Assembly (NCBI GenBank): GCA_015146655.1
Contig: VKHL01000025.1
Location: 124,001 to 188,000, forward strand
Reading direction: 5' to 3'
DNA: 64,000 bases
From: Ochromonas danica
Taxonomy: Eukaryota; Sar; Chrysophyceae; Chromulinales; Chromulinaceae
The notes beneath the pieces were generated by a model. It was not told the DNA's origin, made no database searches, and saw only the letters and a list, made by a program, of their open reading frames with translations. A program made the translations under genes and the position numbers. This document shows, piece after piece, positions 1 through 64,000 of the stretch. Numbering within the stretch: position 1 is the stretch's first letter; every line of letters starts with the position of its first letter.

Positions 1-158
1 TCCGAGACGACGTGGTGGTCGCTGTCCAGCACACCGCGGAGGGTTTGAAAAGTTCGCAATCTTCCCTGAATTGCAGCTACCAGCCACTGAAAAGTCTGCT
101 TTCCATCTCCACATGAGATCTCTAATTCATGACCTCTCACTAGCACCTTGACTCTCAT
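1..158 (-). CDS. N-terminal fragment of an unknown, possibly ubiquitin-like protein
   Basis: An ATG at 158 on the minus strand opens a frame that runs off the left edge of the window (52 codons visible, no stop). The peptide begins MRVKVLVRGHELEISCGDGK, an alternating beta-strand pattern that resembles the first hairpin of ubiquitin-like domains. I cannot name the family. Only 164 bp separate this start from the start of the ankyrin gene on the other strand, so the two probably share a divergent promoter region. The call rests on the open frame, the position of the ATG and the plausible amino acid composition. It is partial and the function is unknown. Confidence 0.45.
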   Translation of the reverse strand, partial: MRVKVLVRGHELEISCGDGKQTFQWLVAAIQGRLRTFQTLRGVLDSDHHVVS

Positions 159-322
159 GCTCTCTTTTCTAATTTTTGTCTTGAATGAGCCGTTACCCAC
201 ACCCCACACAGCTGCCGTTAACACACTTCCAAATCTCCAGAAAGCTAGATGGTAGAAGGAGCTGGTCTTTTCCCGGTTTTCTCAAATTGGATTGGATTCG
301 AAAAGCATAGCACGAGGCCAAG

Positions 323-3300
323 ATGAAAGATGAGATTAAGGAAGTTATCACGGTGCTGTTCCATGCCGCATTGTTGGGAAGAGCTGATATCATCAAGGTA
401 TTTTTAACTCTTGTCAACCGCCACCATATGATGTCGTTCAATCCCTTTGAATTGCCTGGCAAAGAACGCAATCAACAGCCTCCAAAACAATGGAAATGCT
501 GACTCCAAGGATATCAGCAAAATAGTATCGTTCTGTCGTGTTGAGGATAAAGCAACGCCTTTGCATATCGCATCCCTGCATGGTCATGCAGATGCTGTGC
601 GCACTCTGATCGTAAGCCAAGTGATGATTCACTTGTCATTTCTTTCATTGATTTGATGTGTTTCGTAGAATGCGGGGGCAGATTTGTCGATTTGTCCCTC
701 TAGCGGAGAGTTCGCAGGCAAGAGACCATACGAGGCCGCAAATGAAGCCGTACGCGCTGTCTACGAGGTCATGCTCTGTGAGAAAATCGCTGTGGGGGAT
801 AGTCAGACAGTGTTGTGTTTGCTTGATGGAGGTGTGGCCTTGGGAGAGGGATTGCATTGGGCATCGGCGTTCGGCCGTGAGGAGTTGGCACGTTTGCTCT
901 TGTCTCGCGGTGCTGACCCACATTTGCCTGATGCAAATGGACATTCCTCTCTTTATCTCGCGGTCAAGCACAGACAACCACAAGTAGTTCGCTTGCTTCT
1001 TGAGGAGGGTGGGAAAATACAGCAGGATGAAGAGGAAGTCATACGCAACCTGCTGCCAGCCGAGTCAACGGATTCAAAAGTGCTGGAGATCCGGGAACTA
1101 CTCGACCACCCTCCTCCTCCTTCCCTGCACTCTTTACGAAGCCAATACTTGAGCTCTCTTCAAGACCAGGATGGTGTCGATGGAACTTTGGCTGCTACTG
1201 CGGAAGTTGCTGCAGAGGTTGATGATCGTGACGAAAGCAGTGCAACAGATCAGCTCAATCGACTGTTGGTCTTCTGGCCGCCAGTGAGGCGTCAAGTCAG
1301 GGAATCATCCTCGTGGATGGGAGATGGCGATGCTGGTTTGCGGCTAAAAGACAAACAAGCAATATCTGTGGGGGGTAATGGGTTGATCTTGCGTACTGAC
1401 CAAAACCTCGTAGTTTGTCTCGCAAACAATGAGATCGATGCCTTTCCTGTGCTCAATTGGTCTGGTTTTCTGGATTGTATGGAGATCTATGGATTTGAAG
1501 TGCAGGTTCGACCACGAGCTGAGGCTGCCATACGCCTCGTTGTGGATTCTCACGTTTGCCCTCTACCACAAAGCTACCGCCTCTCTTGTACCGCACGGGA
1601 GCTCAGCGTGATTGCCGCTGATTACAGTGGTCTTCTCTACGGTATGCAGACGGTCGTGCAGATTATTCAACTCCATGGGGTTCTAGAGGTCGTTCATGGC
1701 GCTGCTGCTATTGTGGGCGAGGAAGGACAACACAGAACAGTTAAGCAGCTCACGTTGCCATCTCTTCATCTTCTCGACTACCCGCAGACGCCTCAGCGGG
1801 CGGTGCTCTGGTCGTTCCAACAACAAGTTCGGACTCAGTCTCAGTGGTTACGTGAGACTGTCGAGTTGATGGGTCGACTCCGTCTCAACATGCTGCTCTT
1901 GCTTATCGACCCAGTGTTACCTGATGAAGAGGAAGAAGAAGAGGAGGATCGTGTGTTGGGTGGAAGCAATGGCCGGCTGGTATTGCGCAACTTTGCTGTT
2001 TTTATATCTGGCTGTAGCTTATATTTCTATCTGTTTTGTTGTTTTTGCAGCAGGCAGTGACTGAGCGATTAAGTAGCCTTGATGAAGACTGTCGACGACG
2101 CTGTGTGGAACTCGTTCCCACTTGTCGTCTATCGCATCCTGATGAAAGGTATTCTCTAAAGTTGGTGATGCTGTGCGATGCTTATGATTTAATTATCGAT
2201 TCTCTCGTGTCAATCATCTGCAGATTGCCATTGACTCTGTTGAAGGCCTTTTCGCAATCTATGATAACCTTGATGCTCGATTATGATGATATCTCTGGCC
2301 GCACTGAGAATGCTGACTATGTTGAGCAATGTCGGTTGGCAAGCAAGAAAGTGTTGAGAGAAGCGCAGCTCGCTGGCTTCAGCACTGTCCAGATTGTGAT
2401 TTCGCCTTGGTTTTCGAGGAAAATCAGCTTTCATGTAAGCTCTCCTAACCTCTTGTCTTCGCGCTGTTCACTTCTCTTTACTTTATCTTTTCCAGGAACT
2501 TTCTCATCAAGTGGGGATCACATTGATTCGAAGAGAACCTTCTTTCCTTCTGCCACCATTGCTACTCAACAAGCCTCTCGTTGCATGCCATGACTTCGTG
2601 CATGGTTTAGGGCAATATATGGAAGAATGTAAGTTATTCCTCTTTTCCTTTTGTCATTTGGTCTAATTTTATTCCGCAATGATAGTGCACGCCTCTCTCG
2701 CTCAATGTTCCATTTTCCCCGCCCTTCTTGAGAAGGACTTTTGTTGCCCTTCCTTGATCATCAAAGTAATTCCCAGTTTCTTAATAGTATATGCCATGTT
2801 TCTTAGTCAAAACTCGTGCTTTCTGTCTATAGTACTATCTCTTCATGTATGCGGGTGCGGCGTGGAACGGCGAGGCTTTCCAAGATATTGTTGGCGACCA
2901 ATCAGCTCTAGCCTTCTATTCCACTTTGTTGGCTGATCTATTGCGCCTTCTCGTCTACCCATCTCATCGACTAGTATCTCCCTCTGCGATACAGGCCACA
3001 CTGTTTTACCTCACAGCTGATTGGACCCGTCTCAGTGATGCGGTTATGGAAAATAGAGAACCACAGGACAGCAATCGCCTCAGTTGTCGTGACCTGGCGC
3101 AGCAAGAGAGACTCATCTGGTCGATAGTTACGATGCCCTCAGAAAAAGTGCACAAGGCACCATTGACCCTATCAAAGCCCTCATTGACTCTTGTTCTCAA
3201 ATACTATCGTCATCTGTTGACGCTTGCTGACTGGAAAGTTAATCGCCTGCGGGAAAAAGCTGGTTCAGATAGCTTTTTCATGCAATTCTTTGGTTTATCC

Positions 3301-3810
3301 TCTTCCTCCCGTTCTAATTCGGATGGTCGAGATGTGGAGGAGGAGGAAGGTAGATCCTCTTGTATCCTCGCAATTGAATTGGAGGAGTTCTTTACGATCA
3401 TCAACCTTCTCAGCACAGCATGTAAAACGATACTACATGGCATGAATGCGGTTCAAAAGCACGGCAAAGAGACTCTAACATCTAGTTCAATTGTAACAAC
3501 CAGTTCCTTGCAGTCTTTAATGTCTCCATTGTCGATTGGAGGCAAATCAGACAGTGCCAATATCCTTCTGGAGGCATTGTCTTGTCTTCCTCTCCTGTGG
3601 CGAAAGAGGTTTGATCATGGTCTAGTGGATGCATTGTTGGCGTCAATGGTAGCTTTGCCAGATGTTCCAGTGCATCTGCAAAACAATCACCGTGATACGC
3701 ACCATAGCCTGCTGCCTTCTAGTCTCTTCATTCCGAGTATGGCATTATTGCAAACATTGTGTGACGGCATCTCTTCAGTTCATACTTGCATCGAGCGAGT
3801 CTTTCATTAA
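323..3810 (+). CDS. Ankyrin-repeat protein with a degenerate GH20 (beta-hexosaminidase-like) fold
   Basis: Eight exons fit in phase: 323-397, 465-611, 669-1979, 2051-2148, 2224-2434, 2496-2628, 2686-2765 and 2833-3810, giving about 1,010 residues. Residues ~10-160 are ankyrin repeats (TPLHIASLHGHADAVRTLI; then ARLLLSRGADPHLPDANG). Residues ~385-405 (IAADYSGLLYGMQTVVQ) match the small alpha/beta domain that precedes GH20 barrels, and LPSLHLLDYPQTPQRAV matches the start of the GH20 barrel (I-x-D-x-P-x-x-P-x-R-G). The usual H-x-H-x-x-D-D strand is replaced by LLLLIDPVLPDEEEE, and I see no catalytic Asp-Glu pair, so it is probably not an active hydrolase. The C-terminal ~320 residues are helical with no family I recognise. 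The protein is clearly paralogous to the N-terminal part of the kinase at 24.5-28.8 kb, and the short seventh exon was found by that alignment. No signal peptide is seen. It is probably a cytosolic scaffold or sensor. Confidence 0.75.
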
Positions 3811-4061
3811 GTGAGCAAAGGGCAACTAGTGGGTCATGGAGCTTTCTCCCTTAGGGGAAGGCTCAGTCTGACCTTAATGTTCTCACTGATGAGTCAGTCA
3901 TATTCACTTTTTTCGGTACTTTCTAGCTGTTGTTAGTTAGCTATCTAAAAGGATTATTTTTGCAGTTGTCTGTGTATAGTGATGTATTTTCCATCGTCTT
4001 TTTCTGCTTGAATTGGGAGAATTCTCTTGTTTGAACACGAAAGTTTACTCAGACATATTAC
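3811..4061. other. Intergenic 3' region between convergent genes
   Basis: This 251-bp stretch separates two gene ends that face each other (ankyrin/GH20-like gene and KTI12). It is T-rich on the plus strand, as expected of 3' UTRs. I see no further gene or repeat. Confidence 0.5.
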
Positions 4062-5150
4062 TCACAAATGAACAGCAAGGAAGTCTATGAAGGAAGCTCC
4101 TATATCTTTTGTAGAAGCTTGAGGATGTTGAGCATTGATCTTCACCCATTGACCTCTCAGCCGTTGGAGTTCAGCTGCCGCAGCGTGTCGATGGAGAGTG
4201 AGCGATCGATCGAACTCGGGCAGTAACAATGGAGTACCTTCCGAAGCATCTACTTGATGAGATATGAGCAGATTAACAATTTTCTGACTGGTTCGATCAA
4301 GCTCGTAGAGCAGGTCTGCTTGTGCGTGCGGAGCAGCGACAGTGGCACTGCTAGGCAAAGGTGTGTGGGCATAGAGAAGGTGATGCAAAAGGACTCCGAA
4401 AACTTGATCCGGAGAAGAGAAGGATTTCAGATCTTCACGAGCCTCCACAACATTTCCTGAAAACCACAACCCATTTTTGGGTTCCGATTTCTCTGTTTCT
4501 GACTTCTCCAACCCAATCTTGCTCTCAGCAGCAGCCAACACAGGAATAGTAGATCCCACTGCTTTCTTAGGGCGCCACGAAGTTTTTACAACCGCTGCAG
4601 GAGGAGCTTCAACTTCCCTAGGAGAAGCTTTGCTGACAGCAGCAACAGGGTCGGATGATTCTCTAATTTCACCCATCCGCACTCGAAAGAGCGGATTATC
4701 CCACCGATTGCTGTCATTGGGAACCTCGAAGCGCCTTCTCAATTCCATCAAGATTAAAGGATCATATCTGTCCTCTTGTCCCGTAGAGCGCGATTCTTCC
4801 CAGGCATTAGAAGTTTCTTCATCGCTGGCCACCCAGACCACACAATGGGGAGCACGCATTGTGCGTGCTGTACAATAGAGCTCATAACGATAGCCCTTGA
4901 TATAGTTCAAGGAGTCGAGAATGACAAAAGTTGAGGAGTTCAACGCATGATCCACAGCGCTCTTTAGTGCGCCGCGGAGGTCCTTCTCACGAGCAGATGA
5001 TTGGTAGCCATTCTTTTTGGATAATTGTAAAGCCTCTTCATTAATCAGCACGACGTTTCCCACACCCTGGGCTTCAATATAGCCCTTCAATTCCTTGGAA
5101 AATGTTGTCTTTCCAACACAAGGACGTCCACAAACAATTATGAGAGGCAT
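4062..5150 (-). CDS. KTI12: KTI12-like Elongator-associated P-loop protein
   Basis: A single-exon gene of 362 residues. The ATG at 5150 begins MPLIIVCGRPCVGKTTFSKE, the N-terminus typical of KTI12: hydrophobic strand, then the P-loop G-R-P-C-x-G-K-T. An in-frame TTG lies six codons upstream, but the ATG matches the family start. The Asp-Ser-Leu-Asn-Tyr-Ile-Lys-G-Y-R-Y-E-L-Y-C motif (residues ~95-110) is the KTI12 Walker-B region. KTI12 is a tRNA-binding ATPase that acts with Elongator in wobble-uridine modification (mcm5U/mcm5s2U) in the cytosol. The ~100-residue C-terminal helical domain that contacts tRNA is present and ends in a helical F-I-D-F-L segment. Length agrees with the family (about 300-360). 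The middle section (residues ~185-250) is low-complexity and poorly conserved. It is transcribed toward the ankyrin gene's 3' end. Confidence 0.9.
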   Translation of the reverse strand: MPLIIVCGRPCVGKTTFSKELKGYIEAQGVGNVVLINEEALQLSKKNGYQSSAREKDLRGALKSAVDHALNSSTFVILDSLNYIKGYRYELYCTARTMRAPHCVVWVASDEETSNAWEESRSTGQEDRYDPLILMELRRRFEVPNDSNRWDNPLFRVRMGEIRESSDPVAAVSKASPREVEAPPAAVVKTSWRPKKAVGSTIPVLAAAESKIGLEKSETEKSEPKNGLWFSGNVVEAREDLKSFSSPDQVFGVLLHHLLYAHTPLPSSATVAAPHAQADLLYELDRTSQKIVNLLISHQVDASEGTPLLLPEFDRSLTLHRHAAAAELQRLRGQWVKINAQHPQASTKDIGASFIDFLAVHL

Positions 5151-5516
5151 TCTCGAACTCTTTGACAAACAAGAAGACCAAATAAGCAGTCACCAAATTT
5201 ACGAAATTACACAATTCTGCCTTGTGGGAGTCATGTCATATTGTACCGCGCATGGTGATGTCCATCAAGTAAATGCTCGAATGTATCGTGTAATTAGAAT
5301 GCACACTCTTGTTGATTTAGGGCTTTCCAAGAGACACTGAGAACTATCCAGGACTATATCACAACTTCAGTTCTGAAGAAGTACAATCATCCAGCTTGAT
5401 CAGCCGAGGACCATTGACAGCTCAGTCGACTTTGAAGGATCTAATGACCAGATAAAAGAAGTAGAATTGAAAACAAGAAATGGTTGAAATAATTTAGATT
5501 GGATGAGACAGTCTGT
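5151..5516. other. Intergenic region upstream of KTI12
   Basis: 366 bp between the KTI12 start and the MRE11 stop, both on the minus strand. It must hold the KTI12 promoter and the MRE11 3' UTR. I see no repeat, RNA gene or credible ORF. Confidence 0.5.
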
Positions 5517-8049
5517 CTAGTCATCCCAACTCTTGGCAAGAGAGCTTTTGGATGGCTTGCCGCCCGCTTGAGAGAAAGATAAAGGCAACTGACGTCTTTT
5601 ACCAGCTGTTGATGTCGCTTGAGTAGTAGAAGTCAATGACACTGGTTCACGTGTAGGGTTACTGCTAGCCAAAGGAGTTGCTGGGGCAGGTGTCTTTGCA
5701 AGAGGTGTTGCACGAGTAGCACGAGACCTGCTAGTTTCAGCTCGAGGCTCTTCTTCTTCAATATCAGATCGCAAATCAATTGCTGCAGTCTTAGGCCTCG
5801 CCCTAACCTTGGAAGGCGGGGAAGATGCAACCTGCTTGGAGGATGAAGCAGATGCTTTTGTCGTCTTTGAGGCTTTGACTTTCTCTCCAGCTGTGGCGGC
5901 ACGGCCACCTTTAGTGCGAGTAGCAGCTCTTGAGGAACGCCCTCGAGGAGCCCCAGAATAGCTATCCTCATCCTCTTCGTCGAAAACTTCATCGTCATTG
6001 GACTCGATCTCAATTTGATCAACAGCATCCGACCCTTCATCGTTCTCCTCCTCCAAATCTTCTTCATTTTCAGACGAGTCAATTTTGGACGTCTTCTTGT
6101 TCTAAACCAATAAGACATGCGCAATCGACAATTCATTACACAATCGAAGATAAGAGCTGACAAATGTAGAATAAATCCAACCTTAGTAGAACGTGCGCTT
6201 CTTCGAGTAGTGGAAGAGATTTCCTGAACACTCGCTTCCTCAATCTCTTCCGCATCTTTTCTTTTCCTTCCTCTCGTGGCTGTACCTTTGGTAGGGGCTT
6301 TCTTTGCTCTTCTTACTGGAACAACTTCCTCCACTTCCATATTTTCTTCATTGTTATCTTCCATCCATTCGACAGCCGATGAAGACGTTTTACGTGAACG
6401 CTCAGCAGGTTTAGCAGGCTGCTTGTCGACTTCTTGCTTGGCATGCCCAGCAGCCACAGCAATGCTTTCTTTGTCTCGCACTGTTCGATCATTTTGGAGA
6501 ATTCGCTGGGTACGCTTCAGACTATCCACCACTAAGTCTTGGATAGCAGTGCTCACTTTCTTGACAATATAATCATCCATTGCCTGAGCCATTTCCGACT
6601 CGGCCAGTATAGAGAGCGCATTCTTGCCTCCACTCAGAGCCTCGTTGACCAGATCTTCGATCTTTATCCGATGAACTTCTTCTTCAGCACCTTCTTCTAT
6701 CAATTGGCGGAGTTCATTCTTTACTGCTTCTCGAGTCTCAAAATTAGATCGATTGATTTCTTTTCTCTTTTTTGTGAGAAGGAGGATCTCGGCAGGATTG
6801 GCAACATCTCCTAAGTATTGCGATCCGAAGCGTTGATGGTTGAGGGAAGGGAATCCTTCGTGGTCTACTCGAAGCCTCACAAGCACTTTCTGAGGATCTA
6901 TGATTCCATATTTGGTGGCAGCTGGCTCCAATATACCTCTGCGAGCTTCGCTAATCATCGACACAACCTTCTTCGCCAACTCCTCTTTCATCTTTTCTTC
7001 CACTTTCGGATCGTTTGGTTCTAAGCCAGGAATCCCTCTCAGAGCAATATCATCGAAGATAAATTGGCGCACATTTTGATATCGAATTGGCTTCGACCGA
7101 AACTTGCGCTCCTTCACTTCAAAGAAGACCATGTGCTTTGGTCGCTCACTGCTCTCGCCTGCGGACAAAGAGCACGCGACCGACGAGCCTGGCTGTAGAA
7201 TACGATAAGTACCAACTACACTCTCGGAAAGATTGGGCAGGCATTCATGTTCATTGCCCCAAATCACTAAATCTATGAGACAAGCAAAAAGGTTTATTAA
7301 GAGAAGAGGAAGAACAGCAAAGTGCATTCGCTCTCACCCATCCAGTCTGGAATCATGCTTTCGTGGAGGCAGCTTTTCTTTCCTCTTCCGTAATCTCTGT
7401 TCTGGTGCAGGACAAAGATGTTGAAGAAGTCGTCACGGCCTTGTTCTTCGGTGAGGCGCACGAACTTGACCTTCTTCTGGTTCCACATCCTGTTCAACCT
7501 CTCGTCTCGCATCGCCCCTAGACCATAGAGAGCTAGTTTAGTGTTGCCTTTGCTGATCAAGACAGGCACAACTTCTACGCTATCCACTCGATCCACTTTG
7601 CCGATGTAATTGAGCAGGTTGGACACTGCCAGCAGGTCAAGCGCTGCCAGAGCCTCGCCAGCCCCGCCCTCTCTGGAGGGATCGTCATGATTCCCATGAA
7701 TAGAGAAGATAGGCAAGCTAATGGACTGATAAGGGTCTTCGTAGTTGACCTTTCCGAAAGAGGCCTTGAAGATCTCGCCCTGGTCGTTGAGTATTTGGAT
7801 GTAGATAGGATCACCTCCAAAACAATACTGTCGAAGAAGCTCCATGGCGATATGGATAGTTCTGCGCGATGGCTTGTTTTCATGAAATAAATCTCCAGCA
7901 AACAGCACAAAGTCAACTTTCTTCTGTTTTGCCACGAGCAACACCTCCTCAAAAGCTGCAAAGCTGTCTAAACCACGCACTGGGTCTCTCTCAGCGAATC
8001 CCAAATGATTGTCTGTAGAAACCATAAACCTTACAACATCATCATCCAT
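5517..8049 (-). CDS. MRE11: MRE11 double-strand-break repair nuclease
   Basis: Three exons: 7338-8049, 6182-7272 and 5517-6101, about 795 residues. MRE11 is the Mn-dependent nuclease of the MRN/MRX complex with RAD50 and acts in break end resection, meiosis and telomere upkeep. The phosphoesterase motifs are visible: STDNHLG (residues 11-17), AGDLFHENKPS (51-61), GNHDD (119-123) and VLHQNR near 220. The capping domain follows (YRILQPGSSVACSLSAGE), then VLVRLRVDHEGFPSLNHQRF. The C-terminal ~250 residues are acidic and Ser/Thr/Arg-rich with an RGRKRK-type basic patch, as in other MRE11 tails. One oddity: motif V reads WGNEHEC where the family has W-G-H-E-H-E-C, so the first metal-ligand His is Asn here. 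The ATG at 8049 was chosen because the frame extends upstream but the conserved start is V-R-F-M-V-S-T-D. It is divergent from the gene at 8272. Confidence 0.93.
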
Positions 8050-8271
8050 TTCGCAAACTCTTGTCAATTGCAGGAATAGAATCAATGGAATTGATTGATG
8101 CTCTCCACATGGTCTATCATTGCTAACGGAAGAACGCGTTTTGCATATTGAACGCTCAACATGGACCGTTTTCTCTGTTTGGGTGTGTCGGGATGTGATC
8201 ATGTCGAGCGAGAAAATGTAAAACAGAAAGAAACAACAAGGTTTCAGAGAAAACCAAAACATTTCCCCCTT

Positions 8272-9653
8272 ATGAGCACTTATGAACAAGCTTTATTATA
8301 CCGCGATGGGAAAATCGAAGGAATTTCCTTTGAGGACTCTCTAAAAGAGGCCGAAAAGCTGTTCTTTCATCTTGCTGAGAATGGTCATGTCAAAGCAATG
8401 CACAATTATGCTTCGATTCAATTTAAAAAGAGAAACTTTGATGTGGCGTACAAATATTTTGAGAGAGCAGGGCTGGATGCTTCAAAAGCAAATTGCAAGA
8501 AAATGTTGGAATCGGGTCAAGTTTCACATCTCACAGCATTCGGCACAAAAGAGGAGATTTCTTTGGTGGTGGGATCATTTCGACAGCTCAAGCCAATTCC
8601 TTCTTATTTGCTCGACCAAATTTACGGCAACAAAGTAGATCTTACGCATCGTAAATCGTTTGGTTGTCGTGCAGTCACCATTGACAATCATGATTGCCCT
8701 TTCCCATCTCGTCATATTATCGGAGACGCCTCATCGTATGATTTTCACACTTTGTACAATATTAAACACGTGTTGTTGGAAAGACTGCCAACATGTGGTG
8801 AACAGAACAATAAACTCTTGCTGGATCTTTTGACTGATAATGTTACCGGTCGTTCCATTGAGCAACTTTCCAAAGCAATGCTCCCTGGTGCAACTCTGGA
8901 GATTGAATGGGATCCATATGTAGCACTGGGCAACTTCACAGATCAAAATTTTGATTCGTTATTGAAAGCAAACCCTTTTCACGCATTTGTGCATCAGAAT
9001 GTGTTTTATGCCGCGACAAGTGAAATCTTAGATCCTGAAACCAAAGCGGGTCTTAAAGTCCCGGAATTGACAGGAACTCCTGAATTTATTGCGAGAGTTC
9101 GTGAAGCAGCTGTATTATTACGAAAAGAAATCGAATATTATCATAATGCGGGTGCTGGTGACTCCGTTCAACAATTAATTTTGAAAGTGTATTTTGAGAT
9201 TTTTATTCTCTCTTACATGCAAGAAATCAAAATGAACACTATTTTTATCGAATGCAATATGCAATTAGATTCACCAGCCACGTTTTTGAAGGCTGTTTCT
9301 GGTGTACAATATCGCGATTTACCAGTGGAGCGTGATGGAACTATGGTGAGTGTTTGGGTGTGTGTTTGGGTCATAATTTTGTCATAACTTGTTGTTAATT
9401 GTTGTTTTACGCATAGGTGCGCATGCAGTTTGAAGATGGAACCTATCGCGATGGTTTTGTTTGCACTCAAACCAGCTTTACCAGAGAATGTTTTTATAAC
9501 TTTCTATGTGCTTCTATGGCTGTGCAAAGAAATACACCGTTAGTAAAGAAATATCTGGAGAGTGTAGACTTCCAAGATGTGAAAGTTGAAAGAAGAACGA
9601 ATGAACATAATGGTAGAAAACATGTGTGGATGGTGACTGCTATAAAAGTGTAA
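8272..9653 (+). CDS. Unknown protein with TPR/Sel1-like N-terminus
   Basis: Two exons, 8272-9345 and 9417-9653 (donor atg|gtgag, acceptor catag), give 436 residues. Residues ~15-80 form two degenerate TPR/Sel1-like helical hairpins (AEKLFFHLAENGHVKAMHNY; then DVAYKYFERAGLDASKANCK). The remaining ~350 residues match no family I can name. A stretch near residue 200 (SKAMLPGATLEIEWDPY) faintly recalls the post-motif strand of class I methyltransferases, but I see no G-x-G-x-G motif, so I do not call it. The C-terminus (GRKHVWMVTAIKV) looks like a terminal beta-strand of an alpha/beta fold. The gene is A/T-richer than its neighbours. The in-frame ATG at 8161 is possible, but 8272 leaves room for a shared 222-bp promoter with MRE11 and avoids a composition break. 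Confidence 0.7.
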
Positions 9654-10303
9654 CTTAACAAGTATTTTGAGATCCGATGCTCATATCACTCTATAGCAGA
9701 GCAGTGGTACTGTATATGGACTCTTTCCTATAACTGTATCATGAAGAACATAAAAGAAGAAAAGAGCATACAAAAATAACATAAAACAAAGAACAATCCC
9801 TGTAGAGGACCAAGGATTCAAGAATGAATTTCAAGACACGACTATCAATAGTCTAATAGACACACCCAGTCGTCTTAATTTGTACGCGCCATGCAATGTC
9901 AACAGGCATCTCTTACATCACAAAGATACCAATCTTAACTACTACTTTGCAACTCAAAGCTCTCTGCATATACCGACAGCAGTTCAAATTTCACTATCAA
10001 GGACAAATGATAAAATTGGGAAATCTCTGAGATAATACTGCTTAATACTGCTGTTTACTAGTTAATATGATTTCAGCTGTATGAATTTGGTACATTACGG
10101 ATCTTGTCTTACAAAGTTAACGACTGCTGGAAGACCACTCAAGCCGTTTTTTGGGGTGACTTTTCAGCTCAAGTTAACTACTGTATCGCATTTTCAGTTC
10201 CAGACCAAAAAGTTATGAAGGATTGTGAAAATGTTGAGGCTGTGGAGGGTTCAGAGCCACAACAATCACTGTGACAGGTGGCAGTGAGTCACATCTCAAG
10301 GAA
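9654..10303. other. 650-bp intergenic region before MSH4
   Basis: A/T-rich DNA between two plus-strand genes. An ATG at 10214 opens an 18-codon reading frame that stops before the MSH4 start and could be an upstream ORF. I see no RNA gene or repeat. Confidence 0.4.
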
Positions 10304-13300
10304 ATGGATGTGGAAAGTGTAGGAAGCAAGAGGAAGACGATATCAGACAGTCCTTTGAGGGACGATCTTGTCTTGTCAGTAGTTGAGAACAGGGCTAGGG
10401 AAGTTTGCACTTGTAGAATGAATATGAATAATGTAGGAAAATACTGGATACCCCTGAATTGTACAGTTGTAGTATCTGACCATCTCTCTTGCTTTCGACT
10501 ACTACTACTACTGTAGCTTGCCAGGATGATAGTTTCTCTGAGCATCGATGGGCACTCTTACAACGAGACTCTTCTTTTTCTGCAAGATCTGTCACCAAAA
10601 GAGGTGGGTGTCTCTTCTTCTTATCATAGAGCACTGAACTCACTGCCCAGACAGATTCTTCTACACGACGGCTCCCGAGACTCCGTATTGACACGCAAGA
10701 TAATCGCCGAGTTCCAAACGCGCGCTGCGATCATATTCATCAACCGGCAGGTATCGTTTGCTTTTGGAGCTTTTGTGTAGTTTTACAACTTCTTGACCAA
10801 TAAAATTGTGCCAGTACTTTGATCAGGACCGTGGTGCAGAGTTACTGAAAAAGGCAATACTATTAAGTTGACTGCTACTATTGTCATTCAAACCTTCTCT
10901 AACTGGCATTACAACAGGTTGTCGTGGGAAAGGTGGATAGTGATATTATAGCTAAATATACAGTTTTATCGTCGAGCTACTGCTTGTTGCGCTACGTGGA
11001 AAGTTGCAACGCTTTGAACTTCGCTTCATGCTCCTTGAGGTTTCTACATGCTTGTCTATTTTGTGAATTCGGGTAAACTTTCTGACTTTGTTATGGCGGT
11101 TAGTGTGCACTTTGAATCAGAGAGCAATGAGAGAATGTTCATTGATCGAAGGACGGCAATTAATCTGGAGCTGGTCTCAAGTACCAGAGGGTAAGTTACT
11201 AGTCTACTACTCATTTGATTCTGTTTTCTAATGTACTGGGTGACTAGTGGCGAGCAAAAAGATAGTCTTTTCGGTGTGGTGAATAAGACGAAAACGGTAA
11301 GAGGTTTCTTGCGCCTTGTTTCATCAACTGTATCTTACTCGCTGCCCAGTCCGTTGGTGCTAGATTGTTGAGAAGCGACATCCTAAGGCCACTAACAAGT
11401 AATTAGCAAATCGCAACTTTATTGCTCATGTTAATTAGCTTATTTATGCTGTAATTGTATGTCCTCATAGCCATAACCACTATCGAAGCACGTCAACGAA
11501 CTGTGGAAGCTCTACTTCGGTGAGATTGGTTGCTTACATTCACTCCTAAAGCTACTACGACTGACTTCTTTTCTAGAAACGAGACAGGGTTTTCTATTGT
11601 CCGCAGGTTTCTTCATAATTATCCTGATATGGATCGGACGCTTGGAGGGTTAGCGGGCAATCCCAAACAAGTTTCATCAGCTTCTGCACGAAGAGATATT
11701 GACACGCTCCTCTTTGTTCTGTCATCATTGAAAACATCTAAAGAATTGTCTTCCGCTATAGTGGAGTATTTTCCTGATAGCCCTGAGACTCTGCTCTCCA
11801 CGATTTCTGAGAATTTATGGAATTTTGAGCTTTCTCAAATTGTCAACAAAACGAGTCGATTAATATCTGATTGTGAAACAGTGTTGTCTGCTCAATCGCC
11901 CCTTCAACTCCGTTTTCAGGAATGCTTCGCCATCAAACCTGGAGTAGACGGTCTATTAGATGTCGCCAGAAAGACGTATCTGCAAACTGTAGAAGAGCTA
12001 TATCAGGTGTGCTTGTACCCTTTTGCTTGCTACTATCGATTTGGACTCAGTAGTAAGGGGTGAGTGGATGAGTATAGTTGGCTGATGCATATACACAGAG
12101 TTTGGGAGAAAGTGTGCGAGTCAGTATGTCCACAACAAGAGGCTTCTTCTTGGTGTTACCATCATCTATTACGACGACACAACCTCTGCCGTGTTCTTTC
12201 ATACAAGCTGTCCAGCATAAGAAAACGATCGCATGTACTACCGTTGAGTTTAAATGCCTATCAGACAGGGCAATGGAGTGTATATCCCAAGCTTTAATAA
12301 TTACAAGTCAGATTGTTCAAGACCTCAAAGATTCTATTCGAGACGATATGGATACTCTTTTCACATTGGTTGATAGTGTCGTAAGTTATCGATCGATGGT
12401 TACTTTTCTCGTGGTTGGTTCTGTTAATTTTTGTGTTTTTGCAGGCTTTGCTTGATATGTTGGTCTCATTTGTGGATCTGGCTCTTGAAGATCAACGTCC
12501 CTTCACTAGCCCGAATATCACGGCACATGGGAACCTGGTCATTCAAGATGGAAGGCATCCTATAGTGAGCGCATTCTGCCAGAAAAATACTGCTCCATTT
12601 GTTACAAATGATATCGAACTGACTCCAATTGACACACTCAGAGTCATTACAGGACCTAATGGGTCTGGTAAGGTGAGAAGCCAGTATTTAGCTCCAAATT
12701 ATACGCAGCACGGTACTTTATAATTGTGCATTGTAGACGATCTATATAAAGCAAATCGCCTTGATTGTTATTCTGGCTCAGATTGGATGCTATGTGCCTG
12801 CTGTTACCGCGACTGTGCCGATTCGATCGCGCATTTTATCGCGTATTGGTACCACCGACGATATGGAAAACAATTTGAGTACTTTCGCGGTCGAAATGGC
12901 GGAAACTGCTTATATACTAAATAACGTCTCGTCTGATTCGTTGGTGATTATTGATGAGCTGGGGAGAGGCACGTCGAACATTGATGGTGGGTACCAGCTT
13001 TTTCTATCTACTCTACCTCGACTGCGTGTTATTTGTTACTGTTGTGATTTTAGGATTGGCCTTAGCCTTCTCTCTGGGCGAGGCGATGGTATTTAGTGGG
13101 GCGTGGGCGTTATTCGTTACTCATTTTCCTCAAGTAACTCTGCTTCACGAGTTATATTTTCCTGTTGAAAATATTCATCTCCAAACTATTGTGGATGCTG
13201 ACAACCAGGATGCTGCATTGCACTTTGCATTCAAAGTTTCTTATGGTCCCAGTGATCTGGACAGTGGGTATGGATTGACAGTTGCTAGTGCCGCAGCTTT

Positions 13301-13523
13301 TCCCAGACGAATCTTGGATGCTACTCGACAGAAAAGGAATACATTTAAGGGACGGTATAATCTTACACTTTGTGAGCGTCGAAAGCGTGGAGATTGCTGG
13401 AGGCTTCTGTTGCAGCATCTGATAAAGATTTTCGAAGAGTCCAAGGATGAAACTCGGCTGAGATTTTGGTTGCAAGATTTGAAAGTTCGATGGGTAGAAA
13501 GGGAAAAGCCCACTAGTTGGTAA
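10304..13523 (+). CDS. MSH4: MSH4 meiotic MutS homologue
   Basis: Thirteen exons fit in phase: 10304-10432, 10517-10750, 10815-10853, 10918-11039, 11104-11190, 11248-11296, 11350-11398, 11471-11519, 11577-12006, 12078-12380, 12445-12672, 12737-12986 and 13054-13523, giving about 812 residues. MSH4 pairs with MSH5 to stabilise crossover intermediates. It lacks the mismatch-recognition domain, and this protein likewise starts straight at the connector-like strand (VLSVVENRAREV). Other landmarks are SLFGVVNKTKT, the P-loop GPNGSGKT split by intron 11, QIGCYVPA, the Walker B run IIDELGRGTS and THFPQVTLL. The intron after residue ~134 fits only if a GC donor (aag|gcaata) is used with an ordinary cag acceptor at 10917. 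Introns are 50-80 bp. Its presence suggests a sexual or cryptically sexual life cycle. The exact start is less sure than the rest. Confidence 0.92.
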
Positions 13524-13675
13524 AGTGCAACTGGGTAAAATGGTTCACGTAAAGCACGCTCTCTGCACGCACTCTTGTTTGTTATACCATCCATTCTTCG
13601 TTGCACTGCGAAACTGAACTTAATTAGTACAATGAGTGATATTAACTATTAATTACTTAAAAGCACAGACCGTCG

Positions 13676-15169
13676 CTAATCAGAATCTTCCTCATCAGAA
13701 GAAACTTCATTCGCAGCCAGGTCTCTACCAAAGCGCACTATGGTGAGGCGATCCTTGCACTCCGAATGCCGCATGGACCACCATCTGCCTAATCTATGCT
13801 CGCGGCTACATGCGGCGATCAAGAGTTCATTGGTGACTGCCATGGCGTTGACAAAGCCCTTCATAGGAAGCGCGGTGGTTGGCGCAATACTCTGTTTGCC
13901 GTCTTCTTGTTGAACAGACCAAATTCTCACAAAACCATCGTTGGATCCAGTAGCAAAGGTATCGGAGTATCGAGCAGTAGCTAAGCTGCATATCCAGCGA
14001 GGAGTTAAAACATTGTCAGCTTGCATTCCATGGGCTGCTTGAAGACTTGCGATAGGGGAACGATTGCGATCATTCCAAAGATTGACACGCCCGTCCTCAC
14101 CACCCGAGAGAAATAAACTGTCCGTCAAGTACTGCACACAATCAATAGGACCTGAATGTTTGCGGAAGACCAAATGAGATCCTGTTTCAACTTTCCAAGT
14201 TCGCACAGAGCGATCATTCGAAGAGGTAACAGGCCTCAGTTCATGTCCACAATCCATTGCAAGGACCGCATCCTAACAAAGGTTTTAACATATAAACATT
14301 CAGCCAAAAATAAGAACTTTGGGAAATGAGGTTGAAATAATTGCGCTTACCTGGTGACCAAACAAAGTCTCAATGTAGGCCATACTTGTCAAATCCCAGT
14401 GCTTTACAGTGCGATCATGAGAGCCCGAGAACAGCGTATTCGAGCCTGATTGAAATGCCAAAGCGGAAACCGCGCCATTGTGGCCCAGCAGTGACTGAAC
14501 TTCAGCTTCCTTCGAGCGACGGTCAAAAACCCGAATGACATTGTCTCTTCCACCACTGGCAACAAAACGATTGTCAGACGAAACAGCCACAGAGAGAACC
14601 TCTCCATCATGGGAAGAAACTTCAGACGTCAAGCGAGACCAGCCAGGTTTTAAAATTTCTTTTTGCCCAGTCTCGGTATTCCAACACAAGACAGCGTTGT
14701 CTTTGCCTCCAGTGTAGATCTGCTGAGAGTCTTCGGTCAGCGCAAGACAAGTGATCGTTCCAACATGCCCCGCGCAGTTCCGATGGCTGAGATCTCGCAG
14801 TTGCAAGGTTGAAAATCCCTTGCGAAGGCTTCGATAATATCTTCCTGCTCTCTTCAATCGGTCGCTTTTCAGCTTCTCTGCCACATCATCACCTTCTTCT
14901 TCTTCTTGAGACACTCTATTCAAGTATTGCTTTGCTAACCGTCTTCTTTTCTCATCAGGTGTCTCCATGTCATGCTCTTCCTCCTCCTCATCTCCCAAGT
15001 CGCCTTTGCCCAACTCGTCGTCGTCATCTTCGTCTGAGCTGATCTCCTCGTTCAAGTACTTCTTCTTCTTCAAATTCAAGTCAGTGACATTTCCACTCAC
15101 TTTTCTTTTGTTACCAGTATCGCCTCCTCTCAACCCACGCAGAGGACGTTTGGCAGGCCTTCGCGACAT
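13676..15169 (-). CDS. RRP9: RRP9 / U3-55K, U3 snoRNP WD40 protein
   Basis: Two exons, 14351-15169 and 13676-14272, give 471 residues. RRP9 is a box C/D U3 snoRNP component needed for early 18S rRNA processing in the nucleolus. The N-terminus (residues 1-105) is basic then strongly acidic (SSDEDDDDELGKGDLGDEEE), followed by MetThrProAsp-like text and the family signature QYLNRVSQEE. Seven WD repeats follow, for example HVGTITCLALTEDSQQIYTG, then GGKDNAVLCWNTETGQK, FVASGGRDNVIRVFDRRSKE, TLFSGSHDRTVKHWDL and FATGSNDGFVRIWSV. Length matches human RRP9 (475). The single intron falls between repeats 4 and 5. It converges on MSH4 with 152 bp between and diverges from the gene at 15402. Confidence 0.92.
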
Positions 15170-15401
15170 GACGAAATGAGCAATTGACCGACTGGACGAG
15201 AGGAAGCCTCGCCAGCCATCCAGCCAGACTGCCAAATGACCAGACTCGAATTACGTAATTGCTTAAATAGTGAATACAAGTTCACATTGCGTTCATTCTT
15301 CCTGTTCCATAACTTAGCTTCCGACGCTGTCAACAAAGAGGAGGGTGAATTGGTCGAGGAGATCAGGAGTGCGCTCCGTCTCTTCTTTTCTATGCTGGCT
15401 T

Positions 15402-16349
15402 ATGGTGGCTGTCTGTCTAATGGGAGAGAGCTCTTCCTTTCAGCCCCCTCCCCTGCCGCTCTCTCCCATGCTGGCCGTCACCGGGGAAGATCTGCAGGAG
15501 TATGCTCTAGAGGTCTTGGAAGTGATTGGGGAGGCAACGGTGCCAACAAAGCCAGGGGAGGTGGTTGCTATTGTCTTCAGCGAGGCGGCAGCAGGCTTTG
15601 TGGGAGGATTTGCTTCTCGAGCAGTGGGCTTCGCTCTGGGAGACCAAGCGCTCAACCGCGACAAATCCTTCATACAGTCCTCCACCGTAGGTACCTACTT
15701 TGGAATTCGCAGCGCGGTTACCAGCGCCTCTTCGTTCTTGGGTCTTCCTTCGCCTGTCGCTCGAGTGGTTGCCAGCATCTTCGCTTCTCTCGCCGCAGAG
15801 ATCCTCAAGATCGAAGGCCGCAAGACAAAAAGCCATTTCAATAGCACGCTTTGCAATGATGAAAAGAAGAGCGAGTTTGAATTTTTGGAAGAACAGCTAG
15901 AAGAAGAGATTGAGGAGATTTTTGGTCAGAAGCAACAGCAGCAGAATAACAACAATAACAACAATGAAAATAATATGATGATGAAGAAGAAGCCGCTAGT
16001 CTCAGGCGCAGAAGTCATGCAGGACATCACTAAATGGGTCACCTACGATCTCATCTTGCCGCCTCAAACTGCAGATCATATTCCTCTTCTCACCGCTGCT
16101 TGGTTCGGTGCGCTGTCTGGTTTGACTGCTTACGCCGTGCTGGAAGCTTTCAACCGGAAAATCGCCTTCCCGTCCGATCCTACTGGCGAGCGGTGGATAA
16201 AGTATTCCCAGGCTGGCATTGAAGGAGCTGCTCTCTTTGCCTCGTACGAAGGGTCACTGACATTTTTGGAGACATCAACTGCCCCGGAACTGCGAGCTGT
16301 GCTTGTGCAGGACTTCACGGAGCTGAGCGCTTTCTTCTTCCCCCAGTGA
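15402..16349 (+). CDS. Unknown membrane-associated protein with possible N-terminal targeting signal
   Basis: The first in-frame ATG is 15402, giving 315 residues, but the frame stays open upstream to a stop near 15317. The true start may lie in an unseen upstream exon. The N-terminus reads MVAVCLMGESSSFQPPPLP: a short hydrophobic run, then Ser-Ser-Ser-Phe-x-Pro, which resembles the F-containing cleavage motif of complex-plastid signal peptides in heterokont and cryptophyte algae. Two Ala/Gly-rich segments (EAAAGFVGGFASRAVGFALG near residue 65; LTAAWFGALSGLTAYAVLEA near 230) could be membrane or amphipathic helices. A low-complexity insert of Gln/Asn/Met/Lys (15930-15995) separates the halves. 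I do not recognise the family. It could be a conserved algal plastid protein, but with this weak signal the location is a guess. Confidence 0.65.
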   Translation: MVAVCLMGESSSFQPPPLPLSPMLAVTGEDLQEYALEVLEVIGEATVPTKPGEVVAIVFSEAAAGFVGGFASRAVGFALGDQALNRDKSFIQSSTVGTYFGIRSAVTSASSFLGLPSPVARVVASIFASLAAEILKIEGRKTKSHFNSTLCNDEKKSEFEFLEEQLEEEIEEIFGQKQQQQNNNNNNNENNMMMKKKPLVSGAEVMQDITKWVTYDLILPPQTADHIPLLTAAWFGALSGLTAYAVLEAFNRKIAFPSDPTGERWIKYSQAGIEGAALFASYEGSLTFLETSTAPELRAVLVQDFTELSAFFFPQ

Positions 16350-16496
16350 CTTCTTCCATTGTCTTCGTCTTAATAATCTCCGTTTCTTTTCAGTTGTAAT
16401 GTTCCTTAACTAATCGAAATCAAATCAGTGCTGTGACTTGAGAATATTGTGTTAGGTTATTCACAACGCAATGGGAAAGTTGAGCCTGCAGCAGGT

Positions 16497-17079
16497 TTAC
16501 TTGGCCGCGGCCTCTTCGAAGTTCTCCACCAAGTCAGGCACTTCGTCATCCTCTTCGTCGCCTTCCTGGATGGGCTCCACGCTGCTGCCAGCCTTGGGCA
16601 CCTTGGCGCCCATGGCCTCAGCGTAGCTTCGGAGGTAGTCCATGCTCTCGGGGCCGAGCTGGGTGAGGATGCCAGGAAGGAGCTCCTCCAGCCTCTTGAC
16701 CTCAGTCACACCACTCACCACGAAGGTATTTGATGGTATAGAGGCCTGGATCTTAGGAGCCAAGATGTGGATGACGGTGCCATCGTTCTTGAAGATGTTC
16801 ACCTCCTCCACGGCATTGATGTTGGTCATGGACATCTTCTTCAAGACGCTGCCCAACTTCTTGTCATCTAGAAAGCATCGGTCACATAATTTTTACTTAA
16901 CCGCGACCAAGGTGTTGACATCATCGATAGAAGCCACACTCACCTCCACCAGACTTGGGAGTTCCCTTCTTCTTCCTTCGGACGCTTCCTCCACCACCAG
17001 TGCTGGCTCCTTTTTCATTTCCGCCAAAGCGCTTGGCGATCATGGCCTTTCTGGCCTCTTCTAAGCTGATATCTCCCAT
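16497..17079 (-). CDS. BTF3: Nascent polypeptide-associated complex subunit beta (BTF3)
   Basis: Two exons, 16944-17079 and 16497-16867, encode 168 residues. Beta-NAC binds ribosomes with alpha-NAC and shields nascent chains. The basic ribosome-binding motif RRKKKGTPKS sits at residues ~34-43, followed by the NAC domain: LGSVLKKMSMTNINAVEEVN, IFKNDGTVIHILAPKIQASI, then NTFVVSGVTEVKRLEELLPG. The tail is acidic (EGDEEDDEVPDLVENFEE). Length and order agree with the family. It is divergent from RACK1 with 270 bp between starts. Two abundant translation proteins may therefore share an upstream region. Confidence 0.96.
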
Positions 17080-17349
17080 TGCTTCTCAATGAATGCGCAG
17101 CCACAAGCAGTCGATCAGTGAAAAGAAGTCTAAGTTTCGAAGTCGTTAATATCGAGTTTTCTTAGCGTTGTCACGAAAGTCCGAAACACTGGCTTGTGGT
17201 GTGGCTGCTGGTTTCTGTGGTCGAGCGATGATGAGCAACACAAATAACAAACAGCGGCAATACCTTGGATTGGTACGTCTTTCTCTCTTCCTCTATACCG
17301 CTTCTACCTGCTTGCTGTGTGCTAATTGCAGTGCTTTTTTAACAGCAAA

Positions 17350-18358
17350 ATGGGAGAACAACTTAAGCTTCGTGGATCTTTGCTTGGTCATGGTGGATGG
17401 ATCACTGCCATCGCCTCCACTACTGAGGATCCTAACATGATCCTCACCGCTTCTCGTGACAAGGTATGAACTTCGCTTGAAGTTACATCCTTTGCGCAGA
17501 TGATAAATGTTGCGCCTTGTGTAGACCATCATCGTCTGGACTTTGAACCGCGAGGAGGAGAACTATGGCACTGCTCGTCGTGCTTTGCGTGGCCACAACC
17601 ACTTCGTCTCTGATATTGCTATCAGCTCTGATGGTCAGTTCGCTTTGTCTGGCTCCTGGGATACCACTCTGCGCTTGTGGGAGATCAGCACTGGCAAATG
17701 CACCCGCCGCTTCGTCGGCCACACCAAGGATGTTTTGTCTGTTGCCTTCTCCTCCGACAACCGTCAGATTGTCTCCGCCTCCAGAGATCGCACCGTTAAG
17801 CTCTGGAATACCCTTGGTGAGTGCAAGTACACCTTCCTCGAGGGTGGCCACACCGAGTGGGTTTCTTGCGTGCGCTTCCCTCCTGTGCAGAACGCTCAAG
17901 TCATTGTCTCCGCTGGCTGGGACAAGGTTGTGAAGGTGTGGAGCTCCAGCACTTTCCGCCTGAAGAACGATCTCCTTGGCCATACTGGATATGTGAACAC
18001 CGTCACCGTGTCTCCTGATGGATCTCTCTGTGCTTCCGGTGGAAAAGATGGTGTTGCTCTTCTGTGGGATCTCTCTGAGGGCAAGCGCCTCTACTCTTTG
18101 GAGGCTGGTGACATCATCCACGCTCTCGTCTTCTCACCTAACCGTTACTGGTTGGTTGCTGCCACTTCCTCCTGCATCAAGATCTGGGACTTGGAGTCCA
18201 AGGTGCAAGTGGATGAGATTCGCCCTGAGATCACCACCACTGGCAAGAAGGCTCAGATCCCTTACTGCACCTCTCTCACTTGGTCCAGCGATGGAGCTGA
18301 TCTCTTTGCTGGCTACTCTGACAACACTGTGCGTGTGTACAATGTTGCCAGCTACTAA
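17350..18358 (+). CDS. RACK1: RACK1, small-subunit ribosomal WD40 scaffold
   Basis: Coding exons 17350-17463 and 17525-18358 give 315 residues, the usual RACK1 length. RACK1 is a seven-bladed WD40 propeller on the 40S head that docks signalling kinases and takes part in ribosome quality control. Blades are plain: [20 protein letters not shown], then [75 protein letters not shown] and [17 protein letters not shown] at the C-terminus. There may be an extra intron in the 5' UTR (gtacgtc near 17274 to the ag at 17345). Codon usage is C/G-rich and regular, as expected for a highly expressed gene. The 420-bp 3' region to uL23 is T-rich. Confidence 0.97.
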
Positions 18359-18778
18359 GGTGCTTTCCCAGTCCAAGCTGCTGTTGCTAGGTGTGTGTTA
18401 GGATTAGATAGTGTAGTTATATAGCTGCCGCTGTTGACTGCCAGCCGACACAGGCTGGAGGAAGGTGTACACATCTTAAGTCCACACTACGCCCAAATTT
18501 AACGTTTCTTTCAGTCAATACCATCAGCTAAAATTCATCCAGAACATGTTTTTTGTTCTATACGTTCTTCAGAGGTTTTTGTTGTCAAAGGTGGTTTGCC
18601 GTTTAGTTTGTCTGCCGCTTTTTAGTGATTTTGTTCCCTAGCTATTTGAGCGACATGTTATCTAGAATAATCTGTTTAAAGCATGAAAAGCAAATGAAAT
18701 CGAAAGAAACCAAGTGACCAACAGCCAGCTAATTGTTAGCGACATCTGAACAAGGGCTACAGCAGGTAACTAAACACT
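18359..18778. other. Convergent intergenic region RACK1/uL23
   Basis: Both flanking genes end here, so it holds two 3' UTRs. I see no gene, repeat or RNA feature in these 420 bp. Confidence 0.5.
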
Positions 18779-19363
18779 TTAGATGATGCCCAGCTTATTG
18801 GCGACATCAGCAGCCTCGTAGTCAGGAGAGAGGCGCACATAGGCCTTCTTTTGTCCATCAGGTCTGTGAGAGAGAGAAATGAAACAGCGTTAGCAACAGA
18901 CTGAGACAGAAAGGGGGCAGTGGAGGGCTCAACACGACACGACATACCTGATCAAAGTGTTGACCTTATCAGCCTTAATCTGATACAAATTCTTGACAGC
19001 CTCCTTGATCTGTCTCTTGTTGGCAGTGATGTTGACAATGAAGACGAGGGTGTTGTTCTCTTCGATCTTCTTCATGGCAGACTCGGTGGTCAAAGGAAAT
19101 TTAATGACATCGAAAGCCTTAGGTCCCTCAATGCTCTTGGAAACCTTCGCCAAAACCTTGGGGTTGCGGGGAAGCTTCAAAGTCTTTGGCCTGTAGAAGT
19201 GGACCTTGGTGTGAATGCGGGCAGCCTTGCGGCCGCTTCCCTTCTTCAGTGCCGAAGCAGTCTTCTTGGCTTTCACTGGACGATTTGCGCAAATAAAAGT
19301 ATTAGAAACACAGCTATCACTATCACTCACACAGGTCTTACCTTCCTTCTTGACAGCAGACAT
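18779..19363 (-). CDS. RPL23A: Ribosomal protein uL23 (L23a)
   Basis: Three exons, 19342-19363 (22 bp), 18948-19275 and 18779-18863, encode 144 residues. uL23 lies at the tunnel exit of the 60S subunit, where beta-NAC also docks. Diagnostic text includes [80 protein letters not shown] and the C-terminal [13 protein letters not shown]. The first coding exon holds only seven codons plus one base before an intron, an arrangement common in ribosomal protein genes. All joins keep phase and give the full family sequence. Confidence 0.97.
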
Positions 19364-19707
19364 CGCTTCTTTGGCTCAGTGGTCAATTTGTTGGTGATGA
19401 TCGGCTGGTTTGTGGCTGACGAGAAGTCGCCTTTCAAGAACTGCGAGATATGCAAACTACGAGGTTTGGATAAGTGGGTAAATATTACAGTGTGCTGACC
19501 CTCTTCTCAAATGACAAAACAAAAGATGAAATGAATGTAATAATGCTAGACAAATGAGTTCTCTTCTCTTTTGCTTTGCATGGGGAAAATATTTTGCGTC
19601 TGTTTATGAAAGTCTTCTCATTAAAACCTTCCAATCCATATATTGACCAATGCACTGTGCTATTCCGACTTGGCAGTCGAGGTTCAGTGCACGAAGGCTC
19701 TGGTTGT
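19364..19707. other. Region between uL23 start and the inverted-repeat arm
   Basis: It holds the uL23 promoter. A frame open from 19576 runs into the truncated kinase copy and would add about 44 residues with no resemblance to the parent kinase, so I treat it as chance. Confidence 0.4.
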
Positions 19708-20990
19708 GTCGTTTGCTTATCTCTATCACGTGATGACTTTATCGCCATGATCGGCAGCTGGCAGGATATCCTGGGTGTCAGGCGGCCAGAAGCACCGCAA
19801 ATGCGCAAACAGCGACAATCGTCTGTTTATGACAGCAATTATCACATCTCTATTAGGTTGGCCGACTTGGATAGATTAAATACTCTTGGAATTGGTGCAT
19901 TTGGGCGCGTTTCCATTGCACGGCATAAAGTGTCGGGACAACTTTACGCTCTAAAGGCCCAGTCAAAGACCGCCATTGTGGATCAGGGCATGCAGGAAAT
20001 GGTGCTAACTGAAGTGAAGATAATGCGCATGATCGACCACCCCCTTATTGCGAAGCTCCATGGCACCATGCAAGATCGAAAGTTCATTTACTTCCTTCTC
20101 GAGCTTCTTCCTGGTGGAGAATTCTTCAACTTCTTGCAAAAAGTTGGAAAACTGAGTGAAGATAAGTCTCGCTTCTACGCGGGCTCCGTTGTGCTTGCAT
20201 TTGAAGAATTGCACAGAAACCGTATTGCCTATCGCGATCTGAAGCCAGAGAATATGGTAAGAGTGTGTTGACACACCTTGGATACCTTATAATGCAGCAG
20301 TCAATAACTTCACTTATTTCATTTCCCTCCCAGGTTATGGATGCAAGAGGCTACGTCAAACTAGTAGATTTTGGATTGGCGAAGCAGTTAGTGTCTGACA
20401 GCACATGGTAAGTAGTCCAACAAAATCCTTTTCTCTCAATCTGTTTATACTCATGATACACCTATTCTACAGGACAATGTGCGGTACACCTGACTATTTA
20501 GCACCGGAGATTATCCTTAGCAAAGGTCACAATCAAGCCGTTGATTATTGGGCATTGGTTAGCCTTCCCAGTGATTTCTTCATATGTCGTATCTTATTTT
20601 TCGTGGTCGTTTTTGTACTAGGGTGTCCTTATATTTGAAATGGTTCATGGATGGCCACCTTTCTATCACGAGCAGCCGATGAGAGTGTAAGTATATATAG
20701 CCTGATTATGCATGCCATTATTAATGGTGCTTTATGTATTTTGATTTGCAGGTATGAAAAGATTATTCTGGGAAAAGTCAGCTATCCTGATATGTTTTCG
20801 AAACCTTTGGAGGACATAGTCAGCAAGCTACTGGTAAACAATCCATCGAAACGATTAGGTAACATGAAGGGTGGGCTTGCCGATGTCATGAAGCATAAAT
20901 GGTTTGGTTCGTTCGATTGGCAAGGTCTGACAGCGGGAACACTTGAGGCGCCGTACGTTCCTGATTTAACGACTTTCGATTCTGTGCTTG
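19708..20990 (+). pseudogene. Truncated copy of the GH20-like/cNMP-kinase gene (inverted-repeat arm 1)
   Basis: This segment repeats, in opposite orientation, 24675-25957, which is the 3' half of the intact kinase gene. It begins inside the second cyclic-nucleotide domain ([18 protein letters not shown]) and keeps most of the kinase domain, from [13 protein letters not shown] through [11 protein letters not shown] and [10 protein letters not shown], with all introns. It stops short of the last exon. There is no start region, no cyclic-nucleotide domain A and no GH20-like part, and the 3' end runs into unrelated DNA. Translations of exons and introns appear identical to the parent, which argues for a very recent copy or recent gene conversion. 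It is probably not a functional gene. If transcribed, it would make RNA complementary to the parent's mRNA. Confidence 0.8.
19708..20990 (+). repeat. Inverted repeat, left arm (1,283 bp)
   Basis: Pairs with 24675-25957. Both arms are exactly 1,283 bp between the points where alignment breaks, so there is no net indel. Every stretch I compared, including introns, matched. The arms are separated by a 3,684-bp spacer. Beyond the inner end, 20997-21105 resembles 23970-24065 in reverse complement, but with clear divergence, so an older inverted relation flanks the apparently fresh one. Confidence 0.88.
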
Positions 20991-21105
20991 ACTTCACATA
21001 CATATCATACGCTCGCTCACTTTCAGTTGACATTCATTGTTCACCACCATACAGACAACTGTGAAGCACCAGCCAGTGCTATTTATTTATCTCTTTTTCT
21101 CTCTT
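20991..21105 (+). repeat. Diverged inverted copy of 23970-24065
   Basis: The core (tttcagttgacattcattg, then accatacagacaactgtgaa) occurs in reverse complement at about 24000-24060, followed on both sides by a similar A/T-rich tract. Differences and small indels are frequent, unlike the adjoining perfect arm. The junction to the arm lies near a shared cacatacatat, which may be the microhomology used in the rearrangement. Confidence 0.7.
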
Positions 21106-21593
21106 GTGTGTCCCTCACTCTTAATCAACATCAAAGAAACGCTCATTTCTTGCGAAATACGAAGGGGACTTAAATTTGCATTGGGTTAAACTTACGGAAG
21201 GCACACACAATTTGAGCTTATTACGTTCTACATACATGTCAACAACATTCTACATATGTATCCAACGTTGGATACAAATCACTCCCCTGTTGGTACGTAC
21301 GGTACGCAATTTACAGGCTTCATTCGATGCTTCAAATGTTTGCTGCGCTGTTGCTGTGCTGCCATCAATCACATCGTATCGCAACGACAGTGATTTTCCT
21401 TTTGTCGTCACTTCGATAAAAGAGAAGTGCAATAATCAGATCAGATCATCGAATCTGGCTCAGATTAACATGGATGGATAGCTTAGTTAAGTTAACAGGT
21501 GGTTGCTCAGGAGATGAAAACTAAAGTCAGACCAATTACGCTAGAAGCGGGAAATTGTTCCTCTTGTAGTAAGCCAATGCGTAAGAATTGTAC
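21106..21593. other. Spacer DNA with a 20-bp perfect palindrome
   Basis: No gene is supported here. Position 21257-21276 is a perfect 20-bp palindrome (tgtatccaacgttggataca). A second short self-complementary run (ggtacgtac) follows near 21293. The rest is unremarkable A/T-rich DNA. Confidence 0.5.
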
Positions 21594-22333
21594 TTAGCAC
21601 CGCCGGAGCAACAGCTTTTGAAGTGGTGAAACGTTCAAACACGTTATGAGCGGATCATTCCCCATGTCCCGGCAGATGTCTTCGACAAAGGTTAGACCTA
21701 AAAGTCCAGTGGCCTCCACGTTGAATGTGTTGGAGCCGCGGGGTTCGCGACTACCACATCCAGGACAAAGGTGCGAGCCTTGGATGGAATGTTGATCCTT
21801 GGGTCCGCCCTCACGTGGCCGCCTGCCGAATCTGGTCCTTGCTGATGTGGGTCTCCCGTGGTGGTGGGAGCCGGATCTTCTGGAGCCGGTCGGTGGCTGG
21901 GGAGGGGGAGAGGGGAGGACTTTAAATGGAATGCGTGGTTCCGTCTGGGTTTTGACCTTGAAATTCTTTTTTATGAAACGATCAATCGCATCTACCACTG
22001 CCTTGTGACGTATGGACGCGAATCCTTTGTTATGCACACAGTCCAAACCGTGTAAGGTTCATCGAGGGAAGGTTGGTGGACATGCGGCACTTCTTCTGTA
22101 TGGGGCGTGATCCGTGCACAGCGGCAGTGAGAGGGAGGGAGTGAAGGTTGTAGCGCCAACTGTTCTTCTAGAAGGGCCCGAAGAGCGAGGAGGTATTCCG
22201 TGCCACGGGAAGGGGGAACATAAACTCCAATGACGCAACAACAATTAACTCTTAAATGCCAAATCTCTTTGCCCATCAATCCCCTTTTGCCCATCATATC
22301 GATCGATGGAACAAGCAAAACCGCTGATTTCAT
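21594..22333 (-). mobile_element. Remnant of a non-LTR retrotransposon (APE-type LINE)
   Basis: Reading the minus strand, about 22240-22170 encodes a segment like the core of LINE apurinic-type endonucleases (CCVIGVYVPPSRGTEYLLAL). About 22045-21600 encodes the far C-terminal part of a LINE reverse-transcriptase polyprotein: FASIRHKAVVDAIDRFIKK, a Pro-rich basic stretch and NTFNVEATGLLGLTFVEDI. The reverse transcriptase core that should lie between them is absent. The frame changes at least twice, so the piece is a decayed, internally deleted fossil. I see no poly-A tail or target-site duplication. It lies wholly within the spacer of the inverted repeat. Confidence 0.6.
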
Positions 22334-22435
22334 TTATGTTGTTCATCTTTTAACACTAAACATGATTTGTTATAAATAAAATCGCTCTGGGTACAGTGTC
22401 GATTAATGATGCGATTCTGATGAACTGACCCAGTC

Positions 22436-22720
22436 CAACAATTCTGGTTTCATTCAACCTGAACAACAATATAAAGTGTGCGCTGCCATCTGCATCTTCT
22501 TATATGGTTGCTTGGTCATTTTGAACAGTAGTCGGTGGTTGTCTGGTTGATTAAACTGCACTGATGATTGAAAGCCAGAGATGAGACGCAATCACCTACT
22601 TCACACGGCTCTCTAGCCGGCGAGTAAAGACAATAAAATTTTCTATTTGGTCTATCAGCAAATCGGCTTTTGCTTGCAATCAATTGACAAACTATCACCG
22701 CACCGCCGATTGAATGTGTA
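22436..22720 (+). pseudogene. Decayed copy of the small gene at 24070-24411
   Basis: Reverse-complement similarity to 24090-24415 is visible in blocks: acaattctggtttcatt, then caatataaagtg, gacgcaatcacct, and atcagcaaatcggcttttgc followed by ttgcaatcaat. Between blocks the copies differ by substitutions and indels, and the frame is not kept. It is a partial, old duplicate inside the spacer. Confidence 0.6.
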
Positions 22721-23289
22721 TGGGAACTGGCTAATCTTTGTTTTAGTTCCCCCATTCATCATCGTTTACGTGCACCACCACCACCACACACACACACTCA
22801 CAGACCGAGCAATGCATGTTATTCATCTTCATTAAGCAATCATTAATCGTTTTCAAAATCAAGGTCATAAATATTCTCGTCAATAGCATTCACGATATGT
22901 ATGTTTACATCCACATTGAAAGATCGATCGCTTTCAAGCTTAAACTTTAGAAGTCCTCTACACTATTTGGGCTACCTCTATACATTTGAATATCTAGTTA
23001 GAATATATCTTCAATCAGCATAATCCGAGTTAAACAATTTTCATTGAAAGGGATTCATGGAGTTCGGTGTGTTCGGTGAAGGCGAGTATAGAACTTGTAA
23101 AATTCAAGCTTGAAGGCAATTTTTACCAGCTGGCCTCCAATGTTTGTTTGTGAGTGAATGTCAGTTGCATTAATTATATTATACAAATCCACCCCCACCC
23201 CCGCTGAATACATCTCATTTTTCCTTGCAACTCGGACTGTGCAAACGTATCTTGCGTTAGCAACACTGACGGGGTTCACTAACAGCCTG
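22721..23289. other. Spacer DNA, no gene supported
   Basis: Low-complexity ccaccaccaccacacacaca near 22772 and A/T-rich DNA. Short open frames on either strand have no recognisable product. Confidence 0.4.
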
Positions 23290-23440
23290 GGTCACAAACT
23301 CTTCTATGAACAAACAATTATGGTTTCATTAAACGCAACTCATATAAAGCAACCACGTGCGTCTTATTGGGCGCTAAAAAACCACAGTCAAATTTTATGC
23401 AATGATGCACCGGCGAGGCGACACGCTCAATCTCTCTCGA
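23290..23440 (+). pseudogene. Second decayed copy of the small gene at 24070-24411
   Basis: Resembles 24240-24415 in reverse complement: ctatgaac followed by ggtttcattaaac, and further on agtcaaattttatgcaatga then tgca. It is shorter and more decayed than the copy at 22436. The region after it to 23824 has a purine-rich run (gaagtggaggaggaccacc) but no supported gene. Confidence 0.5.
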
Positions 23441-23824
23441 GGGAAGAAGTGGAGGAGGACCACCTACCTAGACATCCAGGAGGCCCTCCCTCCTCGAGCG
23501 GTCGAGGAGCAAACTTCTGCTTGCAAGTGAATGCTACAAGGAGCGCTTTAGATCCAGGGATCTACTAATAGAGGACCTTGTAGGCTTAGACAGACAATAA
23601 AGAATACTAACATAGTTAAGATGACCGCTGCAACCAACCAACTTTATGACCGTTGATGAGCTAGCCGGCTGTGCTCTTTTTATAGTACACCGATAACTAC
23701 TTCCAACATTTCGGACGTACCACATTACGAAACTACCACATTAGACCAATTGTTCTACGGAGTTTATTGAGTAATCCGTCGGAAGGTGGTAAACTACATC
23801 TTTACGATTACACAATTACATACG
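23441..23824. other. Spacer DNA, no gene supported
   Basis: 384 bp with no gene, tRNA or further copy of the neighbouring repeats that I could recognise. Confidence 0.4.
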
Positions 23825-23990
23825 GCATTAAACAGAAATAAATCACTGGACGTGGGTGGGGTGGGCTGTTATTAATTTAGTAATTTATAATTTAGACCAA
23901 ATTAATACCTGCCCACGTCCCTAAAGACCACTTGAAGCATTCAGCACCACTAAAAACATTCAACTCGGTGTCCAGAAAAAGGGATAAGTA
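23825..23990 (+). repeat. Direct repeat of the kinase-gene 3' end (copy 2), with a fold-back
   Basis: It shares with 24478-24640 the blocks cattaaacagaaataaatca, cccacgtccc, cattcagca and gtccag in the same order. The stretch matching the kinase's last exon is missing. Inside this copy, 23848-23922 is a near-palindrome: ggacgtggg ... gctgttattaattta on one side and aaattaata ... cccacgtcc on the other. The first half is the reverse complement of the form seen at 24500-24522, as expected of a local template switch. Confidence 0.6.
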
Positions 23991-24069
23991 AATAGCTCTG
24001 GCTGTGGTGCTTCACAGTTGTCTGTATGGTGGTGAGCAATGAATGTCAACTGAAAGTGAGCGTATGTGA

Positions 24070-24411
24070 CTAGAACCGATATGTATGTGTGTAATCAGTG
24101 TGGTGGGTACCGGTAGGTAGTTCACCGATTGATTGCAAGCAAAAGCCGATTTGCTGATTTCCAATGATATCAATGTAAACACCGCGTACAAATTTGTAAG
24201 CGGAGTACAAAACACCACCAACAGCGCCTGTGAGAGCCACTTGAGGTGATTGCGTCGCATCACTCGCCTTCATGCTGCATCATTGCAGAAAATTCGACTG
24301 CATTTTTTATTATAAACCACTCTTCAAAATAACCAAGTACTATACAAGAAGATCCACATGGTAACTCACTTTATATTGCTGCTCAGGTTTAATGAAACCA
24401 GAATTGTTCAT
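24070..24411 (-). CDS. Possible small two-exon gene, 79 residues, one membrane-like segment
   Basis: Exon 1 24370-24411 begins with ATG and encodes MNNSGFIKPEQQYK, ending in a good donor (aaa|gtgagt). Exon 2 24070-24267, after a gaag acceptor, continues with ASDATQSPQVALTGAVGGVL and YSAYKFVRG, then a less ordered tail to a stop. The Ala/Gly/Val-rich part could be a single membrane helix. No family is recognised, and the tail may be read-through beyond a truncated gene. Two decayed copies occur at 22436-22720 and 23290-23440, which suggests a small duplicated unit. It is the least decayed of the three, but expression is unproven. Confidence 0.35.
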
Positions 24412-24477
24412 AAAATTGTTCGTTTCCAAACCAGGTGGACTAATTTAGTATGAGGCGCACCAATAATTACTTACGAC

Positions 24478-24640
24478 ATTAAACAGAAATAAATCACTAA
24501 ATTAATAACAGCCCACGTCCCTTCAAACGCTCAGAGCTCAGGCAACCAATCATTCTCCTGAAACATACGAAAAAGACTGATCAGCAAGCAGCATTCAGCA
24601 CTCAAAACAATCAACTTGTCATACCTCGGAGTCCAGTTCT
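24478..24640 (+). repeat. Direct repeat (copy 1) covering the kinase-gene last exon
   Basis: The partner is 23825-23990. The two copies flank the small gene at 24070-24411, so the gene sits in a ~0.6-kb unit between direct repeats. This copy includes the last exon of the kinase gene. Confidence 0.6.
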
Positions 24641-27600
24641 TCACCCTCGCCCGGTGACCGCTCACGCGCAGCGGCAAGCACAGAATCGAAAGTCGTTAAA
24701 TCAGGAACGTACGGCGCCTCAAGTGTTCCCGCTGTCAGACCTTGCCAATCGAACGAACCAAACCATTTATGCTTCATGACATCGGCAAGCCCACCCTTCA
24801 TGTTACCTAATCGTTTCGATGGATTGTTTACCAGTAGCTTGCTGACTATGTCCTCCAAAGGTTTCGAAAACATATCAGGATAGCTGACTTTTCCCAGAAT
24901 AATCTTTTCATACCTGCAAATCAAAATACATAAAGCACCATTAATAATGGCATGCATAATCAGGCTATATATACTTACACTCTCATCGGCTGCTCGTGAT
25001 AGAAAGGTGGCCATCCATGAACCATTTCAAATATAAGGACACCCTAGTACAAAAACGACCACGAAAAATAAGATACGACATATGAAGAAATCACTGGGAA
25101 GGCTAACCAATGCCCAATAATCAACGGCTTGATTGTGACCTTTGCTAAGGATAATCTCCGGTGCTAAATAGTCAGGTGTACCGCACATTGTCCTGTAGAA
25201 TAGGTGTATCATGAGTATAAACAGATTGAGAGAAAAGGATTTTGTTGGACTACTTACCATGTGCTGTCAGACACTAACTGCTTCGCCAATCCAAAATCTA
25301 CTAGTTTGACGTAGCCTCTTGCATCCATAACCTGGGAGGGAAATGAAATAAGTGAAGTTATTGACTGCTGCATTATAAGGTATCCAAGGTGTGTCAACAC
25401 ACTCTTACCATATTCTCTGGCTTCAGATCGCGATAGGCAATACGGTTTCTGTGCAATTCTTCAAATGCAAGCACAACGGAGCCCGCGTAGAAGCGAGACT
25501 TATCTTCACTCAGTTTTCCAACTTTTTGCAAGAAGTTGAAGAATTCTCCACCAGGAAGAAGCTCGAGAAGGAAGTAAATGAACTTTCGATCTTGCATGGT
25601 GCCATGGAGCTTCGCAATAAGGGGGTGGTCGATCATGCGCATTATCTTCACTTCAGTTAGCACCATTTCCTGCATGCCCTGATCCACAATGGCGGTCTTT
25701 GACTGGGCCTTTAGAGCGTAAAGTTGTCCCGACACTTTATGCCGTGCAATGGAAACGCGCCCAAATGCACCAATTCCAAGAGTATTTAATCTATCCAAGT
25801 CGGCCAACCTAATAGAGATGTGATAATTGCTGTCATAAACAGACGATTGTCGCTGTTTGCGCATTTGCGGTGCTTCTGGCCGCCTGACACCCAGGATATC
25901 CTGCCAGCTGCCGATCATGGCGATAAAGTCATCACGTGATAGAGATAAGCAAACGACGCGACCGACTGCAAGACAGGATGCTTGCCGCACATCATCTGCC
26001 AACAACGCTTTCTCACCAAAGTAATTTCCGCGGTGTAATGTCGCCACTTTAACACCGAGGGCTTGACGTTGACCAGTGACAGGGTCTACAGTATCCTGCC
26101 AAACATCCACCTGACCTTCCGCGATTATGTAGAAGTAATCGCCTGTTTGGTGTTGACGAATAATAACTGAACCATCTTCAAAATCCTCCACTTCCAACGT
26201 GGAAACAACTTTTCGGATTTCAGTTGGTGAGAGAACGTCACCAATACGCTTTTGTAGTATGCATACATTACTAACAAGATCGTAAAATTCATCTGACGTT
26301 TCCATATTATGTCTTGTCACAATAGTGCGATACGTATGTCTGTCGATTCGCCACAATGTACTAGCGGTAGATGAAATAATAGTCGCTGCACGGGGAGTAT
26401 TGTACATCAATGCCAATTCACCAAAGTAATCGCCGTGAACAAGCACGCGACCAACTTTAACATGAACTCCACACGATTCTACAAAGACTTCCAACTGACC
26501 GCTCTCGACAATGTAAAAGTACTCACCAGGGTCGCCTTGCTTGATGACTACCTCTGACGGTGCAACAGCAAAGCAGTCGAAAGCCTCCACAATTCGGCTG
26601 TGCTCTTCCGCTTTGAAATTACGGAAAAGAATATTCTGTCTGACGACGTTGGTGAGCAACGCAGTGATTTCGGAGGACTTGGGAACTACCTTAATTTGAT
26701 AGGGCTGGGTTACGTCAAGCAAGTCGTAGACCGCGGCACGCTTTTGTTGAGGATTTTGTAGCTCCGCAAGAGCAACAGAAGGAGAAGCAGTGGAGCCAAC
26801 CTCGTCGTTTCGATGGATCATACGAGAGCTCGAACCAGCACCTCCGGAAGCAGATAAATCGGTTGGGATCAAGTTCGGAACACCAGGTATTATTGTAGAA
26901 GTGGTAGTTTGGATGAAATATGACGCTCGAGAAAAGAATGCGAGCCAATCAATCATTGCAAAAACTTCCTCCACTTCCGATAGGCCTTGAGGTGTAGATC
27001 CATTACCGCCGCGCAATAACAGATTTCGCTTTTTCTTCAGTCCAAATGCACTGAGTCCGGCTTCTGAGAGCAATTGACGATAGAAATGATAGCTCTGCAA
27101 GCAAGCATGAGAAGAAGACTTTAAGACCCTCTCCTCTTCTGCCATTTGAGATGGCGACGAGGTAGAGTTATCACTCATTCGTAGAGTCCAGAAGCTTTGT
27201 TCTATTGATGTCGTGCTCTCTACCAATGGCAGCGAGTCATTAACAGCATTGCGTGACACACTCTCCAGACATCCGAATAAGTCGAGAAGCAGGTCACGTC
27301 CAGCAGTCGGAGCAGTACCCTCTTCAGGACGCTTCACCATCTGCAAAATAACGTCGAGCAGACGAGAGCGATAGTGTGGATGTTGCACTATTTCCCTGGC
27401 ACAGTGAGCGCCAGCACAAGCGAGGGCTGCATAAAGCGCACAGTAATACTAAATAAAACCAAAATGAAACATTAAACAAGAAGATCAAATAGGCGAATCA
27501 AAGTAAGTTGTCTTGCCTTAAGGAGAAGATCTGGGCTCAGAAAGTCCCTTTCTGTTCTCCAGGGGTAGCAAAGGAACTTCGCACAATTGCTGTCCACTAC

Positions 27601-28797
27601 TTGTGCCATCGCCTCGAAATACGGCTTCACTAAAGCTAAAGGTTTAACAGCGAGGATAGGATCTTCAAGTTGCACACGGCTAATAACCTCAACTATTCCT
27701 GGCACTTCCATCTATCAGTCCACAGCAATGTGAGCAATAAACCGTTATCTTCTTAAATAACATGATATGGACGTCACCTGTTGCAAAGAAGGAAAAAAAT
27801 GATCCTCTACGCACAAGAAGAGCTTCTTAAATGATCCCAACCGCAACACATATTGCAACGCCTGTCCACCTTCTCCATCTAGGATGAGAAGGTGTTCACA
27901 TCGAGCAGAAGCCAGTTGTGCCACGGTGTCTCTCCAGTCCGACGAGTTCACAGCGTCAACAACGGGAACAAGAATTATAGCGTGCTTGCGAGAAAGCTCC
28001 TGTAGCTCAGAAAAGTCGACTGTCTCGCCATTTAACTCTCCATGCAAGAAGTCAACGTCAATCAGGAGGCGGTTGATACGTAAACTTGATAGTGTACGAA
28101 CAAGGGCTAAAGTAGTCCACCGAGCAGAAATAATCTACAATTCCGAAACATTCATGAGAAAAGAGGATTGCAGAAGCCAACAGATTCGGGACCGACAGAC
28201 CTGATGACTCAAAGAGACTCTGACAGCGCGCAGCGGAGAAGTTGGCGCATCGCTCAGAAGCAAGCAAGGCAGATGGATATGTTTGATTTTTTGTTCATAA
28301 TGAACGATGCTATTGTGCATGATGAGCTGTTTCAGTGTATTGAGGCCATAGATGGCGCCAGCATAGTCCGCAGCAATGAGGATGATCTTGTTCGACCGCA
28401 CTTGAATCTCATAGCTTTCCATACGAGTGCAGATCATTCGCTTCATGTAAATAAGAATAAGGGAATCACTAGGCCGGCTCTTCAGGGAAGAGGACAAGCC
28501 GCAGGCATGCAGCCACTCTAATGTGGTCGTGGCTTGGATGGCTTGAGCGCAGTCTGGATTGGCGGCGTAGATGCCGACTTCACTAGAAGAAGAGAGTATC
28601 AAATGCGCAGATTTCTCCATAAGCTTGAAGCGCTCGATGGGAGGCCAGACAGACAATATAACGCCATTTTGTATTGGTGCGCGTGTGGAAGAAAGGCGAT
28701 AATATTCTTCATCAAAACCGAAATAGCTAGTTTTGGTGGAATACCGCTCTTCCTCACCAGGACATAGTCCTCCCTCCTCTGAATCCAATTCTGGCAT
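24531..28797 (-). CDS. GH20-like domain / double cNMP-binding / AGC protein kinase fusion
   Basis: Nine exons fit in phase: 28201-28797, 27778-28134, 27517-27711, 25409-27448, 25258-25331, 25108-25192, 24979-25043, 24625-24913 and 24531-24557, about 1,242 residues. Residues ~1-385 are a GH20-like module: [34 protein letters not shown], then [20 protein letters not shown], with no visible catalytic Asp-Glu. A helical stretch follows. Domain A (~657-768) has the phosphate-binding cassette [15 protein letters not shown]. Domain B (~778-898) has [15 protein letters not shown]. The kinase (~933 on) shows [29 protein letters not shown] and [12 protein letters not shown]. The order is that of PKG, but the Arg-Ala-Ala-Thr cassette is the cAMP type of PKA regulatory subunits. 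Intron 3 uses a GC donor (aag|gcaaga), and its position matches an intron of the ankyrin paralogue. The last exon encodes only ENDWLPEL. Confidence 0.85.
24675..25957 (-). repeat. Inverted repeat, right arm (1,283 bp)
   Basis: Mate of 19708-20990. This arm lies inside the intact kinase gene, from the end of cNMP domain B to just before the end of exon 8. Confidence 0.88.
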
Positions 28798-29292
28798 GAC
28801 ACGATTAAGACTAATAGGTCACAGTTGCATCACCCAGAGCCCAAGCAATCCAATCTTTCGAGTCGTCAGTCAGTCACAAGAACGCGCAGGCCAAACCCGC
28901 AGCAGTATTGTTGCTTGCGTGGGGCTGCGTGAAGGTGCAGTTGCGCACAAAGACCTTGATGGACTGAGACCAAGACTGAGACCGCATAACAATGATCGTC
29001 TTGTGTAGAACATAGCAATCACTGGGGGAGGGGGGATTGACCCAATCCTGCTGTCTCTCTGATGAATCTCACGGCATCAGATCGCAAGCGAGTGGAAAGA
29101 CAGACTCTACTATGGAAGAAAGATCTGACTATATCCACTCTGACCTCAAAGACTATACTGCTTGAATTCAAATAAAGGCACAGCAATGTGCGCAAAAGCT
29201 TATTTTACAAGGCACAAGAGCACCAAAGTCGACCTCAACGGCCGCTGCATGTCATACATATAAACAGGAGGGAAAGAGCAACATATAAAAGG
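28798..29292. other. Intergenic region upstream of the kinase gene
   Basis: 495 bp between the kinase start and the ApaG-protein stop, both minus strand. It has a G-run (gggggaggggggattg, ~29023) and must hold the kinase promoter. No RNA gene or repeat seen. Confidence 0.45.
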
Positions 29293-30219
29293 TTAAGACT
29301 TGGAAGAAGATGCAGAAGAAACCACCGATTCGGGAAGAATCAGGTTGAACTTCGATATCTTAGCCGTGAAGTTATGTTGGCCCATATTGCCCTTGCACAT
29401 CGTGTAGGCACCACTCATAGTGGCTAGGACTCTCTTACCCTTCGGAGGGAAAACCTTGAGCGGACAAGCACTTTGATAAGTGAAAACATCCCCTGGTGCA
29501 ATGATCGGCTGTGTGCTCATGATACCCGCTCCGCGCACCACCTCTTTCTCTCCATGCCATTTCTCGATCTCCCACATTCGAGCTACAACTTGGACAGGTT
29601 CCGCACCTTCGTTATAGATCGCCACTTTATACCAAAACATAAACTTGCCATTGACTGGGTCAGACCGCTCTTGGTCGAAGAAGGAGCTCACTTTGATACG
29701 AATCTTCTCCGTGACAGTGTCGCTAAAGGTGCTGCCAGGATCTACTTCCTCCATAACTTCTTGATCCATAACAGAGGCTTCCAAGAGCTTCTGTTGATGA
29801 AATCTCTTGTATAGATCTGAAAGATGCGGAGGCAAATCAACCAACTTCAGTGCCTGTAGACATCGTGTTGCCTCGGCATCGTCACCTCGCTCAACTGCTG
29901 TCACATAATCACTGGATAGGCGAATAAAAGGGTCTGATGTCTTCAGATGAGCGCTCTGAGCTAACAGTTGGAACGCTTCATCTTTACTATCTGGGACACG
30001 TTCCGCGAGCAGCTGCACGGCACGCTTCTCCATCCCAGAGATTCGCTTCCAGAGATCCTTTCTATCCGAATCTGATAGACCGGAGTCTTTGCTGCTTTCT
30101 TGCATTTTTACCAAAGAACCTCCGTATCGTCCCATCGATCCTCTGTGAATCACGTTCATGTGGAAACTTCGAAGAAAGGGGGGCAACAACAACACGAGCA
30201 AGAAGGCGAAGTAGGACAT
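29293..30219 (-). CDS. ApaG-domain (DUF525) protein
   Basis: A single exon. From the ATG at 30219 it is 308 residues and starts MSYFAFLLVLLLPPFLRSFH, a possible signal peptide or anchor. ATGs at 30159 and 30135 would remove that segment. The frame continues still further upstream, so the start is open. Residues ~45-150 are helical (DRKDLWKRISGMEKRAVQLL; YVTAVERGDDAEATRCLQAL). The C-terminal ~130 residues form the ApaG beta-sandwich: YKVAIYNEGAEPVQVVARMW, then VVRGAGIMSTQPIIAPGDVF and ATMSGAYTMCKG. Eukaryotic ApaG domains occur in FBXO3, POLDIP2 and plant plastid or F-box proteins and are thought to bind proteins or nucleotides. I see no F-box here. Function is unknown beyond the domain. Confidence 0.8.
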   Translation of the reverse strand: MSYFAFLLVLLLPPFLRSFHMNVIHRGSMGRYGGSLVKMQESSKDSGLSDSDRKDLWKRISGMEKRAVQLLAERVPDSKDEAFQLLAQSAHLKTSDPFIRLSSDYVTAVERGDDAEATRCLQALKLVDLPPHLSDLYKRFHQQKLLEASVMDQEVMEEVDPGSTFSDTVTEKIRIKVSSFFDQERSDPVNGKFMFWYKVAIYNEGAEPVQVVARMWEIEKWHGEKEVVRGAGIMSTQPIIAPGDVFTYQSACPLKVFPPKGKRVLATMSGAYTMCKGNMGQHNFTAKISKFNLILPESVVSSASSSKS

Positions 30220-30636
30220 GACGAATACGATCGGGCCAATCAAGGAGCAGATATCCTTCCAGCTTGAGGGAAAAAATGACGAGGTGGAGGATTTGCTCAA
30301 GCAGAAGAAGCGAAGAGAACATTCCGCCCCACTGTGCTGACTCATTCTCAGAAACGTGTTTTTGTACCAGCTGCTTGTGCTGTGGTTCTGTGGAAGCTTC
30401 ACTGTGAACAGACTGGTTGAGCACAAGTACTTGAATGAGTAGTTGAGCTGCGGGATCACATTCAATACAAAAATCAACAAAAACCCCTGAGATCATTTAC
30501 GCGAAATCGGACAGTATATACATTCATTACAATCATTGCCTGAGAGAGCTCGGCAGCACACAACCCGCGTTCAGAGACTTAACGTAACCACACTCCAAAC
30601 AAAAAGAGACAGAACATAATAGCCTAAAGAAGTATG
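30220..30636. other. Region between the ApaG gene and the AP2-like gene
   Basis: 417 bp. The ApaG reading frame stays open through much of it (to about 30496), so an upstream start for that gene cannot be excluded. Otherwise nothing is seen. Confidence 0.4.
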
Positions 30637-31454
30637 TTAGGCGTGGGCTTCTTCTTCTTCCCCATCGATACTCTTCGAAGCAGCCTCAGAGAAGTGATGC
30701 TCCAGACCTTTGTCAGAGGTGCCATCTCCTAGCGACGCTAAGATACTAGTTAAGGGGAAAAAATCCGTTGTGCTATCAGTAGTGGGCATGCTCGCCAAAG
30801 GATGGTCCTCGGAGGTAGGGTGCAGGCCCAGGCTGGTGATGGAAGTGGAGCGCAGACAATCATTGTTTTCCAACTCCGCAATGAAGAAGTTGGTCACTGC
30901 TTGCTCCAGTTGAGACTTGGCTACACCTAAAATGACAATCTCTTCGTTCAGAGACTTCAGCAAAGCATCTTTGTGATAGTCCGGGTTTGCTACTTGGGCT
31001 TCGCTGAGTTTCGTGCGAGCAGCTCGAGCCAGCAGCCATCGCTGATATAAGCAAGTTAACCGCTCCCAGAGCATACGCCCCCTTCTCATCTTACTTTCCA
31101 GACTCTTTTGCTCGTTCACATCATTATCAGAACTTTCATTTTCTCCATTAACAGCCGCAGCTGTTTGCTCAGCCGAGGATGAAGACTCGTTTCGATCAGC
31201 ATTGCCCGCCGTTATTCCCAAATTGCGAAGTTGGTCAATTTTAGCATCAAGAGCATTATTCGCTTCATCTTCGGTTTCGAAGATTCCCAGGAAATACTGC
31301 ACACCGCGTGCTTGATAGACTGCCTGGAGTGGAGATCACAATGTTTGTCAATGAGGCGACACAAAGGAAACAAGAAGAACATTTATACCTTCCACTTGGT
31401 GCCACACTTCACAATGCCTTTACGCGATCCATTTTCTTTCGCTGAGGCTTCCAT
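30637..31454 (-). CDS. Protein with a single AP2/ERF-like DNA-binding domain
   Basis: Two exons, 31389-31454 and 30637-31323, give 250 residues. Residues ~8-55 read as one AP2 repeat: SRKGIVKCGTKWKAVYQARG, then VQYFLGIFETEDEANNALD, matching the plan G-V/I-x-x-x-x-x-K-W-x-A ... Y-F-L-G-x-F-x-T-x-x-E-A-x-x-A-x-D. AP2 domains are DNA-binding modules of plant ERF, apicomplexan ApiAP2 and some algal proteins. The rest is acidic and Ser-rich with a helical stretch (LLKSLNEEIVILGVAKSQLE). The intron falls inside the domain after the KW strand. It is probably a nuclear regulator. The first strand is weak, so DNA binding is inferred. Confidence 0.7.
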
Positions 31455-31892
31455 GGATGGTCTTGATTCTTGCTGTCAATCGATGATTTGATTGACTGTC
31501 TCTTAATCTCCAAATCTCCAGATATCTGAATCTGAGCTTGACTGCAACACCGTTCTACGTTCAATGTACTCCAGCAGGTACAGTACTGTAGGTCCACAAT
31601 GTACTGCTGTGCTGTGCAATGACAACGATTATGAGGATTAGAATGGCGGGTATGAATGAATAAGATCTCAACAACTCGTTGCTCTTTAGTTAAAATCGTT
31701 AACGAAAATGGTCATCATTGCTGATGATCGTCATAAATGTACAGCAGCACCTCTTAAGCAGGGGCGGGCATATTAAGGTCTAGATCTCCTAATAATAAAA
31801 GCAGGATGTAAGATTCGGTAGAAGTCGAATTCATATAGAAACAAGAAGCAATCAACCGGAACATGGTCTTTGGCCTAGCAAACTTTTGCAGG
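31455..31892. other. Intergenic region
   Basis: 438 bp between the AP2-like start and the stop of the 2,755-residue protein, both minus strand. Contains the short runs gtacagtactgtag (~31579) and gtcatcattgctgatgatcg (~31710), which are self-complementary but too short to call. No gene seen. Confidence 0.45.
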
Positions 31893-34800
31893 TTAAACAA
31901 AGACCACGATGGAAACGGCGTGATCTCTTTTAATCTTCTGAACAACCTCCATAACCACAGAATAAATTTGAAATCGTTCCCTTTTACCGAAAGAAGAAGC
32001 TTGAGACGCCAAACTTTCAACGGGGTCAGGAGAAGAGGGAGAAGAGGAAGAAGAGACTGTAGAAGAAGAATAAGACGAAGACATACTATTGGAGTGATGG
32101 GATCGCACGCCTTGAAACTCAGCTTTGGCTCGAAACAAAGCTTCCATAGGATTCAAAGAAAAGGGAGGTGCGCCAGCCGGAAATTCACGCTGCTGATTCA
32201 ACGGTGTCATTGCCGCTAGCTGTTCGTTATTGCCATTTTTTGATATCATCGGTGGAGGAACTGCTAGGCCAGTGGAAGGAAGTTCAGAAGACAAGAGCGG
32301 CGGTGCACCGGGAAATTTAGGTGCACGAATGCCTCGATGTAAATCAGGAACAAAGACGCTAGCTTTCGGGAGAGACGATTGAATGGTGTCGCTTGGGGTA
32401 TACTTAGCAGAAAACCGAGATGCGTCCAGCGAATTGATGCCACCGAAAGTGATCGCCGGAGGAGGAATTTTACCGCTAGCCGTCATCGTTCCACCAGAAG
32501 TTGTAGCCGGAGGAATAGGCAAAGGGACCATTACTTTGCCTTGACGCAAAGGAAGTCCCGTTCCATTGGTGACTAGAGGTGAGAGCATATCTGAAGAGCG
32601 TTTGCTGCTTTCGATAAGCTTCGGAGGAGGAGTGCTTTCGAGCACAATTGACTGCTGCTGCCCATTTTGGTCCAAAGAAGGCTTTTTTGGCAAGTCATAT
32701 GGGTCGAGCGATGATAATGAAGCAGATGATAGTAACGGGAAAACCTCAGAATCCGCTAGACTCAAGGCAACACTAGACTGACTGGCCAAACTCCCCGCTT
32801 CTAACTTTTGGTTAAAATTGGCCGTGGTTGTTGAGGGCGATATTTCTCGAACGGTCTCTTTTAGATTCGCTTTGGCTTGAGCTGCAAGAAGTCGTGCAGC
32901 GGAGGATCTTGGGTGATTGTTTGCGACTTTGGATGGACGGTTCGGCAAAAGCGGCGGCTTCTCTCTGCCAGCTTTCTCCAGCGCAGTTATAAGCTCCTCA
33001 AACAGTTTCTCTATATAATGTGAACGTATTAACAATCATAAAAAACAGCATGAAACAAGCTCGATAAAACAAGCATAAAACCTCACCTTGAATGAAATGC
33101 GGTGCGAAAATCAGCAATGCTTCTCTTTGTTGAATAGTGCGCACATAAAGCAGTGCTTCCGACATTTCTATTAGGTCGCAGTAAGTCAGCAGAATAATCG
33201 GTATCGCCTCAGTGAGCAGTTGCCTTTGGGCAAAATGATCGGAGCTAATGGTCGGTGCTCCGTTCGATCCCTTTGTCTGCAACGCTTCGACTATAGCAGT
33301 ATCAAGCTGCGCCCAGAAAGTTCTCATTGAAGTGAAGGGATCAACCGCCTCCATCTTCATGGCAACGAAGCCCAAAGCTTCAAATCTGCAAATTCATTCA
33401 AATTGATTAGAAGATAGATAAAGAACCCACCCAAAAGGTAAAATTCACTCACGGTGTCGGATTTGGATGAAGCGACGGAGAAGATGATACAAGGGGGAAG
33501 ATACCACTCTGCAAAACAGCGGCCATTCGCCTATTGAGTGGCAAAATCAGTCAACCATAAACAAAAACCACACTGTAAATCCACAAACCTCTTCATGTTT
33601 TGCATCTCAGGAGTGATGGCAGTAAAATCGTGCGCTGAAGCAATATCCATAGGAACAGTTGAGCTGTAATTATCGCGCAAAGTATGCTCGTATTTATGCC
33701 CCAAGCCTCTCAAGTGATAGAGTGTGCTCTTCACCCTGAACTGGCATAACTGACTATGAACAAGTTCTTGACTTGAGGGAAGTACAGCATCTCGCCATTG
33801 GAAGCTAACAACGAAGGGCCTCTTTTTCTATTAAACAAAATAATAGCATTGTGACTTCATAGCCAGGTACAGCGGTGTGTGGCAAGACTTACAGATGATT
33901 TTGGTCGACGAACATCCCGGCCTTTGGCGTCACATACAACAGCATCATCAACAACACGACGACTTTCTTGCGAAGAGCGCGATCTGGAAGGACTCTCAGC
34001 ATGATTATGATTCCCATCGTTGCTATTATTCTGAGTGGTCAGTTCATACAGAACAACATCTGATAAACTAAAGCAACGAGTTAACATGATATCTTGGAGA
34101 ATACCCTCCCACGGCAGAGAAACGATACTAGCAGAGGATATCAAGGTAATCAGAAGGCCTTGGTTAATCTTCTGGAGCGACACAGCATCGGAGGAGGGAT
34201 TTTCTTTTCCGCCAGAAATTCTGCCGCTAGAAGAAACGTTATCCCGAGACTCCCATTTCATGGTCGCACTATTTTCACTCGAAATTGAAATTCCAGATAG
34301 TTTGTGGCTCAACTGAGGGTTTCCTTCATTCACAGAAGCGACAGCCGAATAGTTATGAAAAATGCAACTTTCAATGAATTGAGTCAAAGGCCGAAGCAAC
34401 CCTTCACTTCGGAAGGATTGAAGTAGTTGTGATCGATTCATTTGACCTCCACAACATAGTGCTTCAGAATCTTGAACACAAAGATCGAAGATAAAAGACA
34501 TCTGGTCGCGCGTGAGATGTGCGCAATCCTTTTGATCCTCGATAGCTAACTCGCCAATAGTGATCGAAGAAGAGTCGAACACTTTTACGGTGGTGTCACT
34601 CGAGATAGAGGAGTCACAAGAAGCAATGGGCGCTTTTGGAGTGGCAACAGCTTGAAAAGGAGACAATAAAACAGTACCTTCAGAGCCTTTCTTACCAACC
34701 TTTTGAATTACACGGTGAAACTTCTGACAGTCGCCGATCTTCTTGGTGCAGTCTCTCCCACTTCGTGGGTGGTACATGAGAATTAAATCATTTATCTATT

Positions 34801-37800
34801 CATCCAAGAGTTCAATCAATCTTTCGAAAAGAAAACTAAGGAAAGCAAAGACTTACGAGCAACGTATAACATATGTTTGGAAGCCTGTCGCGTAAGGAAA
34901 ATGCTTCAGAATATCTGTTGGCAAGTCTAGATTCATCTGATGTTGGTTGAGCAAGTGAATTATCATTTTTCAGCAGGTCTTGCAGAGTTTTGTAGTCATA
35001 AAGATTCGATTTGTACTGTTTGCTGAAAACTCGAATCCGGACCATGGTCTGATAGATTCTATCCAATGTGCTTCTCGCCAAAGCATTTATTCCATTGCCA
35101 CTAATCTTACGTGTTTCGGCAAGGGAACATAGATTATTTAGACGCAGAAAACAAGACCAAGTTCTTTGAATGAGAATCTTTTCGCAAAACAGCTCCCATT
35201 CGCTGTCAGTCATTTGTTCAGGTTTGGCATCCTTATTCAACATTTGGGCATTATTTCGATCGGAAAAGCCCGAAGAAAGATGCACAAGTTCTTCATCCAT
35301 CCAGACGAAGTCTAGAAAAGGATCGAGCAGCTTCGGTAAAGCAGCCGGAGATTCCGCAACACTAGAGGAGTCGGAAGACGTAGAATCCACGATGTCATCA
35401 TTGGTAAGCACAAAAGCCCTCATACACTCAGGCAGATCTTGCAAGTCAGCCAGCTTTGTCCAACCAAAATCAATGACTTTTTCCAGTACGCAATCTACAT
35501 TTCTGTCCATTGTTAAAGCACCAGGAACTTGATTGCTAAAGTTTGCAAAAACGCCAGTTGCGACTTCTAACGACGGGTTGGGGATAGCGATCTCATAAAT
35601 CTCTTCTGTGGGCAAAGAGTTAGATAATGAAGCTTTGACAGCAGCTACCGAGCTACTTTGACTCGAACACCAAAAACCTGCAAAAAAAGACGCCAATCCA
35701 GCTGGCTTGGATTTGGTTGGAAGGGGCTTTTCGATCATCATTGGCCGAGATCGCTGAATAACATGCAAACTCGCTTTCTTTGGCAATACATCAGATCGAA
35801 GCAGAATGGTATCGTCAACTGAGGGCATTGGCGCGCTCAGAGTATGAAGCACAGCCATAAGCTTTTTGCTGCACCTCACCGCTCTTTGCTGCAAACGTTT
35901 CTCTAATCGGGCTTTCTCAAGACCCAACAAGCTGTGCATATCAAGAAGAAATAAAAAGCTCTGCCTTTTCAGATTATCCAGCTTCCAAATGAACCGAACA
36001 ATTCGATCCAATATTCTCTCAATTTTTGAAGCAAACCCAAAGGAAGAACGACGAACAATGGGAATGAGATTGCCATCCGCAAATAAATAACAAAAAAGGT
36101 CCTTAGTTTCCCACCAAAAAGGAAGAGCTTCATTCATATTCCCTAACACCAACGCGAATTTTGAGAGAATAAATTTAAAATGCAAATAAACAAATAAGGT
36201 CACCTTGGAGGCAGCTCAGTTCTGCGAAATTAAGATATGACTCCATTAATTCAAAAGGCAAGCAAGCCTCCAGATGAATGTCCAATGCAAATGAAGTTAC
36301 TCGTTCGATTTCCTCGAAAGAAGCAAACCGTTTCATGACTGTATGAATGGAATGGTTGGGGCCCACATTCAACCAAGACGCTCCAGCAGATGGCGCAAGA
36401 GAAGGAATGGGGGGAGGAGGTAATGGAGGAAGAGGTTTTGAGCCAGCGATTGGCTGCATACGCAAGGGTTCTTTATTTAAGTCACGAGTGGCTTTAGAGC
36501 CAGCTTTATTGTTCACTTCGTAGATGGAGAGATCCTTTGCCGCATCGAGAGGCATGCCCAGTAAGGCACATGGCGCAAACATAGGAAGAAGATGGCACTC
36601 AGCGATACGGTTTGCTGCTTTGGCGGCGCTTATCTCATCTCCTGCAGCATGAAAGAAATCCCACGCTCTGCGGAACCACTTCATTGCATCCCAAAGCAAG
36701 TCTGAAGGGCATTGGTAAGTGATGGCTCGTTTGCAAGAGAAAATAGTCTTGGAGGATTCACGTCGCCTCTCGCGAGCACTCTTCAGTGCGTCAAGCTTGT
36801 GATGATGAGACAACCGAATGTCGGAGTTGGGTAGGAATATCCTTTGGTTGCTGTTGACGCATGAATATACAGGTATATCGTTAGATATGCTCTGGATGGC
36901 TGCAAATAATTGACTAGAACCTATAACGAACGGATATTTCAACTCCGAAATGGATTGACAGGCTTCCAACTGTATTCTCCCTCTCAAATAGTACAATCGT
37001 CCCAATTCATGCATACCCACTTTACTGCCAAGCTTGCCACCAACGAGTAGTTCGACTCCAATGATAGTTGGCGTTATGCTGTTGAGCGCCGACATGTATA
37101 ATTTCGATTCTAAATACATCTTTGACAATAAGAGACCCAGATCAACGTTGTGATGCGAAATGCAATGACTGGGAAGATTGGCCCGTCTAGAATTGAACAA
37201 GCAGGTAGCAACCAAGGCATATTGAGGATGAGCCTCTTGGCCAAAGCCATCTTCTTCGTTAACATGTGCGACACCAAAGCTAATCGACCCTTCAGGAGTA
37301 CTCGGAGAACTCGCACTTGAGTCAACTGGAGGAGGGAGATGCTCCAAACTGAACGAGCGAAAAAATCCTCCAATTGAATGTTGAGAAGAACCAGATCCAG
37401 CCTGAGACACTCGATCTAAGAATTGCAATGACTGCACACTAGAGTGTCGGCCTCCACTTAAACAACCCGTGGTGAGGAAGTAACTTTCTGTGAGCTTATG
37501 TAACCTTTGTTGCCGAACAATCTTTATGGTGCGGATAACTTTACTACAAGCTTCGAATTCTCGCATTTTCAGAAACGCTTCAGCCAGCCAGGATAAAGCA
37601 ACAACCTTCTTCTGATCATTGCCAAACCCAACTCTCTGCGAAAGCTTATACAATAGCTTTTGCAGATAAACAACCGCTTGCTCAGCACAACCAAAGTCAA
37701 GGAAGGCTCGAGCAAGAGATAGAATGAGCCTGTCCGCCAACTTCAGCAACTCTGGAGGGACCGATGCAGTGGAGCCAAGATTTGTGCTGAAGCATGGGAG

Positions 37801-40616
37801 GGAAAGGGAACGGAGGTATTGCAATGTCATGGCATAAACTCGAATAGCTTGCTCATATTGACCGTCTAAAGATAGAGATGAAGCAAGCCCGTTGGCAACG
37901 AATAGCACTTCCTTCCATTCCGATGAGCTCTTCTTTGCAATGAGTTCCTCAAAGAGAATTTTACCATGAATAGCAACCATATCTTGACGAGAAATTTTGA
38001 TTGCAGAAACGAACAAGTGTTTTCGTAGAAGGTGGACACCAGCACAGCCGCTAAGATGCTGCAACACAACGATGCAAAGTTGCCGCAGTTCTAGCGCACA
38101 ATTAGGAAACGTATCATGGATGGCTGTAGAGAAATACTCGATCAAGGAGAAAGTGAACAAACACAGCTCATAATGAAGCAATGCCGAAGGCATTGCAGCG
38201 AATTCTTTGCGTTGCGAGTTACCATCGTAATGTCTGATCCAGTCATGAATAGATTTGGAGATATCCAATGATGGTGTAGCGTGACTGAACAGGACATGTT
38301 TCGGGAACATGACAGACTCCAATGTTCCATAGTTTGCAATTTGTATGACATCAACTGCCGCTTCGTAAAGTAGCAGTTGCATGTTCTTGATTTCATCAAT
38401 GGGGCCTAGGGCATCCGAAAAGGCCTGCACGATTGTCTGCTCAAGATCGGATACGTTAAAGCCTTCTGTATAATAGTCCATATCTTCAGCGTCAATGCCA
38501 AAGCCAACCACGCTGGAGTCTCGAGTCAATTTAGTACGATTGGCCATTCGTTTTGTAAGTGATATACTATGCAATGGCCTGCACTGCCAGGGAAGCTTCT
38601 CGTCCAACAAGCAGCGGAGATAACAATAGGCAGCGAAAGCCAACTTTGAACGAACAAGACTAGGACTGGCCAATTTTAACATCATTTCCACAAACTGACT
38701 GCCTATTGTGACTTCAAAAGCTGCATTGTAGTTCTCCATTGTGTTCCTTGATCCATCAACTTTCTTCTCACGGTGCCCTGACAGAAGCATACTTCTTAAC
38801 TTATCCATTGATCGTCTTCGAGCGGTGAGAGCATTGCGATTAGATAATACGAATAATTTATCGATAAGACAGCAAGCCTGGAGCTCGATGACTACTTCCA
38901 GTAATCCCTGGCTTTCAGATTGAGTGTGAGTATGATAATAGAGACTATTCGTGCAACCGTTGGACATGGCTCGACGCATCTTCTCAGCAATGCGATAATG
39001 AGCATCGTCATCTCTACGATGATCTGATCCCCAGCTGGGAATCGAAGAATTTGAAGATCTCTCAGGGATAAGAAATATTGATAAAGTAGAAAGCCAAAAC
39101 GATCTCACTAATTCGAGCTCTTCCCACAAACAATCCAAGAGTTCCAAGTGCGTTACCATTTGAAAGGAGAGGTCCAATTCTGCACGTACTTGCAATAACT
39201 GTTGTTTGAGACGATACAAGCTCACATGGTGGGCAATGTGATTAATAGCATTGCCCACAAAATCGCTGCGGTTATTCAATAATGGCACACTGTCAAGAGG
39301 GCAGCTCATCAAGTGATCTAACTCCACTTTACAAACAGTCATATCAATACCAATCTTGGCTGCGTTACGCTTTATCATTTCGGCGATCAAGTTATCTGAG
39401 CGATTTATGAGATGTCTAAGCTGCTCCACCAATACTGGAGACACCGAAGATCCTTCATCGACATAATTACAAATCATCAGATATGTAGTGCGCATCCAGC
39501 GCATTACAATATCAAGGGAATAAATGTTGGATTCCCGCGAAAAATCTTCCTCACAACGGAGAAGTACTTGCTCAGCGGCATGCGGTCCAGTACATAACCC
39601 GTTCACCTCTGAAAGCATCTCCTCAAATGCACAAGAAGAAGAAGTAAACATAGATGTAGCAGTGCGAATCCATTGTGGGAGCCCGCGGAGGTGCTGAAAT
39701 TCTGTCCCTGAGAAGTCTTCCTCCTCCCCCACAGCATCTTGACTGAAAAGTCCTCGATCCTCCTCCACACTCACAGATACGTCATCGCAACGAAAAAATT
39801 TCTGCTTCAGAGTTGTTTCTAGATGCTCCAAGAGAGCTTCCTTTTCACTGGCAACCAGAGGTGGTTGAATAGGCTGGATCAAAGGCTGGGCACGCATGCC
39901 TGAGAGAGCCAATGTCTTGTGTGACCGTCCATTGGTATTCTTTTCAAAAACTCGAAACTCTGAATCCCAATCGTCTTCTTCTTCGTCCACATCACTGGCT
40001 GAATATTTATGGGACTCTGTATCGGCAGTCGAAGATTTGTCGCCAGCCGCTTTCATCTCATCGTTCAGTTCACTGTATCGCGTGGATGCCGTCTTTGCCT
40101 CGCTGTGGCTGGAGGACAAACTTCGATTATCCGTCAATTTCTCTGCTAGTTCAGGCTGCAGACGAAGCTGAGCTTCCTGCATTTTCCTCTGGAAGGGATC
40201 CAGTTCATACTGTGCAGAGATACCAAAGTCCAAAGGCAGGTCATTGCATAATATATCCTCAAACTCCAGCCCGTCCAACCCAACATTAGGAATTTCATCT
40301 AGGTCATTTACTGGTTTTGACTCGGAAGCATGGTTGGGCTCTTCAAAGTAAGCGGTGAGATCGTCGCTTTCTTTCGATCGGATCGATTCCGGCCGTTTGA
40401 GAACCATTGGGCGAGCTTCTTCACCGAGCTGCTCAAAATGAAAATATGTAAATCAGTTCGTTGGAGAGAAACTAGCGCGCAGAAGCCAAGGCTTACCGTT
40501 TTGTTCAACCGGTCGAGTTTGGTCGCGGACGGGAAGGGATGGTCGTCGCTGTCATTATCAAAGACGAAATCATTCTCCCAATCTTCTTCAATATCATCTT
40601 CCAAATATTGCTCCAT
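31893..40616 (-). CDS. Very large unknown protein (2,755 residues) with acidic N-terminus and TPR-like middle
   Basis: Eight exons fit in phase: 40497-40616, 36204-40428, 34857-36142, 33893-34795, 33589-33827, 33453-33530, 33087-33385 and 31893-33010. The second exon alone encodes 1,408 residues. The protein begins MEQYLEDDIEEDWENDFVFD, and a second acidic aromatic patch (DVDEEEDDWDSEFRVF) comes near residue 160. Residues ~860-1,000 and ~1,110-1,320 are helical and TPR-like (RVYAMTLQYLRSLSLPCFS; GDEISAAKAANRIAECHL). The last ~370 residues are rich in Pro, Ser and Ala (AREKPPLLPNRPSKVANNH-like), suggesting disorder. I recognise no catalytic domain, membrane segment or named family. Because all joins use good splice sites and keep phase, I favour one gene over several. 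A scaffold role is only a guess. Confidence 0.7.
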
Positions 40617-40956
40617 TGGAGAACAGTCAATTTTCGGTTGTTCAATGACTGTTCAATTAACTGGGCTCTGTTTCTTACCTTTCTTCGTTAATTGACTAGT
40701 CAACAGTTGGAATGGCTCTTTGACCAGTTTTACCAGCAGCGGGAAAATGGCAAAATGACAACCGAATTTCCGAAAACCGTTACCCAGAAATCCGGAAATT
40801 ACAAAACTCTCAAGATCGTTCAATCTTGTGAAATCTAGAAGGAAATAGAAATTGAATGCCAAAGGAAAGTAAATTTAGCCACCTCATCATAGTTTATCTG
40901 AATTTACTGAGTCAAATTCACTTCGAAAGTCCATCATCAAGCGAAGCGAACTTGCC
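40617..40956. other. Intergenic region
   Basis: 340 bp between the start of the 2,755-residue protein and the ASCC3 stop. A frame on the minus strand is a chance ORF. Nothing else is seen. Confidence 0.45.
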
Positions 40957-43900
40957 TCAATCAACACTAACTTCCACTTCTAAACTGTCATCTATTCCCT
41001 TGATAGAAGTATTATAAGAAGTAATCTTCAAAGTCCACTTTCCCCCCACCATGCTTTCCCTGCTTGGTGTGGTAAAATAGAGCGGGACCAGCTTGGTTTG
41101 GCAGGAAACTCGCCGCAAAGCCAACAATTCCTCAGATTGCCCCAATTGAGCAGTAAGCAACAGCCACCAACCTTGCTGCTTCCCCTCGTCGATTCTCACG
41201 AATTGGTCATTTTCCGCTCTTTCTATTTCTTCATCTGTTCGACGATCTCGGCGTGAAGAAGCCGCTTGATCCAATGTCACCTCCAAGAACATATCTGTTG
41301 ACGGCTTCATAGAGGAAGTCCGTTGTGATGGAACTGCAATCCAGTTTTCCGAAGAACTTTCTCGGAGTCGCAAATTCATTCTCCGTATCAGAGGCCAACT
41401 TGTAAATACTGTCCGCATAATTCGGTTGACGACAGTAGAACTCTCTCTGAAAGCCCACCCAGATTTTTGCAATTCAAAATTTAAGGTCTCATTGACCTTA
41501 GATTGTCCTGAACTACGCAAACCTTTAACTGTTGGGGGACAGTCGAGCATCGCCAATGAATTCAGCATAGCTGCGAGCACAAGTGGATCTTGCAGGGCTG
41601 GCAACTGAGACAGCTCCTCGTGTTCCGAGCCAATATATGTGGCCTAAATCATAGCCAAAAAAAATAAAGTACAGAAAGCATCTAAGCAGACAAACATAAC
41701 GCGTACCTGAACAAGGCTTTGATTCAAAGAAATAAGCGCATAGACTATTAGTAAGAAGCCCTCTTCGGCAGCTATATCTATCATGGCATTGAGAAGGCGG
41801 GGCACTTGATCCAACACAGTCTTGAGGTCATTGATGTAGTCAGTAATAGGAAGTTTCTGATGCTGCATATGCGCTACAAGTAACAGAAATGTCTTCACAT
41901 GAGGGGAGAGCATGTCATTTAGAGGGATTGGAGTTCGATCTGTGCCCAACAGATGTGCCAGTTCAGCATTGAGACTATCTTCATTGTGTCGAACGGGCAA
42001 TTTGCTAAATTCTTCTGCATCACAAAGAGCTTTGAGAACTTGCCAAACGAGCCACTGACGATCTTCATGATGCTTACTTCGCACCAAAAGCCTGAATTTT
42101 GACAAAAAGTGAGCAGGTGTGCGATAACGAAGGTAATAATAGGAAGCGACAACACCGAGAGTGGTACTCGACAAATTGGCCATCTTCGAGATTGAATCAA
42201 TACCTTTGGATACATCGCTGTTGAAGTCCGAAATTGTCAAACAACCGGCCTTATGCAAGTCCAAGAGATTCCTTTCCACAAGACTCATCAAATAATCACG
42301 AACTGTCTGAGGTTGGCTGTCTGTCAAGCCATAGTATGAGGGGTTCAATAACAATCTGCGGTATAAGTATGTCCACGTCAGATATTCCAAAACATCTGCA
42401 ACACAAAATATACTATGATTGACGATTTCTGCATTAATATGTTCTTGTAATTGAAGGTGCAACGAAGATTCCACAGGAAAAGGTTCGTGGAGAAACTTCC
42501 TATAGAATTGCTTTTTCGTTTCATAAACAAAAATACACGCCACAGCAGTTGAATCAAATTGAGGTCTTCCAGCTCGACCAATCATTTGAAGTATGTCAGT
42601 CACAGGAAAATCAACATAGCCATGCGACACAGCATCGAAATACTCAGTTCCCTTCACAATAACAAGATGGCACGGTAGATTCACTCCCCCTATAAAATAC
42701 GAAAGAATGAAAAGGTTTGAAGGGCCCTAATAAATCGACAACTTACATGCCAATGTGCTCGTGCAAACAAGTACTTGAATCTTGTTGTTCAAGAACAATT
42801 CTTCAACTAGAACACGGTCGTTGTTATCTAACCCTGCATGATGTATTCCTATGCCAAAAAGAAGGCAATCCTTCAATGCTTTGTCCTTTACAGCCTGGCA
42901 GAGTTCTAGCATTTCTTCATCAGGAAGATGCAAAAATCGTTTTGGCTCATCATCTGCGGCACAGTAAGAAATCAAGTCTAGGGCGGTTAATCGTGTCTGC
43001 CTTCGAGATGAGACGAAGATGAGCACGGGCTTCCGAGGAGAATGCTCCAGGATTGCTGTCATCACCAAAAGAACAACCAAATAAATATAAATATCAAAGA
43101 TGCATTTGAGAATATTCTAGCTCACCAGCATACGCAGGTTTATTCATGGTGGCCATTCGTGGACAATAGTGCTTGCCCGGAAACCCTTGAATATGGATTG
43201 TCATAGGAACGGGACGCACTGAAGGTCTAAAATTGTAGAGACCCACAGCACCAAACTCATGGCTCTCTTCAATACCCAGCCAATCACCAAGGTCTCGAGC
43301 ATTAGCCAAGGCAGTAGAAAGTCCAAGGAAACGGATAGCCTGGCCAGTTTGGCTCGAGATGAATCTTGTTCGACTCACAATTACTTCCTATTTACAGCTT
43401 ATTGAAATTAGAAAATATGGGGAAAATGCAATGGGCCACTCACCAGGACAGGTCCGCGATCGACACCAAGCAAGTGAATCTCGTCAATGATCATCAAAGC
43501 AACCTTGCTTACATACTCTCTCTTTCGCCAACCCCGACTAATGCTATCCCATTTCTCAGGGGTTACAATAAGAATATCAGCTCTGTGCAGATCTTGAATA
43601 TCTGGAGTCACTTCTCCTGTCAACTCTAATATGCTCAATCCTAAGCCTTTACCTAACAGCCAATCCAGAATTGAATCCACTGTTCAAAGCCGTCGGTCAG
43701 GGTAATAGGTGAGGATGGTGGTACCTAGTTTCTTTTGCCAGTCTCTTAAACGCTCTTTGGCTAATGCCCTAAGAGGGGCGACATATACAATCTTGCTTTT
43801 GCTGTTTCCTCGCATGTTTAGAAGTCTTAAAATAGCCAACTCGGCGAAGACTGTCTTTCCAGAACCTGCTCAAAAGAATAATTAACAAGGCCCAATTAAA

Positions 43901-46900
43901 AATAAAAAGGACAACCAAACCTGTTGGGGCACCCACAAGAACATTTCTATCGGTGTGGTAGAGTGCATGGAACGCTTCGCTTTGAACTGGATTGAAGTGA
44001 GAGAAACCATAAAGAGCCTCATAGCGCGCATTTCTCAAAGCAGCCTTCGGTATAGGGTGAATAGCATGTAACGAAGTGTGACCACCTCCCATAGAATCTG
44101 GCATAGAAAGTTTGTTAAAAGGAACGGGAGTAACTGTTTCACAGCCAACCCATATATCCGATATCACTCGCACAAAGTACTGAGAAGGCATGGGATGAGA
44201 GACAGGTATTGTAACTTCAAGCACTTGAACATCATGTCGAGTCCTTTTCTGAATCATAATGTGCTCCGCGTGATAGATGTACTCGCTCTCACTGTCTTCT
44301 ATCCAGATCCAAAATGGCTCTGCAAAGCCATGGAGGCGATCCACCCAATCGAAGGGGGCCGTGATTTCAAGCTTCAGTCGTATAATACCTTTCGTAATAG
44401 GCTGTACATGGGGCTCGATGTGTAGGCGTGGAAGCTGACGAGCCAAGAGAAGCAGTTTACCACCCACTTTATGGTTGTGAACTAGTTGACCAATTTCTGC
44501 ATCTTGCATCTCCAATAGCATGATGTGGTCGACTTTCGAGTCCTCAAGTCTCTTAAACACTTCTTTGGGAATATGCATATCATCCGTAACCAGTTGCCTC
44601 AACGGAGAGCAATCCCAGCGCATTCTACGGTCAATCGATTTGCTAACGGTGAGGTAATACCTGGCAAGAGTGGCCCAGCCTCTCTTCAAGCATATTTCGA
44701 AAAGAGCACGCGAAATGCGACTGCCATTTTGAGCGACATAATTGGAATCCGACTGCAGGGTAAAAGAAGAAATTTTCGATTGACCGAGAAAGGCTTGAAG
44801 TAACACATTGACTTTGTAAGAGGTTTCATCGGCAGCACCCTTGACTTTAACGAAAACGGACTTTTTTAACTCATCTAGCTCAGATAGCTCTTCAGGACGA
44901 GATTTCAGTTGGTCAAACTCAGCAGAGCTACAAAGCAGATGCAAGGCCTCGGGATGCAAAAGATGAGGAGAGAGCATACGATTGAACGACTCAATTGTGC
45001 TGTGCTTGATGTAGTAGTGTGAAGCAATACGTCCAAGATCCGTCGTAGCAAGATTGCCAGATCGTTTGTCATATCGTGCCATCATACATTGATCGAGAGT
45101 TTCCGCTGTCACTACAGCCAGATCTCGTCTTCGCCTGTCTAACTGAGGATCGTCGAAGATATCTTCATATTTAATGCCATAGATGAGAGGATTTTTCTTC
45201 ATGCGAACGAACAAAAAGGTGTATGACAACCAGACTATGGCTTCTTTGATATTGTTGATGGTTCCATTGACAATTTCGGCATTCATATGCTCAACTAAAG
45301 ACTTAACCATGGCACTCTCGATGGGGGTTTGTTGGGCGAGCAGCCCTAAATAAGTGTTCAGAGACTTTTGCTGAGTAATCAAAATAGCATGCCCACTATT
45401 ATCATACTGAGGACGACCAGCTCGGCCAAATATTTGCACTATGTCCAAAACACTCAGATCCACAAAACCACCTCTTTCAGGATCATACATCTCAGTACCT
45501 GGACAACCATGACAAGCTTTATTAACTAACCGTCAAATACAATGGAATATTGTTATAATAGGATTTATACCTTTGATTATAACGGTATGCGCGGGTAAGT
45601 TCACTCCCCAAGCTAATGTAGCAGTGCAGCACAGGACTTTGATCAACCCACATTCGAACAATTGCTCGACAAGAGATCGATCAGAACGCAGCAATCCGGC
45701 ATGATGGACACCAACACCACTATAAAAGAGTTGCTGTACTTCGCTCGACCGTGACTTATCGACTTGGCGTTTGAAAAGAGTGTACTTCTCATGGTTCACA
45801 TTTTCGAGAAGGTGGTAGGTACAATACTTCGAGCAAAGCTCCAGCATCGCCTCTAGCGTCTTGGAAGTCTCGCGGCGAGCATGCACAAAAATCATCACCT
45901 GTTTGTTATTTTCAAGCGCTGCAATCATTTTTTCATAGCATTTGCGATTCATAACCTCCTGTCGTTTAGGTCGCTGCTTGTCTGTAAGGCCAATGAAGGT
46001 TTGATCAAGCGGAATAGGCCTGAATTCCGAACCAAAGAAAAACAGACCAGTCTTGGCGTTGACTCCAAGAAAGGAAGCAACATCTCTGTAGTTTGGGAGT
46101 GTGGCGGACAGACCCACGATACGCAGAACTCGCTGACTAGACTCCACATAGCGCAATGTACGGGCAACAATCGTCTCGATCACCGCTCCTCGCTCATCTG
46201 CAAGTAAATGAACCTCATCAATAATGATAAGAGAAACTAGGGTTCCCAGTGATCCATCACCCCCTTTTCTAGTGGCAGAATCATACTTCTCTGGCGTGCA
46301 CACCAGCACATGACTTTCCATAAGTTCCTGCTTGCTGAGCTGCGTATCACCTATTCCAACCAAGAAGAAAATTAATACCAAACCAACAATAAAATTGAAC
46401 GAAAGTAATGGCAAGTCCGAACCGGTGTATTCTTTGACCACAAGTTTCAAAGGAGCAAGACGTTCTGAGAACTTGGCAACTACTTCTTGCGCCAAAGCCT
46501 TCATGGGTGCAATATATATTATCTTCTTGAATTGCATGTCAACTACCTTTCCATGTTCATCGATGTGGCTTTTTAACAGCTGCAGCACAGTTAGCAGCGC
46601 AACATTGGTTTTGCCTGGGACCCAACCATCAACGGATCAGCACCAACTTGACTCAAAAGTTAAAAACTAATTTACCTGCTCCTGTAGGTGCACAGACTAG
46701 CATATTTTCAGCAGAATTGAAGGCGCAGTTAAACACAGCACTTTGAAGGCGATTAAGTTGTTTGGTATCCGCAAAAGCCTTTCGAGCCCAGGGTAACAAG
46801 GACGAAATGTTGATAAGTTCCCCTTCTTGAGGTGGAGGTAGACGCTTCGCAGCAGGAACAGCAATTTCTTCAAAACCTTGACCCATTGTTTTAGTTGCTC

Positions 46901-47732
46901 CAGCAGGTAATGAACTTCTTTTCTCATAGGCTTCGAGAGTGCCTTCAGGAGCCAAATTTTCCATCCAATTTTGAAGATTTCGATTCTTCTGTAATCCCAA
47001 AAGACGCTCCTCTCGTAGATACTCTTCGTCAAATCCCACTTGCTGAAGCCAATCACCAGAAGTGGTTTGACTCGATTCTGCTAAAGCCCTCTCCAACTCT
47101 TTCTGCTCTCGTCGAGCCAACTTCCGCTTTTGATTAGCCGACAAGGAATCATATTGCCGTTCATCCATACTGTAGTCTTCACTCATATTCACTGAAGAAG
47201 AGGGTGCGAAGCTTTGGGGTTCTAACTGCGAGACTTCTTGGAATCTCTCCAGGAGCTGACCAATAAAATCCAGACCTGATTCTCCAACGAGGTCAAATAG
47301 GTGAGCTTGGGCCAGCTCAACACTTTCACTTCGTTTAAAAATCGCAATAATATTTGTGGCTAAAGTCTTAGCAGGGTCTGCAGTCATTAGCCAGGCAGAA
47401 ACGCCACCAGAGTCTCTCAGAGTGAAGTTGGTGCACAGTGTCATCAACCAGGACTCCAAAGCCTGGGGAGAAACAGCCTCTACCTCTTCAACCACATCTT
47501 CTGCAACTTTTGTGGTCAGAGCGAAAGGTGCAATGGGATTAAAAGGGATGGCCAGTCCAAACTCTTCTTCTCCAGACAGGTCAGTTGGGAGTTGATGGGC
47601 CTTGCGCCGATTAATGCGAAAATCTGCCACATCCCTAACTTCCTTGGAAAGGATATTCTTGTACAGTCTCGAAAACGATGATGGTAATGCTTCGCAGGCC
47701 ATTAGATATTGCTTTGTAAGTTCGCCTGGCAT
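40957..47732 (-). CDS. ASCC3: ASCC3/Slh1-type double Ski2-like RNA helicase
   Basis: Ten exons: 46676-47732, 46423-46614, 45571-46350, 43921-45498, 43725-43865, 43444-43679, 43126-43387, 42747-43055, 41707-42689 and 40957-41643, about 2,074 residues. It has two helicase cassettes, each with a Sec63-like domain. Cassette 1: [39 protein letters not shown]. Cassette 2: [40 protein letters not shown]. Text after motif III ([20 protein letters not shown], then [20 protein letters not shown]) matches Slh1/ASCC3 and not Brr2. ASCC3 splits collided ribosomes in ribosome quality control and unwinds DNA in alkylation repair. The 46351-46422 intron is 72 bp without stops. Both P-loops are split by phase-1 introns. 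The ATG at 47732 is the first in frame after an upstream stop. Confidence 0.95.
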
Positions 47733-47962
47733 TAGTTGTGGAGTTGGGACTGTGGGGTTGTGCCTTTGCGTGGGATTCTCACAGTTCCGCAAACCACTCG
47801 CGGCACAAACAGAACTCTGGGATTAGACTACAGTACATGTAGTTAACAGCCAACAACAACAATTCCTTTATGATTTTCAAAAGAATGCATCTTTGATTGG
47901 GATTCCAGAAGCTACTTATTTAAGCAAAAAACTTCAAAGATACTTCAAAAGTGCCTCCTAGT

Positions 47963-50900
47963 CTAGAACTCTAACTCCTCCAATGCGGTTTTCAACGCAT
48001 TCAATAAGCGCTGGCTTTCCATTTGCTGTTGTATATTGCTCAGCATCATCTTAATATCCACCGTCACTTCCTTTTTTGAGGCTTTTACCAAACAGAATAT
48101 CTTTTGCCCGTAGATACATTGAGCGGCGAGAGACGCAACGGAGGAAGATTCAGACTCGACAACATGTGCATGTAACTTTTGAGCGACCATCTTCCAAGCT
48201 TTCTTGGGTTTAGACCTAGCTTCAATCTTCAGAGAAGTTGTCATCCATTCCACGGAGGCAGATGCACCCTGGAAAATAGAGAAGAATGCATCTTCACTCA
48301 ACTTTAGTGGTTTCAAGACTCCGCAGATATCGATGAGAAGAAAACAATTAACTGGAACGGACTTGGACGCCAGCCGTACAGAACATGGAAGTTGCACCAA
48401 ATCCATAAGCTTGCTTGCAAGGTTCAGCACAGTAACAACCTTAACACTTTTACCCGGTGTTAATTCGGAGCTCGAAACTGGAACTTGGATAGGTCTAGCG
48501 AGCACAGAGCTGGCAGGAATGGTTATGTGGACATCAGTAGGTACCTGTGAGTCATTTCTTATATACCATCGAATAGTCATCTCCTGCCCAGACGAATTAT
48601 TACACGTGACATCATAATACACCGAGCAACATCCCTTTTCTTCCATTAGCAGTCGCCCTTCCTTGTTAAGCTTCTTATGAACTTCATTCACGGGAGGTAA
48701 CAGTTCTTGCATATTTATCCCATTAGAGTTCTGCATGGAGGAACAAACAACTTCATCCCTCTCTCCTTTCACATTTAGCGGCGAAGAATGCCAATCCAAA
48801 GCCAGGAGATCAGTTTGTTGCCCTTTCTTTTCATGGTCTGGCTCGGATATTCCCTTCAATTTTTCCTTTTTAGTCTTTCGCTCGTTCCCACGTTCTTCAG
48901 AAATATGCTTTTTCTTGCGCACCTTCTCCTTGTCTTTACTCTTGCGCTTTTCAGAGGACTCGTGCGGAATTATCCTTTCCTCTTCGATTCGACTACTCGG
49001 ATGGGAGCCATCAATATTGTTGTATTGAGTGCGATGTGTAGGCACATACAGAACTTCATCAGCTCGCAACGGCGTCGTAATATCAACGTCTCCGAGCTAA
49101 TTAACAGACAAAAATAGCAACATCAAGATGAAGATTTGAAGAAGAAGATTTGAAGAAGAAGAACTTACATCATTGCCGTCCTTGCTCACTTTCTTGCCTG
49201 ATTTAACTTTGGGTTTGCTTCTAACCTTGCTCCTCTTACCATTATCACTATCACTGTCATCAACGGCTTGTCCACCAGCTGGCAGTACATCTGTGCGATC
49301 AACAGCTACACGATGGCGATGGACATGTTTGTGCTTCTTGTGAGTCGAGGTATGATTACTCTTAGTTATATCCTGATGCAACGGAATATCATCGGCACCT
49401 TCACCTAGGATTCGCGAAAGCGGCGCAATATCCGGAACGTGCTTATTACCCAGAATGAATACGCTGTTCTCGTCGTTCCATGGTTTTTGACTACGATCAG
49501 TAGCCACCGTAGTATGATCAGAGACACTCTTGCGATCACTGTAAGCGGCCTGAGACTGCGCGTCCACTTCATTGCTGCCATAAGGCTTGGCTCGAGGTTC
49601 CACCTCAAATGCAGATGAGCGATAACCACCATTATCGGATAATAGATGCACTTTATTTATATGAGAATCCTGGGGCAACGCTGTCTCCAGCAACTTGTCC
49701 AACGCACTAGAATTCAGCTTTTCATCAAGATTCAGATCTTCGGGAACGGGTACTTTCTTTTGTGCTTTTGAATGGACAGCGTAGAAGGCCTCTCCAATCA
49801 TGGCTTGAAGGATATGCTGTTTCAGCTGAACCTGCCTGGCACCAGCATCATCAATTTCTTTCAAGCTAATAGGGCTGTACTGTGGAATAATCTGATCTAT
49901 CAAAGTACCCTTTCCTTCATCACTTCCCATTTTAGGGTCCCCAATTAGAGATTGCTCCCATTGGGTTGAGAGAATTCCCAATTCCGATAATAGAAGACGC
50001 AACACACTTGCCCGCTCTTGAACCTCCAAATCTTGACTCTAAACAAGAAATAAGCGGTAGGTGTAAGCAACATATTCATCAACATATTGACAGACCATTA
50101 TAATAGCTACCTGTATAAAGAGAGGAAGACCACCACGAAGTATACCAACTATTTCCGAGATCTCCTCGAAAGTGCAGTCGGTAGAAGCGCGGAAAAAGCA
50201 TTTTGTGGCAGCTTGAATGAAAACAATTTGAACAGAAGAAGACAAGATGGTTACTCGCGGATGTAACAATGCTTTCATTGCCAGACAATGAAGCTTTTGA
50301 CCACGCCAAAGTGAGCGCACAGCATCTCCATTCACCCCTTCGATCCAGAAAATACCATCTCCTTCCTCCTCTTCTTCATCATCTAACTCATCTGACGTGT
50401 CTTTGGCAATGCTACTCAATATATAAGCATATTCACCAATAATAAAAGCAGCGGCACGCAGCACCTCCCCCATAACGTCTCGAGCACTTCCAAGGGTATT
50501 CTGATCGTTGAAAAGCATGGATAGACAAGTATCGACAGCAAACGGCCGAACGTCTTCCACCCGTAACGCAATATCGATCAATTGATTGGCAACTTCTTCC
50601 CCATGGTTGGAACCTGGCATAACGGCAAGGTCGGCAAGAACACAAATGTACCATGCAAAGTCAGTTACCAAAGAGTACTTGTCCCGACAGGACATAATCA
50701 ATATCGTGGATATAACTTCGTCACGATAAGTACCCTCTGATCGACGTGCATGTTCACGAAGGTGATTCACCAAGTCGATCAAACTTCTCTTTGAAACAAC
50801 TCCGGAGAGCAGCTCGAGTGCTTTGGTCCGAATGGTCGTGTCTTCATCATCCAAGCAGTGAAGAATAGAATCGCGATGCTCTAAAATGCTACGAGGACTG

Positions 50901-52013
50901 CTCCTCATAAGGTTACAGAGGCCTACAAGACCCAAATATTTGAGATTCTGATCAGGATCAGCAACGAATTGCTTCAAGGAGTCTGAGCAAAGTTTAATCA
51001 CGGAGGCAATATTCTTAACCTCGCTACCATCCTCCTTTCTGGAATGAGGCAGAGCCTCTGTCAGCGCATATATACACTCATATTGTAGTGACTTAGCAGT
51101 GGTATTCTGGATTATAGCAGATAACGGATCTAACAGCTTTCGAGCTAAACGAGGCTCTTCAGAAACCAATGAAGTCATCAACTTTACCACCTTGATCAGC
51201 ATCCAATTGTTGGATGAAGTAGTGAGAAGACGGAATAGTTTTGGCGCCATTGGCAGATAGTTGCGGGGATTCTTATTGGCCAACTCACAGATAACATTGA
51301 CCGCAGTCGATACAACTGGCATTTCGCTATCATCGAGCCGCTCTTTGAGCTTATCAAAAGTAAGTCTCAATCCTTGAGGATACTTCATGTATAGTTTATA
51401 CATAGCTAGGATGGCCTTCTTGCGCACATAAGGTTGTTGATGGTTCATGAGCGTGACCACATCAGCTATACAATCTCTCGCTAATTCTTTGGTCACAATA
51501 TTTGCCAAACAATTAATTGCCAATCCAATCTCATAGAAGCCACAGTTCATATTTGAGAACTCTTTCTTAAAGAGATTCGTGGTGAGAAGGATGACGTCGG
51601 TGGACTCATCGAAGATCTGGATGGACATTTCAATTAGTAATTTGGACGTAAAGAAAGTTCAAGAGACATACCTGGTTTGCTGCTAGATAGCCAATTCGCT
51701 TATGGCCAAAGCGGTTTTGTGACATGACTTCAATGATGTGGAAGGAGGCCCAGCTCATGTTGAAGCCATTCATCTGCAAATAGGTGATCTTTCGAACCTA
51801 GAGTCCATGAACAGGTGTAAGGATCAGATCCAATGAAGGCGATTAATTTAGGATAAGTCATACAGCTTCAGCTTTGATGAAAGGGTCGGTGGACTTCAGC
51901 TCATTCTTGATGTCCACGATGGCCTGGGAGATAAAGGAAGAGGTGTCTTTTTTATGGCTGCGAATACCTTTCACCAGGTCTTGAAGAGTTCTCTGGAAAA
52001 TAGGATCTGACAT
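47963..52013 (-). CDS. AP3D1: AP-3 adaptor complex subunit delta
   Basis: Five exons, 51864-52013, 51672-51797, 50111-51616, 49169-50038 and 47963-49096, about 1,261 residues. AP-3 delta is the large subunit of the AP-3 coat that moves cargo from endosomes to lysosome-like organelles. The adaptin trunk is clear: LQDLVKGIRSHKKDTSSFIS, then KITYLQMNGFNMSWASFHII, VMSQNRFGHKRIGYLAANQ, PYVRKKAILAMYKLYMKYPQ, VNVICELANKNPRNYLPMAP, DQNLKYLGLVGLCNLM and GTYRDEVISTILIMS. A long charged hinge follows (Lys/Glu-rich KSKDKEKVRKKKH), then a C-terminal ear-like beta domain. The ATG at 52013 gives the conserved N-terminus (MSDPIFQRTL). An open frame runs further upstream without an ATG. Length fits the family (about 1,150-1,200 in animals). 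Confidence 0.93.
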
Positions 52014-52514
52014 ATTGTATCCAATAGACTCACAGAGATGTTCTGCCCGGTCCTGGATAAATGGATGAACTAACTCTCCTTGGCTGATATAGATCACACG
52101 AGAAGAGACCCCAGCGCCAGAGCGACGATTATTACCATCGCACGCAAGGGAAGAGAAGTCCAATTTAAAAGCAAATTAGTGTTTCGCTACAGCTGAATAT
52201 CTTATGTAACGTTAGGTGGAGCTTTAAATAAAAGATAAATAAAAATGTTGCTATCGCAATGAGTCTATATCCCAGGCTTCGACTTGCTACACCAACTTGC
52301 TACATCAACACAAAACCATTCAATCAAAAGCCAGATCTGGACATTTGGATTGTGACCTTCTTGTTTTGGTTGTATTTTGATGGGATAGAGAAGGTTCTAT
52401 TGCCATTCTGGAGTTCTGTTCACTATCTACGTATATTTCTCCCAGTTTGACAGAGTAACTTCTCAGTGGCTCTAAGCTTTCGTTCTCTCCATTTCCTTTC
52501 TCGAACAGTGTGAT
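52014..52514. other. Divergent promoter region AP-3 delta / bZIP
   Basis: 501 bp between two divergent starts. The AP-3 delta frame stays open for at least 50 codons upstream of its ATG, so a non-AUG start or an upstream exon is possible. No other feature seen. Confidence 0.4.
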
Positions 52515-53471
52515 ATGAGCCAAACGGCCTTCGCCCTCGAAGCTTCTTCCGCTACTATGACTGATGCCGAGACTTTAAAATTGCAAGACCTGGCAGAAAA
52601 GAAAAAAAGAAGACTAGAAAGAAACAGACAAAGCGCTCGACAATGTAGGAAGCGAAAGAAGGAGAAGAAGATCTTGCTAAGGCAGCAGCTCGCCCATCTA
52701 GAAGCTGACAACCTGCAGCTGCGCCTCAAGCTTCAAGTTGGCGATGAAACCAACAGCTTGGATCAAAGCGTCTTTATTACCAATAAGCTGAATGAGATGA
52801 TTAAGGAAGGTGCCACTGATGCGGAAATCCAGAGGACCATCCAAGAGCTCAAGGAGAGGTTCTCAGACTATGGCCGCGATCGCAGATCAGCGATCGACTT
52901 TCACATTGCTCAGCTTCGTAGATGTCTACAGCCTACTCAAACTACCAGAGCGATATTGTGGTTGATGAGTTTGGCGCCAAAGTATCATGATTTAAACACA
53001 GGAGATGTGCTTATCCCTCCAACCGATGAGCTCTCTATGCTCTGGCACAGCTTGCTGGAGGGTATTCGACCAGACACAGAGCAAAGAAAACTTATGGTTT
53101 CGTACACCGCACCTAAAGATTCCAATCTGGATCCCTTCATTGCTATCAATAACACAACAGAGTCTTGTAATAAAATATTGGACCGCATCGTGGACATCAT
53201 CTGTAATAAGAATGACAATCTTGACCAAGAAATGGCCAATATTCAAAGTATATTAAGCGCAAGACAAATTGCTAAGTTTATCCTCTGGATTGACCGAAAT
53301 CCTGCATGCATGCAGATGCTCGAAGCTCTTTGGCCTCACATGACCTATGCTCCGACAACTGTTCCTCCCACCATCGACGGCAATAGCGTGGGAGAGAACC
53401 TGTCAAGTTTAGGGGATTTGGATGGATACGGTGAAGATGATTCTGATGACGATAGCTCTGGCTCAGACTAA
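52515..53471 (+). CDS. bZIP transcription factor with conserved C-terminal helical domain
   Basis: A single exon of 318 residues. The basic region at residues ~30-52 (KKKRRLERNRQSARQCRKRK) carries the bZIP core N-x-x-S-A-x-x-C/S-R. It is followed by a short leucine zipper (LRQQLAHLEADNLQLRLKLQ). The remaining two thirds hold helical segments, including RSAIDFHIAQLRRCLQPTQT and QIAKFILWIDRNPACMQMLE, and an Asp/Ser-rich acidic tail (EDDSDDDSSGSD). The Cys in the basic region gives N-R-Q-S-A-R-Q-C-R. The C-terminal helical pattern, with Q-P-x-Q-x-x-x-x-I-x-W and a later copy-like A-K-F-x-x-W, is one I associate loosely with stramenopile bZIPs. It is a nuclear DNA-binding regulator. Targets are unknown. 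Confidence 0.85.
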   Translation: MSQTAFALEASSATMTDAETLKLQDLAEKKKRRLERNRQSARQCRKRKKEKKILLRQQLAHLEADNLQLRLKLQVGDETNSLDQSVFITNKLNEMIKEGATDAEIQRTIQELKERFSDYGRDRRSAIDFHIAQLRRCLQPTQTTRAILWLMSLAPKYHDLNTGDVLIPPTDELSMLWHSLLEGIRPDTEQRKLMVSYTAPKDSNLDPFIAINNTTESCNKILDRIVDIICNKNDNLDQEMANIQSILSARQIAKFILWIDRNPACMQMLEALWPHMTYAPTTVPPTIDGNSVGENLSSLGDLDGYGEDDSDDDSSGSD

Positions 53472-53540
53472 TGATTGAGCGATGCGTCTGTTTCTGTTTA
53501 ACTTAGTCAAAAGACACATCGTCTATTCTTAATAACTCTG

Positions 53541-54335
53541 TCACTTCATTCGCCGCTTCTTGCTCTTCTTCTCCGTAGGTTTGTCTTCTATATCCTCTTC
53601 CTCCTCCTCCACCACGACATTGCTGTCAAGCATTACATCATCGCCTTTCCAGCTCTTTTCATTATCAGCAACCAAGCCCTCTATTCTGACTCCTTCTTCA
53701 CGCTTTTTCTGGAATTCCCTCTCGTGCTCTTCGGTACGTTCAGGACAATATTTCGCTAAATGCGTTTTTTGGAAGCAAATGTGACAGCAGCCACCATTTG
53801 GATATAGACCATTTGCATTCTCAGGGCAATCTCTAGAGATGTGACCTTTCTGCTTGCAGATGAAACAGGAAGCAAATGGAAGGCTGCCAGAAGGGTCACG
53901 AGGATCAGGACAGTTCTTAAGCGTATGATCTTTCGAACCGCAATTAAAGCAAATTTGATTATCAATTTCCTCTTTTCTCGCTTCTCTTTTGGTTAACTTT
54001 GGACAATCTTTCAAGAAATGACCTCGCTTTCGGCAGCCCAAGCAAATAGTGAAATTGGCACTTTCTTTCTCTCTCTGTTTCTCCAGGTCGTCATGATACT
54101 TGCGCTTCCTATCTTCTTTGGTAAGCTTTGGTAACATTTTCTTTTCCTTTGTTGCCCTTCTCTCTAACTGTCTTTTGGAGAGACTCAAGGTTTTCTCGAT
54201 GGCATGAGAGATTTTGGTGATTCTTCTACGTTCTTGCTTAGTGATTTCATTTCTCTCAACCATTTCGGCAAGTTTACCGCCATTGATTTCATTATTTGCC
54301 AATCGGCGAGCTAGCTGCTCCAATCTATCCATCAT
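53541..54335 (-). CDS. ZCCHC9: ZCCHC9-like four-zinc-knuckle RNA-binding protein
   Basis: A single exon of 264 residues with two adjacent ATGs at the start. Four CCHC knuckles are evenly spaced: CLGCRKRGHFLKDC (~98), CFNCGSKDHTLKNC (~129), CFICKQKGHISRDC (~156) and CHICFQKTHLAKYC (~185). An N-terminal basic helical part (RERKRKYHDD-like) comes before and an acidic then Lys/Arg-rich tail (EEEEEDIEDKPTEKKSKKRR) after, as in ZCCHC9/Air-like nucleolar proteins. ZCCHC9 is linked to rRNA processing and exosome targeting. It converges on the bZIP gene with only 69 bp between stops. Confidence 0.9.
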   Translation of the reverse strand: MMDRLEQLARRLANNEINGGKLAEMVERNEITKQERRRITKISHAIEKTLSLSKRQLERRATKEKKMLPKLTKEDRKRKYHDDLEKQREKESANFTICLGCRKRGHFLKDCPKLTKREARKEEIDNQICFNCGSKDHTLKNCPDPRDPSGSLPFASCFICKQKGHISRDCPENANGLYPNGGCCHICFQKTHLAKYCPERTEEHEREFQKKREEGVRIEGLVADNEKSWKGDDVMLDSNVVVEEEEEDIEDKPTEKKSKKRRMK

Positions 54336-54682
54336 TGACAGACCCTCAGAAATGAGTGGAAAACATCAAAAGGGTTTCGCTGGTCCTGCATGCCTGTTTT
54401 TCTCCTCGCGAAGAAGTCGTTTTTCCCAAGTTGAAAAACTCACTCCTCGCACCCCGCTTCTGTTGGCACTCTCCATTGTTCGAAACAAAGTCAAGCAGTG
54501 CCTGCGTGGCAAGTGCGCGACCAGGCTGACTGACTGTGTGGGCCGCCGTGACGGCAGGGACAGCTGCGGCCCGAGGGAGCCTGCGGGGTGCTCCCCTCCC
54601 ACCGGCTGGCGAAGTGTTCTGTTTTCAGGTGTTCACTTCACATTTTATCGAAGTGCGAGGCCTCTGGTTGAAGAACAACGAA

Positions 54683-55577
54683 ATGACCAATAGTAGATTA
54701 AAGAAGAGATCATTTGAGCCCGAGGGCTTAGAAGGAAGAAGAGGAGATATGGACTTGGACACTAGTACTCCGAGATCGGGAAAATGGACGGCGGAGGAGG
54801 AAAATTTCGCCTTCAGATTGTAAGTTCGACATTCGATCATTCGATGGAACGAATCTGACCCTGAAAAATTCCTTGTTTTCTCCATCGCCACAATAGGATT
54901 CGAGATTTTGAATCAGGTGTTTTGTTGGATTGTGAAGATGGCTGCACTCTTCGTTCCTATTTGGCGAGAAAGCTTAACTGCGCGCCGATGAGGATATCGA
55001 AGAAGTTCGCGGGCAAGTGTATCGGCAAGGTGAGCCCTCTTTCTCCATCAGCATTCTTATTAAACATGCTAAAATGTTTTCTTTTCGTTGATAATAGCAT
55101 ACATTCACGAGAAAGCCTGGAGCTCTCCAAGGTTCTGTTGGTGGCGCCATTTCCGAAAGCCTATGGATCGACAACAAAGAGGAGTTTTTGAGAAGAAAAA
55201 CCCCAAGAATGTCTTTCAGAGCTCATTCACCGCAAGACAATCAGTTTTATGACGATTCTGATGATTCAATGAGGTCGCCTGACTTTACGAATGAGGAATA
55301 TTCGTTTGCCGATAATGACTGCAAGCCTTCCTTTTACACCCAGCCATATGGTGGAAACAGCTTCGCTAGGCTTGATTCGGCAAAGGGATATCCATTCGGC
55401 ACTTACGATCATTTTTCTAATCTGGGCACTGACTTAGCTGAGAGTGAAGGACCAGCCAATTTTGAAACGGATGAGTGGAGAGACGTACTTGCTTACTTCT
55501 GGGGTCCTGAAGAGATGCAAGTAGTCTCTAATGCCATGACAAGGAATATTTCGTATGCATCCCTTTTTACGGAGTGA
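54683..55577 (+). CDS. SANT/Myb-like protein of the R-I-S-K-K-F-A-G type
   Basis: Three exons, 54683-54819, 54897-55029 and 55098-55577, give 249 residues. Residues ~32-90 read SGKWTAEEENFAFRLIRDFE, then GCTLRSYLARKLNCAPMRIS and KKFAGKCIGK. This domain starts like a Myb/SANT repeat (W-T-x-E-E-E) and ends with the conserved P-M-R-I-S-K-K-F-A-G-x-x-I-G-K. I know this motif from expanded families in diatoms and other stramenopile or haptophyte algae, where its role is undescribed. The C-terminal ~150 residues are acidic and aromatic (NEEYSFADNDCKPSFYTQPY), with a terminal WRDVLAYFWGPEEMQVVS. It is likely a nuclear regulator. Introns fall inside the conserved block, and joining them restores the motif exactly. 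Confidence 0.8.
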
Positions 55578-56055
55578 GGCTTGTTCAAAGACAGCTCTAT
55601 TTTGACCCATCCATTAGCATTTTGTTGTTACTAAAGTTTTGTGCATACATCCAGCAGAATATATTCCTACCAGGACAAAGAAGAAAGCTTTTCCTATCTA
55701 TGTAAATTTAAAAAAATGTGACTGGCTAATGGATGGAACAAGCTTGTGCGACAGAGTTAGCAACACAGCTTGAGAACTATCTTATGAACCAACCCAAAGG
55801 ATTGAAATATTTGATTCTTTCTTTAACAGCACCAGAGTCTCCAGGTGGTCATTCCAGCCTTTAAAGACAATCCTTTGGATTAGAGCGCAAGTGTTAGCTA
55901 GATCATCAGAACAACGACAACAAAACACATGTTGTGCCCCCAACCGTCAAAACACATCCCACAAACGCGATTTTCTGAGTTGAGGCGATGGGCCGTTACG
56001 CTGCTGCTGTGTGCTTTGGCGGTGACCCCGGTTTGCTGTGATCAAATGATATAAA
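55578..56055. other. Intergenic region with a long-range inverted repeat
   Basis: In the 3' flank of the SANT-like gene, 55607-55618 (ccatccattagc) is complementary to 55725-55736, and 55579-55586 (gcttgttc) to 55736-55743, so the transcript end could fold into a two-part hairpin. The remaining DNA is unremarkable up to the start of the coiled-coil gene. Confidence 0.45.
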
Positions 56056-59000
56056 ATGAACGTCACTGGGAGTGATTTCGCTTCAACTGGCATGGACCAG
56101 TTTGGAGTCACTTATGGTAGTCAAGGCGGCGGGGCGACCATGACCACCGCGGAGCTCCCTGCTGGTGCCCAGTCTTTTGCTTCTAACTTCCGCAACAGAA
56201 ACACGGCAATGACCACGGAAGAGCTCCGCAAGGCTAGAGAAAATCGAGCAGCTGAAGCTTTGCGCATGAAAGACGAACAATTGCACATTTTGTCTGAGCA
56301 GAACGCGAGTCTGTTGAAGACCATCGATAAGGTAAGGATGGTGTTATCATGTGGAGAATAACAAGATGAAAATAACTGATACTTTTTCTCAGTTGGAAGA
56401 AGATGCCAACTCTATACAACTAGAAAAGCTTGCTGTTGAGCAGGAGAATCGTAGTTTGCGGGATTCGAATTTCGAGCTGCAGAGCAAGACCCGCGCTGCT
56501 GAGACTATCGCAAAGCGAGTACAAATTGAAGTGGCTGACAAAGAGAAACAATTACGCATAATGACTGACCAAAACTCTGAACTATTGCGACTATTGGAGA
56601 GTGAGGAGACGCTTACCGCGAAGCTGCAAGGCGAGGTGGCAGAGTTGCGCTCGGAATTGGATGAATTGCGCCAGAAGTACACGGCGTTGCTCGCAACTGC
56701 CAAAACACATGAAGAACTAGCCACTAAGGCTGCCAAAGAAGGTCAACTGAGAGCTGAGGAAATTCGTCTTCTTCGAGTAGAAACGGAGCAATTGAAACAA
56801 CAAAATACCGAATTGAAGATGAAGACTCAAATTGAAGTGGAAGCCTTGCAAGAGCAGTTGCGCGTACGGAAAGAAAAGCAATACCAGCTACTAGAAAAGC
56901 TTCAAGCGCAGGAAGAGGCCAAGAGGCAGGCCGAGGATCAAGTTGCGGGTATGGAGGAGCAGCTTCGAGGCCTGCATGCTCGCAATGTGGATCTGGAAAC
57001 GCAAAACAAAGTTGAATCTCGCAGTAAGACAAACGTGGAAGAGGCCAATAAGGAGCTTCAAACTGAAAACAATAACTTGGTGAACCAGTGCCGAGAGCTT
57101 CAGGGAAAGATCGATCGCAGCGAGAAAGAGCGATTGCGCATGGAGGCCGAGGCACGCGCTGGAGCAGATCAACTTCGCGAGATGTCTGAAAAGGTCTTCC
57201 AGCTTCTCGAAAGATTGAAATTAGCAGAGCTGGGCAAGACAAAGGCAATGGAGGCTTTGAAAAAGAAGGAGTTGGATATGGTCTCATTGCAGAAGAAGAA
57301 TGCTCGGCTGCTGAAGGAAGCGGCAGATGAAGGCAAATCACGTGTTAAGTCTGAGATGGACAACAAGGTCCTTCAAGAGCAAGTGCGTGCCTTGAAGAAG
57401 AACAATACTACTTTGGCGCAGAAATCGAAAGAGGAAGCTGCTGCTCGTTGTCGTGTGATGGAAGAGCGGGACCAACTTGAAGAAAAGGGTCGTGCGATGG
57501 AATCACGTCTCTCCTTCCTGCTCAACAAAGTCCAATCTGATGAAGAAGCACGATTGCTTCAGGTTGAAGATCGCAAGAAACTTGAAGCTCAAGTATTGTC
57601 ATACTCGGAGAAGTGCGAAGAACTACAGCAGAAGGTGACTGAGATGGGCGAGAGCAACCGCATTATCACTCAGGCCTTACGACTCAAGCAGGAGGAGATA
57701 TCTTCATTGGAGGTCAAGTATCAGCATGCAATGCAAGAATTAGACTCTCGAGAAAAGGAATTGGCACAGATACATGGTGGGCCAGGGCAGTCAGCAGCAT
57801 CTGCTGGCCAAGATGACGAGGAAGGGGCTCGTGCAGATGATATCGAACAGGTGCGTTTGAATGAAGGTCGCGGACGCTTCTATGTTGAAGCTCGCTCCAT
57901 TGGTGGAGGATCGTTGTTGCTATTGAAGGCGAGAAAGCCCCTGTACAAAGAATGGCTTGATCGCTTCGCTGTGAATGACTTCCTAAAACGAGCACAGAAA
58001 ACTACTCGATTCCGAGATATGGTGGTCGAGAAATTTGCTGCAGTCTATGGTTTACTTATGGTCGAAGAAGAGGAGAAAACACAATTCTTACAGCAAATTC
58101 AATCCAGGGATCAGCATATTGATGTTCAGCAGCGTAAGCTGGCCTTGGTGCAGGATTCGCTAGCGGCCGAGGAAGATGCTAAGCGGCGTATGCTTCTGCG
58201 CTATATTCATGCTGTCAAAGAGCATGCAACTACAGTTGGTCCTGGAGGAGCAGGTGGAATCTTGCAACTGCCGGAGTCTAATCTAGGTGATGAGGAAGTG
58301 CATGCTCTGTCTGCCCTTCTGCGCAACAACCTCTCCATAGAAGAAGTCAATTTACGTGGTAACCTTGTTAGCGATGATGGTGCCCGAGCTCTCGCTGCTG
58401 TTCTCTCTGGACGCTCTGGTATACGACTGCTTGATTTACGGGGTAATAAGATCTCAAGAGCGGGTATCAAGGCGCTAGCCGAAGCTTTGGAGCGATCTGG
58501 GCGTGTTAAGCATGTTTATGTACATGCTGGTGGTAAGATTGAAGCTTTAGGCACAAAGGTGAAGGATGCAACAATGTCTGGTACCTCGGCTCTGGCTACT
58601 GATGGCGCAAGTAATGCCGCTGGTGCCGCTGGTGCCGCTGTAGAAACTGTTTGCGTTGTTGATGTTCGTGACAACTCTCCCGAGTCTGTCAATGTGCCTT
58701 ATGTTCTTGATAAGGTGGTCGATCCTTCGTCTTCCGCTCAAGACTTCCATCCCCTCCAACTGGTAGAAAGCAGTGGTAAAGGGATCAAGCCAGGTCCGAA
58801 GACAGACAGCTTGATGCCTAGCAAAGGAAAACAACCTGGTGGGCACAAGATCTTAGCGCGCTCCTTGACTGGATTTCCTGCCAATAACAACAATTCTCCT
58901 GTGGATGAAGAGGCCTTGACAGAAAGTGAAAGACAACGTCGTAAGTTGAAGGCACATGAAGAACAGTTGCGCATGATGCGAGAGTCTCAATGGAAAGGTC

Positions 59001-59585
59001 GCAGTGCTGGAATGGATATCACGCATGGTAGTGCTGTTGAGTTGACATTTATCAATAACTTCGTAGCTGATGGCACTCCTGCGCGAACGGGAGCGAAGAA
59101 AAAGACAAAGAAGGTGAATGCCAGACAAGCCCTTCCGCCTTTAAAGAATGATGCGAGCGATATCGCGGTAAGGTCTCTCTTTCATCGACAACATTCACGA
59201 ATTTTCCTCATGAACAATTCCGCATATATAGGGAGATGGTGATGGCAGAGTTCATTCTGCCCCCAATGGGCCAACTTATGGCCTTGAGCTGCTGGATGTC
59301 CATCCGGAGCTGTTGCTGCAAGACCAAGGGAACCAAGGCTCTCCTGGTGCTGTTCGAAACAGTGCCAATTTCTCTCTCCTCGACCCCGGCACTGATAAAG
59401 AGAAAGAGAAAAAAAGAAGAAAAAAGAAGCTGTCCGAGGCCGAGAAAAGACTTATGAACAGGTGAGAACTTATTTTCGTCTTAGCTTTGCCCTTGGGGAC
59501 TAACTAAATCCTGTACTTGTTTGTGTTTAGTCCTTTCTCACAGCCTCTTTTGCCTCGTGGGGCTCGGAGTCCGAGTCCCTCATAG
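56056..59585 (+). CDS. Long coiled-coil protein with LRR segment, possibly cytoskeletal or ciliary
   Basis: Four exons, 56056-56331, 56393-59167, 59232-59461 and 59531-59585, give about 1,111 residues. Residues ~55-590 are nearly unbroken heptad coiled coil (LRSELDELRQKYTALLATAK; LREMSEKVFQLLERLKLAEL). A conserved-looking globular patch follows (IGGGSLLLLKARKPLYKEWL), then more coil, then two to three RNI-type leucine-rich repeats (SIEEVNLRGNLVSDDGARAL, then IRLLDLRGNKISRAGIKALA). The tail is basic and Lys-rich (EKKRRKKKLSEAEKRL) and ends SPSPS. The coil-plus-RNI-LRR order occurs in centrosomal and axonemal proteins, so a basal-body role is possible but not shown. I recognise no named orthologue. 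Confidence 0.8.
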
Positions 59586-59870
59586 CCCTTTTATCTCTTT
59601 GTATTATAGTAGACTCAAAATGCATATTAATTTTAAATCCCCTTACTGAATTAAGAGAATGCAAAACAGCACAGACATTCGGCTGGGGTGGGGGATATTG
59701 TTAGCACTGACATACATTGTTCCAGCATAAGACCTGTTGCTGGTCTATGAAATTCTCTTCTCTTTTTTGGATTTTGATATGTTTATTTACAGACGTTGAT
59801 CTTTGATGCAACGGAGGAGTTCTATACTATTAAAATCAGGCAAGAAATGCCAGAGATACAGTACACACTA

Positions 59871-62800
59871 TTAAAATCGGAGCGATTGATTTCGGAAGTT
59901 GGCCGGATCACGAGCCTGAGTCTCTTCAATCAGTCGAAGACGAGCCAAGCGTTTAGACTGTTGAACTCTGAGCTCCTCTTCACCAATTCGTCGATCATGG
60001 AGAAGCGAGACCTTCTTCTCGCACAAAAGGAGCTCCTCGCGAAGGAGCACAAGAAGAGGATCGTAGGTCTCACTCACCGGGTCCACAGACAGTCCTTTTG
60101 TCACCTTCTGTCCGCGACTCTCCATTTCCTCCGTCTCATTCTCGCCATGCTCAGAAAGAACGGCTTCTTGGCGATCGCGTAACTGCCGAAGATCTTTGCG
60201 TACTATTGCCACTTCTTGGGCAGGAAAGACATGTAAGTTGCGTAGTCCGCCAATGGCCGCACGAGCCTCACGCTCACTCTCAAGAATTGCTTTCAGCAAC
60301 GCTAGACTATCTTCCTGTCGAGCCATCATCCTACTCCAAGATGCAAGAAGTTATGGCAACTAAAAGAAAGCAAAAGTGGGAAGATGAATATAAATTACAT
60401 ACCTCACAAACAGCTCTTCATTTCTCCAAATGCTCCAAGTGGCGGGTTGAAAGAGAGCATGACTGTCTTGCAGACCTCGAAGCCGCAAGAGTCCCTCGAC
60501 CCAGAGAGCAGTCTGCTTGTTGCTTAAGCGACTTTGCAGCTGTCCACGAAGACGAATTTCTTGTGCCACCTTGCCGCGGAAGAGCGACAGAGTCTGTTGT
60601 AAGCGGCCATCCCACAGCTCTTGCATGAGCGTGGAGGCAGCACGAATTGAAAACAGATCTCTTTTATTGGAAGGCAGCTCTGATGCTCGCTGTAGTGCAC
60701 CGGCCCGCGGCAAATACTTGCTTGATTCACTGTTAGTTTTTGTCCCTCGTGGCTGCAGACGAAAGTCCAGAAAGGACTTGAGCTGCCTGTGATAAGAGCA
60801 GAGGGACGAATCAGATGCGTTAGCGCCAGAGGAAAGGGTGGCAGAGGCACAGCAGGAGCGCCAAAGGCAGAGATTGGAAAGAACGGTACTGTCCCAAGAG
60901 CCCAATAGGCGCGTCGAACGCACAGGACGAGGACTACTGGCGCCCATTCCGTTGCTTTTGCTAGAACCATTTCCTCGAGGACGAGGACTGATTTCACGCT
61001 CTACCATCGCGTTAGAAGAGGAAGGTGATTGTGGGTGAACAACAATTGGCTCATATCCACTGGCCTCATAGTCTCTGCGCACAGCTTGTTGGACTTGCTC
61101 ATCTTCCCGACTGACTGAGGTAGAGAGAGATGTAGGAAACAATTGCAAGAGGTAGCAACACGATGGTCCAGAGGTAGAATCACTTTCCATGACTACATAC
61201 CGATGTAGCAACCGCGGAAAGTCTTGGTCAGTTCCAGTGACATGAAAACGAGAAGTGGCTCGATCTGGTAGCAGCGAAAGAGAAGACCACGACTGGCACG
61301 TCTCATCAGAACTCAAACAACCGGACACCCGATAATGTGATGCCAACAATGCAAGCAAATCGGAACAAATGGGCAAAGCCAGCTTGAGAGGTAAATTAGG
61401 TGGTATTGGTAAGTGAGTGGTCATCTTCTCAGCTCGAGTTTGGGTGGAAACGCAGGCATTCAGGCAACTCTCTATATGTGCAGAGAGGGTCGTAGTGGAC
61501 GGCAAAAGCGACGTTGCACTGGAGGGAGAAGGAGAAGAGGGTAACCAGGCCAAGTTGAAGAGCTGAAGGGAGAGGCGAAGACTTTCGATCAGATTCGCTA
61601 GACACGCAGGCGCTAAATGCCATTGCAGTCGCGCATCATGCGCTGAACGCACAAGTACCACAGAAGGAAAGGATTTCAAAAGTGTAGAGAGTGGAGAGGA
61701 ACCGTGAGGGACAGGTGAAAAGGTCCGCAAACCATCGTTTTGATAAGATGGCAGAGTTTGATGCAGAGTCAAGTCCGTGGACACAACAAAAAGAGGGTGA
61801 TTCGCAAAGATTTCTCGCAGATCACGCAGACTTGCGGAAGGGTCTGACAGTGTTGAAGTATCGACATAAACCTCCTGCAATGCTTCCAGAAGATCCTGTG
61901 CTTGAGATGGATCACTCTCAGGCTGCAAAAGACCAACTCGACGTAACAAATATCTTTCTTCTAGGCAAAAGAAAAGACGTCGGCTATAGCTTTGGCTCCC
62001 ATGCATGCTGTGGAACAGATCATCCTCATCCACCAGCTGTCGCCACAGGGAACCACAAAAGGACGGCGGATGACTGTACTCAATACTCTCATTGGTAATG
62101 AGGTCACGAAGAGCTTGCTTCCAAAGAGGTCTGCGAGAGGCGATTGGAGTCTGGCTAGACTTTGTAACTCGCCCCCCTGTCAATCCTTCAACCAAGCCCT
62201 GCAAGGCCAGCTCCAACTCCTCTCTGGTTTGCGCAAGATGAAATATCTGAGTGGTAGTGGCCATGCGCGGCCCCAAGCGAGAGACGCGCACAGCTGCTTG
62301 GAGTGCGAGCGGCTCATCTGCTAGCAGCCCAACGCGCTGAGCCAATCGTTTTGTCAGTCGTTGCACTTCGGCGCCATGGTCTGCGGGCAACAACTGCTCC
62401 AAAACTATCCTTCCTCTCTCTTGTTGTTGCATGCTTCCACAGCGCTGAGATAGGTCGTATGAAAGACGAGTGGTGAAGCGCTGCCAGCGGAGTCTCTGAG
62501 TGCACCACGTCAATTGGTCATGACGGCTTGTAGACAGCCGCTGCTCACGCCGCCACGCACGCACAAGACTCTTGCCATACTCTCCAATCATCTCAAGGAC
62601 TAGCTCTTGCAAGCGACGCTCAGCTGTGGCCTTCTGGGCCTGAAGACGTTGTCGCTGAGCCAGTGCGAAGACCAGCGCCTTTCCTTCATAAGCTTTCCGC
62701 CCAGAAGTGATCTCCACCAGAGCATTTTCATACACAGAAATCAGCTTTGAATATCGGTCAGTCACCATCTTCTTCTTCCGAAGAACTTCTTGTAGGTCGC

Positions 62801-62948
62801 CTCCTGCCTTTTCCGCAGCCAACGCCTGCACTTGAGCTGCCAGCTGCCTCTCCAAATCCTTCAAATCATCGCAGTTACTCCTTTCGTCCACAAGAAGAGT
62901 TCTACGAAGGATATCAAATGTTCGACCAAACAAAGCATCTTCACTCAT
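59871..62948 (-). CDS. Unknown coiled-coil protein, 1,001 residues
   Basis: Two exons, 60403-62948 and 59871-60330, keep phase and give 1,001 residues. Residues 1-160 are helical and Gln/Arg/Lys-rich (LKDLERQLAAQVQALAAEKA; RQRLQAQKATAERRLQELVL). The middle alternates predicted helices and Ser-rich loops with no domain I recognise. The final ~160 residues are coiled coil again (LLREELLLCEKKVSLLHDRR). The acceptor of the intron is gagtag, where cutting after either ag keeps the frame and adds or drops one Ser codon. It converges on the coiled-coil/LRR gene (286 bp apart) and diverges from the LRR gene at 63105. Two coil-rich neighbours and an LRR gene together hint at cytoskeletal roles, no more. 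Confidence 0.75.
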
Positions 62949-63104
62949 GATTGACGAAAGATAGCTGGCATGGTTTCATTTGGTCTGGACTGCTGTAGAC
63001 TATTGTTATTGCCATGCGCTGGAATAGACAGATTTAGGAAATCTGGCTTTCTGGGAGAATAAAACGGTTCTTTCGATCGCATTGGCATCAATTGTCATGT
63101 AAAA

Positions 63105-64000
63105 ATGAGATCTCTTGATGATGTCACCTTGGAGAAACTTCTACCACGCAGTGACTGGGCGGAGGTTAAGGTGGTTTCCTTGCAGGGAGCAGGTTTGTCC
63201 AACTGCGAGACTGAGGGTCCCTCACCCTTTCACGAAGTTGTCATCGCCAACCTGACCAACAACAGCATCCAAGTAGAGGGGCTGTCTTCGATTTGGAAGA
63301 CTTTTCCTTCTGTCTGGTGGGTGGATATTTCCGATAATCCCATCACTTCTCTATCTGTGGCAGACTTTCCGGCAGCTCTGGGCTATCTCAGCCTCCACCA
63401 CAATGAAATCGATCTGTCTGACCTCAGATATCTTTCTTCTATGCATCTCATGCGGCTCGTTTTCAACGAGGACTTGGAGGAAAAAGATTTCTATCGAGCG
63501 ATTGCACTCTTGCCCTTGACGTGGTGTATCAACGATCAGTTTATCTCTTGGCAGGATCGCATCAAAGCGAAGAGTTTGGCTGAAGGAGAAGTTGTTCACA
63601 CCATGCCAACGAGATGGAAACCTCCGCGCGATGGACCTGAGCACCAATTTCTACTTCGTCTTCAGCAAGGTCTCTCCACGCAAGACTCCTCGTCGGATCA
63701 CCAAAAGCTGGACGCCCTTCTGGAGGAATTCATTCAATACAGCGACCTTTACAATGCATCTATAGCATCGACACGCAAAGTAGGGAAGAGCATCTCGGTG
63801 GTGCGAGATCTTCACTTCTTCCTCTTGCTCCCACACAGACAGCGATTGGATCTCAGCGTCGTGCTCGCTGTCTCGGTAGCTTTCGATATCCCAGAGAATG
63901 TGTTTCGCGAAGCGGTGGCTCTAATTCTCACAGAAGGTGGTGGACCTGTAGGAGACATACTGGCACTCCCCATGTTGCCTAGGTTTGCTCGCACAGCCAT
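63105..64000 (+). CDS. LRR-domain protein, N-terminal part (runs off the window)
   Basis: The ATG at 63105 opens a frame that stays open to the right edge, 298 codons. It begins MRSLDDVTLEKLLPRSDWAE. Residues ~45-125 hold degenerate leucine-rich repeats (VWWVDISDNPITSLSVADF; ALGYLSLHHNEIDLSDLRYL), capped by LPLTWCINDQFISWQDRIKA. That cap resembles the L-x-x-L-x-W-x-L/I-x-D-x-x-I-x-x-x-x-R segment that ends LRR domains in axonemal-type proteins. Later parts are helical (SVVRDLHFFLLLPHRQRLDL). Only 156 bp separate it from the divergent gene at 62948. No complete product can be named from this fragment. Confidence 0.8.
   Translation, partial: MRSLDDVTLEKLLPRSDWAEVKVVSLQGAGLSNCETEGPSPFHEVVIANLTNNSIQVEGLSSIWKTFPSVWWVDISDNPITSLSVADFPAALGYLSLHHNEIDLSDLRYLSSMHLMRLVFNEDLEEKDFYRAIALLPLTWCINDQFISWQDRIKAKSLAEGEVVHTMPTRWKPPRDGPEHQFLLRLQQGLSTQDSSSDHQKLDALLEEFIQYSDLYNASIASTRKVGKSISVVRDLHFFLLLPHRQRLDLSVVLAVSVAFDIPENVFREAVALILTEGGGPVGDILALPMLPRFARTA

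Follow-up and report, generated by a model that had tools for sequence, protein, structure and literature searches.

The gene described here lies on the minus strand of the window (the whole 64-kb stretch of DNA analysed), at 28797-24531, and is read as nine exons encoding a protein of 1242 amino acids. Its exons are 28797-28201, 28134-27778, 27711-27517, 27448-25409, 25331-25258, 25192-25108, 25043-24979, 24913-24625 and 24557-24531, and in the spliced minus-strand reading the frame is kept through all nine; the start codon is putative and was taken from the earlier note. The eight introns measure 64-77 bp each, seven being of the GT-AG type and intron 3 (27516-27449) of the GC-AG type. In Pfam, the protein contains Glyco_hydro_20b (PF02838, 28.0 bits), two cNMP_binding stretches and a Pkinase domain (217 bits). 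The earlier note had described a single in-phase model joining a GH20-type part to two cNMP domains and an AGC kinase, and both the in-frame spliced model and these Pfam matches bear it out; the three GH20-type landmarks that it had read were also found in the translation.

The first part of the protein is a pseudo-GH20 module of about residues 44-525 (27023-28668, introns included), delimited by alignment with the ankyrin paralogue described below. This module contains GH20 domain 2, or GH20b (residues 72-162, 28312-28584), and a stretch alignable with a GH20 profile that covers GH20b and barrel strands 1-3 (residues 112-261, 27949-28464). It is followed by a possible pseudosubstrate, QQKRAAVYD, read from the sequence (residues 617-625, 26723-26749), by cNMP-binding domain A, the best PF00027 stretch (residues 678-762, 26312-26566), by cNMP-binding domain B, the second PF00027 stretch with limits set by eye (about residues 790-890, 25928-26230), and by the AGC protein kinase domain (PF00069, residues 937-1189, 24760-25789). 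Exon 4 alone is a single open frame of 680 codons (residues 384-1063), which carries the end of the module, the linker, both cNMP domains and the first half of the kinase, and whose part ahead of domain A, module and linker together, stays open for about 290 codons. The codon usage of the module correlates with that of the PKG part in frame (r 0.58) and not in the other frames (-0.01 and 0.02). We also observed an inverted copy of the kinase, 1289 bp long with 2 differences, at 3.7 kb from the gene, so that the locus has been rearranged.

New here is a second copy of the module within the same window, placed behind ankyrin repeats in a gene on the plus strand (323-3813; 1009 amino acids). Its eight exons are 323-397, 465-611, 669-1979, 2054-2148, 2224-2434, 2496-2628, 2686-2765 and 2833-3813, the acceptor of exon 4 being at 2054 or possibly at 2051. 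The protein matches Ank_2 with 63.3 bits. For GH20b it scores 24.2 bits, below the cut-off of 26.1, and the exon concerned reaches 27.4 bits in the genome search. The two proteins share the module, from about residue 270 of the ankyrin protein on, with 26% identity (searches against this single sequence gave 8.8e-20 with phmmer and 3e-13 with blastp); the ankyrin protein has its repeats ahead of the module and, unlike the fusion protein, no kinase behind it. Residues 44-261 of the fusion protein gave 43.1 bits against the paralogue and residues 262-525 gave 22.9 bits, whereas the maxima of 100 shuffles were 3.1 and 5.3, respectively. In addition, one phase-0 intron, intron 3 of the fusion gene, stands at the identical aligned place and in the same phase in both genes.

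The GH20 origin of the module was examined with profiles. Within the N-terminal 573 amino acids, GH20b is the sole Pfam family above its cut-off (PF02838, 29.5 bits for a curated cut-off of 26.1), and its exon scores 33.3 bits in the genome search; no match to the catalytic barrel, PF00728, was detected in the fusion protein at E<=1. A two-row alignment of the module (fusion gene and ankyrin paralogue) was compared by hhalign with a profile of 11 GH20 proteins, namely 10 regions from plasmid records and the C128 hexosaminidase of the same genome; of the 11 regions fetched, the one from Granulicella (L056), whose annotation is in pieces, was excluded. The score was 98.6 (E 8.6e-12 for one comparison), against a maximum of 28.3 for 200 column shuffles, 19.0 for the reversed alignment, and 15.6 and 14.5 for the CNB part and the kinase of the same protein. 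A chance GH20 match is ruled out by these shuffle, reversal and within-protein controls. The same two-row profile, searched against PDB sequences at E<=10, found ten entries, the best at E 0.0047, all of them named as GH20 enzymes. A fold search with a model of exon 1 (mean pLDDT 42.2) returned GH20, GH84 or GH138 proteins as the 17 best of 835 matches, with E values of 0.007-0.25 and none below 0.001. With a preliminary GH20 profile, in which three rows were wrongly framed, residues 92-222 of the fusion N-terminus matched with 26.2 bits, and nothing significant was found for residues 166-573 and other pieces lacking GH20b. A match to the FANCM pseudonuclease (13.7 bits, cut-off 23.6) was rejected as evidence. 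The PF02838 score above cut-off and the hhalign result confirm, at the level of sequence, that the N-terminal module descends from GH20, in agreement with the type first assigned to it.

The hhalign alignment is limited to residues 112-261: residues 161-420 alone scored 25.9 and residues 257-420 alone 13.3, both below the best shuffle, so that barrel strands 4-8 give no sequence signal. In a model of exons 1-3 (mean pLDDT 38.9) strands and helices alternate; a fold search with it had human NLRP3, which is not a barrel, as top match, followed by many proteins whose titles name designed or natural barrels, and no match fell below E 0.001. Beyond strands 1-3, the barrel is thus only hinted at by this one low-confidence model, and it may be complete and shrunken. 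A GH20 fold for the N-terminal region, as first proposed, therefore holds for GH20b and strands 1-3, strands 4-8 being suggested by that weak model. The boundary proposed for this region, residues 1-385, was close, and homology to the paralogue runs from about residue 44 to near residue 525, its last part by the fixed-place test given below.

Of the placeable active-site motifs of GH20, a single arginine is left (R190, of RG..D.SR), which is also kept in the ankyrin paralogue. The Asp of RG..D, the HxHxxDD loop, PEIDxPGH and HxGxDE are lost or not placeable, and the DE dipeptide is absent from residues 191-525 as read from the translation, the region after 261 not being reliably aligned. The module thus lacks the catalytic Asp-Glu pair and the sugar pocket of a GH20 enzyme. 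By comparison, the C128 hexosaminidase has a hydrophobic leader at its start and keeps GGDE; by eye, neither the fusion protein nor the ankyrin paralogue has a signal peptide. Judging from these residues, the module has very probably ceased to be an enzyme, and the earlier description of it as degenerate stands, with one arginine left among the placeable motifs.

The kinase part has the arrangement of a cyclic-nucleotide-dependent kinase, two PF00027 stretches followed by PF00069 in one chain. For a 677-aa query, the best solved relative is 7lv3, PKG I beta, which matched residues 58-647 of the query with 417.8 bits. Of the 76 PDB sequences that reached E<=1e-60, the best 60 begin with six PKGs, after which come PKA catalytic subunits. 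The kinase motifs are intact ([33 protein letters not shown]) and the kinase looks active from its sequence. The phosphate-binding cassette of cNMP domain B is [15 protein letters not shown] at residue 860. When aligned with 7lv3, the cassettes read PRAA and VRQA where PKG I has TRTA and VRTA; the cassette threonines, which we take to be the cGMP-selective residues, are replaced by alanine in one cassette and by glutamine in the other. 'Cyclic-nucleotide-dependent' is therefore a safer term than 'cGMP-dependent': of the PKG label given previously, the kinship of the kinase with PKG stands and the implied cGMP is doubtful. The cyclase family PF00211 has 13 matches in the genome, counted as exon pieces, so that a cyclic-nucleotide ligand is plausible. 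The paralogue closest to this kinase is on C49, with 51% over residues 2-610 of the query; it has KKREAVLDR upstream of its CNBs and, by eye, a short MGSGAS exon probably forms its start in place of the module.

The GC donor makes intron 3 the weakest splice of the model. Left unspliced there, exon 3 would run on for 14 residues to a stop at about 27472, and one of the ATG codons inside exon 4 could then be the start of a separate kinase gene. Consistent with such a pair of genes, a free search with the module part of exon 4 alone did not stand out from the shuffles (29/100 as good), a result that we rejected as evidence since it is not significant. Homology of this part was significant only in a fixed-place test behind the common intron: when the first residues of exon 4 were compared with the paralogue at that place, 0-4 of 2000 shuffles were as good at six lengths of 20-142 residues (0/2000 at 60 residues), whereas for the unspliced tail of exon 3 there was no match (1979/2000 as good). 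The GC-AG intron is thus supported by homology to the ankyrin paralogue and by the common intron place. Since the exon 3-4 junction is backed in this way and exon 4 carries the module end, the cNMP domains and half of the kinase, behind its long open stretch, two separate genes appear very unlikely. We consider instead that this is probably a single gene for a PKG-type cyclic-nucleotide-dependent AGC kinase, in which a catalytically dead GH20-type module replaces the usual short N-terminus and is likely to act as a platform for docking or dimerisation.

The N-termini of cyclic-nucleotide kinases, which are textbook switches, set location and partners, a job that falls elsewhere to a leucine zipper or to a myristoylated N-terminus. 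By analogy with the pseudosubstrates of PKA and PKG, the segment just ahead of cNMP domain A would keep the active site blocked as long as no cyclic nucleotide is bound. The module would not cut sugar and would most likely place or tune the kinase as a docking or dimerisation platform. Its presence on two proteins suggests a part that now docks or senses and no longer acts as an enzyme, and the ankyrin repeats provide a protein-binding context for the second copy, which we count in favour of a scaffold. A second sensor, in which the module would bind an N-acetylhexosamine or a glycosylated protein uncut and, jointly with the cyclic nucleotide, gate the kinase, is possible but rather unlikely. 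GH20 descent and the conserved arginine of both copies are in its favour, as are 12 genomic matches (exon pieces) to GT41, the OGT-type family of glycosyltransferases; but the remaining pocket motifs are either lost or not placeable, and with the sugar-holding residues mostly gone this is not our leading reading. It is quite improbable that the module is a drifting by-product of gene fusion with no role: the rearranged locus with its inverted kinase copy and the low identity to the paralogue would fit, but the long open module, its kinase-like codon usage and the motifs conserved between such distant copies suggest long constraint. The docking or dimerisation scaffold remains the most likely role, and a sugar sensor a less likely one.

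Tobacco CHRK1, a chitinase-related receptor-like kinase, likewise joins an inactive glycosidase-like ectodomain to a kinase, as described in section 2.11 of PMC10573068, a precedent that favours the sensor. CHRK1 differs in being chitinase-type, extracellular and a receptor-like kinase. To our knowledge, it has no cyclic-nucleotide domains. In PKGs (human PKG I, Plasmodium, oomycete, diatom), an AGC kinase likewise stands behind two cNMP domains, and PMC3019232 includes reports of them in P. infestans and diatoms; the fusion protein differs by its GH20-derived module and by its cassettes. With GH20 beta-N-acetylhexosaminidases it shares GH20 domain 2 and barrel strands 1-3, but it keeps one placeable active-site arginine, has no PF00728 match and is joined to a kinase. 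Another CNB-kinase with an added N-terminal domain is encoded on C27 in the same genome (L031), but there a PH domain stands instead of GH20, ahead of three CNBs and the kinase. Literature searches for the order module-cNMP-cNMP-AGC kinase found no description, in line with the earlier note. Alignment scans found no relatives of the module in viral contigs (49 stretches matched the pattern) or in prokaryote genomes (38 stretches), and such scans can miss a large family, since the same kind of scan found none for the C128 hexosaminidase (47 stretches). PsaA/PsaB had no matches in the organism's own genome.

For algal kinases, 'PKG' should not be taken to mean 'cGMP-dependent' before the cassette residues are checked. 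A bolder reading, to which we give little credence, is that in this algal lineage the dead glycosidase became a cytosolic regulatory module on at least two scaffolds, which on the kinase would read a sugar or glycoprotein signal and integrate it with the cyclic nucleotide; if true, carbohydrate state and cyclic nucleotide would be integrated in one chain. In these two genes, on a cyclic-nucleotide kinase and behind ankyrin repeats, an enzyme has apparently become a component of signalling, which makes them a concrete example of such a change.

We observed that a single minus-strand gene, as the earlier note had claimed, joins a GH20-like part to two cyclic-nucleotide-binding (cNMP) domains and an AGC kinase. 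This fusion gene (window 28797-24531, minus strand) consists of nine exons, which splice in frame into 1242 residues from a predicted start codon; residues 384-1063 are encoded by exon 4 as a single open frame. The introns measure 64-77 bp, seven with GT-AG borders and one with GC-AG (27516-27449). Read in frame, the first 573 codons and the remaining ones are similar in usage (r = 0.58); in the two alternative frames the correlation vanishes (-0.01 and 0.02). A further minus-strand gene (29293-30492), with an ApaG domain near its C-terminal side, lies next upstream; it ends at 29293, leaving about 500 bp between the two genes.

The genome was searched as the 31.2-Mb assembly of 337 contigs, the window lying within contig C25. 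With residues 1-573 as query (E ≤ 1), we recovered four pieces of the fusion gene and one other place, window 1461-1913 on the plus strand. It belongs to a gene of eight exons and 1009 amino acids (323-3813, plus strand), in which ankyrin repeats precede the same module. The fusion module (about residues 44-525) and this ankyrin paralogue share 24% identity over 431 columns (phmmer 8.8e-20 and blastp 3e-13, both for a comparison with this single sequence). Of the introns inside the module, three in the fusion gene and five in the paralogue, one was found in common, at the same place and phase (LLLK/YYC and LIIK/YYL, the slash marking the intron). A six-frame search with GH20 domain 2 (GH20b, PF02838; E ≤ 10) found three places in the genome: these two genes and a hexosaminidase on contig C128 which retains GGDE and matches PF00728.

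Judged from sequence comparison, the N-terminal part of the fusion protein is descended from GH20. Pfam GH20b exceeds its cut-off of 26.1 bits both on the whole protein (28.0) and on residues 1-573 (29.5). In hhalign, the module aligned to 11 GH20 proteins with a score of 98.6 (probability 97.5), 200 column shuffles giving at most 28.3; the module sequences of the two genes, taken singly, also matched, with scores of 77.3 and 70.3. The aligned stretch, residues 112-261, comprises GH20b and barrel strands 1-3. Without GH20b, residues 161-420 (25.9) and 257-420 (13.3) stayed within the range of controls, and barrel strands 4-8 are therefore not demonstrated by sequence. Against the PDB (E ≤ 10), phmmer gave nine weak rows, the best four and one other being GH20 enzymes (best E 0.0092), and with a two-row profile all ten rows were GH20 enzymes by name (best 0.0047). 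Residues 44-318 matched 10 of 72,556 plasmid records by tblastn (E ≤ 10, best 0.01); GH20 was annotated under the match in four records and not in six, and at three of these six places (L052, L053 and L054, the last from Nonomuraea) the locus contains a GH20 frame.

As far as motifs can be placed, the GH20 active site is lost. Aligned to the GH20 set, the module still has the first-strand arginine of the barrel (R190); serine stands in place of the aspartate that follows it, the HxHxxDD loop is absent and PEIDxPGH reads PVVDAVNSS. HxGxDE was not found, the alignment being unreliable past residue 261, and residues 191-525 contain no DE dipeptide. The ankyrin paralogue likewise retains the equivalent arginine, the other motifs being missing in the same alignment. 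Catalytic roles are assigned to these motifs in GH20 enzymes. The GH20-type region proposed from the sequence stands for residues 112-261, and the barrel appears degenerate, as also proposed.

Predicted folds hint at GH20. The 17 best of 835 Foldseek matches of an AlphaFold model of exon 1, built with one paralogous row, belonged to the families GH84, GH20 or GH138, at E values of 0.007-0.25; none fell below 0.001. GH84 enzymes, too, have a GH20b-like domain. For exons 1-3, modelled with two in-frame introns left in, each adding 22 foreign residues, the best match was NLRP3, and many later matches were barrels; strands and helices alternate over residues 191-410, one strand touching intron-coded residues. 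Both models are weak (mean pLDDT 42.2 and 38.9, respectively) and serve only as hints.

Two genes instead of one, with exon 3 unspliced and ending at a stop 14 residues on, seem unlikely from the sequence. This 14-residue tail does not match the ankyrin paralogue (1979 of 2000 shuffles equally good), whereas the start of exon 4 matches it directly behind the common intron: at this fixed place, the score of the first 20, 30, 40, 60, 100 and 142 residues was attained by 2, 4, 1, 0, 2 and 0 of 2000 shuffles, respectively. When the initial 30 residues of exon 4 were moved stepwise along the entire paralogue, they reached their top score at the expected place, tied with a place two residues earlier and one unrelated place. 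In a free search, the module part of exon 4 alone was not significant (29 of 100 shuffles equally good), so that this support hinges on the fixed place. From there, the open frame of exon 4 continues into the cNMP domains and kinase, uninterrupted by a stop.

In the PDB, where 76 sequences reach E ≤ 1e-60 (60 listed), the kinase is closest to PKG I beta (7lv3); its catalytic motifs are intact and it is predicted to be active. The glutamate and arginine that characterise cNMP binders are present in both cassettes. At the position of the PKG I threonine, however, domain A has alanine and domain B glutamine; in PKG I, this threonine is a cGMP-selective residue. The closest paralogue, on contig C49 (51%), shares PRAA and VRQA; its first exon is probably a short one, MGSGAS. 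Section 14 of PMC4412288 ascribes guanine recognition simply to contacts of the cassette and strand 5. Just ahead of the first cNMP domain, QQKRAAVYD may be a pseudosubstrate; its C49 counterpart is KKREAVLDR. The nucleotide cyclase family has 13 matches in the genome.

An inverted copy of the kinase lies at 19702-20990 (plus strand), with 2 differences in 1289 bp from 24675-25963 (minus strand). The copied stretch covers, introns and all, the last part of cNMP domain B and the greater part of the kinase. The module and the bulk of the cNMP region are missing from the copy, whose frame 19558-20271 nevertheless gives a Pkinase match. It is a recent duplication, a gene conversion or an assembly artefact. 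Two short inverted repeats adjoin (21014-21071/24005-24062 and 22654-22694/24118-24158); their centres differ from that of the large one, hence this is not one simple palindrome. On contig C6 (314500-324400), another inverted pair is apparently formed by two kinase genes with multiple cNMP domains, which point in opposite directions, score equally and agree in their translated frames. Elsewhere, light-harvesting family PF00504 has 47 matches, four of them in tandem with equal scores and about 2.4 kb spacing (C224:8673-16382); the PDB chains closest to one such protein are named LHCI, XLH12, VCPI-1 and FCP, which suggests a phototroph of the red plastid lineage, perhaps an ochrophyte.

The earlier note knew of no description of this domain order, and our search of the open-access literature, within the text it covered, likewise returned nothing relevant. 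The consulted part of the P. infestans kinome accessory-domain table (PMC3019232) names ankyrin, PH, cNMP and others, and no glycoside hydrolase. Kinases with cNMP-binding and added domains are found elsewhere in the O. danica genome too: on contig C27 (locus L031, 373-3345, plus strand), a PH domain is followed by three cNMP domains and by the first part of a kinase within one 991-residue frame.

The module could be a sensor of sugars or glycoproteins, in line with 12 genome matches to GT41 glycosyltransferases and with the precedent of a dead glycosidase on a kinase, tobacco CHRK1 (PMC10573068); we hold this to be doubtful. We lean instead towards a kinase that the pseudosubstrate would keep off and that a cyclic nucleotide would free from it, while the dead GH20 module would position the kinase or pair it with a partner.
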